Origin: Candidatus Gastranaerophilales bacterium
GTDB taxonomy: Bacteria; Cyanobacteriota; Vampirovibrionia; Gastranaerophilales; Gastranaerophilaceae
Length of the DNA: 64,000 nt
Reading direction: 5' to 3'
Assembly (NCBI GenBank): GCA_944323115.1
Contig: CALURG010000044.1
Span: 1 to 64,000, forward strand
Part shown: positions 1 to 64,000 of the stretch, one piece after another
Layout of the letters: each line of letters opens with the position of its first letter
How positions within the stretch are numbered: position 1 is the stretch's first letter
Position numbers and translations under genes: made by a program
Notes under the pieces: generated by a model
Database searches by the model: none
Told to the model about the DNA's origin: nothing
The model's input: only the letters and a program-made list of their open reading frames with translations

Positions 1-2
1 AG

Positions 3-128
3 GAAAAGAGGTTGCAGATGGATTTGCAGCAGGTTGAGACGCAGCAGAAGGCTTGTGACACAGAGATAGAGTCTGTAAAGAAAGTAATGGACAAGAACAT
101 TGAAAAGACATTCAAAGTATTTTCGTAG
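3..128 (+). CDS. C-terminal end of an unrecognised protein (5' truncated)
   Basis: The only open frame at the left edge is frame 3. It runs in from outside the window and ends with TAG at 126-128, giving 41 residues. The piece is rich in Lys, Glu and Gln with heptad-like spacing and ends in FKVFS, which suggests a helical or coiled-coil C-terminus. I do not recognise a family. A strong terminator lies about 60 nt downstream, so this is probably the last gene of its transcript. Confidence 0.5.
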   Translation, partial: EKRLQMDLQQVETQQKACDTEIESVKKVMDKNIEKTFKVFS

Positions 129-184
129 ATAAAAATCCTACAAAACGGCTTACTTAGACTTACGTATTATGCAACCCAAAATTA

Positions 185-225
185 AATCCGCTTCTGTTTT
201 TTAGAAGCGGATTATTAATTTTTAA
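185..225 (+). terminator. Rho-independent terminator
   Basis: A perfect 11-bp stem, AATCCGCTTCT (185-195) with AGAAGCGGATT (203-213), has a 7-nt loop of GTTTTTT and is followed by a T-rich tail. It ends the partial plus-strand gene at the window edge. It lies just beyond the stop of the convergent gene at 246 and could also serve that gene. Confidence 0.8.
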
Positions 226-245
226 AATTACAAAAGCGTAAAAAA

Positions 246-1574
246 TTACAAAGAGAGTGCATGTGCAAATATTTCTCCAACTTTTTTGTTGTATTCTCTT
301 CCATCGTCTTTTGTAAACAATTCCCGCCAATGGCTTTCAGGTGTGCCATCAGTAGAATAAGAAGGATTGCACATCATAAGGTGATGCGTGTTTGTGTCGT
401 AACGGAGCGGAAATAAATCTTCCATTTGCATAAAACTCGGAAGTTTGTCGCTTGCATATTCAAATCCGAACAGACAATTTTTTATTCTTTCAAGTCTGAT
501 TTCATACGTTGTTCCGCCCTCTGTATTATCGTTTGAAACTTCTACTCCCGGAGCATAATCTCTTGAATATTTAAGTTCATTTGACCAGTGTTTAACATTG
601 TTAAAATCATCTACTGATACAAAAGCTGTGCCGGCATTCAGACCCATTTTTCTGTATCTTTCAAAATCGTCTGAACTTTTTTCTCCGACAAAGCTGATTG
701 TAGTTGAACCGCATCTGCGTCTAATTTCATCTGTAATATATTGCATTTGCGAATATTCAGGCAGTGCTCCCACACCTGTATAATTTTGCAAATCATAGCC
801 TCCTATATGTTTTGCGGAGTCGACAAAAATTGCTTCAAAGCCAGTATTTAAAATTTTTACCATTTCTTGAATGTATAATTCCACATGCTCAGGATTGCTC
901 CATCTGAAATTTTCGTCTTCTTTATACGGTCGGGAAACTTTAAGCTGATCTTCTGAAATTATCGTTCTGAAACCTGTCTTTAAACCCCTGAAATGAGCAA
1001 GGTCATTGAACGCTTTGAATTGTTCTTCAGCAGATATTTTATCAGCAATTGTGTAGTCAATTATATTTTCACTATAACCTATACCAAGCTTTATGCCGTA
1101 AATGGAATTTTCTTCCCATGCTGCTTTATTGTATCCGTCGCCATATATATTGGGCCATATTTGCGACAAAATGATGCAGTTTGCCCAGCTTTTTGCTGAC
1201 GGAGGAATCGCAGGCAGCAGCTTTATTGTGCTGTATATTCCGTTTCTGCACTCATTATTTCTCATTTCTGCTATAGCTCGATTATTTATTTCTATGTAGT
1301 TTGCCAGTCTTCCCCATTTGTCACCGTAGTCGGGTGTTGCAATGTTATCGGGAAAAGTTTTGTAAAATGTTGTGCATTCACAAAGTGAAACTATGGAATC
1401 TACAGACTTTTTCAGTGTCCTTGTTAATAACTCGTACGGAAGTATATTTGCTATCCATTGTTTAAGGTAACCGTTGTTAACGGCTCTAAACTTATGTTTA
1501 TCTGTCCATTTATCGTAGTGCAAAACAGCACTGCCTGTTTTTATTTCAAGTAATTTGTTTACTGCATTTGTCAT
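246..1574 (-). CDS. Divergent GH13-like (alpha-amylase superfamily) protein
   Basis: The protein has 442 residues. The segment around residues 245-257 (GFEAIFVDSAKHI) matches GH13 conserved region II, where the Asp (D252) would be the nucleophile. ISFVGE (E298) fits region III with the acid/base Glu. SNDN near 347-350 may be a remnant of region IV. There is no signal peptide, so it is probably cytoplasmic. The other regions are too divergent to name a substrate. No Shine-Dalgarno is visible; a TATATT element lies 9 nt before the ATG. It shares the GH13-like character with the large gene at the right end of the window. Alternatively it is another TIM-barrel glycosidase or an inactive relative. 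Confidence 0.5.
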   Translation of the reverse strand: MTNAVNKLLEIKTGSAVLHYDKWTDKHKFRAVNNGYLKQWIANILPYELLTRTLKKSVDSIVSLCECTTFYKTFPDNIATPDYGDKWGRLANYIEINNRAIAEMRNNECRNGIYSTIKLLPAIPPSAKSWANCIILSQIWPNIYGDGYNKAAWEENSIYGIKLGIGYSENIIDYTIADKISAEEQFKAFNDLAHFRGLKTGFRTIISEDQLKVSRPYKEDENFRWSNPEHVELYIQEMVKILNTGFEAIFVDSAKHIGGYDLQNYTGVGALPEYSQMQYITDEIRRRCGSTTISFVGEKSSDDFERYRKMGLNAGTAFVSVDDFNNVKHWSNELKYSRDYAPGVEVSNDNTEGGTTYEIRLERIKNCLFGFEYASDKLPSFMQMEDLFPLRYDTNTHHLMMCNPSYSTDGTPESHWRELFTKDDGREYNKKVGEIFAHALSL

Positions 1575-1638
1575 AACAATGACAATATAAACAGAATATT
1601 TTTGAAAAACATTGCACTAAATGGTTAAATTAATTAAT

Positions 1639-1670
1639 AAAAAAAAGAGGCTTTTAAGCCTCTTTTTTTA
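1639..1670 (-). terminator. Terminator of the dnaG-rpoD operon, overlapping the rpoD stop
   Basis: The stem GAGGCTT/AAGCCTC is flanked by an A-run on one side and a T-run on the other, so it works on paper in both directions. The rpoD TAA (1668-1670) already forms part of the hairpin base. On the minus strand the 3' arm runs straight into eight T. Confidence 0.8.
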
Positions 1671-2747
1671 AACTTCTACATACTCTCTTAGACGTTTGCT
1701 TCTGTTAGGGTGTCTAAGTTTTCTCAGAGCTTTTGCTTCAATTTGTCTGATACGTTCACGAGTAACACCGAACAGTTGTCCGACTTCTTCAAGAGTTCTT
1801 TGTCTACCGTCATCCATTCCGAAACGCAGTCTCAATACGTCTCTTTCACGAGGAGATAGTCCGCTCAATACTTCGGCAAGGTCTTCTCTTAGAAGTTCAT
1901 GAGCAACTGTTTTTACGGGAGCATCCGCATCTTTGTCTTCAATAAAGTCGCCGAGTCTTGAATCTTCTTCTTTACCGATAGGTGTTTCCAAAGAAAGCGG
2001 CTCTTGTGCTACTTTGATGATTTCTCTCAATTTTGAAATTGAAATATTCATTTCTTGAGCGAGTTCTTCTTCGGTCGGCTTTCTTGAAAGCTCTTGAGCT
2101 AATTTTCTTGTAACTTTTTTCAATTTATTGATAGTTTCTACCATGTGGACAGGAATACGAATAGTACGTGCCTGATCAGCAATGGCTCTTGTTATAGCCT
2201 GACGAATCCACCAAGTGGCATATGTAGAGAATTTGTATCCTCTTTCGTGATCAAATTTTTCTGCGGCACGTATCAAACCTAAATTGCCCTCTTGAATGAG
2301 ATCCAAAAACAACATGCCACGTCCTACATATTTCTTTGCAATAGAAACAACAAGTCTTAAGTTTGCTTGTACAAGTTTTCTTTTTGCTATAGCACCAACA
2401 TTCCCGCCTTGAATAATTTTTCTTGCCAAATCGATTTCTTCATCAGCTGTTAAAAGTTTAATTCTTCCGATTTCTCTTAAATACATTCTGACGGGGTCAT
2501 CCAGAGAAACACCTCTGGGAATTGCTATTTGCTGGTCTTCATCAGAATCTAAATCGTCGTCCGATGATTGCATGTATAATTCATCTGTTGCAGTAGAACT
2601 TGATTTTCCTATAATTACATCTATACTGTCTGTAGTAATTGTTTCGGGCTCACTGAATAAATCATCACCAGCTGTATCATCTGCTTGAAGTTCATCTTCA
2701 TCAATAATACTAACGAGTGATTTGTCTGACATTCTTTTTCTGCTCAT
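1668..2747 (-). CDS. rpoD: Primary sigma factor RpoD/SigA
   Basis: The 359-residue sigma-70 has an acidic, low-complexity N-terminus (to about residue 75) in place of a full region 1.1. Region 1.2 ([11 protein letters not shown]) follows, then region 2 with its -10-binding helix ([16 protein letters not shown]), region 3, and region 4 with its helix-turn-helix ([19 protein letters not shown]). No long non-conserved insert is present, as in Gram-positive and cyanobacterial SigA. The ATG shares one base with the dnaG stop (TAATG at 2745-2749), so translation is probably coupled. It should recognise TTGACA/TATAAT promoters. A second, shorter sigma factor lies at 12958. Confidence 0.96.
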
Positions 2748-4657
2748 TAATTGTCTCCAGTTCTTTGCTTGTTTTTTATATTTTCTCTTAGTTGCATTTG
2801 AATTTGAATTGCCTGAATCTCGTTGTCATCAAGCTGCTTGTATTGCGAGCGTAAATGACTCTGAGCTTCTTTTTCTTTGAAGGCCTCTATTTTTGCAATG
2901 TTTTCATTAATAGCATTTTTAAAGTCCTTGTCCGACAAATTTTTGAAACAGTCGGATAAATATATCAAATCTGTAATTAACTCTTTGACTTCATAGTCCT
3001 CGGCAAATTCTGTGTACAGGGTTTCTATCAATTCCTTAACATTATTTACCCGTTGAGACAATTTGTCAATTGTATTTTTTACAATTATTAACGTATTATT
3101 TGTATATTCTACATCCTTTAAAATACTGTTTAATGTTTGAATGCTGTAGGGGCTTTCGTCTATTAAATACATCGACAATAAATTTTTTTGCGCTTTTTCT
3201 GAGTTATTTAAAGATTTCTTTACAATTAAATTTGTCTTTTTTTCTGTAGGAACAGGTGTGTAAAAAGTGTCTTGAAAACCCTTTTTTAGTTCTTGCCTTA
3301 CGGAATTTTCCGTTATTTGTAAATTTTGAGCAACTATTTTTATATATTCATCCCTGACAATATCATTGTTAATTTCTAAAAGGTAGGGCATTAGTTCTTT
3401 TACAAATGCACTTTTTTCGACGGGAGACATATTGTGTGTTTTGTGTGAAAGTATGCTGTTTATTTGAAAATCGACAAGCAAAGGTGCTTTGTCCAGAATC
3501 TCCTGATATGCTTCAGCTCCATGTTCTCTGATAAACTCGTCGGGGTCTTTGCCTTCCGGAGGTACAACAACTCTCAATTCACATGAATATCTGTTGTTGT
3601 TCTTTGAAATAGATGAGAAACTTTCATCAAACTGTTTTATGTTTCCTAACCCCGAAAAAGCTTCTTTGATAATTTCAGCCCCTCTTTTTGTTGCATTTTG
3701 CCCCGCCTTGTCTGTATCGAAAGCAAGGTAGATTTTTCGAGAAGGTGTGTATCTTGAAATAAGTTTTACATGGTTTTCTGTCAATGCTGTTCCGCAGGCT
3801 CCGACAGCATTTTTTACCCCGTTTACCTGTGCGGAGATTACATCAAAATAACCTTCCATAATAACAATGGAATCTTTTTCTTTTATTGAGTCTTTTGCTT
3901 GGTACAAACCGTACAGAATGTTGCTTTTGTTGTAAACGAGAGTATCCGGAGAATTTAGATATTTGGGGTTTTGTCCTGATTCAATAGCTCTTGCTCCGAA
4001 TGCGACGATATTCCCTTTTTCATCAAAAATAGGAATGGTTATTCTGTTTCTGAATCTGTCTATATAGCCTCTGTTGTTTTCTCTTTTTGATAGAAGTCCG
4101 GCCTTGTCCAAGAGGTCTTCGGAATATTTGTCTTTTAAATGTTTTTGAAGTTCATCGTATGAATTCGGTGCAAATCCGAGTTTGTAAGTTTCTATATTTT
4201 CGTCAGTGATTCCTCTTGACTCCAGATACTGGTATGCTTCAGATGATTTATTATTCAAAAGATAGGTTTTGAAAAACTCGGCTGAGTCTTTCAGACAGTT
4301 GTACAATTTTGTTTTTAAATCTTTGTTGTCACTCGTTTTTTCAAAAGCCGTAGGGAGTTTAATTCCCAGCAATTCTGCCTGTTCTTTAACAACTTCGTGA
4401 AAAGACTGGTTGTTTATTTTCATCAAAAAACTCAAAACATCTCCGCCTTCTCCGCAGCCGAAGCATTTGTATATCTGTTTTGCAGGACTCACGCTGAAAG
4501 AAGGTGTTTTTTCATTGTGAAAAGGACAGCATCCCCAGTAGTTTCCTCCTGACTTTTTGAGGATTACGTATTTTGAGATGACATCTACAATGTCTAACCT
4601 GTCTTTTATCTGTGTAACAACGTCTTGATAAGTAACTTCATTCATTTCTCCAGACAT
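2747..4657 (-). CDS. dnaG: DNA primase DnaG
   Basis: DnaG makes RNA primers for DNA replication. The 636 residues carry a CHC2 zinc-binding domain (CPFH at 44-47, CFGC at 65-68) and a TOPRIM catalytic core with EGYFD and FDTDKAG. A helical C-terminal region follows, which normally docks on DnaB. It heads the dnaG-rpoD pair. The start is uncertain: a TATAAT overlaps the first ATG. If it is the -10, translation would begin at the in-frame Met5 (4645), just downstream of GGAG. Confidence 0.96.
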
Positions 4658-4708
4658 TATAGCATGAACTTAAGTGTCTATATTTTGATTTATGTTAACA
4701 ATTGTTAA
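4656..4708 (-). promoter_or_regulatory. dnaG promoter with upstream TTAACAATTGTTAA palindrome
   Basis: On the minus strand TATAAT lies at 4661-4656. A perfect 14-bp palindrome, TTAACAATTGTTAA, lies at 4708-4695. The distance between their first bases is 47 nt, matching other sites in the window (46-47). The intermediate (A/G)GCAAT box is not evident here. The palindrome is shared with the divergent gene at 4818. Confidence 0.45.
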
Positions 4709-4774
4709 GCGAGTATTTTTTGTCAGGCAATTTTCAGAAACAAAATGTTTTTATATAAGAGTAAGGTTAGATTT
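4695..4774 (+). promoter_or_regulatory. Shared-class promoter (TTAACAAT / GGCAAT / TATA) of the gene at 4818
   Basis: The elements are palindrome 4695-4708, GGCAAT 4726-4731, TATATAAG 4752-4759, and the tail TAAGGTTAGATT from 4762. GCAA to TATA is 25 nt. The tail recurs in front of the gene at 38241, at identical distances from GGCAAT (36 nt) and from TGTTTTTATA. Confidence 0.6.
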
Positions 4775-4817
4775 TAAAAACATATCCTGGCAGCAGGATG
4801 AAATTTGGAGGTTGGTT

Positions 4818-5684
4818 ATGTACGGAATTAGCGGATACATGGGTTATCCAAATCAGTTTCAAGTAACGGCGAATCCCGTCGGAGCAGGTCTGGCTGAGTT
4901 GAATAAATCATTTGCAAAAGATTTTGGGTTAAATATTCCACCTGTTTATGACCTTCCTTTGAATGTAAATATGGGCTTTGGCGGAGGAATGTACGGCGGT
5001 ATGTACGGAATGGGTATGATGAATCCGTATATGATGTCTTCTCAGTATTTAAAATATTTAAATATGGATTACAAAGACAGATTGGCTTATGACCTCGAAT
5101 TGAGAAACCTTGCAAGAGAAAATATGTACAATGAAGGCAAAATTGCTAAAAATTATGCAAGTGCGACAGACGGTTTGACAGGTTCAATTGCTGAAGCTTG
5201 TTCAGCTTTGCAATCAGTAATCATAGAAGGTCAGACAGATCAGATAGTTGCACAGTTTGACAACATTGTTGATATGATAAGACGTTCTCCTTTGTATGAA
5301 AGACTTAAAGAAGAATTCAAAAATGATCCTGTAGCTCTTGAAAAGACTTTGAGAAATTGTGCAAGAGAACAATTCCAGGCAGCAACAGGCCAAGATCTCA
5401 GAGCAATGATTCAGCAAAACTGTGACAGTTCTATCGCAAACGGATTCTGGAATACAATTTCATTCGGCAATTCACAAACATACTCGGCAGAAGAAGTTAT
5501 TGCAAGAATAGAAGGTGTTGAACCTTCCAAATCAACTAAAACCAAGAAATTGGTCGGTAATCTCGGCGGAATAACAGCAGCAGCCGGAACAGGTGCAGTA
5601 ATTGGTCTTATTGGCGGACCTGTAGGTGCCGGTGTTGGTGCAGCGGTGGGTGCAATTGTCGGAATAATCGGTTCAATTTGCTAG
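4818..5684 (+). CDS. Lineage-specific Met/Gly/Tyr-rich protein with C-terminal glycine zipper
   Basis: The start is the ATG at 4818 behind GGAGG (4807-4811, spacing 6). An upstream in-frame extension to 4692 would read through the promoter and is rejected. The product has 288 residues. An N-terminal low-complexity block (about residues 52-72) consists of Met, Gly and Tyr. A helical middle follows, then a C-terminal run of GxxxG-type glycine zippers (about 250-288) that could insert in a membrane. There is no signal peptide. I do not recognise a family. It resembles the protein at 38241 in composition and has the same promoter tail, so the two are probably co-regulated. Confidence 0.75.
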   Translation: MYGISGYMGYPNQFQVTANPVGAGLAELNKSFAKDFGLNIPPVYDLPLNVNMGFGGGMYGGMYGMGMMNPYMMSSQYLKYLNMDYKDRLAYDLELRNLARENMYNEGKIAKNYASATDGLTGSIAEACSALQSVIIEGQTDQIVAQFDNIVDMIRRSPLYERLKEEFKNDPVALEKTLRNCAREQFQAATGQDLRAMIQQNCDSSIANGFWNTISFGNSQTYSAEEVIARIEGVEPSKSTKTKKLVGNLGGITAAAGTGAVIGLIGGPVGAGVGAAVGAIVGIIGSIC

Positions 5685-5720
5685 AAACAAATAACAGTAT
5701 AAATAAAACAATAAAACAAT

Positions 5721-5755
5721 AAAACTCTCATTAAGTAATAATGGGAGTTTTTTGT
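5721..5755 (+). terminator. Rho-independent terminator after the gene at 4818
   Basis: The 12-bp stem AAACTCTCATTA (5722-5733) pairs with TAATGGGAGTTT (5739-5750), including one G-U pair. The loop is 5 nt and a T-run follows. Confidence 0.85.
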
Positions 5756-5757
5756 TG

Positions 5758-5763
5758 TATAAT
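5758..5763 (+). promoter_or_regulatory. Candidate -10 element of the purD operon
   Basis: TATAAT lies five bases after the T-run of the preceding terminator and 35 nt before the purD ATG. The matching -35 position falls inside the terminator stem and is weak (GTAATA). Confidence 0.4.
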
Positions 5764-5797
5764 TTGTATCAAAGAGATTATATTTGTAAGGGTATTT

Positions 5798-7063
5798 ATG
5801 AAAATATTAATTGTTGGTTCAGGAGCAAAAGAATATTCGCTGGCAAAACTTGTGTCAAGCTATGAAGACACTGAGCTTGTTTTTGTTGCACCGGGCAATC
5901 AGACTATAGAAGAATTTGCAAATTGTATTGATATTCAGGCATGTGATACAGATAAACTTGTTGAATTTGCTGTAGTAAATAAGATTGATTTGACGATAGC
6001 GTGTTCTGAAAAGGCTATTTTCAACGGTATAGCTGAAAAATTCAATGAAGCAGGTTTGATGATATTTGGCCCTACATCAGAAGCTGCCAGAATTGCTTCA
6101 AGCAAATCTGTTGGTAAAAAATTTATGTACAAGACCAAAATACCTACACCCAAATTCGGTATTTTTGACAGAGAAAACATGGCAATTGATTACGCCAGAA
6201 AGTCTCAATATCCTCTTGTTGTAAAAACAGATTCCCATATGCATGGTGAAAATGTATTTATTTGCGATACTTTTGTAATTGCAAAAAGAATAATAAGCGA
6301 CCTTTTTGATGCACAAAACAAAAAAATCGTAATTGAGGATTACATACCGGGACAAGAATTTTCTTATTATGTCGTTACTGACGGGTACAACGCAATGCCT
6401 TTGGCTTCAGTTGTTCCTTACAAATATGTGCTTGAAGGAAACGGCGGCTCAGTTACATCGGGGTTAGGTGCTTATTCTCCTTTTTATATGATTGACAGAA
6501 AAATGGAGAGTAAAATTTTTAAGGATATTGTTTATCCGGCACTTGATGAACTTGCTAAAAACGGTAACCAGTATGTCGGTATTTTGGGATTGGATGTAAT
6601 TATCGGCCGTGACAACAATTTGAATGTTATAGAATTTAACCCGTTTTTGAAAGAGCCTGATGCACAATGTGCTTTTTCTTTAATAGATGAAGATTTGTCC
6701 AAAATAATGGCGTCGTCGATCACCGGTTCACTTGTTGACGAGTACAGGGAAATTGCATCAAAATCGGCTTATGCTTCATCGGTCGTTTTAAGTGCGGGGA
6801 ATTATCCTCTTGAAGGTGAATTCGGCTCAGTTATTAATGGGTTGGAACAGGCGTCAGAGGAAGCGGAAATATCACATTTTAATACGCTTATAAATGGTAA
6901 CGGGGAGTATGTTACGGCAGGAGGTAGAACGTTGGTTGTTACTGCTGTTGCAGCTACGTTGGAAAATGCTGCAAAAAAAATGTACGAATGTGCTGATTTT
7001 ATTACTTTTGACGGATTGAAATACCGCAAAGATATAGGCAAAACTCTTTTAACAGGCTGTTGA
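5798..7063 (+). CDS. purD: Phosphoribosylamine-glycine ligase (PurD-like), divergent
   Basis: PurD joins 5-phosphoribosylamine and glycine using ATP in purine synthesis. The 421-residue product starts at the ATG at 5798 behind AAGGG; an extension to 5741 would overlap the terminator. The order is the family's: N-terminal Rossmann-like domain (MKILIVGSGAKEYSL), ATP-grasp (VVKTDSHMHGENV, EDYIPGQEFS, VIEFNPFLKEPDAQ), C-terminal domain. Several signature positions deviate: the usual GREHAL reads AKEYSL, the ATP-loop LAAGKG reads HMHGEN, and RFGDPETQ reads PFLKEPDAQ. Activity is likely but less certain than the fold. It is followed after one base by ylxR. Confidence 0.82.
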   Translation: MKILIVGSGAKEYSLAKLVSSYEDTELVFVAPGNQTIEEFANCIDIQACDTDKLVEFAVVNKIDLTIACSEKAIFNGIAEKFNEAGLMIFGPTSEAARIASSKSVGKKFMYKTKIPTPKFGIFDRENMAIDYARKSQYPLVVKTDSHMHGENVFICDTFVIAKRIISDLFDAQNKKIVIEDYIPGQEFSYYVVTDGYNAMPLASVVPYKYVLEGNGGSVTSGLGAYSPFYMIDRKMESKIFKDIVYPALDELAKNGNQYVGILGLDVIIGRDNNLNVIEFNPFLKEPDAQCAFSLIDEDLSKIMASSITGSLVDEYREIASKSAYASSVVLSAGNYPLEGEFGSVINGLEQASEEAEISHFNTLINGNGEYVTAGGRTLVVTAVAATLENAAKKMYECADFITFDGLKYRKDIGKTLLTGC

Positions 7064-7064
7064 T

Positions 7065-7328
7065 ATGGATGAAAAAAACATAATAAGAAAATGTGCAGCT
7101 TGTTCAGCGTTAAAACCCAGATCTGAACTTATAAAAATTACATTAAATAAGTCCTGTGGTGAAGTAAGAGTGATGCCCGGATCAGATTTCTTCGGGCGTT
7201 CAGTATATTTGTGCCGTAATATCGATTGTGTAAATGCGGCTTTTAAGAAGAATAAAATTTTTAGAATTCTTAAAATTAAGATTCAAGAAACTCTTGAAGA
7301 AAAAATCAGGGCTGTACTTGAGAAATAG
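7065..7328 (+). CDS. ylxR: YlxR/RnpM family RNA-binding protein
   Basis: The 87-residue product carries the family core RKCAACSALKPRSELI, followed by GRSVYLCRNIDCVNAAFKKN. Family members bind RNA and have been linked to RNase P modulation. Position just before infB is typical (nusA-ylxR-infB). Here the gene upstream is purD instead of nusA, separated by one base, so the two are co-transcribed. Confidence 0.9.
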   Translation: MDEKNIIRKCAACSALKPRSELIKITLNKSCGEVRVMPGSDFFGRSVYLCRNIDCVNAAFKKNKIFRILKIKIQETLEEKIRAVLEK

Positions 7329-7378
7329 ATTGTGTTAAATATATATTATAAAGATGAATTTGGAGAAATATATATATA

Positions 7379-9889
7379 ATGACAGACACAATCAGAGTAT
7401 ATGACTTGGCAAAAGAATTAAATATGTCCAACAAAGAGGTTATTGAAAAGTTGGATACAAAACTTGGTGTGAAGGTTAAATCTCATTCAAGTGCTGTTAC
7501 GGAAGCACAAGCAAAACAGCTTAAAGATTTGCTTTCATCACCCAAAACATCCGAGCCTGCAAAAAAGCCAAAGGCATTTATTGTAAAAAAAGCAAAGCCA
7601 AAATCTGAGGAAGTCATCGTCGAAGTTAAAGAAAAAGAAGAAGAAGCTCCGAAAAAGCCTGCTGAAAAGATTAAACTTGGAAAAGTTGAACCTTCGGAAA
7701 GGCTGAAACTCGGAAAAATTGAGCCGGCAGCTCCCGCCAAAAAAGTACAGCTTGGTAAAGTTATAATTAACAAAGCTGACAGAAATGTTGATCGACCTTC
7801 TAAAATTTCCGGAAAACCGGCACCTGCAAAACAAGAATCAGAAACTTCAGCGGGAACAGAAAATGCCGAAAAATCTCAAGAAATAAAAAAAGATAAACCG
7901 AAATTTGAGAAAAAACCCATCCAAAGACATATTATTCCTCAAGAAATATATGAATCAAAAGGCGGTTCAAAGAAAAAAGGTGCAAAAAAGAAAGAAAGAA
8001 GTTATAAATCAAAAGAAGAAGAGCAGGAAAGAATAAGCCTTGAAAAAGCAAATGCTCAAAAACACAAAAAGAAAACGCATGTTGAAGAAGCTGTTGAAGA
8101 AGTAAAAAGCGTTGTTATTAACCAGCCTTTAACAGTGGGTGAATTATCCGAAAAAATTAACAAAGCATCTGCGGAAATTGTAAAATTCCTTATGATGCAA
8201 GGCATTTTGGCGACAGTAAACCAGGTTATTGATGTTGCCACCGCAAAAAAAGTTTGTGAAAATTTCGAAATTGAAGTTCTTGAAGAAGATTTGGATGCAT
8301 ACATAGAGCAAGAAATGCAAAAAGAAGAAGAAGCTAAAGAAATGGCTTCTGTTGATCCAAAACTTTTAAAAAGAAGAGCTCCTGTTATCAGTATTATGGG
8401 ACACGTTGATCACGGAAAGACCACGCTGCTGGATTCTATCAGGGCATCAAAACACAAAATTGTTTCTACCGAAGTCGGAGGCATAACTCAGTCTATCGGT
8501 GCATATACTGTATATTTGAACAATAAAAAAATCGTATTTATTGACACACCGGGTCACGAAGCTTTCACAGAGATGAGAGCCAGAGGTGCCAAAGCTACAG
8601 ATATTGCTATTCTTGTAGTTGCAGCTGATGACGGTATTATGCCGCAAACAATAGAAGCAATTAACCATGCTAAGGCTGCGGAAGTTCCTATTATAGTAGC
8701 AGTAAACAAGATTGACAAACCGGATGCAAATCCCGACAAAATATTGCAGCAGCTCACGGAACATGGTCTTGTCCCTGAAGAGTGGGGCGGAGACACTGTT
8801 TGTGTAAAAGTCAGTGCTCTGCAAGGAACAGGTATTGATGAATTGCTGGAATATATATTACTTCTTGCAGAAGTTCAAGATTTGAAGGCGAACCCTGATG
8901 CTCCTGCTTCAGGTGTAGTTATTGAGGCAAATCTTGATAAAGGAAAAGGCCCTGTTGCAACATTGCTTGTTCAAAACGGTACACTAAAAACAGGCAACTG
9001 TGTTGTTGTTGGTACGGTATGCGGTAAAGTAAGAGCTCTTTTATCAGATTCGGGTGAAAGAGTCAAAAAGGCTGCTCCTTCCACTCCTGTCGAGATTCTT
9101 GGTCTCACGGAAGTCCCTCAAGCAGGTGACAAGTTTGAAGTTGTTGAAAACGAAAAAGTTATGCGTTCTATTGTCTCTGAACGCAAGGAAAAAGAAAGAA
9201 CTTCAAGACTTGAGGCCATGCTTCCAAACCATATCAGAAATGAGATTGTAGGTGAGAATGAAGACGGAATAAAACATCTCAATCTTATTGTAAAAGCAAA
9301 TACAAACGGTTCTGCTGAGGCTCTTTCTCAAGCAATAGGACAATTTAAATCAAAAGAAATAATAATAAAATTGATACATGTTGGCGTTGGAGATATTTCT
9401 GAAGCGGATGTTATGCTTGCTGCTGCCAGCAATGCTATCATACTTGGTTTTTCCGTCAAAGAAGACAACAATGCTGAACTTGCCGCAGCAAGAGAAAATG
9501 TTGTTATAAAGAAATATGAAATAATTTATCAAATACTTGAAGATTTGGAAAAAACAATGCTAAATCTTTTGCAGCCTGAGATAAAAGAAATTGAACTAGG
9601 TAAAGCCGAAGTCAGACAGGTATTTAATGTAGGCAAAGTCGGAAAAATTGCCGGATGTTACGTATTGGAAGGCAAAATTCAAAGAGGCAAAACAGCTAAA
9701 GTTGTTAGAAACGGTGAAACAATTTTTACAGGTACAATTGACCAATTGAAGAGATTCAAAGATGATGTGAAAGAAGTTGCAACCGGTTTTGAGTGCGGTA
9801 TTTCTTTTGCTAAGTTTAATGATATTCAAGAAGGTGATGTAATTGAAGTTTCTACTACGGAAGAAATAGAAAGACACGCATTAGTTTAG
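7379..9889 (+). CDS. infB: Translation initiation factor IF-2
   Basis: IF-2 is the GTPase that delivers initiator tRNA to the ribosome. The 836 residues begin with an IF2N motif (IRVYDLAKELNMSNKEVIEKL), then a Lys/Glu/Pro-rich linker to about 220 and a second IF2N domain. The G domain follows from about 335 with GHVDHGKTTLL (G1), DTPGHEAF (G3) and NKID (G4), then the fMet-tRNA-binding C-terminal domains. A GGAG lies 14 nt upstream of the ATG, an unusually long spacing in a stretch of TA repeats. rbfA and truB follow. Confidence 0.97.
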   Translation: MTDTIRVYDLAKELNMSNKEVIEKLDTKLGVKVKSHSSAVTEAQAKQLKDLLSSPKTSEPAKKPKAFIVKKAKPKSEEVIVEVKEKEEEAPKKPAEKIKLGKVEPSERLKLGKIEPAAPAKKVQLGKVIINKADRNVDRPSKISGKPAPAKQESETSAGTENAEKSQEIKKDKPKFEKKPIQRHIIPQEIYESKGGSKKKGAKKKERSYKSKEEEQERISLEKANAQKHKKKTHVEEAVEEVKSVVINQPLTVGELSEKINKASAEIVKFLMMQGILATVNQVIDVATAKKVCENFEIEVLEEDLDAYIEQEMQKEEEAKEMASVDPKLLKRRAPVISIMGHVDHGKTTLLDSIRASKHKIVSTEVGGITQSIGAYTVYLNNKKIVFIDTPGHEAFTEMRARGAKATDIAILVVAADDGIMPQTIEAINHAKAAEVPIIVAVNKIDKPDANPDKILQQLTEHGLVPEEWGGDTVCVKVSALQGTGIDELLEYILLLAEVQDLKANPDAPASGVVIEANLDKGKGPVATLLVQNGTLKTGNCVVVGTVCGKVRALLSDSGERVKKAAPSTPVEILGLTEVPQAGDKFEVVENEKVMRSIVSERKEKERTSRLEAMLPNHIRNEIVGENEDGIKHLNLIVKANTNGSAEALSQAIGQFKSKEIIIKLIHVGVGDISEADVMLAAASNAIILGFSVKEDNNAELAAARENVVIKKYEIIYQILEDLEKTMLNLLQPEIKEIELGKAEVRQVFNVGKVGKIAGCYVLEGKIQRGKTAKVVRNGETIFTGTIDQLKRFKDDVKEVATGFECGISFAKFNDIQEGDVIEVSTTEEIERHALV

Positions 9890-9909
9890 TTTTTTGTAGG
9901 GGATAGGTT

Positions 9910-10263
9910 ATGTCTTTAAGAAATGAACGCGTTAGAAAAACTTTGATGAAAGAAATTGCTGATATCATCCAAAAAGAGATTAGAGATCCCAGAATTTCCG
10001 GTTTGGTTTCAATTACCGATATTGAATTGTCCCATGACAATTCTTTTGCAAAAGTTTATTTTTCTGTTTTTGCTCCTGATGAAAAAGCAAAACAGCAGTC
10101 AATAGATGCACTTGAAGATAATGTTTCAAAAATTCGTTACGAAGTCGGAAAACGTATAAGACTCCGTCTCACTCCGGAACTGCGTTTTATTCCGGATGAC
10201 TCTTTAGAGCGTGGTACAAGGGTAATGGATTTGATAGATAAAGTTTCAAAAGGCGAAATTTAA
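9910..10263 (+). CDS. rbfA: 30S ribosome-binding factor RbfA
   Basis: The 117-residue product matches the KH-like RbfA family: opening RNERVRKTLMKEIADIIQKEIRDPRI and central TDIELSHDNSFAKVYFS. It acts in late maturation of the 30S subunit and 16S rRNA 5' end. The position between infB and truB is the classical one. It starts 20 nt after infB with AGG upstream of the ATG. Confidence 0.95.
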   Translation: MSLRNERVRKTLMKEIADIIQKEIRDPRISGLVSITDIELSHDNSFAKVYFSVFAPDEKAKQQSIDALEDNVSKIRYEVGKRIRLRLTPELRFIPDDSLERGTRVMDLIDKVSKGEI

Positions 10264-10277
10264 TACGGGTTTTGGGT

Positions 10278-11150
10278 ATGCTTTTTGGCTTTTTGAATAT
10301 TAATAAACCCAAAGGTATGACATCTCATGATGTTGTCTCTAAACTCAGGCGTGTGTGTAAAATCAAACAGATAGGGCACAGCGGAACTCTTGACCCTCTT
10401 GCAACCGGAGTTTTGCCTGTCGCTGTCGGAAAAGCGTCAAGACTTTTAGAATATCTTGATGAAGACAAATCTTATATTGCAGAAGTTACATTTGGCTGTG
10501 TTTCTGACACTTATGATACAGAGGGGAAAGTCAAAAAAATATCAGATGTAAAAATTTCAGAAGACTTAGTGAAAACTGCATTAAAAAATTTTGAAGGAGA
10601 AACAGAGCAAACTCCTCCGGCATTTTCTGCGGTACATTACAACGGAAAAAGACTTTATGAACTGGCCAGAGAAGGGATTGTGCCGGATAATATCCCTAAA
10701 CGAAAAATCTTTGTAAGTAAAATTAATCTTTTGGATTTCGATTATGACTCACAGACCGCAAAAATTGAAATAGATTGTTCAAAAGGCACATATATTCGTT
10801 CAATAGTTAACGACTTGGGAGCAGGTTTGCAAACAGGAGCAGTTATGAGCGGACTTGTAAGAACAAAATCCGGACAGTTTTCTATTGAAGATTCCGTACC
10901 CCTTGACGCATTGCTTGATAGCTCTGATGCAGAAAAATATTTGATTAACCCTATTGATGTTTTATCATATAAATGTCACGAACTGTCAGAGTTTGAATTG
11001 CAAAAAATCAGACATGGACAGTACCTATCGGAAAGTTCCTATGATGATAAAGAAAAAGTGATACTTGTTTACAAAGGTCAGTTGTGTGCAGTTTGTACAA
11101 AGGATAGTGTTAACAATAGGTTGATTACAACAAAGGTGTTTGTTTCATGA
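10278..11150 (+). CDS. truB: tRNA pseudouridine-55 synthase TruB
   Basis: TruB isomerises U55 in the T-loop of tRNAs. The N-terminus (FLNINKPKGMTSHDVV) and GHSGTLDPLATGVLPV, with the catalytic Asp at residue 39, are diagnostic. The KGTYIRSIVNDLG motif is also present. The product is 290 residues from the ATG at 10278, behind GGGT. A TTG six bases upstream is in frame but has no ribosome-binding site at a usable distance. The stop overlaps the next start as ATGA. Confidence 0.95.
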   Translation: MLFGFLNINKPKGMTSHDVVSKLRRVCKIKQIGHSGTLDPLATGVLPVAVGKASRLLEYLDEDKSYIAEVTFGCVSDTYDTEGKVKKISDVKISEDLVKTALKNFEGETEQTPPAFSAVHYNGKRLYELAREGIVPDNIPKRKIFVSKINLLDFDYDSQTAKIEIDCSKGTYIRSIVNDLGAGLQTGAVMSGLVRTKSGQFSIEDSVPLDALLDSSDAEKYLINPIDVLSYKCHELSEFELQKIRHGQYLSESSYDDKEKVILVYKGQLCAVCTKDSVNNRLITTKVFVS

Positions 11151-12031
11151 CAGGTTTTAAATTATTAAAATATATTATATTTTTAGTCAGTTTCTTTTCA
11201 CTGAATTTGCCGGCCGTTTCTTCCGTTGAATACAGTGAAATGACTATGTGTCCGGCAGTTAGGGATGTCTCAGGACCAGTTGCGTCAGCTTTGAGCAAAA
11301 TTTCTGGTATGAATTTTTTGTTGTCTAAGACAATTGAATCTCAAGTAAAAAAGCAGATGGACAAAGCCTTAAACGCTGATTTCAAGGTTCAAATTGTTCC
11401 TTACGGTGCAAAAAGCATGATGGAGGGGAAATTTAAAAAATTCGTTGCTGACGCAGATACTGCCTATACAGACGGCTTTTATCTTTCGAATATAAAAGCA
11501 GAATCCATGTGTGATTACAACCATTTTATTTACAAAAACGGTAAAGTATACACAAATGAAAACTTTTTGTTGCAGTTCAGTGCTGATATATCGGCAGATG
11601 ATTTGCAAAAAACTGTAAATACTCCGGAATATATGAAACTTATGAATTCATTGAATGTAAGTTTTGCGGGGATTTCTGTTTTTAAAGTCCGCAGTCCTAA
11701 AGTGCAAATTGTTGATGACAGGCTTGTCTTTTCTATGTTAATAATTTCACCTTTAACGCTTGGAGAGCCGAAGTTGATAAAATCATCCATGAAAATTGCT
11801 CTTGAGGAAGGAAAGATTGTATTTTCCGATGTTCAGACTTATCCGTCTATGGCAAATGCAAATTTAAATGCACTGCTTCCTATAATAAATAAACTTAATC
11901 CGCTTACGTTCAAGGCTAATATACTGGACAATTCTGAAAGTATTATCAAGCTAAAAGATTTAAAAGTCGGTCAAAACAAAATTGTAATAAAGGGGCTGGT
12001 TATTGTTCCCAAAAACTATTATAATAATTAA
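11147..12031 (+). CDS. Secreted LmeA/DUF2993-like lipid-binding protein
   Basis: The 294-residue product has an N-terminal signal peptide (hydrophobic to about residue 25, cleavage near AVSS). A long beta-rich domain follows in the style of LmeA/DUF2993 proteins: VKKQMDKALNADFKVQIV, paired strands, and a basic C-terminus with LKVGQNKIVIKGLV. Such proteins are common in cyanobacteria and resemble tubular lipid-binding folds. The start overlaps the truB stop by four bases, so it belongs to the infB operon. Family assignment is by pattern and moderate in confidence. Confidence 0.6.
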   Translation: MTGFKLLKYIIFLVSFFSLNLPAVSSVEYSEMTMCPAVRDVSGPVASALSKISGMNFLLSKTIESQVKKQMDKALNADFKVQIVPYGAKSMMEGKFKKFVADADTAYTDGFYLSNIKAESMCDYNHFIYKNGKVYTNENFLLQFSADISADDLQKTVNTPEYMKLMNSLNVSFAGISVFKVRSPKVQIVDDRLVFSMLIISPLTLGEPKLIKSSMKIALEEGKIVFSDVQTYPSMANANLNALLPIINKLNPLTFKANILDNSESIIKLKDLKVGQNKIVIKGLVIVPKNYYNN

Positions 12032-12058
12032 AGATTTATAAATAATAAAGGAATATGT

Positions 12059-12667
12059 ATGGGTTTTTGGTCAAAGTTAGTAATACTGTCTTTAGCGGCA
12101 TTGGCATTTTTCTATGTAAAGATAAACTTTTTCGATACACCTCATGTAAAAGTAGAGAAAAAGCTGGTTGTGGAAGAACAAGTCACTCCTCCTGTTGAAA
12201 AGAAAGAAACGGTAAAATCACCGGCAAAGGTTCCTCAAACACCAAAAACATACGTAACTGTTTATTTTCTCGGAATGGACAAAAGTGATGCCGGCGTATT
12301 TAAAAAAGTAAAAAGAGAATTGCCCAAAGGCCAGTCAAAACTGACATATGCATTGAACCAGCTTGTTGCAGGCCCTTCTCCTTATGAAAAGAATCTCGGT
12401 GTGTATTCAGAAATTCCTAAAAATGTAAAAATACTGGGTGTTGTTGAAAGCAATAATAAAATTATTATAGACGTAAGTTCCAATATTCAAACAGGCGGCG
12501 GTGCGGACAGTTTGTACAGCAGAGTGAAACAGCTTATAAAAACAGCCCTTGCTAATGCTCCTGACAAACCTATTTATTTGTATATTAACGGGAAAAAAGC
12601 AGAAGTACTGGGCGGTGAAGGTATTATGATTTCACAGCCGTTAAATGAGAATTCGTTAGATGGATAA
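12059..12667 (+). CDS. Membrane-anchored GerMN-domain protein
   Basis: The 202-residue product has an N-terminal transmembrane segment (residues 6-22), a Pro/Lys/Val linker to about 62, and a GerMN domain. Typical features of that domain are YVTVYFLG, KLTYALNQLVAGPSPYEKN, SNNKIIIDVSSN and PIYLYINGKKA. GerMN domains occur in germination and envelope proteins and are extracytoplasmic. AAGGA precedes the ATG. The gene end overlaps the next by eight bases. The role here is unknown. Confidence 0.75.
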   Translation: MGFWSKLVILSLAALAFFYVKINFFDTPHVKVEKKLVVEEQVTPPVEKKETVKSPAKVPQTPKTYVTVYFLGMDKSDAGVFKKVKRELPKGQSKLTYALNQLVAGPSPYEKNLGVYSEIPKNVKILGVVESNNKIIIDVSSNIQTGGGADSLYSRVKQLIKTALANAPDKPIYLYINGKKAEVLGGEGIMISQPLNENSLDG

Positions 12668-12929
12668 AGATATTGATTACTATTTAAATTTGGATTGGAC
12701 ACTCATTGAAGGTACGGATTTGGATTTTAACGGTAATCCATATCATTATATTGAAATAAAAGAGTTTCCAAGTTTTGCATATTGTGCAAAGACAAGAGAA
12801 ATTGCACTTGCCAATTACAAAAATCAGCTGAAACTTATGCTTCAAATTATGATAGAAGATGGGGAAGAAATTCCTATGCCGGGCGATGATAACGAAGATG
12901 ATGTGGACTGGGAAAGTATCTGTCCATAA
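12660..12929 (+). CDS. HicB-like small protein without a HicA partner
   Basis: The 89-residue product resembles the HicB antitoxin fold: a Tyr-rich start, YHYIEIKEFPSFAYCAKTREIALANYKNQ, then IEDGEEIPMP, the usual HicB ending of the core domain. An acidic tail follows. No HicA toxin (about 60 residues, usually adjacent) lies on either side. It is the last gene of the infB run and overlaps the GerMN gene by eight bases. It may be a solitary regulatory protein rather than an antitoxin. Confidence 0.55.
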   Translation: MDKDIDYYLNLDWTLIEGTDLDFNGNPYHYIEIKEFPSFAYCAKTREIALANYKNQLKLMLQIMIEDGEEIPMPGDDNEDDVDWESICP

Positions 12930-12930
12930 A

Positions 12931-12952
12931 AAATCCCCGTTTAAGGGGATTT
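12931..12952. terminator. Terminator between convergent genes
   Basis: A perfect 8-bp stem, AAATCCCC/GGGGATTT, has loop GTTTAA. The minus-strand direction has the better T-run, serving the sigma gene. The plus-strand operon ends two bases before it. Confidence 0.8.
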
Positions 12953-12957
12953 GCTAA

Positions 12958-13869
12958 TTATTGCACGTATGCTGTGAGTAGATTGTTTATTTGTTCGAAT
13001 TCTCTTATTTTGCGAAGAGCTCTATTCTCTGTTTGTCTAATGCATTCTTTTGTCACTCCGTAAATTTTTCCGATATCTTCAAGTGTTTTTCTTGTCCAAT
13101 TATTGAGACCGTATCTCATTTTTATTACGGCTTGTTCACGTTCCTTGAGTGTTGATACGACGTATTCTATATCTTTTTTAAGGTCTTCGTATTCTGCGTT
13201 TGCATAGGCGGATGCTTTTGGATCTTCAAGAATGTCAGACAGTGTAACTTCGCTTCCGGAATTAAGTTCAAACTGTGCGTCCAAAGACAACGATTTTGTG
13301 AAAGCGGCCAAAAAAGTGTCTATTTTTTCGGGAGCTATATTCATTTTTTCGGCTACTACTTCATTTTTTACCTGCGTGTTGTATTTTTGTTCAAGCTGAG
13401 CTTTGACTTTCGAAAATTTTGACAAAGTTTCTTGAATGTACACGGGAATTTTTACACAGTGTGATTGTTCTGAAATTGCTTTAAAAATTGCTTGTTTTAT
13501 CCACCAAGCTGCATATGTGGAAAATCTGTATCCGAGTTTGTAATCAAATTTTTCTACTGCGACCATAAGCCCCAGATTTCCTTCTTGTATAAGGTCAATC
13601 ATTGGCAGATTCGAAACTTGAATAGTTTTTTTTGCAATGTTTACAACAAGCTTTAAGTTTGATTGTACAAGTTTTTGTTTTGCTTTTAAAGAATTGCCGT
13701 TGTTGTGTTCGGCCGCAATTTGTGCAAGTTCTTTTTCTTCTTGTGCACTCAGTGTTTCGTATTTTGAGATTTTTCTTATGTAACTGTTCAAAATATCATC
13801 ATTTTCTTGAGGTATTACACAGTTTTTTGACGGCTTTGTTAAATTTACTTTTGAATTCGGCTTTGACAT
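12958..13869 (-). CDS. Group 2 sigma-70 factor
   Basis: The 303-residue product has regions 2 (RFSTYAAWWIKQAIFKAISEQ), 3 and 4 (VTKECIRQTENRALRKIREFE) but a reduced N-terminus. It differs from RpoD in many promoter-contact positions, for example KECIRQTENR instead of [10 protein letters not shown], so its specificity may differ. AGGAG at 13881-13877 sits 7 nt from the ATG at 13869 but only 1 nt from an upstream ATG at 13875, which decides the start. Cyanobacteria and relatives typically carry several such factors. It is a candidate reader of the non-standard promoter class in this window. Confidence 0.9.
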   Translation of the reverse strand: MSKPNSKVNLTKPSKNCVIPQENDDILNSYIRKISKYETLSAQEEKELAQIAAEHNNGNSLKAKQKLVQSNLKLVVNIAKKTIQVSNLPMIDLIQEGNLGLMVAVEKFDYKLGYRFSTYAAWWIKQAIFKAISEQSHCVKIPVYIQETLSKFSKVKAQLEQKYNTQVKNEVVAEKMNIAPEKIDTFLAAFTKSLSLDAQFELNSGSEVTLSDILEDPKASAYANAEYEDLKKDIEYVVSTLKEREQAVIKMRYGLNNWTRKTLEDIGKIYGVTKECIRQTENRALRKIREFEQINNLLTAYVQ

Positions 13870-13889
13870 ACACATACTCCTAATTTATT

Positions 13890-13918
13890 AATATATCCTA
13901 ATTAATACTGAACTTGCA
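13890..13918 (-). promoter_or_regulatory. Candidate promoter of the group 2 sigma gene
   Basis: On the minus strand TGCAAG (13918-13913) and TATATT (13895-13890) are separated by 17 nt, close to a sigma-70 consensus. The start codon follows 20 nt later. Confidence 0.4.
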
Positions 13919-14004
13919 CATAAAAACAGCACAGTATAGACGCATCTATCTGCATTGTTTTCCGGTAGATTACAAAAACTGATGACCAAAAATAAATACA
14001 CTTT

Positions 14005-14034
14005 GTATATACTTAATATATCATCAAGTATATC
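14005..14034. repeat. Inverted repeat between sigma factor and tadA
   Basis: ATATACTT (14007-14014) and AAGTATAT (14026-14033) form an inverted repeat around an 11-nt centre, preceded by ACTTTG. It lies in the divergent intergenic region and could be an operator. A related ACTTTGTATATA string occurs near 33468. Confidence 0.35.
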
Positions 14035-14115
14035 AAATTTCAAGTCTTTTGTTACGAAATATTACAAAATCCCTGTTTTTTTTTATTATTTTGTAATATT
14101 TTGTAATATATTTAT

Positions 14116-14553
14116 ATGATTATGAACAATGAATTTATGCTGAAAGCACTTCAAATAGCCGAGAAATCAGGAGATGATATCCCTGTTGGTGCGGTTATCG
14201 TAAAAAATAACAAGATTATTTCTCAATTTCATAATGAAAAAGAGAAAAGAAGCGATGCAACAGCTCATGCTGAAATTCTGGCAATCAGAGAAGCTTCTGC
14301 TGTTTTGAATAACTGGAGGCTTGAGAATTGTGATATGTATGTTACCCTTGAGCCTTGCCCGATGTGCTTATGGGCCATTATACAGTCAAGAATAAAAAAT
14401 TTGTATTTCGGGGCTTATGATACACTCACGGGAGGAATAAGCACTTTGCCTCAGATGATTAGTATTTCCGGTTCGAAATTGAATATTAAAGGCGGTATAA
14501 TGGAACAAGAGTGTAATATTATTTTGAGAAGATATTTTGAGAATTTACGATGA
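14116..14553 (+). CDS. tadA: tRNA-specific adenosine deaminase TadA
   Basis: TadA converts A34 to inosine in tRNA-Arg(ACG). The zinc-deaminase signature is complete: H51-A-E53 with the catalytic Glu, and PCPMC giving Cys81 and Cys84. The length of 145 residues is typical. No Shine-Dalgarno is visible. A TAATAT hexamer ends six bases before the ATG, suggesting a leaderless mRNA; the Met at codon 3 is an alternative start. The stop overlaps the next gene (ATGA). Confidence 0.92.
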   Translation: MIMNNEFMLKALQIAEKSGDDIPVGAVIVKNNKIISQFHNEKEKRSDATAHAEILAIREASAVLNNWRLENCDMYVTLEPCPMCLWAIIQSRIKNLYFGAYDTLTGGISTLPQMISISGSKLNIKGGIMEQECNIILRRYFENLR

Positions 14554-15302
14554 ATACAAAAGAATACTTAGATATACTGGTCGAACAGTATGAAACAAAA
14601 GATTTTATTAAAGATGATCCGGTAAAATTTCCTCACAGATTTACCAAAAAGGAAGATATCGAGATAGCAGCATTTCTTGCTTCTGTTTTTGCATACGGAA
14701 AAAGAGAAGTGTTTATATCAAAATTAGAAATATTGTTTAACAAAATGGACGATAAACCGTACGAATTTGTAGTTTCTTTTAATGAAGAAAATCACATTTT
14801 AGATGATTTTGATTACAGATTTTCTGTAGGTGTTGATATTGTGCAGATAATTTTGATTTTAAAAACACTTTATTCTTCAGGTGAATCTTTGGAAAGTTTG
14901 TTTAAATACGGTTGGATTAACAATGGTGATATAAAAGGGATGTTGACTGTTGTGGTTGATTATTTTTATTCTAGAGTTACTCTGCCTATAACTAAAGGCT
15001 TTTATCACCTGCTTCCAGACCCTCGAAAAGGCAGTGCCTGTAAACGTTTAAATATGTTTTTAAGATGGATGGTAAGAGGCGGTAGTGTTGATTTGGGATT
15101 ATGGAAATTTATGCCGAAATCAGAAATTTTTATTCCTCTTGATGTGCACGTTGCAAAGATTTCCCGTGAACTTGGACTTTTGACACGCACACAAAATGAT
15201 TATAAGGCAGTTGTCGAAATCATGGAAAATTTGAAAAATTTTGACAGTGAAGACCCGGTAAAATATGACTTTGCAATGTTTGGATACGGGGTCAATAACT
15301 AG
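14550..15302 (+). CDS. TIGR02757 (DUF2400) family protein
   Basis: The 250-residue product shows the family's conserved blocks: DPVKFPHRFTKKEDIEIAAF, AYGKREV, YRFS, then GSACKRLNMFLRWMVR, IPLDVHVAKISRELGL and DPVKYDFAMFGYG. Function is unknown; the fold resembles helix-hairpin-helix DNA glycosylases. It is translationally linked to tadA. Its TAG stop shares the palindrome CTAG with the stop of the convergent gene. Confidence 0.85.
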   Translation: MNTKEYLDILVEQYETKDFIKDDPVKFPHRFTKKEDIEIAAFLASVFAYGKREVFISKLEILFNKMDDKPYEFVVSFNEENHILDDFDYRFSVGVDIVQIILILKTLYSSGESLESLFKYGWINNGDIKGMLTVVVDYFYSRVTLPITKGFYHLLPDPRKGSACKRLNMFLRWMVRGGSVDLGLWKFMPKSEIFIPLDVHVAKISRELGLLTRTQNDYKAVVEIMENLKNFDSEDPVKYDFAMFGYGVNN

Positions 15303-16498
15303 TCGTCTCCAAATGTTCTTTGGGTTATTCCCTTAGATTTTCTTTTGCCTTTTTTCTTTTTGTTTTGTATCTCACGAAAAGCGTTGTCAATAGAAAGTTT
15401 TGCTATCTGCTCTCTTTGTGCTCTGTCATAAAATACTATCCAGTGTTTTCTTTTGATGTTGTCTACAGAAAACGAGATTCTGCCGGATACCCTGTCACCG
15501 GGTTTTATCTTTGAAAACATTATAGTTGTATCACCGAATACAGAAGGATAGAATGACGCATTTAAATCGTTTTGAAGCGATATGTCAAAACCTGTGAAGT
15601 ATTTATCAGTAAGATTTGTTATAACAATTGCTACAGTTATTGTATTGAGTTCCCCGAAAGGATCTTTTTCATAGTCAATGTTTGTTATTTTTACATTTAA
15701 ACCTTCACATGTGAATTCCTCTTGTTTTAATGCTTCGTTTTTGAACACAGGAAGATCTATTCCTTTTGTAATTTTGACTCTGATTTCATCACCGGGTGAA
15801 ATCAGAACATCCTTACCCTTTTTGTATAAAGCCATTCCAAGACCTACGGCTCCCCCGAGTGCAGCACCGCCTGCAAGTGTATAGCCCTGACTTACGACAG
15901 CGGCCGGCAGACCGAACATGTTCAATGCGAGTAGCCCGCCTACGGCACCGCCTACAGCAGTATAGCCTGCTCCTTTTGCTACCATTTTACCTGTGCTTAC
16001 GACAGGATTAAGCTTTGTACTCATTGTACCTTCAATAGGAATTTCTCTTCCGTCAGGGGTAATCAGGTAGTCAAAACTGACTTCTATCCATCCGTCTCTG
16101 CCGAGACGCTTTGAGTCAGAAATTTCTTTTACACAACCGTGAGCGATTGTTCCGGCAGGCAGAATAACTCCTTTTTCTCCTTCAACTTCGGATGTTATTT
16201 CCGCAAAAAACTCGTCGCCTTCTTCCGTAAAACCCGAACTCAGAACTTGCGATACCGTCATTTTTATGACGTCTTTGGGTTCAAGCTGGTCAATTTCACC
16301 CGTGAAGAGTTTTTTGTTTTCTTTTTCGAGTTTGTCATTTATTTCGGCACGGCCCTTAAAAATATCATCTTCTTTAGTAGAAGTTGCATTTTCAGCTGCA
16401 TTTTGGATGGGGTTTATTTCTGCGAAAACAAGCATATTTAACCCTGTATTTATATACAAAAATGCGGCCAGTATTATACAAGATACAATCTTTTTCAT
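15299..16498 (-). CDS. Secreted protein with internal glycine zippers and beta-rich domains
   Basis: The 399-residue product has a signal peptide (residues 1-26). An extracytoplasmic beta domain follows: VILPAGTIAHGCVKEI, GWIEVSFDYLITPDGREIPIEG. A hydrophobic Gly/Ala-rich stretch of two glycine-zipper hairpins (about 172-226) comes next, then a second beta domain and a very basic tail (KKKKGKRKSKG). The first domain recalls TrbI/VirB10-type beta barrels, but this is only a resemblance. It shares a domain pattern with the genes at 16557 and 22018. There is no Shine-Dalgarno; TAAAAT lies six bases before the ATG. Confidence 0.7.
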   Translation of the reverse strand: MKKIVSCIILAAFLYINTGLNMLVFAEINPIQNAAENATSTKEDDIFKGRAEINDKLEKENKKLFTGEIDQLEPKDVIKMTVSQVLSSGFTEEGDEFFAEITSEVEGEKGVILPAGTIAHGCVKEISDSKRLGRDGWIEVSFDYLITPDGREIPIEGTMSTKLNPVVSTGKMVAKGAGYTAVGGAVGGLLALNMFGLPAAVVSQGYTLAGGAALGGAVGLGMALYKKGKDVLISPGDEIRVKITKGIDLPVFKNEALKQEEFTCEGLNVKITNIDYEKDPFGELNTITVAIVITNLTDKYFTGFDISLQNDLNASFYPSVFGDTTIMFSKIKPGDRVSGRISFSVDNIKRKHWIVFYDRAQREQIAKLSIDNAFREIQNKKKKGKRKSKGITQRTFGDD

Positions 16499-16556
16499 AA
16501 CAAAATTTTACATCATGTACAAAATTAAATCACGTTTGTAAAGAATTTTTTTGTTT

Positions 16557-17132
16557 TTATTTTAAGTAGAGTTTATAAATCTTATTTTTATTAATTCCGT
16601 GACTTACAAGTTGTATAAAACCCGTGTAATCATTTACTACAGAGCCTTTTAACATAACTGTTTTGTTGTCTATATCTTTTATTGTAAATCCAGTGATTCG
16701 AAATTCAGGTACTGGACCGTTGATTCCAGATGGAAGAGCAATTTTTTTAACATAGCCGACTGTAGGCGTTCCTTTTTTTATGTACAGTTTGCCGTTTTTG
16801 TAGACATCTTCAGCTACTAAAAATTTGAATTTGTCACCTACCTTTACATTTGTGGCTTCCATTCTATATGTGTTGATGTCTATTTTACGTGTTTTGAGTT
16901 TGAAACGTATGTTTTCAGGAGTGTATACTTTTACTTCCGTTAGTGTTTCTTTTTCAAAGTCTGAGACATCCTGCATCATTCTTGTTTCATAATTTGTTTG
17001 ATTTTTCTGTGCTCTTACTTTGTTTATATATTCTTGCGGAATTTCGTCTGTGTATACAGGTGTTGCAAATGCCTGGCAAGATATGCAAAGTGTTGCAACA
17101 ATAATACTTACAAATAGTGAAAATTTTTTCAT
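16557..17132 (-). CDS. Small secreted protein of the same beta-domain type
   Basis: The 191-residue product has a signal peptide ending near AFA (residue 23). The core VGDKFKFLVAEDVYKNGKLY, followed by IKKGTPTVGYVKKI, parallels EDVYVNGRLVFVKNSKAEIY in the gene at 22018 and the AGTIAHGCVKEI stretch of its downstream neighbour at 15299. Function is unknown. AGGAG precedes the ATG. It follows the M48 protease gene by 26 nt, so the two probably form one transcript. Confidence 0.7.
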   Translation of the reverse strand: MKKFSLFVSIIVATLCISCQAFATPVYTDEIPQEYINKVRAQKNQTNYETRMMQDVSDFEKETLTEVKVYTPENIRFKLKTRKIDINTYRMEATNVKVGDKFKFLVAEDVYKNGKLYIKKGTPTVGYVKKIALPSGINGPVPEFRITGFTIKDIDNKTVMLKGSVVNDYTGFIQLVSHGINKNKIYKLYLK

Positions 17133-17158
17133 TGTCTCTCCTGATAACTCAAAACTTC

Positions 17159-17839
17159 TTATTTAGATTGTTTATTACTTACATTTTTTACAGAAGGAGT
17201 ATATTTCTCTCTGATTTCTTTTCTTTCTTTTTGTGTTGTCAGGAGGAAGTTTTGGTAATAGAGGTTGTTTTGGTATTTGTTATTTATAAGATATTCCGGG
17301 TACTGTGTATAGATATATTCATAAACAGCAACAAGTCTTTTCGAACCTTCGGGATGTGTACTTGAGCTTTCAAACCAGTTTTGTTCGGGTGATATTTTGT
17401 TCAGAATGATAATCATTGCAACAGGGTTGTATCCTGCATTTACCATTAAATCCACAGCTCTTTGATCTGCTTGGTATTCATATGACTTGGGTGCACTTGT
17501 CATTAATATTCTTCTCCACAAACCTTTGTGGGCATCTATCCCGTGAGATATTTCATGTGAAAGTATACCGGCAAGCTCATCATCCGAGTCCATAAACGGA
17601 ATAATGCCTTTGTATACATGTATTGACTTTGAAGTGAGAGCTGTTACGGCATTGACTTCTTTTGATGTGTCATAATAAAATGTCATTCTTTTTTCAATCT
17701 GGTTTGCATTAAGGATTTTGAACCCCATCTGCATAATTTGTTTTTGGTATTTTGTTTCTTTGTCTAGAAACAATTCATCAGCAAAACATGCCGGGATTGC
17801 CATTGTAAACGCAATTAAACACAAAATAAATTTTTTCAT
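17159..17839 (-). CDS. Secreted M48-family metalloprotease
   Basis: The product is 226 residues from the ATG at 17839, behind GGAG; an earlier in-frame ATG at 17860 lies upstream of that ribosome-binding site. A signal peptide spans residues 1-21. The zinc motif HEISH is at residues 95-99 within ELAGILSHEISHGIDAH. A downstream SYEYQADQRAVDLM supplies the third ligand (Glu), as in M48 enzymes such as BepA/LoiP. It likely acts in envelope protein quality control. It is first in a run with the secreted protein at 16557. Confidence 0.88.
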   Translation of the reverse strand: MKKFILCLIAFTMAIPACFADELFLDKETKYQKQIMQMGFKILNANQIEKRMTFYYDTSKEVNAVTALTSKSIHVYKGIIPFMDSDDELAGILSHEISHGIDAHKGLWRRILMTSAPKSYEYQADQRAVDLMVNAGYNPVAMIIILNKISPEQNWFESSSTHPEGSKRLVAVYEYIYTQYPEYLINNKYQNNLYYQNFLLTTQKERKEIREKYTPSVKNVSNKQSK

Positions 17840-17950
17840 CTTCTCATCTCCAATTGTCAATTTTTAACTATTTTACTTTTACATCTACATAAAAGTCAAT
17901 ATAAAACGCTTGATTTGTTTTAATAAAATTAATTCTTGATTTATTATGTG

Positions 17951-17985
17951 TTAAAAATTAAGGCCCTGCTTTTGCAGGGCCTTAA
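17951..17985 (-). terminator. Terminator of the anti-sigma/ECF/Spy-like operon
   Basis: A perfect 12-bp stem, TTAAGGCCCTGC with GCAGGGCCTTAA, has a 4-nt loop. On the minus strand it runs into TTTTTAAC. It lies 32 nt after the stop of the Spy-like gene. Confidence 0.9.
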
Positions 17986-18016
17986 AGTGTTTATATTGAT
18001 TTAGGGAGTTTATTGT

Positions 18017-18556
18017 TTATTTTTTTACAGGTTGAATTTTTTGAGGTGCACCGTGTTTGTACATTCTTTTTTGTTTTTTCATTTTGATGTGTCTGTCTCT
18101 AGCTTCTTGTTTGATTTTTTCAAACTCTGCTTTTTGTTCAGGTGTGAGTATTGCTTCAAATTCTTTTGTGTTTTCATTTCTTATTTCTCTTGCTTCTTTT
18201 TTGAGTTCACGCATGTCTTTTTTCAGCACAGCAAGTTTTTTTGCTTTTTCTTCCTGTGAGAGATTGCTTTCTTTTACTGTTTTTATTTCTTCATGTTTTG
18301 CTTTCATTTTTTCAAAAACAGGTTTAATTTTTTCATGACCTTTCATTCTGATTTCACGAGCCTGTTTTTTCTGCTCTTCTGTAAGATTGAGTCTGTCATC
18401 AAGGCTTTGTCTTGTCATTTTAGGAGGTTTTTGTTTGTTACATTTGCATTGGCAAGGAGCCTTTTGAGGAGTTTTGTCAGAAACAGTGTCGGCAAAAGCC
18501 ATTGTTGAAGACAGCATTAATGCTGTAATACCTGCGATAATTAAAGATTTTTTCAT
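18017..18556 (-). CDS. Spy/CpxP-like periplasmic protein with Cys-rich N-terminus
   Basis: The 179-residue product has a signal peptide ending at AFA (residue 22). A short CQCKCNK motif (Cys35, 37, 39) follows, then a charged all-helical region with two LTxxQ-type motifs (LTEEQ, LTPEQ). These are the hallmark of Spy, CpxP and ZraP chaperone-like proteins. The cysteines could bind metal, as in ZraP-type sensors, or form disulfides. It follows the ECF sigma factor by 13 nt and is presumably a target of that factor or part of the feedback. Confidence 0.8.
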   Translation of the reverse strand: MKKSLIIAGITALMLSSTMAFADTVSDKTPQKAPCQCKCNKQKPPKMTRQSLDDRLNLTEEQKKQAREIRMKGHEKIKPVFEKMKAKHEEIKTVKESNLSQEEKAKKLAVLKKDMRELKKEAREIRNENTKEFEAILTPEQKAEFEKIKQEARDRHIKMKKQKRMYKHGAPQKIQPVKK

Positions 18557-18569
18557 TATTAAGTCCTTT

Positions 18570-19067
18570 CTACATTAAGTAATTGAGAGCTTCCGCTAAT
18601 TCTTTCTTTGCATTGTATAGTCTTGATTTTACCGTGCCTATAGGACATTTGATTTTTTTTGATATTTCTTCGTACGATTTGTTTTCTATTTCATAAAGCA
18701 TTATGACTTCTTTGAATTTAGGTTTTAGTTTGTTTATTGCATTTGATATTTCTTTTTGTCTTTCTTTTTTTATTAACAATTGCTCGGGCGATTCTTTGTC
18801 ACTCTTTATCAAAGATAAGACGGTTTCATCTGCCGTTGAGTTGTCTGAGAGCTTTTTTTGAGAAGATTTTAGGTAGTCTTTGGCTAAATTTGCACTGACT
18901 GTACGGATCCAAGCACCAAAAGTACCTTTTTCTTCATATTTCTCCGAATTTTTCCATACCTTATAGTAGACCTCTTGTTCAAGATCCTCGTTTTGTTCAT
19001 TTGTAATTCTTTTTATAATATTTCTCACAACTGTACCGTGTGAGTTGATTATTTCTTTTAAATCCAT
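18570..19067 (-). CDS. ECF-type RNA polymerase sigma factor
   Basis: The 165-residue product has sigma region 2 (EDLEQEVYYKVWKN, FGAWIRTVSANLAKDYLK) and region 4 (KFKEVIMLYEIENKSYEEISKKIKCPIGTVKSRLYNAKKEL). It lacks regions 1 and 3, as ECF factors do. AAGG precedes the ATG. It is second in the operon after its likely anti-sigma factor (7-nt gap). A promoter with ECF spacing lies upstream of the operon, consistent with autoregulation. Confidence 0.93.
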   Translation of the reverse strand: MDLKEIINSHGTVVRNIIKRITNEQNEDLEQEVYYKVWKNSEKYEEKGTFGAWIRTVSANLAKDYLKSSQKKLSDNSTADETVLSLIKSDKESPEQLLIKKERQKEISNAINKLKPKFKEVIMLYEIENKSYEEISKKIKCPIGTVKSRLYNAKKELAEALNYLM

Positions 19068-19074
19068 ATTTACC

Positions 19075-19434
19075 TTAATTTATGTAAAGGAATCCATATT
19101 CATCAACCGGCAGACCCATTTCTTCTATGGTGAGTGAATTTGCCTCATTCATTGCAATTACATCTTCGTAGATGTTTGTGCCAGCTGTATATATAGGAAC
19201 ACTGAATGTTGCAAAAACTACCAGAAATGCCGCACAGGCTGCTTTTAGTATTTTTGATTGCTTTTTCTTTTCTTGCAGCATGTATGGTTTTGCTTCTTGA
19301 ACAAGCTCAGAAACTCTCTGCATTCTGGCATGTTCTTTTTGGCAATCTTCACAAGTTTCCAGATGCTTTTGAAAGTCTTCCTCACTCAGGAAGGTATACA
19401 TGCTTTCATAACCGTTACATTTTTTTTCGTTCAT
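19075..19434 (-). CDS. Membrane-bound zinc-finger anti-sigma factor
   Basis: The 119-residue product has an N-terminal HxxxCxxC motif (His24, Cys28, Cys31; Cys6 could complete the site) as in ZAS-type anti-sigma factors. One transmembrane helix (about 64-83) and a short extracytoplasmic tail follow. It lies directly upstream of the ECF sigma gene, the reverse of the common sigma then anti-sigma order. AAGGA precedes the ATG. It presumably holds the sigma factor at the membrane until an envelope signal arrives. Confidence 0.85.
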   Translation of the reverse strand: MNEKKCNGYESMYTFLSEEDFQKHLETCEDCQKEHARMQRVSELVQEAKPYMLQEKKKQSKILKAACAAFLVVFATFSVPIYTAGTNIYEDVIAMNEANSLTIEEMGLPVDEYGFLYIN

Positions 19435-19460
19435 AATTTTTTGTCCTTACATATACTATA

Positions 19461-19483
19461 ACGAATCATGAAAAAAAATGTTC
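19461..19483 (-). promoter_or_regulatory. Candidate ECF-type autoregulatory promoter
   Basis: On the minus strand GAAC (19483-19480) and CGT (19463-19461) are separated by 16 nt, the classic ECF -35/-10 geometry. The anti-sigma start codon is 27 nt downstream. TATAGT next to CGT could also act as a normal -10. Confidence 0.45.
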
Positions 19484-19643
19484 ATTTTTTGTTTAAAAAG
19501 TTTATAAATTAATTTCTTGACATTAACAATTATTTACAGGAATATAGTATAAAGTAGCTTCTGTAAATGTAATATTAGACATTTTAAGTATAAAATTTAT
19601 TATTTAATTATAGAATTTAAAAGATATTCTGTTATTATTGTGA

Positions 19644-19810
19644 GCTTTGAAAATTGAATACATTTTGCCCTGGTGGCAGGAATCAACCTGAAACAAGGGC
19701 ATGCAAAAACAATTGAGTATTGTTTTTGTCATTGGGGTCAGAACACACGAAGTGTTCCGCCACAATACACGCTTTGAAAATTAAATATATTTTGCCCTGG
19801 TGGCGGAATC
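19644..19810 (+). repeat. Direct repeat covering the tRNA-Leu leader and 5' part
   Basis: About 40 bases (19644-19684) recur at 19771-19810 with a few changes. Both copies contain GCTTTGAAAATT and TTTTGCCCTGGTGGC. The second copy runs into the functional tRNA-Leu, while the first diverges after GGAATC. Two hairpins lie between: 19704-19728 (10-bp stem) and 19741-19757 (GAACAC/GTGTTC). Confidence 0.75.
19667..19703 (+). pseudogene. tRNA-Leu-like remnant
   Basis: The first repeat copy begins like the 5' end of the tRNA-Leu (GCCCTGGTGGC). It then contains a small CAGG/CCTG hairpin and closes with AGGGCA, which pairs with TGCCCT at 19666-19671. The result is a 36-nt mini-structure with a tRNA-like acceptor end but no anticodon or T arm. 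It is either a deletion-derived fossil or a processed spacer RNA. Confidence 0.4.
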
Positions 19811-19882
19811 GGTAGACGCGTCGGACTTAAAATCCGATTGGGCTCACCCCCAGTGCCAGTTCAAGTCTGGCTCAGGGCACCA
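19794..19882 (+). tRNA. tRNA-Leu (anticodon UAA)
   Basis: The 89-nt gene includes an encoded CCA. Acceptor GCCCTGG pairs with TCAGGGC and is followed by discriminator A. The anticodon stem TCGGA/TCCGA holds loop CTTAAAA with TAA at 19828-19830. There is a long variable arm, as expected for Leu. The anticodon loop is continuous, so the group I intron found in many cyanobacterial tRNA-Leu(UAA) genes is absent. Confidence 0.96.
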
Positions 19883-19889
19883 TCCAAAC

Positions 19890-19915
19890 GAACTCTTAAA
19901 TGAGTTCCTTTTTTT
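19890..19915 (+). terminator. Terminator after tRNA-Leu
   Basis: The 6-bp stem GAACTC/GAGTTC has loop TTAAAT and is followed by C and eight T. The remaining 290 bases up to the HigA stop show no convincing gene on either strand. Confidence 0.8.
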
Positions 19916-20206
19916 ATTGCGGCTTTTGACTTTCACTTCGCATTTGTACGCACTCTGTGCTACAACTGCGGTTTACCGTCCAATTTTCTTTGCTCTTTTA
20001 ACTTCAAGCTCGGTATAATATAGAAATTTATATTAGCAGATTGTTTTGTAGAGGCAATATCTTTTTCTGCTTGATTTTTTTAATTCTATTATTTTTTGTT
20101 CTTTTTCCTACAGGGGAAAGTAATCTGATATTTCAGCAATTTCGATTTCTGTAATATTCGTTTTTTTATCAATTAGAGCCTTCTTGCGTAAGTACAGCGA
20201 AATATA

Positions 20207-20488
20207 CTAAAAAACTACCTTCACATCATCAAGATTTACGGTTTGTTTTGCGTGCCAGAGGTCATAGGCTAATTGCTCACGCAACCATATCTCCGGTGAT
20301 GTTTTAAAACATTTTGCCAGTTTTAGTGCTACTTCTGTTGAAACAGGAACTTTGCAATTAACAATATTAGACAGGTGCTTTCTGCTTATCCCTAGCATGA
20401 GAGCAAGTTTTGCAATCGTAAGATTGTAATCTTTCATATATAATTCTTTTAGAGTTTCTCCCGGATGGGGCGGATTAAACATTTCCAT
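20207..20488 (-). CDS. higA: HigA antitoxin
   Basis: The 93-residue XRE-type helix-turn-helix protein opens with FNPPHPGETLKELYM and has ISRKHLSNIVNCKVPVSTEVALKLAKCF, typical of HigA. It neutralises HigB and represses the operon through DNA binding. GAGGTG precedes the ATG by five bases. It is the downstream gene of a toxin-first pair, the usual higBA order, with a 12-nt gap. Confidence 0.93.
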   Translation of the reverse strand: MEMFNPPHPGETLKELYMKDYNLTIAKLALMLGISRKHLSNIVNCKVPVSTEVALKLAKCFKTSPEIWLREQLAYDLWHAKQTVNLDDVKVVF

Positions 20489-20500
20489 ATTTACACCTCT

Positions 20501-20779
20501 TTAATGATAATCTTGATAATCAACTATATAAACATTTTCATCTTCAAACTTAAAGGTTATACGCCAGTTACCGTTTACTTTTAATGACCAGTGGTCTTTT
20601 AAATCACCTTTTAATTTGTGTAAATTAAGGTTCGGCAAATCAATATCTTTGATATCTGTCATTAAGTTTAATCTATTCAAAATTACTCTTAATCTTTGAG
20701 CGTGTTTTTCTTGGATGCCGCTTTTTGAACCAGTTAAATAAAACTTTTCTAAACCTTTATGTTTGAATGATTTAATCAT
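20501..20779 (-). CDS. higB: HigB toxin, RelE superfamily
   Basis: The 92-residue product starts MIKSFKHKGLEKFYLTGSK and has HAQRLRVILNRLN, LHKLKGDLKDHWSLKVNGNWRITF, and a C-terminal DYQDYH. These are the standard features of HigB mRNA interferases that cut mRNA on the ribosome. No Shine-Dalgarno is present. The ATG lies six bases after the TACAAT of a strong promoter, so the toxin message appears leaderless while the antitoxin has a good ribosome-binding site. Confidence 0.94.
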   Translation of the reverse strand: MIKSFKHKGLEKFYLTGSKSGIQEKHAQRLRVILNRLNLMTDIKDIDLPNLNLHKLKGDLKDHWSLKVNGNWRITFKFEDENVYIVDYQDYH

Positions 20780-20785
20780 ATTATT

Positions 20786-20814
20786 ATTGTAACCAATCTG
20801 GTTACAATTGTCAA
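20786..20814 (-). promoter_or_regulatory. higBA promoter and operator
   Basis: On the minus strand TTGACA (20814-20809), 17 nt, then TACAAT (20791-20786) make a near-ideal sigma-70 promoter. A perfect inverted repeat, ATTGTAACCA (20786-20795) and TGGTTACAAT (20799-20808) with a 3-nt centre, covers the spacer and -10. It is the likely HigA operator. Confidence 0.85.
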
Positions 20815-20938
20815 TGCATTAATTGTCAAACAAACATTAATCTGAAATGAATATTGTAGTCAAAAACTTTTGTCAATAAATATCGACACTAATACCCAAA
20901 AGATAACACAAGACTTTAATATTTTAGATATATGCTAT

Positions 20939-21619
20939 TTAAAATAACGGATTAATAGTATAAGGTTTTATATAAACACTTTTTAACTCCGTCTCGAAGA
21001 TTTTATCATCTCTTAATATTTTGAGTTGCAATACTGAATCTTTTTTTGTTGGGGTAAAAATTAAATTTCTGTCGTATTGTTTAAAAACGTCTTTTGTGTC
21101 GATTCCATTAATAGCAATTACTTTATCTCCGGGCTGTATTCCGCATTCTTTATTGTAAACAGTGGATAACAAGTATTTACGTTTTTTTATGTAATCAAAA
21201 TTGTAGGTATAATATCCTTCAATCATCATTTTAAATTTATCTAATAAATGACCTTCATCGCATTCTGGCCATGAATATGAAAAACGAGTAAATGAACCAT
21301 CATTTGACAGTGTAGTTGCAGTTAATGACATTATAACATCTTTATCCTCTTGAACAAAATACAAATCGTATTTTACAAATGCAGAATTCCCCATGCCCTG
21401 CGGACTTAACAACAATTGACGAAATCCACTTTTGATTGGAGCTTTGACGACTAAAGATGTTTTTGTTACGTTTTCAACTCGTGCAGACTCTTTAATCGCT
21501 TTATTTTTAAATAAAATGGTTAATTTTTCAGCATTTTGATTTTTAAGCAATATTGTTTGTGTGGCAAAGGCTGGTGCATGCATTAGTAAAAAAATAATAA
21601 AAATAATAAACCTTTTCAT
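20939..21619 (-). CDS. Secreted PDZ-domain protein
   Basis: The 226-residue product has a signal peptide (cleavage near AFA, residue 19). An unassigned beta-rich region of about 120 residues comes next, then a C-terminal PDZ-like segment, CGIQPGDKVIAINGIDTKDVF, followed by LQLKILRDDKIFETEL. No protease residues are visible, so it may bind peptides or act as an adaptor. Its neighbours are unrelated. The ribosome-binding site is weak. Confidence 0.65.
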   Translation of the reverse strand: MKRFIIFIIFLLMHAPAFATQTILLKNQNAEKLTILFKNKAIKESARVENVTKTSLVVKAPIKSGFRQLLLSPQGMGNSAFVKYDLYFVQEDKDVIMSLTATTLSNDGSFTRFSYSWPECDEGHLLDKFKMMIEGYYTYNFDYIKKRKYLLSTVYNKECGIQPGDKVIAINGIDTKDVFKQYDRNLIFTPTKKDSVLQLKILRDDKIFETELKSVYIKPYTINPLF

Positions 21620-22017
21620 AACATACCCATAAATTAATCAACTTGATTTTATTTTAAGAGAGAAGACCTTTTGTGTCAAATCTAGACGGTATATTGATTA
21701 TAAATACTGATAGCAATTCTCAAGATGTTGTAAGTGATTTTAATGTATCAGATATTGCTTTTAAAAAAATATGTCTGTATTAAAAAAGGTAGAGTGAGGC
21801 TATCAACCATTATTATTTAAATAGTAATAAGAGTGCAAAGTATTAAGAAACGAAAAAGACAGGTTGAATTGAAAATATTGGCTTAAGATCTTGACAAAAT
21901 TTTAAAATATTGTTTGAATAAAAGCATTTTATACATGTCTAATATCTTTCTCGTTCATCACTTTGTAAAATTATTCATAATATATTATCATAGTTATGAA
22001 CTAAAATCTGAGGTTTT
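21620..22017. other. 398-bp intergenic region without a clear gene
   Basis: No coding frame is convincing. A 35-codon open stretch from a GTG near 21674 has no start signals or recognisable similarity and may be a fossil. TTGACA at 21891-21896 lacks a good -10 at 17 nt. The next gene has a GAGG ribosome-binding site. Confidence 0.4.
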
Positions 22018-22464
22018 ATGAAAAAATTATTATGTTTTATATTAATTTTGTCATTGTTGAGTGCAACTGCTTTTTCTGTAGAAGTTCCGGCAGGTACAGA
22101 AATTGTTCTTGGGTTGAAAAGACACAAGTCGCAAAGGACTATGCATTCAAAATTGAATGCAATTGTGAAAGAAGATGTTTATGTTAACGGTAGGCTTGTT
22201 TTTGTAAAAAACAGCAAAGCTGAAATTTATATTCTAAATAATAAAAAAGCCAGGTTCTTTGGTAGAGGGGGCTCATTGTCTCTTTCTGACGGGGTTGTGT
22301 ATGATGTAAACGGAAGAGAGCATGATGTGAAAATATTTGAGCAGTATACAGGAAAAAATGCACCGTTTATTGCAAGGTTCTTAATTTTTAAAAAGGGACA
22401 AAATGTCGTAATATATCCTTCTCAAAATTTTGTAGTTAAGTTGAGTCAAAAATTTAAAATTTAA
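22018..22464 (+). CDS. Small secreted beta-domain protein
   Basis: The 148-residue product has a signal peptide (residues 1-20, SATAFS). The mature part, VPAGTEIVLGLKRHKS, EDVYVNGRLVFVKNSKAEIY and an FGRGG-SLSLSDG stretch, parallels the proteins encoded at 15299 and 16557. Function is unknown. GAGG lies five bases before the ATG. A TPR gene follows after 11 nt, so they are probably co-transcribed. Confidence 0.65.
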   Translation: MKKLLCFILILSLLSATAFSVEVPAGTEIVLGLKRHKSQRTMHSKLNAIVKEDVYVNGRLVFVKNSKAEIYILNNKKARFFGRGGSLSLSDGVVYDVNGREHDVKIFEQYTGKNAPFIARFLIFKKGQNVVIYPSQNFVVKLSQKFKI

Positions 22465-22475
22465 GCAGATAAACT

Positions 22476-23399
22476 ATGAGTAATCTTGATAAAATAAATG
22501 AACTTAATGAACGTATAGAAAAAAATCCTACTGACTTTCAGACAAGAAGAGAGCTGGCTTTTGAGTTTATGGAAAACGGATACAACGAGGATGCTCTAAA
22601 ACAGTTGTATTACCTTTTGAAACGCTTTCCTGAGGATTCACGTCTGCATTACAATGCCGGCATTGTCTTGGAAAATTTGAAACAGTTTGACAAAGCTATC
22701 ATTTCTTATCAAAATGCTCTGAATATAAATCCGGATGAACCTGATTTTTTATACAATTTGGGCTATGCATATCTGCAAACGGGTGAGATCGACAAAGCTA
22801 TTCCTTTTTTTAAAAGGGTTTTGCAGCTGGATAACAGAGATGCAAACAGTTACTTTAATTTGGGATATTTATATTCAAAAAAAGAAGAACATGAGCTTGC
22901 TATAAAATGTTTGAATGCGGCTTTGGCTATCAATGAAAATGATTATCTTGCACATTTTTATATGGCGTATGAGCTTGATAAAACAGGTGAAAGAAAAGAT
23001 GCCATATCTCATTATGAGAGAGTTCTTGAACTATCTCCCGACTACAGCTGGGCATATTTCAATCTTGGTTCCATTTATTTTGAAGAAGGCTACAATGAAA
23101 ATGCTAAAGATTGTCTGAAAAAAACTTTGGAACTTAACCCTAAAGATGCAAATGCATCAGTTGTTTTGTCTAAGATATTTGCAAAAGAAAAAGATTTTGA
23201 TTCTGCATTAAATATTTTAAAAACAGCTATCGAAAATAACCCTTACAATGGTGATATAAATTATACTATTGCTCATGTTTATAAAGAAAATGGCGACGAT
23301 GAACAATATCTTTATCATCTTAAGGAAGCTATGAATAACTATGACACTTTGTCAACAGATATTAAGCAATTGCAGCATGAACTGAAAAGTTTTGAATAG
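22476..23399 (+). CDS. Tetratricopeptide-repeat protein
   Basis: The 307-residue product is built almost wholly from about eight TPR units of 34 residues. Repeats such as YNLGYAYLQTGEIDKAIPFF and YFNLGYLYSKKEEHELAIKC show the W/L-G-Y/A-F-A-P pattern. There is no signal peptide or membrane segment, so it is a cytoplasmic scaffold. Its 3' end overlaps the convergent HD-GYP-like gene by 38 bases. Confidence 0.9.
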   Translation: MSNLDKINELNERIEKNPTDFQTRRELAFEFMENGYNEDALKQLYYLLKRFPEDSRLHYNAGIVLENLKQFDKAIISYQNALNINPDEPDFLYNLGYAYLQTGEIDKAIPFFKRVLQLDNRDANSYFNLGYLYSKKEEHELAIKCLNAALAINENDYLAHFYMAYELDKTGERKDAISHYERVLELSPDYSWAYFNLGSIYFEEGYNENAKDCLKKTLELNPKDANASVVLSKIFAKEKDFDSALNILKTAIENNPYNGDINYTIAHVYKENGDDEQYLYHLKEAMNNYDTLSTDIKQLQHELKSFE

Positions 23400-23913
23400 G
23401 CATTGTTACTGTTTTTTTGCCATATCTTTTTTCAAGAGCATTTAAAATAGTTTGAGGGACTCTCGAAGCTTTTAAAACTTCCATTGCTTCTTCATGACTT
23501 TTTGCTTTTTTGTATGAGCGTTCTTCTCTCATTGCTGAGTAGATATCGGCTGCTCTGACAATCTGTGCCATAGGGTTTTTTGACAACGGATTGTGGTGGT
23601 CTCTTGCTATTTCTGCTACGTTTACTCCGTATCCGAGTGATTTTAAAAGCTCATAGCCCAATACGGCATGAAGATTTACTGTATTTCTTTCTTCATCAGA
23701 GAGGCGTCCTTTTTTGTTCAAAATTTCAGGCGGAATGAGTGACTTGCCTATATCATGCAATGCGGCACCTACTTCCATAACAGAAAGTTGTTCTTCAGTG
23801 TAGCCCAATTCTTCGCCAATTGCTCTGGCATAAGTTATTGTAGTTGCTAGGTGCGTATATTTAATAGTTTTTAAATTCTCGTAATGTAATACTTTTTTTG
23901 CTATTTCTTTCAT
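23362..23913 (-). CDS. HD-GYP-like protein with degenerate GYP loop
   Basis: The 183-residue product contains the HD pair (ALHDIGKSLIPPEILNKKG, His53-Asp54) and a downstream His (NLHAVLGYELL) as in HD-GYP phosphodiesterases. The signature HHExWDGxGYP is shortened to DHHNPLSKNP, so the GYP loop and its Glu and Asp are gone. Metal binding may persist, but c-di-GMP hydrolysis is doubtful. It is last in the minus-strand signalling run that starts with the hybrid kinase. Confidence 0.75.
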   Translation of the reverse strand: MKEIAKKVLHYENLKTIKYTHLATTITYARAIGEELGYTEEQLSVMEVGAALHDIGKSLIPPEILNKKGRLSDEERNTVNLHAVLGYELLKSLGYGVNVAEIARDHHNPLSKNPMAQIVRAADIYSAMREERSYKKAKSHEEAMEVLKASRVPQTILNALEKRYGKKTVTMPIQNFSVHAAIA

Positions 23914-23936
23914 TCCGATATTTCCCTTGCTCTTTA

Positions 23937-24434
23937 TTATGCAGGTAGTATTCCCGCTTCATTTAATATTGCAGCTATTCTTTTATTTGAGTCAATTGCT
24001 GCATAAAGGCTTTCTTTGTCAGGGATATGACTCAATGCTTTTTTGACGTTTGGTGTTGCTGCTGCGTCGTATTGAGATATTCCGTATTTGATATTTTTAT
24101 AATAATTCGACAAAGTTGACATGAAACCCGGTTTTGTGTTTGCCGTGTCAGCAATAGTTTCAGCCTGTGCCTTTTCATCAGTAACTATATTTGTACCGAA
24201 TAAAGGTGTTGATACCTTTGCTTCAATTGGCACTTGAACATTACCGGTATTTTGAATATTTCCGAATAATGATGAATTTGTCTTTTCCGGTGTTGTTTTG
24301 GGCGGATACAAAAATCCTGAGCCTAAAGAAAAGACCTCTATTTTCCTATTATCAACAGTAGTTTCTGGTGTTTTGCCTTTAGTAATATCACCGGCTGCCT
24401 GCTGAACTGTTATTTTTTCAACATTATGTGCCAA
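23937..24434 (-). CDS. Lineage-specific protein of unknown function, TTG start
   Basis: The 165-residue soluble, Thr/Asn/Pro-rich N-terminal part is followed by a helical C-terminus (YKNIKYGISQYDAAATPNVKKALSHIP). I recognise no family. The start is a TTG at 24434 with AAAGGA about ten bases upstream; no ATG fits. It has its own promoter of the window's shared class (24472-24523), so it may be controlled separately from the kinase operon upstream. Confidence 0.6.
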   Translation of the reverse strand: MAHNVEKITVQQAAGDITKGKTPETTVDNRKIEVFSLGSGFLYPPKTTPEKTNSSLFGNIQNTGNVQVPIEAKVSTPLFGTNIVTDEKAQAETIADTANTKPGFMSTLSNYYKNIKYGISQYDAAATPNVKKALSHIPDKESLYAAIDSNKRIAAILNEAGILPA

Positions 24435-24471
24435 AGTTAACTATTCCTTTTTCCCATCGGTTTCCTATATA

Positions 24472-24523
24472 CTTATAAAAAAATTTTTTTCCGCTAAATT
24501 TACAGGTTTTAGGAAATTGTTAA
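24472..24523 (-). promoter_or_regulatory. Shared-class promoter of the gene at 23937
   Basis: TTAACAATT starts at 24523 and TATAAG at 24477, 46 nt apart as at 38241 and 45527. The middle box reads GTAAAT instead of (A/G)GCAAT, at the same 20-nt offset. The flank TTTTTTTATAAGTATATAGG resembles that of the gene at 38241. Confidence 0.5.
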
Positions 24524-24562
24524 TATATTTTTACAAAAATAAATTTTTTAACCGGTTTAAAA

Positions 24563-25960
24563 TTATCCGAAATATTTTTCTAATGCCTGCTTGTCAAAGA
24601 CTTCCACACTTTCTTTGTTATGTATAAATATCAGGCATGACAGTGTGGATTTAAACATAGAAAATTCATTAAGTGAAAGTTTTTTCATCAAATCTGCTAT
24701 ATTTTCCGCAAGAAATTCCGTGATAAGTGTTTTGTTTTTGAATACCAGTGATGTAAAGTAATCCAAGCCTTCTTTTGTTGTAATTCCTTCAAAATAAAGT
24801 ATGTCAGGAGATTGAAACTCTATAAATCTCATGGCTTTGTCGAGATTGAAGCCTATGTGTTCGTTTAGTTCACACTGGTTTACATTTTCAAGGTTGTATT
24901 TTGTGATTGACTCAATCGTCATTACATTTTTATTTTCTGTGGCTATATCGGAAAGTATTGAGTATATCATATGCGTTTTTCCGCTGAGGCCCGATCCGCA
25001 TACGAGAATAATACCCGGTTGTTGAATTGATGCTTTTATAGTGTTTATTTTTTTTGTGTCTAATCCTTTAATGTCTTGCAGTTTTTTCGGCGGTTTGTAG
25101 ATTTTTATGGAAATTCTTTCTCCGTGTATTGTCGGGAATGCTGAAATACTGGCAATTAATGCTGTATTGTCAACTTTAAAACTCAATTTGCCGAGCTGAG
25201 GCAGTTCTGATACAGAAGGATCCAGGTTTGAGAGTGTTTTTAATTTTGCAATAAATGCTGATGTAAGTATACCAGGTATTTCTCCTGTAAGAATGTTTTG
25301 AGAGTCTTTTCTGAATGTTACACTTAATCCGTTTTGTACATGTTCAAAAAATAACTCGTGAATATCTTCTGTAATTGCTTGTTTTAGGATAGCTCTGATT
25401 AGTTTTTGTATGTGTTCATCAGACAAGCTCGATGATACGTTTTCACTGTTCAAAACCTCTCGCCAGTCATATTTTGGACGATTTTCATCTATAAATATCT
25501 GTCCTACAGTGTTGTTGCTGCTGTAATATTCCTCAATCTTTTTTAATACAGCATTTTCGGATGAGATAACAGGTTCTATTTCGCATTTTGCATCTTCAAC
25601 GATTTTGTCTATTGCAAACAAGTCCAGCGGGTCAGACATTGCGACAGTAAGTATTCCTTCTATTTCAAAAAGAGGAATTACTTTATATTTTTGAGCATTG
25701 TTGAAATTTATGTAACTCAAACATTTTTTGTCTAAAGAATAGTCATCAAGATTTACGTACGGAATATGAAGTTTGTTTTCAAGAAACTTTAGCAGTTTTT
25801 CTTCTGTTATAATTCCTGAAGAAATCAATACTTGTCCGATGTTGACATTTTGAACGGAAGCTACCTGCTCTGCTATTTCAAGGTCTTCGTATTTTATTAA
25901 GTTATCTCTGACAAGATCATATTTTAATTTTTCAAGAGTTTTGTTTCTTACAAATTCCAT
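24563..25960 (-). CDS. Degenerate PilB/GspE-like ATPase with MshEN domain
   Basis: The 465 residues are shorter than PilB (about 560). The N-terminus (about 30-150) is an MshEN-type domain (IGQVLISSGIITEEKLLKFLENKLHIPYV), a fold that in PilB/MshE binds c-di-GMP. The C-terminal T2SS ATPase retains Walker A (CGSGLSGKTH). The Asp box (ESITKY for EDPVEY), Walker B (ILYFEGITT for ILVGEIRD) and His box have lost key residues, and the four-Cys zinc site is missing. It may be a regulator derived from a pilus motor. It follows a CheY-like gene by 18 nt. Confidence 0.75.
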   Translation of the reverse strand: MEFVRNKTLEKLKYDLVRDNLIKYEDLEIAEQVASVQNVNIGQVLISSGIITEEKLLKFLENKLHIPYVNLDDYSLDKKCLSYINFNNAQKYKVIPLFEIEGILTVAMSDPLDLFAIDKIVEDAKCEIEPVISSENAVLKKIEEYYSSNNTVGQIFIDENRPKYDWREVLNSENVSSSLSDEHIQKLIRAILKQAITEDIHELFFEHVQNGLSVTFRKDSQNILTGEIPGILTSAFIAKLKTLSNLDPSVSELPQLGKLSFKVDNTALIASISAFPTIHGERISIKIYKPPKKLQDIKGLDTKKINTIKASIQQPGIILVCGSGLSGKTHMIYSILSDIATENKNVMTIESITKYNLENVNQCELNEHIGFNLDKAMRFIEFQSPDILYFEGITTKEGLDYFTSLVFKNKTLITEFLAENIADLMKKLSLNEFSMFKSTLSCLIFIHNKESVEVFDKQALEKYFG

Positions 25961-25978
25961 ATAAAATCACAATGCCTT

Positions 25979-26350
25979 TTATTTTAGATATTCCTGTACT
26001 TTTGTAATTACTTCGTCAAGTTCAAATGGTTTTGTTATATATTCATTTACGCCCGTTTCCTGCCCGATAAGTTTGTCATCTTCCTGCGAGCGGGCTGTTA
26101 CCATTATTATGGGAATATCTTTATATTTTTTGTCATATTTTAAGAGCCTGCTTATTTTGTATCCGTTTATTTTGGGCATCATAACATCCAGTATCATCAA
26201 GTCAGGCATATGATCTTTTGCCATATTCAGACCTGTTTCTCCGTCATATGCACACAAACATTCATATCCTTGAGCTTCAAGCATAAATTTCAGTGTTTCA
26301 ACTATATCTTGTTCGTCGTCTACAATAAGGATTTTCTTTGCCTCACTCAT
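25979..26350 (-). CDS. CheY-like single-domain response regulator
   Basis: The 123-residue receiver domain is complete. Acidic pocket residues are in ILIVDDEQD, the phospho-acceptor Asp in DLMILDVMMP, Thr in IIMVTA, and Lys in YITKPF. There is no output domain, so it acts by protein contact, plausibly on the neighbouring PilB-like protein. Its ATG shares one base with the kinase stop (TAATG). Confidence 0.95.
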   Translation of the reverse strand: MSEAKKILIVDDEQDIVETLKFMLEAQGYECLCAYDGETGLNMAKDHMPDLMILDVMMPKINGYKISRLLKYDKKYKDIPIIMVTARSQEDDKLIGQETGVNEYITKPFELDEVITKVQEYLK

Positions 26351-28452
26351 TACAATACCGCCTCCGCTTTCTCTTTTAGTGTGTTTTGGGCTGTTTTCAT
26401 CAAGTCTTGAGCATTTTTTCCATTTTCCGGATAAAGTGCTGTTGAATACAATATATCATATTTACAGTCTTTTTGTTCTTCACTTTCGTTATACAAAATG
26501 CTGTCTATTTTCTTTTCAATAAAACTTTGTGCAAATTTGTCTGCCTCAGGTATCATTATTGCGAGATAATTTTTTGAATCATCTTCATAATAAGCTTCTT
26601 TTGTGTTTGAGGTTTTTCGTATTATTGAAATTTTTTCTTCTTTTATATTTTTAATAAAAGATGTCTCTGTATTTTTATTTTCTGCAATAAGAACAAGAAG
26701 AAGTGAATTTTCACAGGTTTTTGATTTTAAAATTTCTTTGTCCATATCCGAAAGAAATTTTTCTTGTTCTGTTAAAACAGGTATAACAAATGAAAATGTT
26801 GTGCCTCTGTTTACCTCACTTTCAACCCATATAAACCCTTTGTGTGATTCAATAAGCTGTTTTGCTATCGGCAGACCGAGACCTGTTCCGCCGTTTTTTC
26901 TGTTGAGCGGGTTTTCAATCTGTTGGAATTGGTCAAATACTTTCTTTATGTCTTCTTCTGCTATACCGATACCGCTGTCTTTGACCGAAACTTTTACATA
27001 ATTATCATAAAAGACAGGATTTTCCACTCCAATTAGAAGTGATTTGTTGATTTCTGATGATTTTATATTTTCTGTTTTTATTTCTATCGTACCGTTTTCA
27101 TTTGTAAATTTGATTGCATTTGAAACCAGATTTGACATGACCTGTTCGATTCTTTGAGAATCAATATATGTTTGAGAAAGATTTTCTTCTTTTTTCAGTA
27201 TTAAATCTATATTTTTTTCTTTTGCAACATTTTCAAATGTGTTTTTAATAAACTCTACAGGCTTGTTTATGTTTGTTTTTTCAAATTTGAAATCCATTTT
27301 ACCTGCTTCAACTTTTGAAAGGTCCAAAAGGTCATTTATTATACCTGAAAGCCTTGTTACATTTCTTTTTGCCATATTCAAAAATTTGTCGGTAATAGAG
27401 CTTACCTCGCCTGCTTTTCCGCTTAAGCAGATTTCCAACGAGTTCTTTATTGCTGTTAAAGGCGTCCTTAACTCGTGCGAGACAATAGATATGAACTCTG
27501 ATTTTAGTCTTTCAAGCCTTTCTAGTTTGGTGTTTGTGTTTTTAATCTCTTCATACAGTGATGCATTTTCCAAAGGCAGTGATACTTGTTTTGCAAGTGT
27601 TTGAAAACAAGTTGTGTCTTCTTGCGTGTAATCGTTTTCTCTAAAAACTTCAATGAGTCCGAAGAATTTTTCTCCTATATTTATTGGTGCAAAAAGATTG
27701 TCAAATTTTAATATATTGAGATCGTATTCTTCGAACAGATGTTTTATATTTTTTATTACTTTTATGTCTTTTACATTTAATTCATACGGTATTCTCTTTT
27801 TGTCAAAGAGTGCTCTGTAGCTTAGAATAGCTCTGAGTTTAAGAGAATGTTCCAATCTCGGAGAAATGTCGTACAAAGAGTTTATAATCAGATCGATATT
27901 ATGTTCATCATTGAAAACGAGCACATATGAAAGCGAAAAGCTCAAACTTTTTTCCAGTCCGTCAATCATAATATTTATCAATTTTTGTTTGTCCAATGAG
28001 CCGGCAAGCTGCGTGGATGTGTTGTACAAGACATCAAGTTGATAAAGACTTTTTGCTAACTCGCTGTTGTTTGTAGACAGTGTATCAATTGCTTTTTTTA
28101 ACTTTAAGCTGCCGTTTATGCAAGAAACTAAAACTTTGCTGTTTATAGGTTTTGTTATATATACATTGGCAAGTTTTAGTAATTCCGTGTTTTCCGTATC
28201 CGGCTTTATAATTGCGGCTATTGCAATATTGTTTTTTATTGCGGTTGAGTGTAGTTTTTTGCATAAGATTAACACATCAATGCTTGTTGATTCATCATCA
28301 ACAATAACCATGTCAACCTGACTTTTTTCCACATAACTCAAGACGGCATTCTCATCGGTTGATGAAATTATTGTGTTTGATGATTTTGCCAGTGTTTTTA
28401 TTATTAATTCTTTGTGTGTTTCACTATCTGTAACAAGCAGTATTTTTGACAT
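26350..28452 (-). CDS. Hybrid-type sensor histidine kinase (REC-like, GAF, HisKA, HATPase, extra C-terminus)
   Basis: The 700 residues are arranged as follows: a receiver-like domain (1-120), a GAF-like domain (about 135-300), and HisKA with SHELRTPLTAIKN (His near 326). HATPase follows with N-box (SNLVSNAIKF), G1 (DSGIGI) and G2 (GGTGLGL). A final about 120 residues end in YPENGKNAQDLMKTAQNTL, which resembles the last helix of a GGDEF domain without its active site. No transmembrane segment is seen, so it senses cytoplasmic signals. TAAAAT lies six bases before the ATG and there is no Shine-Dalgarno. Confidence 0.9.
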   Translation of the reverse strand: MSKILLVTDSETHKELIIKTLAKSSNTIISSTDENAVLSYVEKSQVDMVIVDDESTSIDVLILCKKLHSTAIKNNIAIAAIIKPDTENTELLKLANVYITKPINSKVLVSCINGSLKLKKAIDTLSTNNSELAKSLYQLDVLYNTSTQLAGSLDKQKLINIMIDGLEKSLSFSLSYVLVFNDEHNIDLIINSLYDISPRLEHSLKLRAILSYRALFDKKRIPYELNVKDIKVIKNIKHLFEEYDLNILKFDNLFAPINIGEKFFGLIEVFRENDYTQEDTTCFQTLAKQVSLPLENASLYEEIKNTNTKLERLERLKSEFISIVSHELRTPLTAIKNSLEICLSGKAGEVSSITDKFLNMAKRNVTRLSGIINDLLDLSKVEAGKMDFKFEKTNINKPVEFIKNTFENVAKEKNIDLILKKEENLSQTYIDSQRIEQVMSNLVSNAIKFTNENGTIEIKTENIKSSEINKSLLIGVENPVFYDNYVKVSVKDSGIGIAEEDIKKVFDQFQQIENPLNRKNGGTGLGLPIAKQLIESHKGFIWVESEVNRGTTFSFVIPVLTEQEKFLSDMDKEILKSKTCENSLLLVLIAENKNTETSFIKNIKEEKISIIRKTSNTKEAYYEDDSKNYLAIMIPEADKFAQSFIEKKIDSILYNESEEQKDCKYDILYSTALYPENGKNAQDLMKTAQNTLKEKAEAVL

Positions 28453-28521
28453 GGCTATATTTTAACATGCCATTTGTATTTGAGGCTATTAGGTTAATAA
28501 TTTTAAATTTTTATAACTTTT

Positions 28522-28550
28522 AGCAATGCAATAAAAAATTATCATATAAT
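28522..28550 (+). promoter_or_regulatory. tdk promoter
   Basis: AGCAAT (28522-28527), 17 nt, then TATAAT (28545-28550). The start codon lies 67 nt downstream. Confidence 0.5.
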
Positions 28551-28616
28551 AAGAGGAAGAATGTCATGAAAAATATTGATTACATGAATATAGTTATTGT
28601 TCACTAAAGGATGAAT

Positions 28617-29234
28617 ATGTCAGGCTACAGTTTTGAAATAATCACAGGCCCAATGAGCTGCGGAAAGACAGAAGAGTTATTGAGACGTGTAAAACGCTGT
28701 ATAATTGCACAAAAAAAAGTCGTTGTTATTTCCCCTGAAATTGATACCCGAGCCAAAGGTGATTATATTGAGTCAAGAAACGGTCTATGGCTTGATGCGG
28801 TTACTGTTAAGAATGCTCATGAAATTTTGGAAACAATAACTCCAAATGATGAAGTTATTGCTATAGACGAAATTCAATTTTTTGACAGTGAAATAGTTTC
28901 TGTAGTAAAGAAACTTGTTTCACACAAAAAGAGAGTTATTGCTTCCGGGTTGGATTTGGACTTTAAAGGAGAACCTTTTGGCTCTATGCCGGAATTACTT
29001 TGTCTTGCTGATAAAGTTGACAAACTTACGGCTGTTTGTATGAAGTGCGGTTCTGATCATGCTACTCGCACGCAAAGACTGATAAACGGTTTTCCTGCTG
29101 ATAAATCTTCTCCTCTGATTATGATTGGAGGGGACGAGACTTATGAAGCAAGATGTTTGGACTGCTATGAACTGCCTGATAAAAAATCGGATGATAAGAA
29201 AAAATCTTTCAGGCTGCTTAATTTTACAAAATAA
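28617..29234 (+). CDS. tdk: Thymidine kinase
   Basis: Type II thymidine kinase, salvaging thymidine to dTMP. It has the P-loop GPMSCGKTEELL (11-22), the DEIQFF Walker B region, ASGLDLDFKGEPFG, and a zinc site from CMKCG and CLDCY. The 205-residue product starts at the ATG at 28617: AAAGG (28606-28610) is six bases from it but abuts an upstream ATG at 28611. Confidence 0.96.
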   Translation: MSGYSFEIITGPMSCGKTEELLRRVKRCIIAQKKVVVISPEIDTRAKGDYIESRNGLWLDAVTVKNAHEILETITPNDEVIAIDEIQFFDSEIVSVVKKLVSHKKRVIASGLDLDFKGEPFGSMPELLCLADKVDKLTAVCMKCGSDHATRTQRLINGFPADKSSPLIMIGGDETYEARCLDCYELPDKKSDDKKKSFRLLNFTK

Positions 29235-29284
29235 ATTGTCTAAGGCAGACTCTATTATAGAATTAAAAAGTTTATTTAGTAGTT

Positions 29285-29545
29285 TTAGCTTTTAAAATAA
29301 TCGCAAATAAGCTTTTCTCGTTTTCCTGAGCTGTGTGAGAATTTTTTAAAAAATTTTTGAATTATTGAGCACCTTGCTTCATCCAGTTCTTTTTTTGCGA
29401 TTGCTTTTTGTATAAGAATTCTGTTGTATTTTATGTTTGCTTCATTTGATTCATCCAATGAACCGCTGTTTTTAAGCTGATCCAGCTGAGTATTGGCTTT
29501 TAGTATTGTTTGACGGAGCTTGAGGACTTTTTTACTAATGCTCAT
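29285..29545 (-). CDS. Small helical protein of unknown function
   Basis: The 86-residue Lys/Leu-rich product is predicted almost entirely helical, a likely short coiled coil (VLKLRQTILKANTQLDQLK). There is no membrane segment. AAAGGA lies six bases from the ATG, which supports it as a real gene. The family is unrecognised. Confidence 0.55.
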   Translation of the reverse strand: MSISKKVLKLRQTILKANTQLDQLKNSGSLDESNEANIKYNRILIQKAIAKKELDEARCSIIQKFFKKFSHSSGKREKLICDYFKS

Positions 29546-29734
29546 ATGAATTCCTTTAAAATATCTTTTAAGTTTAATTCTTGACTAATTTGTAATATTA
29601 CGACGATTTTCAACTTTCTAATAATAATAAATTTGTAAAAATTGTGACTCCACCAAAAAAAGTAAAATATGTGAACAAAAGTAAATCTTTCGTATGGTTC
29701 TGCATATTTTAGGTCACGATGTTATAATTTTTTT

Positions 29735-30814
29735 ATGAAAAAACAAGAGATAAAAAAAGTTTTAATACTTAGATTAAGTGCACTTGGAGATACTATTCAT
29801 ACACTTCCTGTGGCTTATGCAATAAAAAAAACTTATCCCGACTGTGTTATAGGGTGGGTTGTTGAAGACAAAGCTAGTCTTTTTATAAAAAATAATCCTC
29901 TAGTTGATAAGTGCTATGTTGTTCCCAAAAAAGAATGGAAAAAACGAAGTCTTTTCTCTGTTCAAAACATAAAAGATTTAAAAAAAATTGTAGATGATAT
30001 AAACAAGGAACATTATGACGTGGTTTTGGATACCCAGCAGTTATTTAAGAGTTCTTGTATACTCCCGTTTTTGAATATTAAAAGAAAAATTACACTTTCC
30101 GGCGGAAGAGAATTTTCGTGGTTATTTTCAAATGAAATTTATCCCGAATCACACAAACTTTTCGATCCCGATTATCATGTTGTAAACAGAAATCTTGAAT
30201 TTGCGAAACATATAGGTGCCGATGCTTCTGAAATCAAAATTGTTCTGAAAGACTCTGATGACGCAATAAAAGCAAAAATAAACTTTCTTTTGTCAGGTAT
30301 TGATAAAACTAAAAAAACAGTGATATGTTCTCCTGCTACCACTTGGGAAAATAAACATTGGAAGGAGTCTTACTGGAGTAAAACTCTGGATTTTTTAAAA
30401 GATAAAGTCAATATTATTTTTACAGGTGTAGAGCAAGATTTGGCTTTAATAGAAAGAATTTTGGATGATTCAACTCTTGAAAAAGATGATGTTATTATTC
30501 TTGCGGGTAAAACGAATTTGGAAGAATTGGCAGAGGTATTCAGGCGTGGTGATGTTGTGATATCTCCGGATTCCGGGAGTGCACATATAGCTTGGGCGGT
30601 TTCTAGACCCTGTGTTGTTACTCTATTCAGTGCTACTGCTGAAAAAAGGAGTGCACCGTTTGGTGAAAATTGCTATGTATTGGCACCCGAGTTGGATTGC
30701 AGGCCGTGTTTGAGAAAGAAATGTAAAAGAAAATCTAAGAAAAATTTGTGTTGTGAACTTGTGAAGCCTGAGGAATTAATTTCTCTGCTTACAAAAATTT
30801 TACAATTAAAATAA
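29735..30814 (+). CDS. Glycosyltransferase family 9 (heptosyltransferase-like)
   Basis: The 359-residue product has the GT-B fold of ADP-heptose:LPS transferases: N-terminal ILRLSALGDTIHTLPVAYAIK, ICSPATTWENKHW, and the nucleotide-sugar site DVVISPDSGSAHIAWAVSRPCV. A basic Cys-rich segment near the end (CRPCLRKKCKRKSKKNLCC) follows the usual cysteine pattern of the family. It likely builds an LPS-type or other surface glycan. TATAAT (29723-29728) ends six bases before the ATG with no Shine-Dalgarno, indicating a leaderless start. Confidence 0.9.
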   Translation: MKKQEIKKVLILRLSALGDTIHTLPVAYAIKKTYPDCVIGWVVEDKASLFIKNNPLVDKCYVVPKKEWKKRSLFSVQNIKDLKKIVDDINKEHYDVVLDTQQLFKSSCILPFLNIKRKITLSGGREFSWLFSNEIYPESHKLFDPDYHVVNRNLEFAKHIGADASEIKIVLKDSDDAIKAKINFLLSGIDKTKKTVICSPATTWENKHWKESYWSKTLDFLKDKVNIIFTGVEQDLALIERILDDSTLEKDDVIILAGKTNLEELAEVFRRGDVVISPDSGSAHIAWAVSRPCVVTLFSATAEKRSAPFGENCYVLAPELDCRPCLRKKCKRKSKKNLCCELVKPEELISLLTKILQLK

Positions 30815-30828
30815 AAAAGTAGTATAAT
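30800..30828 (+). promoter_or_regulatory. Promoter of the GGDEF/HD-GYP gene
   Basis: TTACAA (30800-30805), 17 nt, TATAAT (30823-30828). The -35 overlaps the end of the preceding gene. GGTG provides the ribosome-binding site before the ATG at 30874. Confidence 0.6.
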
Positions 30829-30873
30829 AAGCACATTATTCTAAAAAATTATTACTAACAGATTTGGTGACGA

Positions 30874-32790
30874 ATGGATATCTTTAATAAAATTAAAGAG
30901 TATACAAAAAAACTTAATGAAATTGAATACAGCATTTCCAGCAATAAAAAGGAATTTATTGAAATTTATGAGCGAAATCTTGCTCTTGAAAAAGAGATAG
31001 TTCAGCGTACTCAAGAACTTGACCAGGCAAACAAGGCTTTTTTAACCTTAAAGCATGTATGGGAGTTGATGAATTCATCTGAACCTTTATCTACTGTTTT
31101 ACAAAAACTTGTCAATTCTCTGCACGGCGAAATGGGGTATATAAACAGTACTATTTTGCAGGTTTGCAGTGACGAAAAAGGCAAATATTATAAAGTAAAG
31201 GCGTATTCAGAAAGTCCTATATTTAAAAAGCTTGTAGGCTTTTTAAAAGAAAAAAATATAGATATTTGTGAATACCATTTGAAGTATGATAAGCAAATGC
31301 TTATCACAAAAGCTATTGAGGAAAAAACAATCCTTCACAGTTGTGATTATCTAAAAATTATTAATACATTATTGTATGATTTCAATGAAGAGCAAATAAA
31401 GGCGATTAATCAGCTTGGTGTTAGTAAAAATGTTATATGTATTCCTCTTTACCCTTCAAATACTCCGTTTGGGGTTATGATGGTGTTTTCGCCACGAGAA
31501 GATGTTACTGATAAAGAACTTAACTTCTTGAGCCTTTTTGCAAATCAGGTTGAAATGGCGATTACTATAGCAAATCTTTTTGAAAATCTCAAAAAAGAGG
31601 CTGTTACTGATTCTTTGACAGAACTTTATAACAGAAGATACTTCAACCAGGCACTTCAAAAAGAAGCAGAACGTGCACAGCGTTTGCATCAGCCGTTTTC
31701 TGTTGTAAGTCTTGATTTGGATTATTTGAAAAAAATAAATGATACATACGGACACTTTTTTGGTGACCTTGCAATTCGTACTATCGCTGATATTTTGAAA
31801 AAAAATGCCCGTTCAATAGATGTCCCTGCTAGACTTGGAGGGGAAGAATTTTCTGTACTTCTTCCCGGCGTAGATTCAAGCGGTGCAATGATTGCCGCAG
31901 AAAGAATCCGTGCGGCGATAGAGGCTCAGGAACTTGATACTATCGGGCATGTTACTGCAAGTATCGGTGTCAGTACGTTTCCTGAACATTCTATAAAACT
32001 TGATGAATTACTTGATTTGGCAGATCAAGCTATGTATAAGTCAAAAATTAACGGTCGAAACCGTGTTACTCTTGCAAAAGCTACGGATAGCGAAGACGAA
32101 TGGCATGAAATTGCATTTGCAGCATTTATGGATATTTTGACAAAGCAAAAAATACCAATTCCTGATGCTATAGCCAAAGAAGTTACATCAAAACTGAAAG
32201 CCATAAATGCTTCAGAGACAAAATCGACACTGTTTTCTGTTGCAGATACTCTGTCTCAAACGTACAATCAGCATTACAAAAAAGGACTCACAAAAGCAAA
32301 GGTGTCAATGGCGATTGAATTGGGCAGAAAAATGGAATTGTCCAAAGAAGACATAGACAAACTTAAAATTGCCATGATGCTTTACGACATAGGTAAATTG
32401 TTGATACCGGAAGAAATATTAAATAAAAAAGACCCGTTGACTGATGAAGAAAAGAAAAAAATTCAGGAACACCCGCTGGTTGCTGCTCGTAAAATTTTAC
32501 AGCCGATTAGTGCGGTATCAGACATTGTACCGATAATTGAAGCACACCACGAAAATTGGGACGGAACCGGCTACCCGAACAAATTAAGCGGGGAGAGTAT
32601 TCCTGTTGCCTCACAAATAATTTTACTTATTGATGCATATTTTGCCCTGACTCAAAGCAGACCTTACAGGGTTGCTCGTTCAAAAGAAGAAGCTCTGGAA
32701 ATTATTAAATTGGAGTCGGGTAAAAAATGGAATGAAAAGTTGGTAGAACAATTTGTGGATATGTTAAATGAATCAAAACACCAGTCTTGA
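30874..32790 (+). CDS. GAF-GGDEF-HD-GYP signalling protein
   Basis: The 638 residues begin with an N-terminal coiled coil (1-55) and GAF domain (about 75-235). The diguanylate cyclase domain has an intact GGEEF (about 321-325) and the preceding DLDYLKKINDTYGH. A C-terminal HD-GYP domain follows. In the last, HHENWDGTGYP (558-568) is intact but the HD pair reads Tyr504-Asp505 (LYDIGKLLIP), so a metal ligand is missing. The cyclase should make c-di-GMP; the phosphodiesterase half is suspect. It is soluble and overlaps the next gene by 23 bases. Confidence 0.93.
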   Translation: MDIFNKIKEYTKKLNEIEYSISSNKKEFIEIYERNLALEKEIVQRTQELDQANKAFLTLKHVWELMNSSEPLSTVLQKLVNSLHGEMGYINSTILQVCSDEKGKYYKVKAYSESPIFKKLVGFLKEKNIDICEYHLKYDKQMLITKAIEEKTILHSCDYLKIINTLLYDFNEEQIKAINQLGVSKNVICIPLYPSNTPFGVMMVFSPREDVTDKELNFLSLFANQVEMAITIANLFENLKKEAVTDSLTELYNRRYFNQALQKEAERAQRLHQPFSVVSLDLDYLKKINDTYGHFFGDLAIRTIADILKKNARSIDVPARLGGEEFSVLLPGVDSSGAMIAAERIRAAIEAQELDTIGHVTASIGVSTFPEHSIKLDELLDLADQAMYKSKINGRNRVTLAKATDSEDEWHEIAFAAFMDILTKQKIPIPDAIAKEVTSKLKAINASETKSTLFSVADTLSQTYNQHYKKGLTKAKVSMAIELGRKMELSKEDIDKLKIAMMLYDIGKLLIPEEILNKKDPLTDEEKKKIQEHPLVAARKILQPISAVSDIVPIIEAHHENWDGTGYPNKLSGESIPVASQIILLIDAYFALTQSRPYRVARSKEEALEIIKLESGKKWNEKLVEQFVDMLNESKHQS

Positions 32791-33121
32791 TGATATTATT
32801 ACTCAGTTATATAAATGGTGCACTACATACAAAGAACAGTCTATTTTAAAAGACACAACACGACTCAAAAATACACCGTTTGACTGCTATATTGACAGTA
32901 ATATAACAACACCGCTTTCATTTACTGTTTTTGAACTTTCGGACAAGGGCGAGTTGATTATTGACCGTCAGCAAAGAATACTCGAAAGTAAAGCTGCCTT
33001 TTTCCTTTTTGTTAATCCCAAAACAGGATGGATTTTTTCAATAAAAAATACCCTTTCCAATCAAAAAAAATTGTTGGGTCAAGAACCTATTCAAAACTTT
33101 AAAATTAAAGTAGTTGATTAG
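32768..33121 (+). CDS. Unknown 117-residue protein coupled to the GGDEF gene
   Basis: The start lies inside the end of the GGDEF gene (23-base overlap), so translation is probably linked. It has no signal peptide or membrane segment. An alpha-beta pattern includes FTVFELSDKGELIIDRQQRIL and AFFLFVNPKTGWIFSIKN. I do not recognise it. Its stop is one base from the stop of the convergent gene. Confidence 0.65.
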   Translation: MNQNTSLDDIITQLYKWCTTYKEQSILKDTTRLKNTPFDCYIDSNITTPLSFTVFELSDKGELIIDRQQRILESKAAFFLFVNPKTGWIFSIKNTLSNQKKLLGQEPIQNFKIKVVD

Positions 33122-33122
33122 T

Positions 33123-33374
33123 TTAGTCGTCTTCGTAACTGATACCTTCGTCTTCTTTTGCTGCTGTTTCAATCAGAACATATGTCATATATGCACCCAG
33201 TGCTACAGCTTTCGGATCAAGGTCGGTATTGTTGGCTGCTTCTATGATTGCACTGTTTATTTCAGGATTTTCTTCTTTTATGTAGTGAATCATTTTTTTT
33301 CGCCAACCGTGAACATCCTGAAATATTTCTGCAAATACGAGTGAAGCTTGCTCTTCTGTGATTATCGGTAACAT
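33123..33374 (-). CDS. Unknown 83-residue helical protein
   Basis: A small soluble helical protein with acidic C-terminus (EDEGISYEDD). Central ALGAYMTYVLIETAAK suggests an amphipathic or dimerising helix. AAGGAG precedes the ATG, so it is likely translated. A TATAAT lies about 30 bases upstream. No family recognised. Confidence 0.6.
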   Translation of the reverse strand: MLPIITEEQASLVFAEIFQDVHGWRKKMIHYIKEENPEINSAIIEAANNTDLDPKAVALGAYMTYVLIETAAKEDEGISYEDD

Positions 33375-33494
33375 CTTTTCTCCTTATATCATTTTTTATG
33401 TCTTTTATTATATACTAAATTTCTTTTTGTATTTATCCTCTATTTCTAGTAGAAACGCTTTTTTAGAACTTTGTATATATTTTGTATATATTTC

Positions 33495-33554
33495 TTAACA
33501 ATTTTTAATTAAAAAAGCAATTTTGATATTGAAATTTACTTTATAGAAATATAG
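33495..33554 (+). promoter_or_regulatory. Shared-class promoter of the gene at 33575
   Basis: TTAACAATTTTT starts at 33495, AGCAAT is at 33516-33521 and TATAG at 33542. Spacings are 21 and about 25, 47 in total. ACTTTGTATATA repeats lie just upstream. Confidence 0.6.
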
Positions 33555-33574
33555 AGCCATAGAGGAATAGTTTT

Positions 33575-33778
33575 ATGAAAGAACATGAATTGAATACCAT
33601 AATGGATGTAGTTGCAGATCCAATTAAAAATGTATATGACGTATCAAACAGAAAAAATTTGCAAGAAATCCAGAGAATTATAAGAATTTTTCAAATTAAT
33701 GAAGAACAAAATCTTAAAAACAAATTGTTTGCAATAAAAAGTCTTGCAACATTAAAACTGGTTTTGAGCAATAATTAA
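33575..33778 (+). CDS. Small 67-residue protein under the shared promoter class
   Basis: The soluble, mostly helical product (VYDVSNRKNLQEIQRIIRIFQI) matches no family I know. It has a GAGGA ribosome-binding site and a clear promoter of the window's shared class, which argues for a real gene despite its size. Confidence 0.6.
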   Translation: MKEHELNTIMDVVADPIKNVYDVSNRKNLQEIQRIIRIFQINEEQNLKNKLFAIKSLATLKLVLSNN

Positions 33779-33787
33779 TTTTTAAGG

Positions 33788-36466
33788 TTAATCTTCATCG
33801 TCGAAATTGTCTTCGTCGTCTTCGTCAAGATATTCTGTTATAACAGCTATATTGGTTTCAATTTTTTTCAATTGTTTTTCCATATTAGCTATACGTTGAT
33901 TCAGTTTTTCGTTTTCAATAATTTTTTCATTTGTGACACTGACTTGAGAAGCTATATATTCAACAAGTGATTTAAGTTCTTTTGTATCGTTTTTCTGAGC
34001 TATTATTTTATCAAGTTTTGACTCTAATGCTTCAATTCTGCCTGATACATTTTCATTTTCTGCATTCATTGTATCTTTGATATTTGATACATCGTCTTTA
34101 ATGTCTTCAAATGATTCACTGGCTGAGTCAATCCACTCTCCCAAATACATAAATGCTTCGTTCAGAACATTTTCAGATTGAACAAGTGATGATGTAGTTT
34201 GAGAGATATTATCAATTTTTATATCAAGGTTGTTTACAAATGCTGAATTGTAAAATTCTTTACTCTGTCTTTCAAAAGTTGAAATCAGCGAAGAAAATAC
34301 CTCTATATTTGATTTTAATGTTTTATTTATTTCATCAGAAGTTAAAATTAATTTGTTTGTCCTTTTGCTTATGCTTGAGACATCTTCATTTAATGCACTG
34401 AAAAGTGATTTAACTTCCGAAATTTCTTCATTTATCGGGTTGCTTTCTAATTTTTGCAGAGATTTTTTGATATTAGCTAATTTAGTGTTAATATCAGAAC
34501 CTGCTTCTGCACTTTCAGCATCACTATTTGAAATAACTTTTTGTAGATTTGTCAAATCCAGTCTGATTTTTGTCAAATCTGACTCAATATCAGGCAATGT
34601 ATAGACATAATCTTTATCTGCTTTGAGTCCGCTTGTTAACAGCTTAAATCCTGAAATCAATGTTTTCAAATCTTGATTTAAATCTGTCTGAACGGCATTT
34701 TCAATTTTTTCAAGAAGGTTAATTATGCTTTCGTCTGCATCAACAGAGAAATCTTTTAACTGCAATATTTCTTGTTTTATATCTGAAATATTAGATGTGA
34801 TTTTTTCTTTGAGTTCTTCCGAGCAACTGTAAATGCTATCGCTTATTTCTTCAGCTTCTTCTTCAAAGTTGATATTGTCAGCTATCTGAATAAGTTGTGA
34901 TACAAATTTGGTTTGCAGGTTATTCAGTGCCGTATTAATTTGTTCATTTTGTTCGTTTAGTATTATTTCAGCCAAATCTTTTCGGAGATCTTCTATTGTT
35001 GAAGAAATTTCACTTATTTGATTTGACGCTGCAACACTTTCAGCAGAAATTGTATCTGTGATATCTTCTGTAACTTGCTTTTGGGCATCACTTATTTTTT
35101 CAGTAATATTTTTTTCAAATTCTTTTTGTATTTCGTTTATATTTGAAGAAATATTTTCTGCTATAAGTTTGTTTGTTGTATCAAGTTTTTCAACAACATT
35201 ACTTTCAAGTTCTTTTTGTATTTCATTTATATTTGAAGAAATGATTTCAGAAATTTGTTTTTGTGTATCAACAAGCTTGTCAGAAAAATTTTGGGTAATT
35301 TTATCTTGGGATTCATCAAGCTTTTGGAAAATGCCTTCTTCAAGCTGTTTTTGAGTATCTGTTAGTTTTTCAGTGAAAGTTTCTGTTGATACTGCATTTT
35401 TTTGCACATCAGTGATTGTGTCTTTAATAGACCATATTTCATCTTTGAGAACTTCTGTTCCTTGAAAGAACATTTTTTCAGTGTATTCTTTGATATCTTG
35501 TATATCGCTGAAATCAATTTTTTCAAAGATTTTTTGTTCAAGTTCGTTTAAAAGCTCCTGGTTGTGCTTTTTAATTTCTTCTTTATTTTTAGATGAATTT
35601 TCAATAAGCTCTTCTTTTGTTGCAAGATTTTTTAATGTTTCTGACAGAAATGCCGTTTTTGTTAGTATATCTGCAACATCAGAACGCAATATTTTGAATT
35701 CATCGTCATCAAAAATATTTCCTATTACCTGTACTAGTGTAGTTAAATTGTTGTTTAGTATTTCAATATATGAATCAGTTTCATGTATTTTTGAAATGAT
35801 TTCATCAACTTTGTCGCTTAAAAATGTTTTTTCAGCCTGCTGTTCTTCAGTAAGAAAATCTTTAAACTCTTTTATACTAAGAACAATAGTGTTTAGTTCA
35901 TCAAGAGTTTTTTTGTTGCTTTGCTGTAAATAGTCATTGAGTTCTGCCAACAAATTTAGTTGTTTGTTTATATTTTCGTTAACAATTGTGTTTTGTTCTT
36001 TAACTATTGCAAAATTTGAAACCAATATATCATTAGTTTCTTCAAGTGTTCCAAATTTTTCTATATGAGAAATTATTGAATTAAAAGCTTCTTTTTGATT
36101 TTCTTGTTCTTCTGAGAAAAAGTGAATTTGGTTTTGTATTTTATTAAATGCTGCAAGAAATTCCGGAGTTTTTAAAGAATTTAGCAGAATTTCATTTATA
36201 TTATCAAACTCGCCTTTGATAGCACTAAATTTTCCGTCAACAATGCTTTGTCTGTCTTGAATCATGTTTCTTATTTCAAGAGCAATAAGACCTACTTTTT
36301 CAAGATTCTCATTATCTGAAAAGACATCCATTTTTGTATTTATCTTTTCAAGTATTTGTGCATATGTAATGCGGAAATTCTCATCGGAATTTTCTTTTTG
36401 TATTATTTTATCGACAAGTGCATCAATTTTGTTTTGTATTATTTCTATGTTATTTATTTCTGACAT
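33788..36466 (-). CDS. 892-residue coiled-coil protein
   Basis: The protein is almost entirely heptad-patterned helix, rich in Glu, Asn, Lys, Ile and Ser, with no signal peptide or transmembrane segment and an acidic tail (YLDEDDEDNFDDED). Around residues 375-475 it has 30-residue repeats (SSNINEIQKE units). The matching DNA repeats are 90 bases apart. It resembles cytoskeletal or scaffold coiled coils in general and has no nameable family. The ribosome-binding site is weak (GAGAG). Confidence 0.75.
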   Translation of the reverse strand: MSEINNIEIIQNKIDALVDKIIQKENSDENFRITYAQILEKINTKMDVFSDNENLEKVGLIALEIRNMIQDRQSIVDGKFSAIKGEFDNINEILLNSLKTPEFLAAFNKIQNQIHFFSEEQENQKEAFNSIISHIEKFGTLEETNDILVSNFAIVKEQNTIVNENINKQLNLLAELNDYLQQSNKKTLDELNTIVLSIKEFKDFLTEEQQAEKTFLSDKVDEIISKIHETDSYIEILNNNLTTLVQVIGNIFDDDEFKILRSDVADILTKTAFLSETLKNLATKEELIENSSKNKEEIKKHNQELLNELEQKIFEKIDFSDIQDIKEYTEKMFFQGTEVLKDEIWSIKDTITDVQKNAVSTETFTEKLTDTQKQLEEGIFQKLDESQDKITQNFSDKLVDTQKQISEIISSNINEIQKELESNVVEKLDTTNKLIAENISSNINEIQKEFEKNITEKISDAQKQVTEDITDTISAESVAASNQISEISSTIEDLRKDLAEIILNEQNEQINTALNNLQTKFVSQLIQIADNINFEEEAEEISDSIYSCSEELKEKITSNISDIKQEILQLKDFSVDADESIINLLEKIENAVQTDLNQDLKTLISGFKLLTSGLKADKDYVYTLPDIESDLTKIRLDLTNLQKVISNSDAESAEAGSDINTKLANIKKSLQKLESNPINEEISEVKSLFSALNEDVSSISKRTNKLILTSDEINKTLKSNIEVFSSLISTFERQSKEFYNSAFVNNLDIKIDNISQTTSSLVQSENVLNEAFMYLGEWIDSASESFEDIKDDVSNIKDTMNAENENVSGRIEALESKLDKIIAQKNDTKELKSLVEYIASQVSVTNEKIIENEKLNQRIANMEKQLKKIETNIAVITEYLDEDDEDNFDDED
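35115..35242 (-). repeat. 90-bp-spaced tandem repeat inside the coiled-coil gene
   Basis: The 38-bp segments 35115-35152 and 35205-35242 differ at only two positions and are exactly 90 bases apart, encoding adjacent SSNINEIQKE repeats. Recent duplication or ongoing homogenisation is likely. Confidence 0.75.
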
Positions 36467-36583
36467 TGAAAACTACTCTCTACTTAAAAAGCTCCAGTAT
36501 TATTGTATCAAATACATAATTACATGTATAAATATGTAACTTTATGTTACGGTTGTATATGTTTGATTTTAAAACAAATCTAT

Positions 36584-37972
36584 CTATTGATAAGACATTT
36601 TTTGTTTTAAATCTTGTGCGGATTCTTCATAACCCGCTCTGCCCATAAGAGCATAAGTGTAATTTTTTGCTTGTTCAACACCCGGCTGGTTAAATGTGTT
36701 TATGTTATATAATTCGCCGGCAATAGCTGTTTGCACTTCAAACAGGTATAAAAGCTGTCCTATGTTGTAAGCATCAACCTTGTCTATTGTAATGGTTATA
36801 TTTGGTCTTTGGTAATTGCTTAATGTAACTCTTGTTGCATCTGCTTCAGCATTAATGAGTTCATTAACTGTTTTTCCTCCCAAATATCCAATGCCTGTGA
36901 ATTGGAATATTTTTGGTATTTCAATGGTTGTGTCAAAGTTTTTTACACGTATAAAGTTGATTAATTTATTATTTGGACCTTCATTGTAAAGTTGAATTTG
37001 TGAGTGTTGATCTGTTGCACCCAACGCTTTTACCGGAGTTGGTCCTATGTTTACAATATTTCCGCTATTGTCTTTTTCTTTACCTAAACTTTCTGCCCAA
37101 AGTTGTGCAAACCAGTCGGATACATATTTTAATCTGCTTGAATATGGCATCATAACAGTTATATTTTTACCTTTTTGTGTATCCATAAGATAATGTATCA
37201 GTGCATTTTGAGCAGCTATATTATGTCTTATGTCAGTATTTTTCAATGCAAGATCCATATCTTTTATGCCTTGCATAAGTTCTTCAATATCTATTCCGAC
37301 AAGTGCAAAAGGCAAGAGCCCTACTGCCGAAAATACAGAAAAGCGTCCTCCAACATCGTCAGGTATAACAAAGGTTTTGTATCCTTCTTCGTTTGAAATT
37401 TGTCTGAGTATTCCTACATTTTTATCAGTTGTTGCTACAATGTTCCTTATGTAATTTTCACCGAGTTCTTCTTCAAGACGATTTTTTATTATCATATATT
37501 GAGACATTGTCTCTGCTGTCGAACCTGATTTTGTTATTACGTTAACGAGTGTTTTTTTCAAATCCAGAATATCTAAAAGTCCGCTAATTTGATCCGGATC
37601 TATATTGTCCAAAAAGAAAATTTTGGGGAGATTGTTTCTTTGTTCATTTGTCAGTAAATTCCAGTATGGTTTTAAAAGTGCCTCGCAAACTGCACTGCCG
37701 CCCAGTGCGGAACCTCCGATTCCAAGAACCAAAATATTTTCAAATCGTCCGCTTATCAAAGCAGCATACTCTTTTACAAGCCATACTGTTTCTTCGCTAT
37801 ACCCGAGATTTAGCCATTGCAGCCATTGTCCGGGTTTGTCTTTGCGAGAATTTAAATCATTTATGATTTTGGCTATTCGTTCAGTGTAATTGTTGAATTC
37901 TTCATCCAAATTCAGACCGTGCGTTTCTCCAATTACTTCTGCCCTGACATTTCTACAGTCAAAATCTAGCAT
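36584..37972 (-). CDS. pgi: Glucose-6-phosphate isomerase
   Basis: Pgi interconverts glucose-6-P and fructose-6-P. The 462 residues carry ILVLGIGGSALGGSAVCEAL, the phosphate-binding VITKSGSTAETM, GGRFSVFSAVGLLP and GATDQHSQIQLYNEG with the catalytic His. It belongs to the shorter bacterial form (about 450 residues). GAGGAG is six to seven bases from the ATG. It stands alone between lineage-specific genes. Confidence 0.95.
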   Translation of the reverse strand: MLDFDCRNVRAEVIGETHGLNLDEEFNNYTERIAKIINDLNSRKDKPGQWLQWLNLGYSEETVWLVKEYAALISGRFENILVLGIGGSALGGSAVCEALLKPYWNLLTNEQRNNLPKIFFLDNIDPDQISGLLDILDLKKTLVNVITKSGSTAETMSQYMIIKNRLEEELGENYIRNIVATTDKNVGILRQISNEEGYKTFVIPDDVGGRFSVFSAVGLLPFALVGIDIEELMQGIKDMDLALKNTDIRHNIAAQNALIHYLMDTQKGKNITVMMPYSSRLKYVSDWFAQLWAESLGKEKDNSGNIVNIGPTPVKALGATDQHSQIQLYNEGPNNKLINFIRVKNFDTTIEIPKIFQFTGIGYLGGKTVNELINAEADATRVTLSNYQRPNITITIDKVDAYNIGQLLYLFEVQTAIAGELYNINTFNQPGVEQAKNYTYALMGRAGYEESAQDLKQKMSYQ

Positions 37973-38144
37973 TTATTTCTCCTCTAATTGAAACTTTATA
38001 TATAAAGTTTATACTCCATGTCTATTTTACTTGCTGACATTTAAATTAATAGTAGTCTTTGATAAATGTTAAGGATAATTTATTATTTATAACTGTTATC
38101 ATTGATTTTTTAATGTGTTTTCCAACTTTTAGTTTTAATATTTC

Positions 38145-38212
38145 TTAACAATTTTTTTTAAAAAGGCAATCCTAAAAAACAGATTGTTTTTATAAATATG
38201 TAAGGTTAGATT
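38145..38212 (+). promoter_or_regulatory. Shared-class promoter of the gene at 38241
   Basis: TTAACAATT starts at 38145, GGCAAT is at 38165-38170, TATAAATA at 38191-38198 and the tail TAAGGTTAGATT at 38201-38212. Offsets are 20, 25 and 46. The tail is identical to that of the gene at 4818. Confidence 0.65.
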
Positions 38213-38240
38213 AAATTAAATTTAGGTTGGAGATTAGGTT

Positions 38241-39206
38241 ATGTATTTTGATGATTACAGCACAAGTTTTCAAAGTTTGTACAGTCCTATGTATAACTTA
38301 CAGACAAATTATTCTGCCACTATGAATCCATATTCAGGAGGCATGGGTTATAGAATGGGTATGGGCATGTATCCTGGTATGATGGGTTTATTCAACCCTA
38401 TGACCGGTATCGGTGTCGGTCAGTTTGGTGCTGATTACTTAATCAAAAATGATGGAAATCAAAACAATTATTATACAAGACCAATCCCAGCATATAAAGC
38501 AAAAGATGAAGTTCCTACAATTTTGGGTATATTAGGAACCGCACTTGGTACAGCTGCAATGCTGCTGGCATTGAGAAAAGGTAAAAAGGCTCCGAAGATA
38601 AAAGGTAATGCTACGCCGGTATCTCCTACACCTGTTGCCCCTACACCGGTTGGTCCTTCTGCTCCAAGACCGGCTGTAACCCCGTCTAACGGCGGTGCAG
38701 CAACAGTAAATACAAAGCCTATATTAAATAATAACAGGTTGTTGCCTGCACATATAAATACCCCTGTTTCAACAACAGCACCTAATACTGTTGCAACACA
38801 GCCATCTGTATCTACTGCGGCAGGAAAACCGGCAACACTGCCGCCACATATACCGGCTCCGCAGATAATGTTAACAGCTCAAAATCCATTGTATTCTCTG
38901 CCTGCTCCGGTAGTTAGTACTACATCAGGAATGCTAAAGTCCGGCCCTCTTCCGGCAACACCTTTGCCGGCAGCTAATACAGCTGGACAAGTAGAAGGGT
39001 TACTTAATCCTAACATTCCTTCATCTGTGTTGTATCCCAAAAAGCCGCTTGTTGATGCGTCTAAAATAAAACCTCGTGAGCAACACTTGCTGCCTCAAAA
39101 TGCCGGCCCGTCCGTAAATACATTTACTCCGACAGGTTCAAAATATGAGTCCAGTCCGAGATGGCAGGCTGCTTTGGCAAGGCTCAGACAGTACGAAAAC
39201 ATGTAA
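38241..39206 (+). CDS. Lineage-specific Met/Gly/Pro-rich membrane protein
   Basis: The product has 321 residues. An N-terminal Tyr/Met/Gly-rich block (NPYSGGMGYRMGMGMYPGMM, about 31-50) is followed by a transmembrane helix near 91-108 (LGILGTALGTAAMLLAL), RKGKK, and a long Pro/Thr/Ala-rich tail. Composition and promoter tail match the gene at 4818; the helix-then-RK layout matches the small protein at 45285. No family recognised. A surface or scaffold role is a guess. A GGAG lies upstream of the ATG. Confidence 0.75.
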   Translation: MYFDDYSTSFQSLYSPMYNLQTNYSATMNPYSGGMGYRMGMGMYPGMMGLFNPMTGIGVGQFGADYLIKNDGNQNNYYTRPIPAYKAKDEVPTILGILGTALGTAAMLLALRKGKKAPKIKGNATPVSPTPVAPTPVGPSAPRPAVTPSNGGAATVNTKPILNNNRLLPAHINTPVSTTAPNTVATQPSVSTAAGKPATLPPHIPAPQIMLTAQNPLYSLPAPVVSTTSGMLKSGPLPATPLPAANTAGQVEGLLNPNIPSSVLYPKKPLVDASKIKPREQHLLPQNAGPSVNTFTPTGSKYESSPRWQAALARLRQYENM

Positions 39207-39288
39207 TTAGTGCTTGGTTAAATCTGTTAATTTTTAACAAATATAGTGTGTGATACAGACTTAAAACAAGTTTATAGATTTTGTCAAT

Positions 39289-39307
39289 CTTCAATATAAT
39301 ATTGAAG
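39289..39307 (+). other. Hairpin in the 3' region of the gene at 38241
   Basis: Perfect 8-bp stem CTTCAATA/TATTGAAG with a 3-nt loop, containing TATAAT. It has no T-run, so it is not a terminator. It may be a processing site or the promoter of a short RNA ending at the next terminator. Confidence 0.4.
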
Positions 39308-39347
39308 CAATTACTAACCTATTTATAAACTAAAACCTAACCAATAA

Positions 39348-39382
39348 CCCGCCTGTGATTTTATACAAAGGCGGGCTTTTTA
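39348..39382 (+). terminator. Rho-independent terminator
   Basis: CCCGCCT (39348-39354) pairs with AGGCGGG (39369-39375), with a 14-nt loop and then CTTTTTATT. It lies 140 bases after the stop of the gene at 38241. Confidence 0.8.
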
Positions 39383-39404
39383 TTGGAATATTAAAATTAT
39401 GTTT

Positions 39405-40754
39405 TTAGTGAACGTTGGCTTTTTTTCTTTTTTCAACTTTTCCGCTGATACTGTTTGCTATCGGTGTTGCAAATACAGGTGATACAAATCTGTATATCAT
39501 AGCGAATACCATCAGAGATTTGCCTATCTTAAAACCGTTCATTAAGGTAGAAAGCTTTGTATCGTTATTGGAAACGAGTTTTATTCCGTTGTTCAAACTT
39601 TGCTTATTGAAAATTTCTGTCATTTGTTTGCTTTTTGACATGGTTTTCATAAAGAGTTCTTTTGCTTTATCTGCTTTGTCTATTGTTATTCCTTTTTCGT
39701 TGGTTAACTTTTTAGGAAGTTTAGAAACCTGTTCAATCAGTTCTTTTACAGCTTCATCCGCTTTGCCTTCTTTGACCAGTTTTTTGAGTTTTGTATCTAC
39801 ACCTTTATTGTACTCAAACATTTTGTCTAAAATTTCAAATGATTTTTTTAGCTGGTTTACTCTTAGTACATTTTCGATGTATTCCGGCTGTAATTTCATT
39901 TTTTGAAAAACTTTTCTTGCTTCTTGGTTTTCAATAGTATTAATATCAAGTGTTTCTATGTATTTTTTACTGATGTCTTTGTAGATATCTCTTAGCGTTT
40001 TACTTGAATTTATTTCGTTTAAGAACAGTTTTTTTGCTTCGTTTGCTTTGTCTGCACTGGTATTTTGTGTTTTATTTAACTTTTCAATTTTATCCAGTAC
40101 ACTTTTGGCAATATTGTCTGTGTTCTCGCTTTTTAAGAAATTTTTAAGTTTTTCTTCAACTTTTTCGGAAGAATTAAACAACTCATCAGTTACGACATTG
40201 CTTAATTTCTCAAAAGCCTTTTCTTCTCCGGGCATATTGTTAATTCTTCTTTTCAGAGTCTGTAAATATTCCGGATTGTCGTACAATTTAACAAACATTT
40301 CCCTTGTCTTAGGGTCTGACATATTTGCTATATTAAACTTTTCAGTAAAATTAGCAATGTGTTTGTCTAAGTAATTATCCAAAGTATATGCCCCGATTGT
40401 AGATAGTGCAAAAACGGCAGCCTGGTTAACTATCAAAGGCATTTTTTGATCTTTTTCTATTTTCTTGGAGCGGGCTGTGTCAATCATATAAAAACTTGAT
40501 AAAACAGCACTGACAAACGCTGCAAGATGTTGTTGGTAATTTTTTTCTTTTAAATAATCAACTAATCTTTGAACAGGCTTTTTAGCCCCCAAAGACCCCA
40601 TTCCTTTTGCCAAAACTTCAGGCAGTGAGGGGATATGTCCTTCAAATGACACTTGATCTTTCATTAAAGGTGCAGATGTCATATATTGGGGTCTGTTTTT
40701 CAATAAATTATTTTGATATGTATTATATTTTGAAGTATATGGTTGTATTTGCAT
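39405..40754 (-). CDS. Lineage-specific membrane-associated helical protein with N-terminal SFxG motif
   Basis: The product has 449 residues: a short disordered N-terminus with VSFEGH (35-40), two hydrophobic helices near 85-135 and one near 410-435 (LMVFAMIYRFVSPVFA), and long charged helices between. No family recognised. The ATG shares one base with the stop of the upstream gene (TAATG), and both carry the same short motif, so they likely work together. Confidence 0.7.
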   Translation of the reverse strand: MQIQPYTSKYNTYQNNLLKNRPQYMTSAPLMKDQVSFEGHIPSLPEVLAKGMGSLGAKKPVQRLVDYLKEKNYQQHLAAFVSAVLSSFYMIDTARSKKIEKDQKMPLIVNQAAVFALSTIGAYTLDNYLDKHIANFTEKFNIANMSDPKTREMFVKLYDNPEYLQTLKRRINNMPGEEKAFEKLSNVVTDELFNSSEKVEEKLKNFLKSENTDNIAKSVLDKIEKLNKTQNTSADKANEAKKLFLNEINSSKTLRDIYKDISKKYIETLDINTIENQEARKVFQKMKLQPEYIENVLRVNQLKKSFEILDKMFEYNKGVDTKLKKLVKEGKADEAVKELIEQVSKLPKKLTNEKGITIDKADKAKELFMKTMSKSKQMTEIFNKQSLNNGIKLVSNNDTKLSTLMNGFKIGKSLMVFAMIYRFVSPVFATPIANSISGKVEKRKKANVH

Positions 40755-41656
40755 TATTTCATCACTCCTGTAAAGTTTTGGAATACTTTATTTGCATTTG
40801 GACTATTGTTGTTTTTGAAATTTATAAATGCAAATTTATAAGTGGGATCATCTTTGAGTTCTTCTTTTGTTGCCGGAGGTGTTGTAGAACCAAAGACTTT
40901 ATTCAGTATATATTTGTCAATATAAGGAATCATTGCAATAGTAATAGCCGATCTGATTGATGCAGTAATTACCTGAGGTACATAGTTGCACATCATTGTA
41001 AATGTCTGGAATCTCTTAGAAGCAGCCATTTTCTTTGTTCCGTTATACGTAAAATATTGTTCAGCTTTTTGAGCAAATTTTTCGGGATTTTTCTTGATTA
41101 AATCAAGACCTTTTTTGATTGGTGAATATAGAACAAGAGCAAATACATAACCTATAATACCTGATGATATAGAGTGTGAAGCTGCTTTTTTGTTCTTTTC
41201 TTTATTTTTTTCATTTGACTGAGCCATGATAGCTGCCGGTCTCAGTCCGCAGGTGATTAACAGAGCAAACAATGCATCAAAAACTGTCTGGTTTGAATCA
41301 GCAAGTTTTAAAAATTTGTGGAGCATTTTACTTTGTGCAAATTTCCAGGTTTTGCTGTTTTTAATACCGGAAACAGGAAGACCGCCAAAATTCACATTTT
41401 TAGCGGTCTTCTTATTCAATTTATTCACAGTATCATTCTTTTTAATCACAGCACGCTCACAAGAGTCATAATTTGTCGCACCGGAATACATTTTAAACCC
41501 TGAATGCTCTGCTTTGTGATTGCTCTTGTAAATCTGGGAGGAGTTCTCTCCCGCATGAAACGCCACATTATGTGTGCGTTGAATAGGCAATTGTGTTGTT
41601 TGTAATTTTAGCATTTTCTTCTTTTCTTTTAAACTTGGGTGACTACTTAAATTCAT
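40754..41656 (-). CDS. Lineage-specific membrane protein with SFxG-type motifs
   Basis: The product has 300 residues. Two V-x-F-x-G-like motifs occur in a disordered N-terminus (VAFHAG 31-36; VNFGG 88-92). Hydrophobic segments lie near 120-145 and 160-180. I do not recognise a family. The start is uncertain: the ATG at 41614 (Met15) would give an N-terminus more like that of its partner. It is first of a two-gene operon with the gene at 39405. Confidence 0.65.
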   Translation of the reverse strand: MNLSSHPSLKEKKKMLKLQTTQLPIQRTHNVAFHAGENSSQIYKSNHKAEHSGFKMYSGATNYDSCERAVIKKNDTVNKLNKKTAKNVNFGGLPVSGIKNSKTWKFAQSKMLHKFLKLADSNQTVFDALFALLITCGLRPAAIMAQSNEKNKEKNKKAASHSISSGIIGYVFALVLYSPIKKGLDLIKKNPEKFAQKAEQYFTYNGTKKMAASKRFQTFTMMCNYVPQVITASIRSAITIAMIPYIDKYILNKVFGSTTPPATKEELKDDPTYKFAFINFKNNNSPNANKVFQNFTGVMK

Positions 41657-41795
41657 TCACACTTGGTAAAAGTTGAAAGATTTTATTATTTGCTAGTTTA
41701 GCATGTCATTTTTTACAATTCAATAAAGTTTTTATATTAGATTTTTTTAAGCATGGTTTTAAAAACTTGTATTTAGTGTATTTTAGACAACTAAT

Positions 41796-41811
41796 GTTTT
41801 GTATACAAAAC
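41796..41811. promoter_or_regulatory. 16-bp palindrome with TGTATACA core
   Basis: GTTTTGTATACAAAAC is a perfect palindrome between the dehydrogenase operon and the next minus-strand gene. The same TGTATACA core occurs at 43981, on the other side of the dehydrogenases. Confidence 0.45.
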
Positions 41812-41824
41812 TTTACATTGTAAA

Positions 41825-42862
41825 TCATGGGGTTAACAAAACTTTTATGGCTTCGCCTCTTTCGTGTGTCATAATAGCTTCTTTGGCTTCGGAAAGAGAC
41901 ATTTTTTTTGTAATAAGTTTTGTAACATCAACATGACCGTTTGCAATAAGTTCCAGTGCTTCTCTGAAATATTGAGGAGTATGATGGAACGCACTAATAA
42001 TTTTTACTTCGTCATAGTGAATACGTTTTGTGTCTATATTTACTTTTGTTCCGGATTTGCATCCGCCAAAAAGGTGTACTTTGCCGCCTTTTCGTACTAT
42101 TTCAAACATTTTTTCCCAAATTTCTGGTAGTCCTACACATTCCACTGCAACATCAAGACCTCTTCCTTCACTTGTAAATGAGCGGAAAATCTTTTCCGGG
42201 TGTGTGTATTTTTTTAAGTCAATAACTTCATCGCAGTTTGCAAACTCTTTTGCCATTTGTAGTTTTAGAGGATTTCTGCCTGCTGCGATAACTTTTGCTC
42301 CTTTTAATTTTGCTAGTTTTGCGAACATAAGTCCTATCGGCCCAATGCCAACTACTCCGACTGTATCTCCGGGTTGTATTTCTGTGACTTCAACACCGTG
42401 AACAACATTGGCCAGAGGTTCTGCAAATGCAGCCTTTTCAAAGCTTAGTCCCGTAGGGATTTTTAACAGATTTTTTTCTACAATTCTTTTAGGAACAGTA
42501 ATATATTCTGCATAAGCACCATTAAGCAAATCCAAATTTTCGCACAAATTGTATTGTTTTTTCTGGCAGAAAAAACATTTGCCGCAAGGGGCAGAATTGG
42601 CTGCTACTACTCTGTCTCCCGGCTGAAAACCGATGACATTTTTTCCTGTTTTTTCAATTATTCCTGAAAATTCATGACCGAATCCTGACGGAGTCTTTTT
42701 TATTAGTACAGGATGTCCTCGTCTGAATGTTTTTATATCAGTACCGCATGTCAAAGCTGCCTGTATTTTTACAAGCACCTCTCCTTCTTCCGGTTCTTTT
42801 ATATCAACATCTTCATATCTTATATCCAGCGGTCCGTAATACCTGATTGCTTTCATTTTCAT
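41825..42862 (-). CDS. Zinc-dependent MDR dehydrogenase (sorbitol/threonine dehydrogenase-like)
   Basis: The 345-residue product has a catalytic zinc Cys in ALTCGTD and GHEF, the structural zinc lobe CGKCFFCQKKQYNLC, and a Rossmann NAD site VGVVGIGPIGLM. The oxidised substrate is probably a polyol or hydroxy-amino acid and cannot be fixed from sequence. It starts two bases after the stop of the paralogous gene upstream. No clear Shine-Dalgarno, so it may depend on coupling. Confidence 0.9.
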   Translation of the reverse strand: MKMKAIRYYGPLDIRYEDVDIKEPEEGEVLVKIQAALTCGTDIKTFRRGHPVLIKKTPSGFGHEFSGIIEKTGKNVIGFQPGDRVVAANSAPCGKCFFCQKKQYNLCENLDLLNGAYAEYITVPKRIVEKNLLKIPTGLSFEKAAFAEPLANVVHGVEVTEIQPGDTVGVVGIGPIGLMFAKLAKLKGAKVIAAGRNPLKLQMAKEFANCDEVIDLKKYTHPEKIFRSFTSEGRGLDVAVECVGLPEIWEKMFEIVRKGGKVHLFGGCKSGTKVNIDTKRIHYDEVKIISAFHHTPQYFREALELIANGHVDVTKLITKKMSLSEAKEAIMTHERGEAIKVLLTP

Positions 42863-42864
42863 AT

Positions 42865-43902
42865 TTATACCGAATCAACTTTAGCTATTTTAATATATGC
42901 TTTTAACGTCTTGTTTGCAATTGTATCTTCAATTGCATCACCTAAATCTTCCAGATTGTACCCTGTTGAGAGATATTTAACAATTACTTTTTTTTGAGAA
43001 AGAAGCTTGTGAGAAAGAGCCAAATCCATTGGAGATGGTGAATAGCTACCGAGTATTTTTAATTCTCTGTAATAAATGTCGTTGTTTGTATAACCTGTTG
43101 TGTCATTTGGCACGGAAGAAAATACAAGAATTGTTCCTCCATCTCGGACTGATTTTAGAGCAAAATCAATTGCTTTGTCCGATCCGGATGTCATAAATAC
43201 GATATCTGCTCCGAAACCGCAAGTCATGTCTTTTACTTGAGAGGACGTGGTATCATTGTCTTCAAATTTTATTGCCGCATCGAAATTTAAGTTTCCCGCA
43301 AGAGCAACTCTTTCTTCTATAAGGTCGCTACCTATAACGTCACCTTTAAATGCTTTTATTGCTTGACCCATTAAAAGCCCTATGGAACCAAGACCTATAA
43401 CAAGAGATGTTGTACCTTTTTGCACTTCTGCACGTTCAACGGCTCTTATACAGCACGCCAGCGGCTCCATGAATGATATTTCCATATCATCAAGGTGCTT
43501 TGGTACTTTAAAGACAGTGTGATTTAGATGTTCCGGTGAAACATATATATATTCCGAAAAACCTCCGGGATAAATATTTGTTTCTTTAAAATGTCTGCAC
43601 ATTGAGTAATTTTGATTTTCACAGTATTCGCACTTCATGCAAGGGACATGGTGTCCCAAAACTATTTTGTCTCCTTTTTTAAATTTTGAAAAAATTCCGT
43701 TTTTTATTTCTGTAATTTCTCCGACTACCTCGTGACCGAGAACCTTTGGAGAAGAGTCATGCAGAAATTTTACTATATCAGAGCCGCAAAGACCGCAACC
43801 CAATACCTTTACTATTGCCCCTCTATTACCAAAGTCACTCAGTTTTGGTTCCGGTCTGTCGTGTATAGAAATTTTTTGGTTCTCTGCTACTGCTGTTTTC
43901 AT
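42865..43902 (-). CDS. Zinc-dependent MDR dehydrogenase, paralogue of its neighbour
   Basis: The 345-residue product has catalytic-site GLCGSD and GHEVVGEI, structural zinc CMKCEYCENQNYSMC and the NAD-binding LVIGLGSIGLLM. GGGGA precedes the ATG. It leads the operon; the divergent Fe-S oxidoreductase starts 130 bases away, suggesting a common sugar-alcohol or hydroxy-acid oxidation pathway. Substrate unknown. Confidence 0.9.
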   Translation of the reverse strand: MKTAVAENQKISIHDRPEPKLSDFGNRGAIVKVLGCGLCGSDIVKFLHDSSPKVLGHEVVGEITEIKNGIFSKFKKGDKIVLGHHVPCMKCEYCENQNYSMCRHFKETNIYPGGFSEYIYVSPEHLNHTVFKVPKHLDDMEISFMEPLACCIRAVERAEVQKGTTSLVIGLGSIGLLMGQAIKAFKGDVIGSDLIEERVALAGNLNFDAAIKFEDNDTTSSQVKDMTCGFGADIVFMTSGSDKAIDFALKSVRDGGTILVFSSVPNDTTGYTNNDIYYRELKILGSYSPSPMDLALSHKLLSQKKVIVKYLSTGYNLEDLGDAIEDTIANKTLKAYIKIAKVDSV

Positions 43903-43978
43903 ATTTTCCCCGTGTGAGATAACAGTATATTTTTAATTTTACTATTATTTCTGTAAAAAGTTATTTTTCCAAGTCTGT

Positions 43979-43991
43979 AATGTATACAAAA
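43979..43991. promoter_or_regulatory. TGTATACA site in the divergent dehydrogenase/Fe-S promoter region
   Basis: TGTATACA (43981-43988) lies midway between the two divergent start codons (43902 and 44033) and just upstream of the TATAAT (44020-44025) of the Fe-S gene. It is a good position for a repressor or activator. Confidence 0.4.
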
Positions 43992-44032
43992 ATTTTATCA
44001 CTAAATAATTCTTTGTGAATATAATAATTAGT

Positions 44033-45256
44033 ATGAATAATTTGAAAGAATATGAAGAAGAAATTTATAAATGTTCAAGATGTGCATTGTGTCAATCAGT
44101 GTGTCCTGTTTACAAGTCTTCGCTAAATGAGTGTGCTGTTTCGAAAGGCAAGTTTAATATGCTAAACGGTGTATTGAACGGTGACTTAAAAATAACAGCA
44201 AAATTGAAAAAGTATTTGGACTTGTGTACAGGATGTAATGCCTGTAAAGATTTTTGTCCAAGCGGTATAGATGTGAGAAAAATCTTTATTGCCGCAAAGT
44301 ACGAATATTATAAAAATAATAAATTGCCGTTACTTCAAAAAATACTTTTGTCTTATTCTTTTTTTTGTGTGGTTTTAAAAACAGCTTCAGTGTTTATGAA
44401 ACTATACAGGTTTTTCAAGATAGGCTCTTTTATAAAATATTTTGAAAAATTGCTGATTAATTCAGGATTTATAGGAAAATACATTCTTTTGATTGATTCG
44501 TTATCGAAAAATGTTTTTTATGAAACAACATTGAAACAGGTTTCAGGCACAAAAAACAAAACAGCTTTGTATTTTGACGGATGTTTTAATAAATATTTAA
44601 ATCCGCAGACAGAAAACGCAGTAAAAAAAATACTTTATGATTCTGATATTTCTTTAATAAAAAAAGATTTTGGCTGTTGCGGCATTAGTCATTTAAATGA
44701 CGGGAATATTGAAGAATTCAAAAAAATTGTACAAAACAATCTTTCAAAAATAAACACGGGTTTTGATTATGTTTTAACGGATTGTGCTTCTTGCCGTAGT
44801 GTTTTAAAAGACTATAAAAGTTTTTTTGATTCTGAAGCTGCAAAACAATTTTCCGACAAAACAACAAGTGTTGCTGAATTAATAAAAGGGTTAAATTTTG
44901 AGGCAACAAAACCTTGTACAGTAGCTATTCATAAACCATGCCATGAAGATTTTGACTTTTCGGGAATTGTCAAAAACATAAAAAATACAAAGTACTTAGA
45001 GGTTGAGGATTATGACAAATGCTGCGGATTTTCAGGCTTGTTTGCACTAAAAAATCCGGGTGTCTCTAAAAAAATATCAAAATCTAAGGCATTGCAGTAT
45101 ATAAAAAATAATGCGGATTTTGTGTTGACGACGTGTCCGGCATGTATACTCGGTTTGGAACAGGGATTTATTGAAGCCGGGATTCTATCTGAATCCCGTC
45201 CTAAAGTTTTAAATTTATATGTTTTTCTCGCACAATACTGCAAAGTGCAAGAATAA
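44033..45256 (+). CDS. Fe-S oxidoreductase, GlcF/LldE-like (two 4Fe-4S clusters, two CCG domains)
   Basis: The 407-residue product has two ferredoxin motifs, Cys14-17-20-24 and Cys65-68-71-75, each CxxCxxCxxxCP. Two CCG (cysteine-rich) domains contain FGCCGISH and DKCCGFSG. This is the layout of the Fe-S subunit of glycolate, lactate or glycerol-3-phosphate oxidation systems. The FAD partner is not in the window. The ATG at 44033 is 7 nt after TATAAT, with no Shine-Dalgarno; a GTG at 44015 lies upstream of that -10 and is rejected. Confidence 0.88.
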   Translation: MNNLKEYEEEIYKCSRCALCQSVCPVYKSSLNECAVSKGKFNMLNGVLNGDLKITAKLKKYLDLCTGCNACKDFCPSGIDVRKIFIAAKYEYYKNNKLPLLQKILLSYSFFCVVLKTASVFMKLYRFFKIGSFIKYFEKLLINSGFIGKYILLIDSLSKNVFYETTLKQVSGTKNKTALYFDGCFNKYLNPQTENAVKKILYDSDISLIKKDFGCCGISHLNDGNIEEFKKIVQNNLSKINTGFDYVLTDCASCRSVLKDYKSFFDSEAAKQFSDKTTSVAELIKGLNFEATKPCTVAIHKPCHEDFDFSGIVKNIKNTKYLEVEDYDKCCGFSGLFALKNPGVSKKISKSKALQYIKNNADFVLTTCPACILGLEQGFIEAGILSESRPKVLNLYVFLAQYCKVQE

Positions 45257-45284
45257 TTGCGTTTTTAACCTGTAAAAATCACTG

Positions 45285-45527
45285 TTACTTTCTGAATTTT
45301 AAAGCGGCTACACCGATAAGCGACATAAACGAAACAAGTGCACCTATTACGGGTAACGTGTAATTAGGTTTTTCTTCAGAAATAAGATATCCGTACGTTT
45401 TTGAGATATTTGGCCTTTGCGTGTCGTAGCAATAACTTGCAATGTCTTTTGTAACTTGTGTTGCTCCGGTTGCATTTGCAGGATATCCCTGATACGGAAT
45501 GTAAGACGAAGAAATATTGTTCATCAT
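45285..45527 (-). CDS. Small tail-anchored protein under the shared promoter class
   Basis: The 80-residue product has a polar Tyr/Asn/Pro-rich N-terminus (YIPYQGYPANATGATQ) and one C-terminal transmembrane helix (about 56-76) ending in KFRK. The layout is like the middle of the protein at 38241. Two ATGs stand in tandem and the ribosome-binding site is weak. Its promoter is the cleanest example of the shared class. Confidence 0.65.
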   Translation of the reverse strand: MMNNISSSYIPYQGYPANATGATQVTKDIASYCYDTQRPNISKTYGYLISEEKPNYTLPVIGALVSFMSLIGVAALKFRK

Positions 45528-45554
45528 TTTACTTGACCTTGTTTTAACTACCTA

Positions 45555-45608
45555 CTTATATAAAAACAATTTATGTATTGATATTGCTTAGATTTTGGTG
45601 ATTGTTAA
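45555..45608 (-). promoter_or_regulatory. Shared-class promoter of the gene at 45285
   Basis: On the minus strand TTAACAAT starts at 45608, AGCAAT at 45588 and TATATAAG at 45562. Offsets are 20, 25 (GCAA to TATA) and 46, identical to 38241. TTGTTTTTATATAAG matches the gene at 4818. Confidence 0.65.
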
Positions 45609-45631
45609 CGCTTCTTAATATCTGTAATTTT

Positions 45632-45660
45632 TTGCAATTTTAAGGAATATAGAATATAAT
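45632..45660 (+). promoter_or_regulatory. Promoter of the prepilin gene
   Basis: TTGCAA (45632-45637), 17 nt, TATAAT (45655-45660): a near-consensus sigma-70 promoter, ending 23 bases before the ATG at 45684. Confidence 0.75.
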
Positions 45661-45683
45661 CAAAAAAAAACAGGAGTTCTTTT

Positions 45684-46355
45684 ATGAAAAATAAAATTAA
45701 TTTTAAAGATGGGTTTACGCTTGCTGAAACACTTATTACAATCATGATTATAGGTATCATGGTTGCGTTAATGCTGCGTACAATAAATCGTGTTAACCCT
45801 GACAAAGATAAACTTTTATTCTTAAAAACTTATCACGCTATAGAGACTGTTGTAGCAAACGTTATTAACGATCCGACAAAATATAATCCCACATATCTTA
45901 CTGATGAAGAACGCAATAGCGGAGAATACGATTTGCACCATGATTTTAGAGATGCACCTTACACTGAAGCTACTGTAAATATTATAAGTAACGGAAGTTC
46001 CCAAGAAAAATCCGGCCTAAAACAGTCAAATGCTCTGTGTTACTTTATGGCTGACGAGTTGAATACAGTTGGGTCGGTAAACTGTGAAAACGGCGGGGGA
46101 ATTAGTGTCGGAGGCAGCAATGTCTCTGGTGCAAACTTCAGGCTGTCTAACGGCGTTTGTCTTGCAAATTGGAACAAAAACTCAAGCGGAACATACACCG
46201 GTATTATAGATCCTAACTGTGAAGGCATGTCAAACGGCTATGCAGTTAAAGTTTTTCATGACGGTAAAATGACGGTTCCGGAAACTGACAGTACTGTTGG
46301 TGAAAATCAGAAGAAAGCGTACGAATGGATGCAAAAACAAACAGATTTAAAATAG
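45684..46355 (+). CDS. Type IV prepilin-like protein
   Basis: The 223-residue product has a short basic leader ending Gly10, cleaved before Phe11 (GFTLAETLITIMIIGIMVALML), with the conserved Glu at +5. A single hydrophobic helix follows, then a globular Gly/Ser/Asn-rich domain with cysteines that could pair. It is a substrate for PilD-type peptidase and part of a pilus, pseudopilus or T2SS. AGGAG is eight bases from the ATG. No assembly genes adjoin it. Confidence 0.9.
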   Translation: MKNKINFKDGFTLAETLITIMIIGIMVALMLRTINRVNPDKDKLLFLKTYHAIETVVANVINDPTKYNPTYLTDEERNSGEYDLHHDFRDAPYTEATVNIISNGSSQEKSGLKQSNALCYFMADELNTVGSVNCENGGGISVGGSNVSGANFRLSNGVCLANWNKNSSGTYTGIIDPNCEGMSNGYAVKVFHDGKMTVPETDSTVGENQKKAYEWMQKQTDLK

Positions 46356-46365
46356 TATGTTCGAA

Positions 46366-46475
46366 AAAAATTCGTGATAAGGACCAAAGTGACGTGAACG
46401 AATTTTTGGAGTGACACATTGAAAAGGTGAGCAGGTGCTGGCTGCGGTCAGCCGGCAGCAACTGCGACACTAGAT
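46366..46475 (+). ncRNA. Structured 5' leader of mtnP (candidate cis-regulatory RNA)
   Basis: A 10-bp stem AAAAATTCGT/ACGAATTTTT (46366-46375, 46398-46407) is followed by nested pairings AGTG/CACT, GCAG/CTGC and TGCTG/CAGCA around a GC-rich hairpin (46436-46457, loop CGGT). The first stem could alternatively be the terminator of the prepilin gene. It matches no riboswitch class I can recall. Confidence 0.45.
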
Positions 46476-46501
46476 TAGACTAGTTTACAAGAGGAGAGAT
46501 A

Positions 46502-47302
46502 ATGGATAATAAAAAGATTGCTGATATAGGTGTATTTGGTGGTTCAGGATTTTATAAATTTTTGGATAATATAGAAGAAGTAAAAGTCGAAACACCTTAT
46601 GGTGCACCGTCTGATAGCGTTTTTATTGGTGAAATCGGCTCTCACAAAGTGGCTTTTATGCCTCGTCATGGCAGAAGCCATACCATACCTCCTCATTTGA
46701 TAAATTACAGAGCAAATGTTTGGGCAATGAAGTCTATCGGTTGTACAAGAGTAATTTCTCCCTGTGCGGCAGGCAGTTTGCAAAAACATGTTGCACCTGG
46801 TCATTTTGTAATTTGTGACCAGTTTGTTGATTGGACAGACGGAAGAAAGTCTACATTTTTTGACGGTCCTATTGTTACTCACGTGAGTGCCGCAAATCCG
46901 TATTGTCCTCAGATGAGACAATTGGCTGTTGACACTGCTAAGGAATTAGGTATTACTGTACATGAAACAGGTACTGTAGTTGTAATTAACGGCCCCAGAT
47001 TTTCCACAAAGTCTGAATCTAAGTTCTTTACATCACAAGGCTGGGAAGTTATAAATATGACACAGTTCCCTGAGGCTTATCTTGTAAAAGAGTTAGACAT
47101 GTGCCCGCTGAATATTTCTTTGATTACGGATTATGACGCAGGTTTGGTAGGCGAAGTACCGCCGGTGCAGCATGCTGAAGTAATAAAAGTGTTCAATGAA
47201 AACAACGAAAAGCTAAAATCTTTGTTGTTTAACCTAATCAAAAAACTTCCCGAACAAAGAAGCTGTGAGTGCTCAAAAACAATTGCAGGATCCAGAGCTT
47301 AA
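46502..47302 (+). CDS. mtnP: 5'-methylthioadenosine phosphorylase / purine nucleoside phosphorylase
   Basis: The 266-residue product has the family motifs GVFGGSGFY, MPRHGRSHTIPPH plus INYRANVWAM, and the base-binding TDYDAGL region. It phosphorolyses methylthioadenosine to adenine, recycling the by-product of polyamine synthesis. That fits with speD at 51761, although the two are not in one operon. GAGGAG precedes the ATG. yggT follows after 12 bases. Confidence 0.93.
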   Translation: MDNKKIADIGVFGGSGFYKFLDNIEEVKVETPYGAPSDSVFIGEIGSHKVAFMPRHGRSHTIPPHLINYRANVWAMKSIGCTRVISPCAAGSLQKHVAPGHFVICDQFVDWTDGRKSTFFDGPIVTHVSAANPYCPQMRQLAVDTAKELGITVHETGTVVVINGPRFSTKSESKFFTSQGWEVINMTQFPEAYLVKELDMCPLNISLITDYDAGLVGEVPPVQHAEVIKVFNENNEKLKSLLFNLIKKLPEQRSCECSKTIAGSRA

Positions 47303-47314
47303 GAGGTTTTTGTA

Positions 47315-47581
47315 ATGCAAATTTCTCAAGTTGTATATTACTTTTTTCAATTATATTTTTGGGTGATAATTGTAAGAATCTTTTTAACCTGGATTCCTTC
47401 AATAGATTGGTCTGCTCCTTTTTTCAGAGCATTGGCAATTGTTTCCGATGTGTTTTTGGAACCATTCAGAAAGATTATCCCTCCAATGGGAGGTTTGGAT
47501 TTTTCACCGATAATTGCAATTTTGGCTCTTCAATTTGTTCAGTTTGCTGTTGTTAAATTATTATTGGCGTTAGGATTATAA
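47315..47581 (+). CDS. yggT: YggT family membrane protein
   Basis: The 88-residue product has two hydrophobic helices and the family centre FLTWIPSIDWSAPFFRALAIVSDVFLEPFRKIIPPMGGLDFSPI. YggT proteins are linked to osmotic stress, and in cyanobacteria and plastids to thylakoid or division functions. The gene follows mtnP closely and shares its transcript. Confidence 0.93.
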   Translation: MQISQVVYYFFQLYFWVIIVRIFLTWIPSIDWSAPFFRALAIVSDVFLEPFRKIIPPMGGLDFSPIIAILALQFVQFAVVKLLLALGL

Positions 47582-47604
47582 CTTATACATCAAAAGACGG
47601 ATGT

Positions 47605-47676
47605 GAACAATTGTTAACATAATTTAAAATATAAAAAGTATGTAGCAAAAAAATTTGTGTTTAGTTTTAATATAAT
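47605..47676 (+). promoter_or_regulatory. Shared-class promoter of the gene at 47736
   Basis: AACAATTGTT (47606-47615) followed by AACA, AGCAAA (47644-47649), TATAAT (47671-47676). Palindrome centre to TATA is about 60.5 nt, two helical turns more than at 38241. GCAA to TATA is 26. Confidence 0.45.
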
Positions 47677-47735
47677 GTCGGGCTAATAATGTGTCTTGAT
47701 GTTTAACATAAGAGAGAATAATACAGGAGACCGTT

Positions 47736-48131
47736 GTGGTTGATAATCGTTCAGCAGGATTTTTTGGGATAGGTGGCAGCTTTAATTTTAAAAGCGGCGA
47801 CATATCAGGTACTGCTGCAAAAACTCAAGATGACCGACAAAGTCCCGGAATGGAATATTTTCAGCAAGGCGGTTTTTCAGAAGACGGTCAGTATTTTAAC
47901 GATTCTCATTTTGTTGACAGAAGTGCTCAACTAAATGCTACTTTAAATTCACTTGCGATGATGAATGTTGCCAATTTGTTAAACAAAAACAAACTGGAAA
48001 AATCAAAACAAGATGATAAAGATAAAAATAAAAAAAGTGAAAAAGATAAGGAAAAATCTTTGCTTGAAAATAAAATTCCTCTTTGGGAGGATTATCAAGA
48101 CGAAAATGAAGATTTTCTGTATGTTGACTAA
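47736..48131 (+). CDS. Unknown protein with Gly-rich start and Lys-rich middle, GTG start
   Basis: The 131-residue product has no membrane segment. An FGIGGSFNFKSG stretch opens it, recalling the SFxG motifs elsewhere in the window. A highly charged Lys/Asp/Glu block (about 88-112) and acidic C-terminus follow. GTG start behind AGGAG (6 nt). No family recognised. Confidence 0.6.
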   Translation: MVDNRSAGFFGIGGSFNFKSGDISGTAAKTQDDRQSPGMEYFQQGGFSEDGQYFNDSHFVDRSAQLNATLNSLAMMNVANLLNKNKLEKSKQDDKDKNKKSEKDKEKSLLENKIPLWEDYQDENEDFLYVD

Positions 48132-48160
48132 ATTTTCTTAAATTTTATTTAACATATATT

Positions 48161-48190
48161 TTGCATTTAAAAATTTTTTTATTTTAATAT
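48161..48190 (+). promoter_or_regulatory. obgE promoter
   Basis: TTGCAT (48161-48166), 18 nt, TAATAT (48185-48190). The ATG lies seven bases later, so the predicted mRNA begins at or within a base or two of the start codon. Confidence 0.55.
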
Positions 48191-48197
48191 TTATATT

Positions 48198-49469
48198 ATG
48201 TCAGTATTTTTAGATAAGGCAAAAATCAGAATTCTTTCAGGCAAAGGCGGAAATGGTGCGGTTGCCTGGAGAAGAGAAAAATATGTGGATAAAGGCGGTC
48301 CCGCAGGCGGTGACGGCGGCAGAGGCGGTGATGTTTATTTTATTGCTGATTCTGATATGACTACATTGATGGATTTTCAGTATCAATCAATTTACAAGGC
48401 TGAAAACGGTGAAAACGGGCGTCCTAAATCGCAGCATGGTAAAGGCGGAAAAGATCTTTATATAAAAGTTCCTTTGGGTACGGTTGTAAAGGACCCTGAA
48501 AATGATAAAATTATTGCTGACTTGACTGAACCGGAAGAAACGGTGCTTGTTGCAAAAGGCGGCAGAGGCGGCAGAGGTAATGCAAGATTTGCAACTGCAC
48601 AAAAACGTGCACCGCAGTTTTGTGAGCCTGGTGAACCCGGTATTGAAAGAGAATTGGAACTTGAATTAAAATTGATAGCCGACGTAGGGCTGCTCGGAAT
48701 GCCAAATGCAGGAAAATCAACATTGATTAGTGTGATTAGTTCGGCTAAGCCAAAAATTGCAGATTATCCTTTTACTACCTTAATTCCTCATTTGGGAGTA
48801 GTGAAGAAAACAACAGGTGACGGATTTGTTGTTGCTGATATACCCGGTCTTGTAGAAGGTGCCAGTGACGGGGTGGGGCTGGGACATGAATTTTTACGGC
48901 ATGTAGAAAGATGCAGATTTTTGATACATGTTGTTGATATTACGCAAGACAACCCGATTGAAAATTTTCACAAGATTAATAATGAATTAAAACGTCATTC
49001 CAAAGAGCTTGCTTCTTTGTATCAAATTATAGCTTTGAACAAAATTGATGCGGTATCTTTGGATATGCAAAAAGAATATTTTGAAGAGTTTAAAAAAATT
49101 AATCCGGATGTTTTTCTTATCTCCGCCGCAACTAAACAAAATATTAAAGAATTCATAGATTTTGTAAGCAAGAAAGTTGATGAAATACCAAAACCCGAAA
49201 CAAAAATTGATTTGGATGAGGATTTGGCTGCTTTTGATAATGACGACAGTTCTTATTGTGTTTACAAAATTGATAAAAATACATATTCAGTTGAAGGCGG
49301 AAAGCTTATAAGGCTAGCAAACGTTACCGATACAAGAAATATTGACCAGTTGTATCGTTTTCAAAATATACTTGCTTCGATGAATGTATACAGTGCTTTG
49401 AAAGAGGCCGGTATAAAAGACGGTGATGTTGTCAAAATAGGTCATATACAATTCGATTATTATGACTAA
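48198..49469 (+). CDS. obgE: GTPase ObgE/CgtA
   Basis: The 423-residue product has the glycine-rich Obg domain (GKGGNGAVAWRREKYVDKGG, GGRGGRGNARF), then the G domain with GMPNAGKST (G1), DIPGLVEGA (G3) and NKID (G4), and a C-terminal OCT-like domain. It acts in 50S subunit maturation and stress control. No Shine-Dalgarno; leaderless by promoter position. Its stop is one base from that of the convergent ctpA. Confidence 0.97.
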   Translation: MSVFLDKAKIRILSGKGGNGAVAWRREKYVDKGGPAGGDGGRGGDVYFIADSDMTTLMDFQYQSIYKAENGENGRPKSQHGKGGKDLYIKVPLGTVVKDPENDKIIADLTEPEETVLVAKGGRGGRGNARFATAQKRAPQFCEPGEPGIERELELELKLIADVGLLGMPNAGKSTLISVISSAKPKIADYPFTTLIPHLGVVKKTTGDGFVVADIPGLVEGASDGVGLGHEFLRHVERCRFLIHVVDITQDNPIENFHKINNELKRHSKELASLYQIIALNKIDAVSLDMQKEYFEEFKKINPDVFLISAATKQNIKEFIDFVSKKVDEIPKPETKIDLDEDLAAFDNDDSSYCVYKIDKNTYSVEGGKLIRLANVTDTRNIDQLYRFQNILASMNVYSALKEAGIKDGDVVKIGHIQFDYYD

Positions 49470-49470
49470 T

Positions 49471-50727
49471 TTAAGATGCGTTTGCAAGTTGCTTTTGTGA
49501 ATTGACCAGCTTTTTTATTATTTTTTTTGCTTCATCAAGCTGCGGGTCTTTGTCTTTTATAAAATCATCTTCTGTATAATTTATTTCATAATCAGGTGAT
49601 ATTCCTTTTTGATTTATATCGTAGCCTTTTGGTGTGAGATATTTTGCGATTGTTAGGTTCATTCCGGTTTGATTCGGCAGAGGATAAATTTTTTGTATCA
49701 TACCTTTTCCGAATGTCTTTTTGCCGACAAGAATCGCCTTGTGATTGTCTTTTAGTGCTCCGCTTAAAATTTCAGAAGCACTCGCGGTTCCTTCATCTAT
49801 AAGAATAACAAGCGGCTTGTTGATAGCGTAGGGCTTGCTTTGTGCATCAATTACTGATTTTTGTTTTTCTCTGTCTACAATGCTTACAATATGTCCTTGT
49901 GTTAGAAACATATCAGCAATAACAACCGCATTTGGCATAAGACCGCCTGAATTGCCTCTTAAATCAAGAATCAATCCTTGACAGTTTTGGGTTTTGTCCA
50001 ATGCCTCAACAAACTCCGTAGTCATATCAGAGCTTATGAAACTTACTATTTGTATGTATCCGATATTTTTGTCTATAACATTTGCTTTTATATTTTTTAT
50101 TTTTATTTCTTCTCTTTTTATAGTTTTTGTAAATTTTTGCTTTTTCCTCATCAGCTCAATATTTACCGTTGTGTCCAATTCTCCTCTGATTAAAGAGGCG
50201 ACGTCGCTTATTGTCTTTCCGCTTGCATCTGTTTTTCCGACTTTCAAAATTATGTCACCCGGTTTTATCCCCGCAGAAAATGCAGGTGTTCCTTCAACGA
50301 CACTTATTATAACTATTTTGCCGTCTATGGACATAATATTTACACCGATTCCGACAATTTTTGCATCAATATTTGTGTTTTGTTCGGCGTATTCTTCTTT
50401 GCTCAGAAATTTTGAATAGGGGTCATTGAGGCTTGCAAGCATGCTGTTTATTGCAACATAAGCATCGTCTTTTGTTTTTATTTGATCCACATATCTTTTG
50501 TTCCATTTATACCAGTCCTGTCCGTTCAAAGTCGGGTCGTAGTATTTTGTTTTTATTATTCTCCAAGTTTTTAAGAACAATCTTTTGGGGTCTGTGGATT
50601 GTTTATTTATAAGATACTCATTGTCATAGTTGGGTTCGAAAAATAAGCTTGGTTGTGCCGAAAGAAAATTGTACAGCATCAAGCTTATTAAAAAAATTAT
50701 TGTAATGTATATAATCTTTTTTATCAT
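49471..50727 (-). CDS. ctpA: C-terminal processing protease CtpA (S41)
   Basis: The 418-residue product has an N-terminal membrane anchor/signal (5-24), a PDZ domain (about 110-190, GTPAFSAGIKPGDIILKV) and the S41 catalytic core. The Ser is in DEGTASASEIL and the Lys in GKKTFGKGMIQ. It cleaves periplasmic or envelope proteins at their C-terminus. It lies directly downstream of no partner; the OmpR-type regulator gene is 81 bases upstream on the same strand. Confidence 0.95.
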   Translation of the reverse strand: MIKKIIYITIIFLISLMLYNFLSAQPSLFFEPNYDNEYLINKQSTDPKRLFLKTWRIIKTKYYDPTLNGQDWYKWNKRYVDQIKTKDDAYVAINSMLASLNDPYSKFLSKEEYAEQNTNIDAKIVGIGVNIMSIDGKIVIISVVEGTPAFSAGIKPGDIILKVGKTDASGKTISDVASLIRGELDTTVNIELMRKKQKFTKTIKREEIKIKNIKANVIDKNIGYIQIVSFISSDMTTEFVEALDKTQNCQGLILDLRGNSGGLMPNAVVIADMFLTQGHIVSIVDREKQKSVIDAQSKPYAINKPLVILIDEGTASASEILSGALKDNHKAILVGKKTFGKGMIQKIYPLPNQTGMNLTIAKYLTPKGYDINQKGISPDYEINYTEDDFIKDKDPQLDEAKKIIKKLVNSQKQLANAS

Positions 50728-50808
50728 ATGATTTCAGACCGTATCTTACATAAAAATTTAGTTCCAAAAAGCTTTTTTTACAATAACTGGTTGAACTATA
50801 ACAGGGAT

Positions 50809-51513
50809 TTATTTGCCTTTGGGCAAAAGTCTGTATCCCCCGCCGTAGATTGTTTCTATATATTCTTTATTGTTTGAAACTTTTTTGATTTTAGTCCTGA
50901 GGTGTCTTATGTGGACTCGGATTGTTTCAACATCATCTCCCGGTGAATATCCCCAAATATCATGCAGCATTTTTGATGACGGTACCATGCAGTCATGATT
51001 TTGAACAAGCAGATTAAGTATATCAAATTCAATAGGGGTTAATTTTGCTGTTTGCCCGTTTATGCTTACCGAATACGTTTCAGGAATCAGAGTAATATCT
51101 CCGATTGTCAATATTTCCTTTGTTGCCAAAGATTCCGGAATTGAGTGTGCTCTTTTTAATAATGCACGTACTCTGACTTTTAGTTCCTCCATTTCAAAAG
51201 GTTTTACCAGGTAATCATCAACCCCTATATCAAAGCCTTTCACCTTGTCTTCAAGCTGTCCCATTGCTGTGAGCATAAGTATCGGTATGTCTTTTGTCTC
51301 AGGATTTTCTCTTACTCTTTTTGCAACTGTGTAGCCGTCAACATCGGGCATCATGATATCCAATATTATTAGATCAGGAAGCTCTTGTTTTGCGAGTGTA
51401 TAGCCTTGCAAACCGTCATATGCTGTTATTACTTCATATCCAAGAAGTTCGAGATTGATTTTTATCAGCTCATTTATTGCATTGTCATCATCTACTACAA
51501 GAATCCTGTTCAT
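50809..51513 (-). CDS. OmpR/PhoB-family response regulator
   Basis: The 234-residue product has a receiver (ILVVDDDNA, phospho-acceptor in LIILDIMMPDVDG, Lys in YLVKPF) and a C-terminal winged helix (LTPIEFDILNLL, DDVETIRVHIRHLRTKI). It resembles cyanobacterial RpaA/RpaB-type regulators in general. No kinase adjoins it. CGGAG precedes the ATG. Confidence 0.95.
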   Translation of the reverse strand: MNRILVVDDDNAINELIKINLELLGYEVITAYDGLQGYTLAKQELPDLIILDIMMPDVDGYTVAKRVRENPETKDIPILMLTAMGQLEDKVKGFDIGVDDYLVKPFEMEELKVRVRALLKRAHSIPESLATKEILTIGDITLIPETYSVSINGQTAKLTPIEFDILNLLVQNHDCMVPSSKMLHDIWGYSPGDDVETIRVHIRHLRTKIKKVSNNKEYIETIYGGGYRLLPKGK

Positions 51514-51760
51514 TTTAATGCTCCGCTATAATTGCTTTTGTGTTCGAATACACAATATTTTATTAACCTTGTTTTTATCTAATTTTTTTAAAGGATTTAT
51601 CTTTCTGTATAATAAACAAAAATATGAATATAATCTATTATGTTTAGAAAGTTTAAGATATTTGTATCATAAATGACAAAAATTAAACTTTTTTAATTTT
51701 TATAGTAATATATTTTTAATTGTAAAATTTACACATGTAGCAGAAAAGGAGATAAACGAA

Positions 51761-52207
51761 TTGACTAAATCATTGACGGCTGTGAATACTTATCACGTAG
51801 ATACAAATGCTAAGTATCTCGGACAACATGTCTTGGCTGAATTTTTTGAGTGTGATCCCAATATTTTGAACAATGCAAACAAAGTAGAAAGTCTTATGAT
51901 TGACGCTGCTTTGGAATGCGGTGCAACTATTGTTCAAAAATGTTTTCATATGTTCAGTCCGCACGGTGTCAGCGGTGTAGTTATTATTTCAGAAAGTCAT
52001 TTGGCTATCCATACTTGGCCTGAACTTGGCTATGCAGCTGTGGATTTATTTACTTGCGGTGACAAATGTGACCCGAAAGTTGCGTATGAATTTTTGAAAA
52101 AGGCTTTTCATTCTACAAAAGCATCGTTCTCTGAACTGAAAAGAGGTAAGATAGATGCTTCTTTGCATGTTTCGGAAACACCTTTTGAAATTGCAAATCA
52201 GTTTTAA
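51761..52207 (+). CDS. speD: S-adenosylmethionine decarboxylase proenzyme SpeD
   Basis: Class 1b SpeD makes decarboxylated SAM for spermidine. The processing site is in ISESHLAIHTWPE, with Ser79 becoming the pyruvoyl group; YAAVDLFTCGDKCDP is also typical. The 148-residue product starts with TTG behind AAGGAG. No spermidine synthase adjoins it, but mtnP at 46502 recycles the methylthioadenosine product. Confidence 0.95.
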   Translation: MTKSLTAVNTYHVDTNAKYLGQHVLAEFFECDPNILNNANKVESLMIDAALECGATIVQKCFHMFSPHGVSGVVIISESHLAIHTWPELGYAAVDLFTCGDKCDPKVAYEFLKKAFHSTKASFSELKRGKIDASLHVSETPFEIANQF

Positions 52208-52228
52208 ATTTTAAATTTATATTAAATA

Positions 52229-52275
52229 AAAAACTGCCGTACTTGTTTTGATTCTGTCACAATGCGGCAGTTTTT
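52229..52275 (+). terminator. Terminator of speD
   Basis: AAAAACTGCCG (52229-52239) pairs with CGGCAGTTTTT (52265-52275) in an 11-bp stem with a 25-nt loop, ending in a T-run. Confidence 0.8.
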
Positions 52276-52371
52276 GTTTTTGAAAATTGTCATTTTGTGT
52301 AAGTCTGTTCTTACGAAGTGCAGAATCTTGTCAACCTTGTTTATAGCTGTAAAGTATGTAGAAATAAATTT

Positions 52372-53169
52372 TTATAAAACAGCTAGTTGCGGAGTATTTT
52401 TTATTTCCAAAAAAAGTTTCGCATTTTGTCTAAACTCTTCTGGGTCTGCACTGGCAAAGTATTGCACAGTTCCGGATTCTCTTTGTGAAAGAAGGTTTTT
52501 GTCTTTTAAATCATTTTTTATGTATTGTGCAAAAATTCCCGCCGGGTTTATAAAAAGTTCTTTTGGTGCATATTTTACCAATTTGTTAAGCATATACGGG
52601 TAATGAGTGCAGCCTAGTATTATCTTTTGTGGATGAAATTTCAGTACGTTTTCGAGATACTCCAGGACAACCTGTTTTTCATCGTAATCGGTTATTTTGT
52701 TTTCAACTATAGGAACCCACAAAGGACATGCCTGCTCAAAAACTTCTATTTTAGGGTTGTTTTTTGAGAGCTCTTGGCTGTATTTGTGTGAGTTTACGGT
52801 TGCTTGTGTTGCCATTACTGCAATTCGGCTAAGTTTTTTGTCAGCCGTTATGCATTTTGAAACTATTTGAATTATCGGGTATATTTTAAAATCATAGTCA
52901 TCTTTTAATTCGTCATAAACTGTTGCAGATGTCGTGTTGCAGGCCATAATCACAGCCTTAACTTTTTTTTCTGCAAAAAAATCAAAAATTTGTTTTGCGA
53001 TGGGTATGAGTTCTTTTTTTGTCTTTTCACCGTAAGGCAGATTTTTTGTATCACCAAAGTAAATATAGTCTTCTCGGGGGCATATTGATATCATTTGTTT
53101 TAATATTGTTAAGCCTCCGACTCCGGAATCCATTAAGCCTATTGGGCTGTTTTTTTCAAAACTTTCCAT
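52372..53169 (-). CDS. murI: Glutamate racemase MurI
   Basis: The 265-residue product supplies D-glutamate for peptidoglycan. It has GLMDSGVGGLTIL, LPYGEKT, and the two catalytic Cys in MACNTTSAT and LGCTHYPYM. It starts two bases after the amidase stop, so the two cell-wall genes form an operon. Confidence 0.96.
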   Translation of the reverse strand: MESFEKNSPIGLMDSGVGGLTILKQMISICPREDYIYFGDTKNLPYGEKTKKELIPIAKQIFDFFAEKKVKAVIMACNTTSATVYDELKDDYDFKIYPIIQIVSKCITADKKLSRIAVMATQATVNSHKYSQELSKNNPKIEVFEQACPLWVPIVENKITDYDEKQVVLEYLENVLKFHPQKIILGCTHYPYMLNKLVKYAPKELFINPAGIFAQYIKNDLKDKNLLSQRESGTVQYFASADPEEFRQNAKLFLEIKNTPQLAVL

Positions 53170-53171
53170 CT

Positions 53172-55046
53172 CTAATTTTTACCCAGATATTTCATTATTC
53201 CTTTTGCAACAGCTTCTGCTGTTTTTTGTCTTCGCTGTTCTGTCATCAGCTCTTTTCTTTCTTCCGGGTTTGAAATAAATCCGGTTTCTACAAGAATAGA
53301 AGGGCAGGTTGTATGATTAATAACATAAAATTTAGACTTAAACAATCCTCTGTCTTTTGAATTTATTGCTGAAGAAAATTCTTTGTGAACAACTTGTGCA
53401 AATTCATAAGATTGTGGCGTGTAATAGTGTGTCTCAAGTCCGTTGCCTTCTGGTGTTACGCTGGAGTTGACGTGTATTGATACAAAAAGATCTCCTTCGT
53501 GTTTTTCCGTGAATTCAACTCTCTCCTGCAATGATACATAGGTGTCTGAGTCTCTTGTCATCAAAACTTCAAAACCTTTTTTCTTCAATATATTTTTAAG
53601 CTTTTTAGCCATATCGAGCGTCAAATCTTTTTCATAAACACCGTCTCTTGTTGCACCTACATCAGAGCCTCCGTGACCTGCATCAATAATTATTGTTTTT
53701 ACGTTCGGGTTTTTCTTTATAATCGCCTGGATTGGGTTTGATGACAATATTTCTGATTCTTTTGGGGTTACAAGAGTAAGTTTTAACTGTTTGTTGTCAA
53801 AACTTTGTTGATATTCAATATTTGTGTTCTTTTTAATGGGGATAATGAGTTTTATCCCATATGACGACAGTGCTTCTGTCCGCAGTTTTGACAAAACTTC
53901 GGAACTGAGACTTTTTTTGTAAGCATCGTGGTTAAACCCGGAACAGTTGTACAAATTTACTTCAACTTTTCCGTCCAATTTTTTTATTGAATGTATTATA
54001 GGTTCTGTAAAGACAAATTGCAGTGTGTCCGTCGTATCATTTATTTTTTTTGCACTGTATGTGTATATTGCAGATGTTTTGTCGTATAACTTTAGCCCGA
54101 GTATTCTGTCGTCATGTGCCAGAAAAATACTCTGTCTGTCATATGAGTATATGGGCCTGAATTTTTCGGCATCTCCTCCTGTAACGACTATACGTGCTTT
54201 CGTCGGTTCATTTTGACCTATTTTTATGGTTTCTTTGTCAGCAAGTATGTATTCTTTGTTGCGTATTTCAGGAGCAACGTAAGTATTTGGCAAATCAAAA
54301 ACAAGCCTTGCCGGATTGCTCAAAACAAAAGGCTTTTCGATTGAGATTTCTCCGACTCCCCGAATTAGTGCGTTTCCTCTTTTTATATCAATTTTTTGTG
54401 CAAAAAAACGTGATTTGAGCTTGTTTTCTCTCTCTTGCTTTACGACTATTTTTGAGGAGTCTTTTTTTATAAGCTCACCTTTGGCATTAAATGCTTTTTG
54501 TATTTCAATTACTTCAGGTGAACGTATCTGTGCACTTTCCTGCGTTGCAGGAGCTTTTGCGTCTTCTTCAAATGTCAGGTATTCATAATAGTTTGTTTTA
54601 GATTGTTCATCATTGTATACATCTGAAAAATTTGATTGGGGATATATGTTTCTGTTATAAAGAAATACGAGATTGTTGTCTATTCTGTAAAGTTTTAGTT
54701 TGTTAACATTAAAATTTTTGTTGTACGTTATTACCATCCTGACAACATTAGGATTTGTTGTGAATTGTGAAAGACGGATGTTGTTAATACTGCTGTTTTT
54801 AAAAGTCCAGCTTGCGTTTGGATGGGTTAATATTGCATTGTCAATATCAAATGAAATTCTGTCAGGATTTGACAATTTCATTGATTTTACATTTATGTAT
54901 TGAACTTTATTTGCAGCTGTCAGAAAAATAATGTTGTCCGAATTGTCAAAATTGATTGATGTTATCTTTAATGCTTCTTCGGCTTGTGCACTGCAAAATA
55001 AAGTTGTTATAAATATGAAAAAGATTAGCCACAATTTTTTCATCAT
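53172..55046 (-). CDS. amiC: AMIN-domain N-acetylmuramoyl-L-alanine amidase (AmiC-like)
   Basis: The 624 residues open with a signal peptide (1-22). Two AMIN-type beta domains (about 25-120 and 215-310; VKSMKLSNPDRISFDI, KPFVLSNPARLVFDLP) probably localise it to peptidoglycan or the outer membrane. A linker and Amidase_3 follow: zinc ligands in IDAGHGGSD, YEKDL and SIHVNS, catalytic Glu in ILVETGFISN. It splits peptide stems from glycan during division. TAAAAT is six bases before the first of two tandem ATGs. Confidence 0.93.
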   Translation of the reverse strand: MMKKLWLIFFIFITTLFCSAQAEEALKITSINFDNSDNIIFLTAANKVQYINVKSMKLSNPDRISFDIDNAILTHPNASWTFKNSSINNIRLSQFTTNPNVVRMVITYNKNFNVNKLKLYRIDNNLVFLYNRNIYPQSNFSDVYNDEQSKTNYYEYLTFEEDAKAPATQESAQIRSPEVIEIQKAFNAKGELIKKDSSKIVVKQERENKLKSRFFAQKIDIKRGNALIRGVGEISIEKPFVLSNPARLVFDLPNTYVAPEIRNKEYILADKETIKIGQNEPTKARIVVTGGDAEKFRPIYSYDRQSIFLAHDDRILGLKLYDKTSAIYTYSAKKINDTTDTLQFVFTEPIIHSIKKLDGKVEVNLYNCSGFNHDAYKKSLSSEVLSKLRTEALSSYGIKLIIPIKKNTNIEYQQSFDNKQLKLTLVTPKESEILSSNPIQAIIKKNPNVKTIIIDAGHGGSDVGATRDGVYEKDLTLDMAKKLKNILKKKGFEVLMTRDSDTYVSLQERVEFTEKHEGDLFVSIHVNSSVTPEGNGLETHYYTPQSYEFAQVVHKEFSSAINSKDRGLFKSKFYVINHTTCPSILVETGFISNPEERKELMTEQRRQKTAEAVAKGIMKYLGKN

Positions 55047-55151
55047 AGTTTTATTTTACAATAAATCGTTTATGATTTCTTATTATGTCTAATCTTTAAC
55101 ATTAATCATTTTGATAAAAACAATTTAGGTTTTAGTGGAAAATATATTCTG

Positions 55152-56102
55152 CTAAGCAAGAGTTTTTTCAGGCAGTTCTGAAAGATATTTTATTGCATAG
55201 CAGCCCGCAACTGCACCGTCTGATGCCGCTGTTATAACCTGCCGCAGTGGTGTATTTCTCACGTCACCTGCTGCAAAAACACCTTTCACTGAAGTATGCA
55301 TGGTTTCATCAGTGATAATAAAACCGCTTTCGTCTTGTTTTAATTGTGCGTTAAAAAATTCTATATTCGGAGCAAAACCTATATATGGAAATACCCCGTC
55401 TACTTTGAGATTAGTGATTTCATTTGTTTTTACATTTTTTATAACAAAGTTTTCAACACAATCGGAACCTTGAATTTCGACAGGTACTGTATCGTAAATA
55501 AACTCTACTTTTTCATTTTTGAATGCACGTTCTTGAACAATTTTGTCGGCTCTTAACTGGTCTCGTCTGTGTATTATATAAACTTTTTTTGCGAATTTTG
55601 TAAGGTAGCAGCCTTCTTCTACCGCCGCATTTCCTCCTCCTACGACCGCTACAATTTTGTCTTTGTAAAACGCACCGTCACAAACAGCACAGTAGCTGAC
55701 GCCTCTGCCAAGAAATTCTTTTTCTCCAGGTATGCCAAGTTTTTTTGCCTGTGCTCCTGTTGCAATAATAACTGTTTTTGCTTCAAAAACAGCTTCTTTT
55801 GTTTCTATTATTTTTGTTGTGGAGACAAGCTCTATTTTTTCAATTTCCTGCATAGGATATTTGTCCATCTCAAACATGCCGGCATGCTCTTCAAATTTTT
55901 CCATCATGTCATATCCGCCGATTTTGCCAAATCCCGGATAATTTTCCAACTCAAGATAATTTGAAGGCTGTCCGCCAAACATAGATATATCCAAAACAGC
56001 AGTTTTGGCTGCACCCCTTGCGGCATATATTGCAGCGGACAATCCGGCCGGCCCTGCTCCTAAAATTACAACATCATATGCAAGTTTTTTCTTTTCACCC
56101 AT
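55152..56102 (-). CDS. trxB: Thioredoxin reductase
   Basis: The 316-residue flavoprotein has FAD site VVILGAGPAGLSAAIYAAR, redox pair YCAVCDG (usually CATC), NADPH site VVGGGNAAVEE and C-terminal GVFAAGDVR. It reduces thioredoxin with NADPH. GAGAG precedes the ATG. Confidence 0.96.
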   Translation of the reverse strand: MGEKKKLAYDVVILGAGPAGLSAAIYAARGAAKTAVLDISMFGGQPSNYLELENYPGFGKIGGYDMMEKFEEHAGMFEMDKYPMQEIEKIELVSTTKIIETKEAVFEAKTVIIATGAQAKKLGIPGEKEFLGRGVSYCAVCDGAFYKDKIVAVVGGGNAAVEEGCYLTKFAKKVYIIHRRDQLRADKIVQERAFKNEKVEFIYDTVPVEIQGSDCVENFVIKNVKTNEITNLKVDGVFPYIGFAPNIEFFNAQLKQDESGFIITDETMHTSVKGVFAAGDVRNTPLRQVITAASDGAVAGCYAIKYLSELPEKTLA

Positions 56103-56128
56103 CTCTTCTCTCTCTTTAATTTTATTTG

Positions 56129-56638
56129 TTACTTTTCACTCATAAATATTGCAGCAGCGGAGTCTCCGGAAAGCTTTTTTGCTGTAATTTTGTACACGAC
56201 AACATATTCGTCCGTTTTTTCTCCATGCTTATATTTTTCTATAATTATTTTATCAGTTCCAGAAAAATTTTCACCATTAAGTGTCAACTCAGGTGTTTCT
56301 GTCATTTTAGCATTTTTGCTTTCAATTGTGTGTGTAAATTTTAACCTGTTCCCTTTTACATCCTCAACGGTTATTGCAGCTTCCGCTCCGGAAACAGGGT
56401 TTGTTAATGTTATGACGTCATTTGATTTCGATAAGTTCCAATAATCTGTTGTTATCTCGTTAAATATTTCTGGATTGTTGCTGTATTCCATTCTTGATGT
56501 TATTTTCCAAGTCCCGAAAAAGCCTTTGGGTACCTGGTCAGATAGTGAAACACCGGCTTTCAAAACCATTGAATCAACGCAGTTACCTGAAAAAATAAAT
56601 ATAACTATAATTAATAAATGTATAAAAATTTTTTTCAT
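56129..56638 (-). CDS. Secreted protein of unknown function
   Basis: The 169-residue product has a hydrophobic signal (1-18) followed by a Cys (GNC), not a canonical lipobox. The mature part is a single beta-rich domain (FGTWKITSRMEY, DVITLTNPVSGAEAAITV, KLTLNGEN-like strands), lipocalin-like in pattern only. TATATA lies six bases before the ATG, without Shine-Dalgarno. It is upstream of trxB by 26 bases and may be co-transcribed. Confidence 0.6.
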   Translation of the reverse strand: MKKIFIHLLIIVIFIFSGNCVDSMVLKAGVSLSDQVPKGFFGTWKITSRMEYSNNPEIFNEITTDYWNLSKSNDVITLTNPVSGAEAAITVEDVKGNRLKFTHTIESKNAKMTETPELTLNGENFSGTDKIIIEKYKHGEKTDEYVVVYKITAKKLSGDSAAAIFMSEK

Positions 56639-56699
56639 AATTCTTATATAAGGACACTAAGAAATTTATCAAACATTTTATTTATGTTATTCTTTACCT

Positions 56700-57173
56700 A
56701 TGGAAAAGATATTTACATTCACTGCACAAAACCTTGATGATACAGATTTTCTTGCATTAGAATTTGCAAAAGCATTTGAAAATAAAGGTGCTTTTGTCTG
56801 TTTGTACGGTGATATCGGTGCAGGAAAAACTGCATTTACAAAGCTTGTTGCAAAACATCTCGATGTAAAAGAAAAAGTAACAAGCCCAAGTTTTGTGATT
56901 ATAAACGAATATCTTTCCGGTAAACTTCCCGTTTATCACTTTGATTTGTACAGACTTGAAAATGAAGGCGTCAAAACAATTGTTGATGAACTTACAGAAT
57001 ACTCAAGACCCGGTGTTATTACTTTTGTTGAATGGGCAGAGTTTTCGGATTTTGAACTGCCTTTTGACAGAGTGGAAATAAGAATTGAATATATTGATGA
57101 GAACAAAAGAAAATTTGATTTTTACGCAGAAGGCGAAAATTATATAAATAATCTTGAAGGGATGAAACATTGA
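56700..57173 (+). CDS. tsaE: tRNA threonylcarbamoyladenosine ATPase TsaE
   Basis: The 157-residue product has the P-loop GDIGAGKTAFTK, SPSFVIINEY and YHFDLYRLE, then FVEWAE. TsaE works with TsaB and TsaD in t6A37 modification of ANN-decoding tRNAs. No Shine-Dalgarno; a TATTCT hexamer ends six bases before the ATG. The stop overlaps the TTG start of tsaB (TTGA). Confidence 0.96.
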   Translation: MEKIFTFTAQNLDDTDFLALEFAKAFENKGAFVCLYGDIGAGKTAFTKLVAKHLDVKEKVTSPSFVIINEYLSGKLPVYHFDLYRLENEGVKTIVDELTEYSRPGVITFVEWAEFSDFELPFDRVEIRIEYIDENKRKFDFYAEGENYINNLEGMKH

Positions 57174-57835
57174 ATATACTGACTTTTGATACAAGTCTTG
57201 ATAAAACTTATGTTACACTTTCTTCCGACAGCAATATTCTTGAAAGTGAAATTGTTGTGAACCACAATGAGAAATATCATTCTGCTTTTTTAATACCGGT
57301 TATTGTTTCTATTTTGAAAAAACACAATTTCACAATGCAAAATATAGATGCTATCGGGACAAATATCGGTCCGGGCAGTTTCACCGGAATCAGAGCATGT
57401 GTCACTGTAGCAAGAGTTATGGCACAGCAGCTTGATATACCTCTTGTAGGTGTAAATTCTCTGGAAGTTCTGTCGAGAATAAATAAGTCTGATAAAAAGA
57501 CAGTTCTTGTTTTGGATGCAAGAAAGCAAAAATATTACACTGCTGTTTATCAAAATAAAAAAGAAATTTTGGCTCCTTGTCTCACGGACTGTTCTGATTT
57601 GTCAAAAATTGATTTTGCTGATTCATTTGTAATTTCGGATGAATCCGGTGCACAAATTTTACAAAAGTTTGGTATAAAACCTGTTGTATATTCTGAGGCA
57701 AACGAGAATTTAGGTTTGTTTTTGAATAAGATTGTTAATGAAAAATTGTCTTGCTATGGCAAAGATGTGTTTGTATGGTCAAAATTAAAACCTTTGTACC
57801 TGCAAGCTCCTCCAGTTACTTTGTCAAAGAAATGA
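57170..57835 (+). CDS. tsaB: t6A biosynthesis protein TsaB
   Basis: The 221-residue ASKHA-fold protein has ILTFDTSLDKTYVTL, YHSAFLIPVI, GPGSFTGIRACVTVARVMA and LVLDARKQKYYTAVY. It dimerises with TsaD. It begins with TTG overlapping the tsaE stop and has AAGGGA upstream, so translation is coupled. Confidence 0.94.
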   Translation: MNILTFDTSLDKTYVTLSSDSNILESEIVVNHNEKYHSAFLIPVIVSILKKHNFTMQNIDAIGTNIGPGSFTGIRACVTVARVMAQQLDIPLVGVNSLEVLSRINKSDKKTVLVLDARKQKYYTAVYQNKKEILAPCLTDCSDLSKIDFADSFVISDESGAQILQKFGIKPVVYSEANENLGLFLNKIVNEKLSCYGKDVFVWSKLKPLYLQAPPVTLSKK

Positions 57836-57927
57836 TATGGTGCTCAATCTAGATTAAATATAGGATTTCAAAATCTCGATATTATTATTTAATTATAAAT
57901 AATAATTGTATTGGAGATTAGATTAGC

Positions 57928-58695
57928 ATGGATATAACCTCACTGGTAGGAATTTTCTTCGGGATAGTTTGTATCTTGATAGGTCAGGCAATGGAAGGCG
58001 GTAACGTAGGTCAGCTGCTTCAAATTACCGCTGCTTTTATTGTATTTGGCGGTACTGGCGGTGCTATTATTTTAAGCTTTTCAATTGAGGAACTTAAAAA
58101 TGCAGTTATACTGCTCAAAGATGTATTCTTTGGAGAGAAAGTTAACTTTGAAGAGGTAATTGCTGAAATCATAAAATTTGCTACAAAAGCCAGAAGGGAA
58201 GGTGCTATCTCTCTTGAAAAAGAAGCCAGAACGGCATCTGACTCTTTGATGGTTATGGGCCTGGAAGCTGTTGCTGACGGAACTGATCCGGCTTTGGTTC
58301 GTCAGATGATGGAAACACAGGTTTCTCTTTTGGAAGATAAAGTTGCCGGTGGTGCAAAAGTTTGGGAATCAGCCGGAGGTTATTCTCCTACTATCGGTAT
58401 CATCGGTGCCGTACTTGGTTTGATTCAGGTTATGCAAAACCTTTCAGACCCGTCAAAACTTGGTGCCGGTATTGCTGTAGCATTTGTTGCAACAGTTTAT
58501 GGTGTTGGTGCTGCAAACCTTATTTTGATTCCTATTTCTACAAAATTAAAATTTAAATATAAAAAGATATTCTTGAAAAAAGAAGTTATCATAGAAGGTA
58601 TTTTGGCTATTCAAGCCGGTGAAAGCCCGGCCTTGATTGAAAGAAAGCTTATGGCTTATATTTTGGATAGCCATATGAGAGAAGAAGCTTTGTAG
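57928..58695 (+). CDS. motA: Flagellar stator protein MotA
   Basis: The 255-residue product has four transmembrane segments. The cytoplasmic loop has REGAISLEKEA and the Pro-bearing GGYSPTIGIIGAVLGLIQVMQNL, both hallmarks of MotA/PomA. With MotB it forms the proton- or sodium-driven stator. GGAG is in the leader GATTAGATTAGC before the ATG. No other flagellar gene is in the window. Confidence 0.95.
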   Translation: MDITSLVGIFFGIVCILIGQAMEGGNVGQLLQITAAFIVFGGTGGAIILSFSIEELKNAVILLKDVFFGEKVNFEEVIAEIIKFATKARREGAISLEKEARTASDSLMVMGLEAVADGTDPALVRQMMETQVSLLEDKVAGGAKVWESAGGYSPTIGIIGAVLGLIQVMQNLSDPSKLGAGIAVAFVATVYGVGAANLILIPISTKLKFKYKKIFLKKEVIIEGILAIQAGESPALIERKLMAYILDSHMREEAL

Positions 58696-58707
58696 GCATA
58701 AACAATA

Positions 58708-59700
58708 ATGGCAAAAAAGAAGAAAGCGGAAGAACATGAAAATTTGGAAAGATGGCTTGTGTCATATGCCGACTTTATGACTCTTCTTTTTGCTACATTT
58801 GTTGTATTGTATGCATTGTCTCAAATTAATGTTAATGAATTTAAAAAAGTTGAAGAATCTTTGAAGAAAGCGTTTAGTATTCAGTCTATCCTTGATGGCG
58901 GCAGTGGTGTAATGTCTTCCGGGAATTCTGTTTTGGATACAAGTGCAGCTGACTCTATGATAGATTCATTGCTTATGGAATATATTAGTCCCAGATATGA
59001 GCAAGAGTCTTATGAAAAGATAAAAAAAGAAATAGAAGATTTGGCAAAATCCGGTGAGATGAATGGTGTAAGTGCTACTATCGATGAAAGAGGCCTTGTT
59101 ATAACGATATCCGATAAAAATATTCTCTTTAAATCCGGTTCCGCAGAATTAAGTGATCAAGCAAAAAAAATGCTTGAAATTATAGGTAAACTGATTGTAC
59201 AAAAATTTGCAATGCACTCTATAAGAGTAGAAGGTCATACCGATTCTGTTCCTGTCAGCGGCAGATATCCGTCTAACTGGGAATTGTCCTCTGCCAGAGC
59301 TTCATCAATCGTCAGATATTTGATTGACAGATTTAAAATATTGCCTGACCTTATGTCTGCTGTTGGCTATGCTGATACAAGACCTGTTGATACGGGCAAA
59401 GATGCAGAATCTCTCGCTAAAAACAGAAGAGTTGAAATAGTTGTACAAAAAAATCAGTACAAAAACCTTGACCATTACCAAAACACTTATATAAAAATGG
59501 GTAAAACAGAACAACAAAGAAGACGTAATGAGCAAATTAAAATTATAAAAGAAATCGAAAACAAAGAAATTGAATCTCTTGGTGAAGATATTAAAAATAC
59601 TTCTGAAATGTCTGCTGATAAAGATTCGAAATATGAATCTACATCAAGCGAGTTTTTAAATGAATCCAAAAGAATTGAAGAGCTTGCAGGCCCCAGATAA
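58708..59700 (+). CDS. motB: Flagellar stator protein MotB (OmpA-like)
   Basis: The 330-residue product has one transmembrane helix with the ion-carrying Asp22 in SYADFMTLLFATFVVLYALS. A plug/linker and an OmpA-type peptidoglycan-binding domain (IRVEGHTDSVPV, NWELSSARASSIVRYL, NRRVEIVVQ) follow. A charged C-terminal extension of about 75 residues goes beyond the OmpA domain. It follows motA by 12 bases. Confidence 0.95.
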   Translation: MAKKKKAEEHENLERWLVSYADFMTLLFATFVVLYALSQINVNEFKKVEESLKKAFSIQSILDGGSGVMSSGNSVLDTSAADSMIDSLLMEYISPRYEQESYEKIKKEIEDLAKSGEMNGVSATIDERGLVITISDKNILFKSGSAELSDQAKKMLEIIGKLIVQKFAMHSIRVEGHTDSVPVSGRYPSNWELSSARASSIVRYLIDRFKILPDLMSAVGYADTRPVDTGKDAESLAKNRRVEIVVQKNQYKNLDHYQNTYIKMGKTEQQRRRNEQIKIIKEIENKEIESLGEDIKNTSEMSADKDSKYESTSSEFLNESKRIEELAGPR

Positions 59701-59777
59701 AATTTTATAGATTTTATATTTTTATATATCCATGTTTGTTTTATAATAAATTAGCTGGCTATTAATGAGGATATATT

Positions 59778-61034
59778 TTGCAAAATATAAAATTGACCAG
59801 ATATATTTTAATAGCACTTATTCTTGGTGTGCTTTGCGGAATTGTATTTCCTGGTTTTTCCGTAAAAATCGCACCTCTTGCCATGATGTTTTTGAACATG
59901 GTTAAAATGATTATTGCCCCATTATTGTTTGCTACTCTGGTAATTGGTATTGCAGGACATGGAGATATTAAAAGTCTTGGCAAAATAGGTTTTAAAACTT
60001 TAATTTATTTCGAAGTAGTGACTATTTTTGCACTTATAATCGGCTTGGGTATTGGCCATTTCACTCAGCCCGGTGCCGGTGTTTCTGATGTATCAAATGT
60101 TGCACCTGCATACATGGATACTGTTGCAAAAATGAGCGAGACCGGCACTCATGCATCTTTGACAAACCTCATTATAGATATATTTCCATCCAGTGTTGTA
60201 AAATCAATGGCGGAAGGCAATTTGCTTCAAATTGTTGTTTTCAGTTTGTTTTTTGCACTTGCAATATGTGCAGTCGGTCAAAAAGCAAAACCAATTATTG
60301 ATTTTTTAAATTCGCTGTCAGAAGTTATGTTTAAGTTTACGGAGTATGTTATGTGGTTTGCTCCTGTCGGTGTTTTTGCAGCAATTGCAAGTACTATTGG
60401 CAGCAGTGGTATCGGTATACTTAAAAATTATGTAAAAATCGTTTTTTCATTATATTTTGCATTGGTCGTATTTCTTATATTTATTATATTTTTTGTATGT
60501 AAAATTGTAAGAATACCGTTTTTCGGTTTGGTAAAAACTTTAAAAGATCCGGCATTGCTGGCTTTTTCTACTGCAAGTTCGGAGGCAGCACTTCCTAAAG
60601 CGATGGAAGAGATGGAAAAATTTGGTGTTCCAAAAAATATTGTAGGTTTTGTAATGCCTACCGGGTATACTTTTAATCTTGACGGAAGTACTTTGTATTT
60701 ATCTATGGCTGTTCTATTTGCAACGCAGCTTGTTGGTATTGATTTGTCATGGCAGCATCAGCTTGTTATTATGTTCGCTTTGATGTTTACAAGTAAAGGT
60801 GTTGCAGGTGTACCGAGAGCTTCACTTGTTGTTCTGGCAGGTACTTTATCAAGTTTGGGATATCCGCTTATTGGTGTCGCTATTCTTTTAGGTATTGACC
60901 AAATACTTGATATGGGCAGGACTACTGTAAATCTTGTAGGAAATTGTGTTGCAACGATATTTATTGCAAGATGGGAAAACGAATTTGATTATGACAAAAT
61001 GCATAATTATATTTCAAAAAAAATGAATTCTTAA
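59778..61034 (+). CDS. Dicarboxylate/amino acid:cation symporter (DAACS/GltP-like)
   Basis: The 418-residue membrane protein has about eight transmembrane spans and re-entrant loops. Family motifs are AFSTASSEAALPKAMEEMEKFGV, VMPTGYTFNLDGSTLYL and SKGVAGVPRASLVVLAGTL, with DMGRTTVNLVGNCVAT. It should import glutamate, aspartate or C4-dicarboxylates with sodium or protons. The start is TTG at 59778, seven bases after GAGG; no ATG fits the N-terminus. Confidence 0.93.
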   Translation: MQNIKLTRYILIALILGVLCGIVFPGFSVKIAPLAMMFLNMVKMIIAPLLFATLVIGIAGHGDIKSLGKIGFKTLIYFEVVTIFALIIGLGIGHFTQPGAGVSDVSNVAPAYMDTVAKMSETGTHASLTNLIIDIFPSSVVKSMAEGNLLQIVVFSLFFALAICAVGQKAKPIIDFLNSLSEVMFKFTEYVMWFAPVGVFAAIASTIGSSGIGILKNYVKIVFSLYFALVVFLIFIIFFVCKIVRIPFFGLVKTLKDPALLAFSTASSEAALPKAMEEMEKFGVPKNIVGFVMPTGYTFNLDGSTLYLSMAVLFATQLVGIDLSWQHQLVIMFALMFTSKGVAGVPRASLVVLAGTLSSLGYPLIGVAILLGIDQILDMGRTTVNLVGNCVATIFIARWENEFDYDKMHNYISKKMNS

Positions 61035-61122
61035 ATTTTTGCATATTAAATTTTTATATCTTTTTTATTTCTATGCTTGTTGTATAATTGTGTTATAGAG
61101 TTCAGAGTGATTGGCGGTTTCT

Positions 61123-62076
61123 ATGCTTCAAATTTTTAAAACACAAGAAGATAAAACCTTAAAAGAGCTTACAATTAATGAATTTGAGCAAGGTTCATGG
61201 TTCAATTTAATCAAACCTACTGCTGATGAAATAAAAGATGTTGCCGCAGCATTAAATATTGATGCGGACTTTTTGAGAGATTCTTTGGACTCGGAAGAAA
61301 GATCACGTATTGAACTGGATGATGACAAGCTGCTTATAATTACTAATATCCCTATGATGGAGGATGAAAACAGTTTTGATACGCTGCCTCTTGGTGTAAT
61401 TATGACGCCTCACAACATTGTTACTGTATCTTTGAAAGAAAACAGGATAATTTCGTTTTTCAATCAAGATACTGCAAAATTGTTTAACACTTCTGACAGA
61501 ACAAGATTTTTATTTCAGATTTTGTTCAGATCCACAAAGTTCTACTTGAGATATCTTGAACATATAAACAGGCACACTGAAAAAATTGAAGTTGAACTTA
61601 AAAGAACCATGAAAAACAAAGCTCTTTTCCAGCTTTTGGATGTGCAAAAATCTCTTGTATATTTCACAACTGCTCTAAAAGATAACGGCAGGGTTATGGA
61701 AAAATTAAGCAGATTTAAAAAGCTACCTGGTTTTTCAACATTTATGGCATACAATGACGAAATCGAAGACTTAATGGAAGATGTCATAGTAGAAAATAAA
61801 CAGGCTATTGAAATGGTAGAAATGCACAGAAACATTTTGGAAAGCATGATGGATGCTTTTGCTTCAATCATTTCTAATAATTTGAACATAGTCATGAAGT
61901 TTTTAACTTCAGTGACAATTATTCTTGCTATACCGACTATGGTTGCAAGTTTTTGGGGAATGAATGTTGATGTTCCGATGGCACACATGCATTACGCTTT
62001 TTGGGGTATTTTGCTGTTTTCTTTAGTGTTAGCTGGTATTATTGCAATTATTTTGGCAAGAAAAGGACTGTTTTAA
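61123..62076 (+). CDS. corA: CorA family divalent cation transporter
   Basis: The 317-residue product has a large cytoplasmic N-terminal domain and two C-terminal helices. The signature GMN is in ASFWGMNVDVPM, followed by the last helix (WGILLFSLVLAGIIAIILA). It moves Mg2+ or related cations. The ATG at 61123 is preferred over an in-frame TTG at 61111. TATAAT lies at 61083-61088. Confidence 0.94.
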   Translation: MLQIFKTQEDKTLKELTINEFEQGSWFNLIKPTADEIKDVAAALNIDADFLRDSLDSEERSRIELDDDKLLIITNIPMMEDENSFDTLPLGVIMTPHNIVTVSLKENRIISFFNQDTAKLFNTSDRTRFLFQILFRSTKFYLRYLEHINRHTEKIEVELKRTMKNKALFQLLDVQKSLVYFTTALKDNGRVMEKLSRFKKLPGFSTFMAYNDEIEDLMEDVIVENKQAIEMVEMHRNILESMMDAFASIISNNLNIVMKFLTSVTIILAIPTMVASFWGMNVDVPMAHMHYAFWGILLFSLVLAGIIAIILARKGLF

Positions 62077-62092
62077 GTGTTTTTTGCTTATT

Positions 62093-62157
62093 GTAACAAT
62101 GCTTGTAGTAAATGTTTGTAATTAGCAAAAAAAATTTTGTTTTGTCTTAATTATATA
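62093..62157 (+). promoter_or_regulatory. Probable shared-class promoter (variant) of the gene at 62182
   Basis: GTAACAAT starts at 62093, AGCAAA is at 62124-62129 and TATATA at 62152-62157. The A/T run after AGCAAA closely matches that of the gene at 47736. Spacings are slightly longer (GCAA to TATA 27). Confidence 0.35.
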
Positions 62158-62181
62158 GGCAGTCAAAAAGAGGTTTTTATT

Positions 62182-64000
62182 GTGAATATTAATTCTTTAA
62201 ACTTGTTAAATAACTATAAAACAATGAAACAAGATAAGAATAAAAAGTCTCAATCAATACCGTCTTTTTCGGGCTGTGTTGTGACTCAAGATGCAAAAGG
62301 ACGTGATTTATACAAGTTTACACTACCTAACGCACCTGCCGGAACAAAAATTGCTCTTGCTGTCATGTCCAAAGATTCTTACGGAAATTATAAACTGAAT
62401 CAAGAGGTTGAAACTTTTGATTTTCCTCAAGGGTTTAAGAGTTTTGAAGTGTCTCCTCGCAGGTATGGTCTCGATGAAAACAATGTATTGGGCTACAAAT
62501 TTTTTGTGGACGGCAATGAATATACTGACAAGGGAGTAAAAGGAGAACAAAACTTCACTATTGCACAACCTTTAAATTACGGGTATTCTTCAAGACCACG
62601 CCAGATGGAGCATGTGCTTGTTGACGCATTTAATGTAGACAGTGCTCAAAAACATAAAAGAAACCATTTTAACTTGCTTGGCGGGACAATAAAGTCTGTT
62701 ACAGAAAAAGTTCCTGAACTTGCAAACAGCGGTATAAGAAATATATTGGGCACCCCGATATTCGGTCAAGATAACAAATCAAGTCATGGATATTGGACGA
62801 CAAATCCTTACCAAATCACTGACAATTTCGGTAATTTTAAAGATTTCAGAGATTTGATGATATCGTTGTATAAAAACGGTATGTCATGGACGGCTGACGG
62901 TGCTTTTGTGAATGAAGGGCTTGAGGGAATTCATATTAAAGACATGATGACTTGGCGTACACAGAGCCCGTTTTTCCCGATGTTTGAAACAAAAGATTTT
63001 CAAAGTATTCCTTTTCGCTACGGCATACTTTCGAAAAATCCGACTGCGTTCAAGCACACACATATCCAACTTATTAATGCACCGTATAAAATAGTTTTTG
63101 AAAGATATGGCGATGTATACAGAGAAACAAAGATAGTCAGAAACAGAGTAGATGCTTCTAAGCCCACATATATTCAGATTTTTGATGACAGGCTTGCTTC
63201 TGAAAAACAAATGAACGGCAATCAAACATTTAATGTTTATGACAAGAAAGAAACAAAAGACAGATATGAAATTGCAAATTACAAAGATTCTGTTCAGCCG
63301 TATAATTTCCGTGTTAGTCCTGCTGAAGTAGATGCAAATTATCACAAGTACAAAGAAATAAAAAGAATTGATGAAAATGTGCAATTTAAAGATGCACTAA
63401 TGAATTGGTCAACCTTTAATATTGTCAATTCAAATAAAGACGGAGGAATTTCACTTTGGGTTGGTAATAGCGATATTGCCAAGAAAAGATTTGTTCTTCC
63501 GGAATCTGTTTTGAAGTCCATGAAACTTGATAAAGAAAAACGTGATGCTGTTTATGCTGCTCAATATCAAGTACAAGATGATATGGTGCAAGTCGGAAGT
63601 TTTTGGACAGGTGCTGTAGCAAAAATGTTAACGGAATATACGGCAAAAGAGCTCGGACAAAAAGTTAATGAACAAGAAATGACATATGAGCGTGCCGTAG
63701 ATACTCTCGTCAAAGAAGGTAAATTGCCTAAAGGGGCATTAGCGGTTTTGAATGAAGGAGAAAACAATGCTTCTCCTTTGGCCAATATTCTTTCTTTAAA
63801 CACAATAACCGGCGGCAGAAAATATTATTTGAAATCCCCAAATCTTTTTGAAACACTCACAGAAGGAGTTATGTCATATCCGTTTGATGCAATAGAATTT
63901 TCTCCAGATTTAATGAGTGTTTTAGCTTATCCTTATATCAAAAATCTTGCAGTTTCTTCTGATACTGTTGGAAAAAGCAGATATGAAATGTATTTGATGA
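62182..64000 (+). CDS. Large GH13-like (alpha-amylase superfamily) protein, 3' end outside the window
   Basis: The frame starts at GTG 62182 behind AGAGG and stays open for 606 codons to the window edge. A disordered N-terminus carries PSFSG (27-31). A beta domain like CBM48/E-set follows (about 42-130). Then comes the GH13 layout: LLGGTIKSVTEKVPELANSGI, HGYWTTNPYQIT (202-213) and DFRDLMISLYKNGMSWTADGAFVNEG (221-246, region I-like, usually ending VxNH). The missing His suggests altered or lost catalysis. It is probably a lineage-specific relative of glycan-branching or amylase enzymes. Confidence 0.65.
   Translation, partial: MNINSLNLLNNYKTMKQDKNKKSQSIPSFSGCVVTQDAKGRDLYKFTLPNAPAGTKIALAVMSKDSYGNYKLNQEVETFDFPQGFKSFEVSPRRYGLDENNVLGYKFFVDGNEYTDKGVKGEQNFTIAQPLNYGYSSRPRQMEHVLVDAFNVDSAQKHKRNHFNLLGGTIKSVTEKVPELANSGIRNILGTPIFGQDNKSSHGYWTTNPYQITDNFGNFKDFRDLMISLYKNGMSWTADGAFVNEGLEGIHIKDMMTWRTQSPFFPMFETKDFQSIPFRYGILSKNPTAFKHTHIQLINAPYKIVFERYGDVYRETKIVRNRVDASKPTYIQIFDDRLASEKQMNGNQTFNVYDKKETKDRYEIANYKDSVQPYNFRVSPAEVDANYHKYKEIKRIDENVQFKDALMNWSTFNIVNSNKDGGISLWVGNSDIAKKRFVLPESVLKSMKLDKEKRDAVYAAQYQVQDDMVQVGSFWTGAVAKMLTEYTAKELGQKVNEQEMTYERAVDTLVKEGKLPKGALAVLNEGENNASPLANILSLNTITGGRKYYLKSPNLFETLTEGVMSYPFDAIEFSPDLMSVLAYPYIKNLAVSSDTVGKSRYEMYLM

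Follow-up and report, generated by a model that had tools for sequence, protein, structure and literature searches.

The order Gastranaerophilales appears to possess a second major class of promoter. It is built on a two-block core, with a -35-like block (GGCAATTTT/GCAATT) and a -10-like block (TTTATA) separated by 17 nt, and commonly carries a 10-bp tandem repeat upstream. The window, the whole 64,000-nt stretch of DNA analyzed here, lies on contig C44 of a 1.88 Mb genome with 34% G+C. DnaG (89% identity) places its nearest named relatives among the Candidatus Gastranaerophilales metagenome genomes, which are Melainabacteria of the gut, the sister group of photosynthetic cyanobacteria. We consider the following joint reading somewhat probable. 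RNA polymerase would read the core by means of an alternative sigma factor, for which the best candidate is the one encoded at 12958-13875 on the minus strand (sigma-12958). Two subunits of RpaB (G000:C85:9940-10629) would occupy the tandem repeat, about -67 to -51 from the predicted start, and activate transcription. RpaB would probably also control the sigma-12958 gene, whose ordinary promoter has the same repeat beside its -35 element, giving a feed-forward circuit. A second regulator probably binds the palindrome GTATATAC, which occurs in the sigma-12958 promoter and in some of the core promoters. The wider proposition, that the order developed a sigma/promoter system of its own, with changed -35 and -10 elements, and placed it under RpaB, the cyanobacterial light/redox regulator, is held more tentatively.

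Motif counts were taken from 1.2 Mb of sampled stretches of two congeners, together with genome-wide pattern searches, and the weight matrix for the core was trained on the genome of the window (G000) and a congener (G008). GCAATT-N17-TTTATA has 27 matches in the 1.2 Mb and one in the reversed sequence; a spacer of 16 nt gives no match and one of 18 nt a single match. Weight-matrix scores above 20 are reached by 45 sites (about 37 per Mb) and by none in the reversed sequence. It is this density, with the restriction to one spacing, that leads us to treat the core as a single rigid element. Its consensus is roughly AGGCAATTTT-N~9-A-N5-TTTATATAWAYR. There are two -10 subtypes, TGTTTTTATA and WTACTTTATA, and individual genes retain their subtype from one species to another. 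The exact matches are intergenic in 23 of 27 cases, so that the element is not as frequent in shuffled or coding sequence as upstream of genes. Together with the upstream half-site, the pattern TTAACA-N10..30-GCAA-N19..23-TATA occurs five times in the window, compared with 0.18 ± 0.43 times in 100 dinucleotide shuffles; the three-part pattern of the original prediction is indeed non-random.

The original prediction had also given the promoters a spacer of 19-20 nt, too long for an ordinary sigma-70 promoter. This does not stand. The distance from GCAATT to TTTATA is exactly 17 nt, and the spacer seemed longer because the -10 element had been begun two bases late, at TATA. The sequence alone does not fix the register, as TTTATA gives an ordinary 17 bp spacer and TATATA one of 19, but the strongest conservation falls on TTTATA. 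TATATA follows the -35 block only at N19, and no TANNNT is found at the normal spacing. A canonical group 1 sigma-70 promoter would have TTGACA and, 16-18 bp downstream, TATAAT; here the blocks are GGCAATTTT and TTTATA at N17. What is found instead is a rigid two-block consensus upstream of genes, as in an alternative-sigma promoter class, and we infer that the core elements act as promoters.

All 146 genomes searched from the order, which represent 40 genera and 7 families, contain RGCAATT-N17-TTTATA, at 5 to 71 copies per genome compared with 0-6 for the reversed-pattern control. Elsewhere in the phylum it does not rise above the control level in 107 genomes, three of which belong to the same class. 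The three-part pattern is found in all 21 members of the genus, mostly well above the reversed-pattern control (44 compared with 11 in G007). Both G035, from a distant family, and G108, whose genus has few sites, keep the core and some of the repeats.

The upstream box is a 10-bp direct repeat, TTAAYA-N4-TTAAYA, in which the first T is sometimes G. It starts between -35 and -29 relative to GCAATT in 28 of 40 cores (3.0 in shuffled sequence), mostly at -34 to -30, and in a few cases one helical turn further up, at -43/-44. Over the 1.2 Mb, a period of 10 gives 34 repeats, and periods of 8, 9, 11 and 12 give 3, 15, 7 and 21. Cores lie downstream of repeats of period 10 only (9 vs 0). The wider KTWAYA repeat is intergenic in 84 of 122 cases against a baseline of 16% (p=6e-38). 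The box had been described as helically phased, with its positions spaced in steps of one turn. The geometry was confirmed, but phasing is not the main explanation, since what had been measured was mostly the two half-sites of one repeat at a fixed place. The two main spacings arose because either the first or the second half-site had been taken (the repeats start at 38135, 45618 on the minus strand and 4695, with offsets of -31 and -32 at 38135 and 4695); a minority of repeats do sit one further turn upstream. The box would mostly represent one dimer site and not several activator positions. A palindromic operator was considered and rejected: TTAACAATTGTTAA at 4695 looks palindromic, but the boxes elsewhere are direct repeats, and cores associate with period-10 direct repeats only. 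Two core promoters of G008 without an RpaB-type repeat (L086, about 380-420; L089, about 430-470) have a block CTAATAGGATAGGATAGATGARGCTGGATTAT directly 5' of them.

All eight strings listed in the original prediction are present in the window at the coordinates stated there, and five of the eight sites form one class with the core, at 4727, 38166 and 33517 on the plus strand and 45587 and 24502 on the minus strand. The sites at 47614 (core score -8.6, TATAAT-type -10), 62093 (-3.2) and dnaG (4708, -12.9, TATAAT-type -10) do not belong to it. The highest score, 31.2 at 4727, is that of GGCAATTTT...TTTATA at 4726-4755 (+), whose gene probably starts at the ATG at 4818 (ORF 4692-5684). The repeat upstream, TTAACA-ATTG-TTAAGC at 4695-4710 (+), matches in 11 of 12 positions with an offset of -32 and overlaps a perfect opposite-strand repeat, TTAACA-ATTG-TTAACA at 4693-4708 (-, 12/12), which faces dnaG. 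One repeat/palindrome at 4693-4710 is thus common to the divergent dnaG (TATAAT-type) and 4818 (core) promoters and could coordinate both. The footprint of this dnaG-divergent promoter was sought in 77 named genomes and is not conserved beyond some congeners.

At 38135-38150 (+) the repeat TTAATA-TTTC-TTAACA (12/12) lies at -31 from the GCAATC of the core GGCAATCC...TTTATA (38165-38194, +; score 27.8 at 38166). The gene downstream (38241-39206, +) encodes 321 aa without a Pfam match and is confined to the genus among the 40 relatives searched. Upstream of it, 20 aligned congeners conserve TAAYATTTCTTAAYA, RGKCAAT, GATTGTTTTTATAAA and GTAAGGTTAG in that order, with variable sequence between them. 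A further block, CTATTTTACTTGCTGACATTTAAATTAATAG, at about 38010-38060 between the divergent genes upstream of 38241, is kept in several congeners. The core AGCAATTTT...ACTTTATA at 33516-33545 (+; 27.7 at 33517) precedes a 67-aa protein that starts at 33575; it has a half-site TTAACA at 33495-33500 (+), at -22, which is kept in the listed congeners' copies of the promoter, and the other half is degenerate. On the minus strand, the repeat TTAAGA-AGCG-TTAACA at 45603-45618 (12/12, offset -31) stands upstream of AGCAATAT...TTTATA at 45559-45588 (25.6 at 45587), the core promoter of the gene 45285-45527 (80 aa). The weakest core, GTAAATTT...TTTATA at 24474-24503 (-; 16.2 at 24502), lies upstream of the gene 23937-24434 and has a 10/12 repeat.

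From two genomes we read about 37 target proteins, most of them lineage-specific. The original prediction of a dedicated, non-standard promoter class with an activator-type box upstream of mostly lineage-specific genes is borne out in this respect. Among 20 scanned targets we found a CpaE-like ATPase, LysM, M15 peptidase, CHAP and ribbon-helix-helix domains; most have none. Pfam and NCBIfam names were uninformative for most targets and for the other sigma factors. A GI[STN] motif within the first nine residues, which may be a shared export signal, occurs in 6 of 37 targets compared with 8 of 1152 ORFs. An N-terminus of the form M..(N)GI[STN], without Pfam domains, is seen in the window protein at 4818 and at L085+8891, L074-7491 and L060+13223 (G000 and G008). 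The 1.2 Mb contain 34 GTATATAC palindromes; 12 belong to core promoters (L077 and L020, for example), where they mostly stand at -15/-16 and +14/+15, and three to sigma-12958 promoters. The palindrome is a probable operator of a second regulator.

Three sigma factors have the phyletic range of the core: sigma-12958, L048 and its paralog L051 (G000:C81:10459). Sigma-12958 is group-2-like and order-specific by sequence comparison. It is 57-76% identical in most of the order and 49-50% in genus g31, with hits only at paralog level outside the order. Its regions 2.4, 3.0 and 4.2 are unlike sigma-A at several positions known as DNA contacts in E. coli sigma-70. The gene has a CTTGAA/TATACT-type promoter and no core promoter of its own. 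Just upstream of that promoter is the repeat GTAATA-TTTC-GTAACA (14050-14065, -; 12/12), and GTATATAC lies within the promoter, at 14005-14012. Among 21 species compared, 17 (10 genera) have a repeat adjoining the TTG-type -35, which matches 12/12 in all but one case (11/12); of 899 control genes, 52 have a 12/12 repeat within 200 nt. We favor sigma-12958 as the reader because its promoter shares these two elements, repeat and GTATATAC, with the core promoters. The link to this sigma factor suggested in the original prediction is therefore plausible. Across the order, motif number does not correlate with sigma-12958 conservation (rho 0.08). The genera with the fewest cores, g31 and g32, have the most diverged copies, which is only suggestive. 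One genome, G119, has 20 core matches and no sigma-12958 ortholog was found in it, possibly because of an assembly gap.

The core could instead be read by L048 or L051, perhaps one for each -10 subtype, which we regard as unlikely but well short of negligible. The phyletic range of both would suit, L048 keeps 64-94% identity from genus to genus, and the conserved subtype of a given gene would fit two readers. In G000 a core-like promoter with N16 (24.0) stands upstream of L051; G114 has one that scores 14.7, and those of G108 and G035 are weaker. Autoregulation of L051 was rejected, as the score exceeds 12 in only 2 of 21 genomes and is strong in G000 only. L048 (G000:C79:102400) is FliA-like and is encoded in an flhB operon, next to an flhB-like gene recognized by its conserved NPTH motif; it looks like a flagellar/type III sigma factor, and FliA-type promoters differ in appearance from the core. 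Motif number correlates negatively with L048 conservation, and the combination of repeat and GTATATAC seen at sigma-12958 is not seen at the L048 and L051 genes. The same C79 locus (L129, 102400-103062) and its orthologs L130-L148 form an order-specific FliA-like family of about 221 aa, 64-94% identical, located directly after the flhB-like gene in most genera looked at.

In cyanobacteria, RpaB binds HLR1, KTTACAWW-N2-KTTACAWW, and activates from -66 to -45 (PMC13421787). Homologs of RpaA, RpaB and NblS in non-photosynthetic Melainabacteria were reported in 2013, and some other, unknown function was proposed for them (PMC3787301). The RpaB of G000 scores 368.7 bits with the NCBIfam RpaB model (cutoff 330), and 138 of 146 genomes of the order have a protein above the cutoff. 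Like HLR1, the repeat has a 10-bp period, the only period that is enriched and linked to the core. Its half-sites are TTAAYA and not KTTACAWW, about one base different per half-site, chiefly the third, which is mostly A instead of T. Because of this mismatch we suggest that the repeat works like HLR1 and do not claim strict membership. Its predicted position, counted from the inferred start, is about -67 to -51. Three exact HLR1 sites were found in the 1.2 Mb sampled, each of them between genes. One of these, TTTACATAAGTTTACAAA, is upstream of ftsH at L012:1492, and ftsH2/3 are RpaB targets in cyanobacteria. In the window, an HLR1-like site GTAACATAAAGTTACATA at 36533-36550 (-) lies upstream of the gene 33788-36466, with no core promoter there; the G008 ortholog has an exact HLR1.

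The genome encodes three OmpR-type regulators, and the repeat might be bound by one of the other two (the G000:C65 protein or that at window 50809-51513). The altered position in each half-site would agree with this. We think it rather improbable, as the C85 protein alone of the three exceeds the cutoff of the RpaB model and the exact HLR1 sites are only intergenic, one of them adjoining ftsH.

Less probable still is that housekeeping sigma-A reads the core and that RpaB-type activation compensates for its atypical sequence. Canonical TTGACA-N17-TATAAT is barely enriched in the sampled sequence, so sigma-A may be tolerant, and the repeat also stands beside the sigma-A-type promoters of dnaG, sigma-12958 and ftsH. 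However, activator-dependent sigma-A promoters are usually less rigid and poorer in information than this core, which has no normally spaced TANNNT and does not occur in sister lineages, although these have sigma-A too. Chance similarity in AT-rich DNA (34% G+C) is effectively refuted by the near-zero reversed-pattern and reversed-sequence controls (146 genomes), the strict N17 and the 20-species footprint.

Our literature search on Gastranaerophilales promoters or sigma factors found nothing relevant, and this would be a kind of promoter not described before, whose upstream site resembles a cyanobacterial light/redox control site. If the reading with sigma-12958 and RpaB is correct, the role of RpaB in these non-photosynthetic relatives would be to run, through a feed-forward loop, a regulon of lineage-specific proteins that may be exported or lie at the surface. 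RpaB would gain concrete candidate target sites and gene lists, testable with purified proteins and without culture. With so precise a motif, the members of a regulon of order-specific proteins can be sought throughout this common gut lineage. It would also give a bounded case of promoter-specificity change, one that extends through the whole order, with the motif at background elsewhere in the phylum, including the three genomes that belong to the same class.

The core shares two blocks and a 17-bp spacer with the sigma-70-family promoters (TTGACA-N17-TATAAT), but both of its blocks differ. Tandem repeats with a spacing of about one helical turn, 5' of the -35, also characterize the PhoB and PmrA boxes in the OmpR/PhoB family; here the half-site sequence is different. 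The likeness to the cyanobacterial RpaB/HLR1 regulon lies in the near-identical half-sites of a 10-bp tandem repeat, a predicted position close to the activating distance, the presence of RpaB, and ftsH and a group-2 sigma gene among the likely targets. Unlike that regulon, this one has mostly TTAAYA half-sites, no photosynthesis genes and lineage-specific targets, and is coupled to a core absent from the cyanobacteria sampled. The sigma-12958 promoter also has a parallel in cyanobacteria, where the group-2 sigma gene rpoD3/sigD likewise carries an RpaB-type site. There, HLR1 lies close to the start and its effect is repression; at sigma-12958, the repeat is just upstream of the -35 element, a position that suggests activation.
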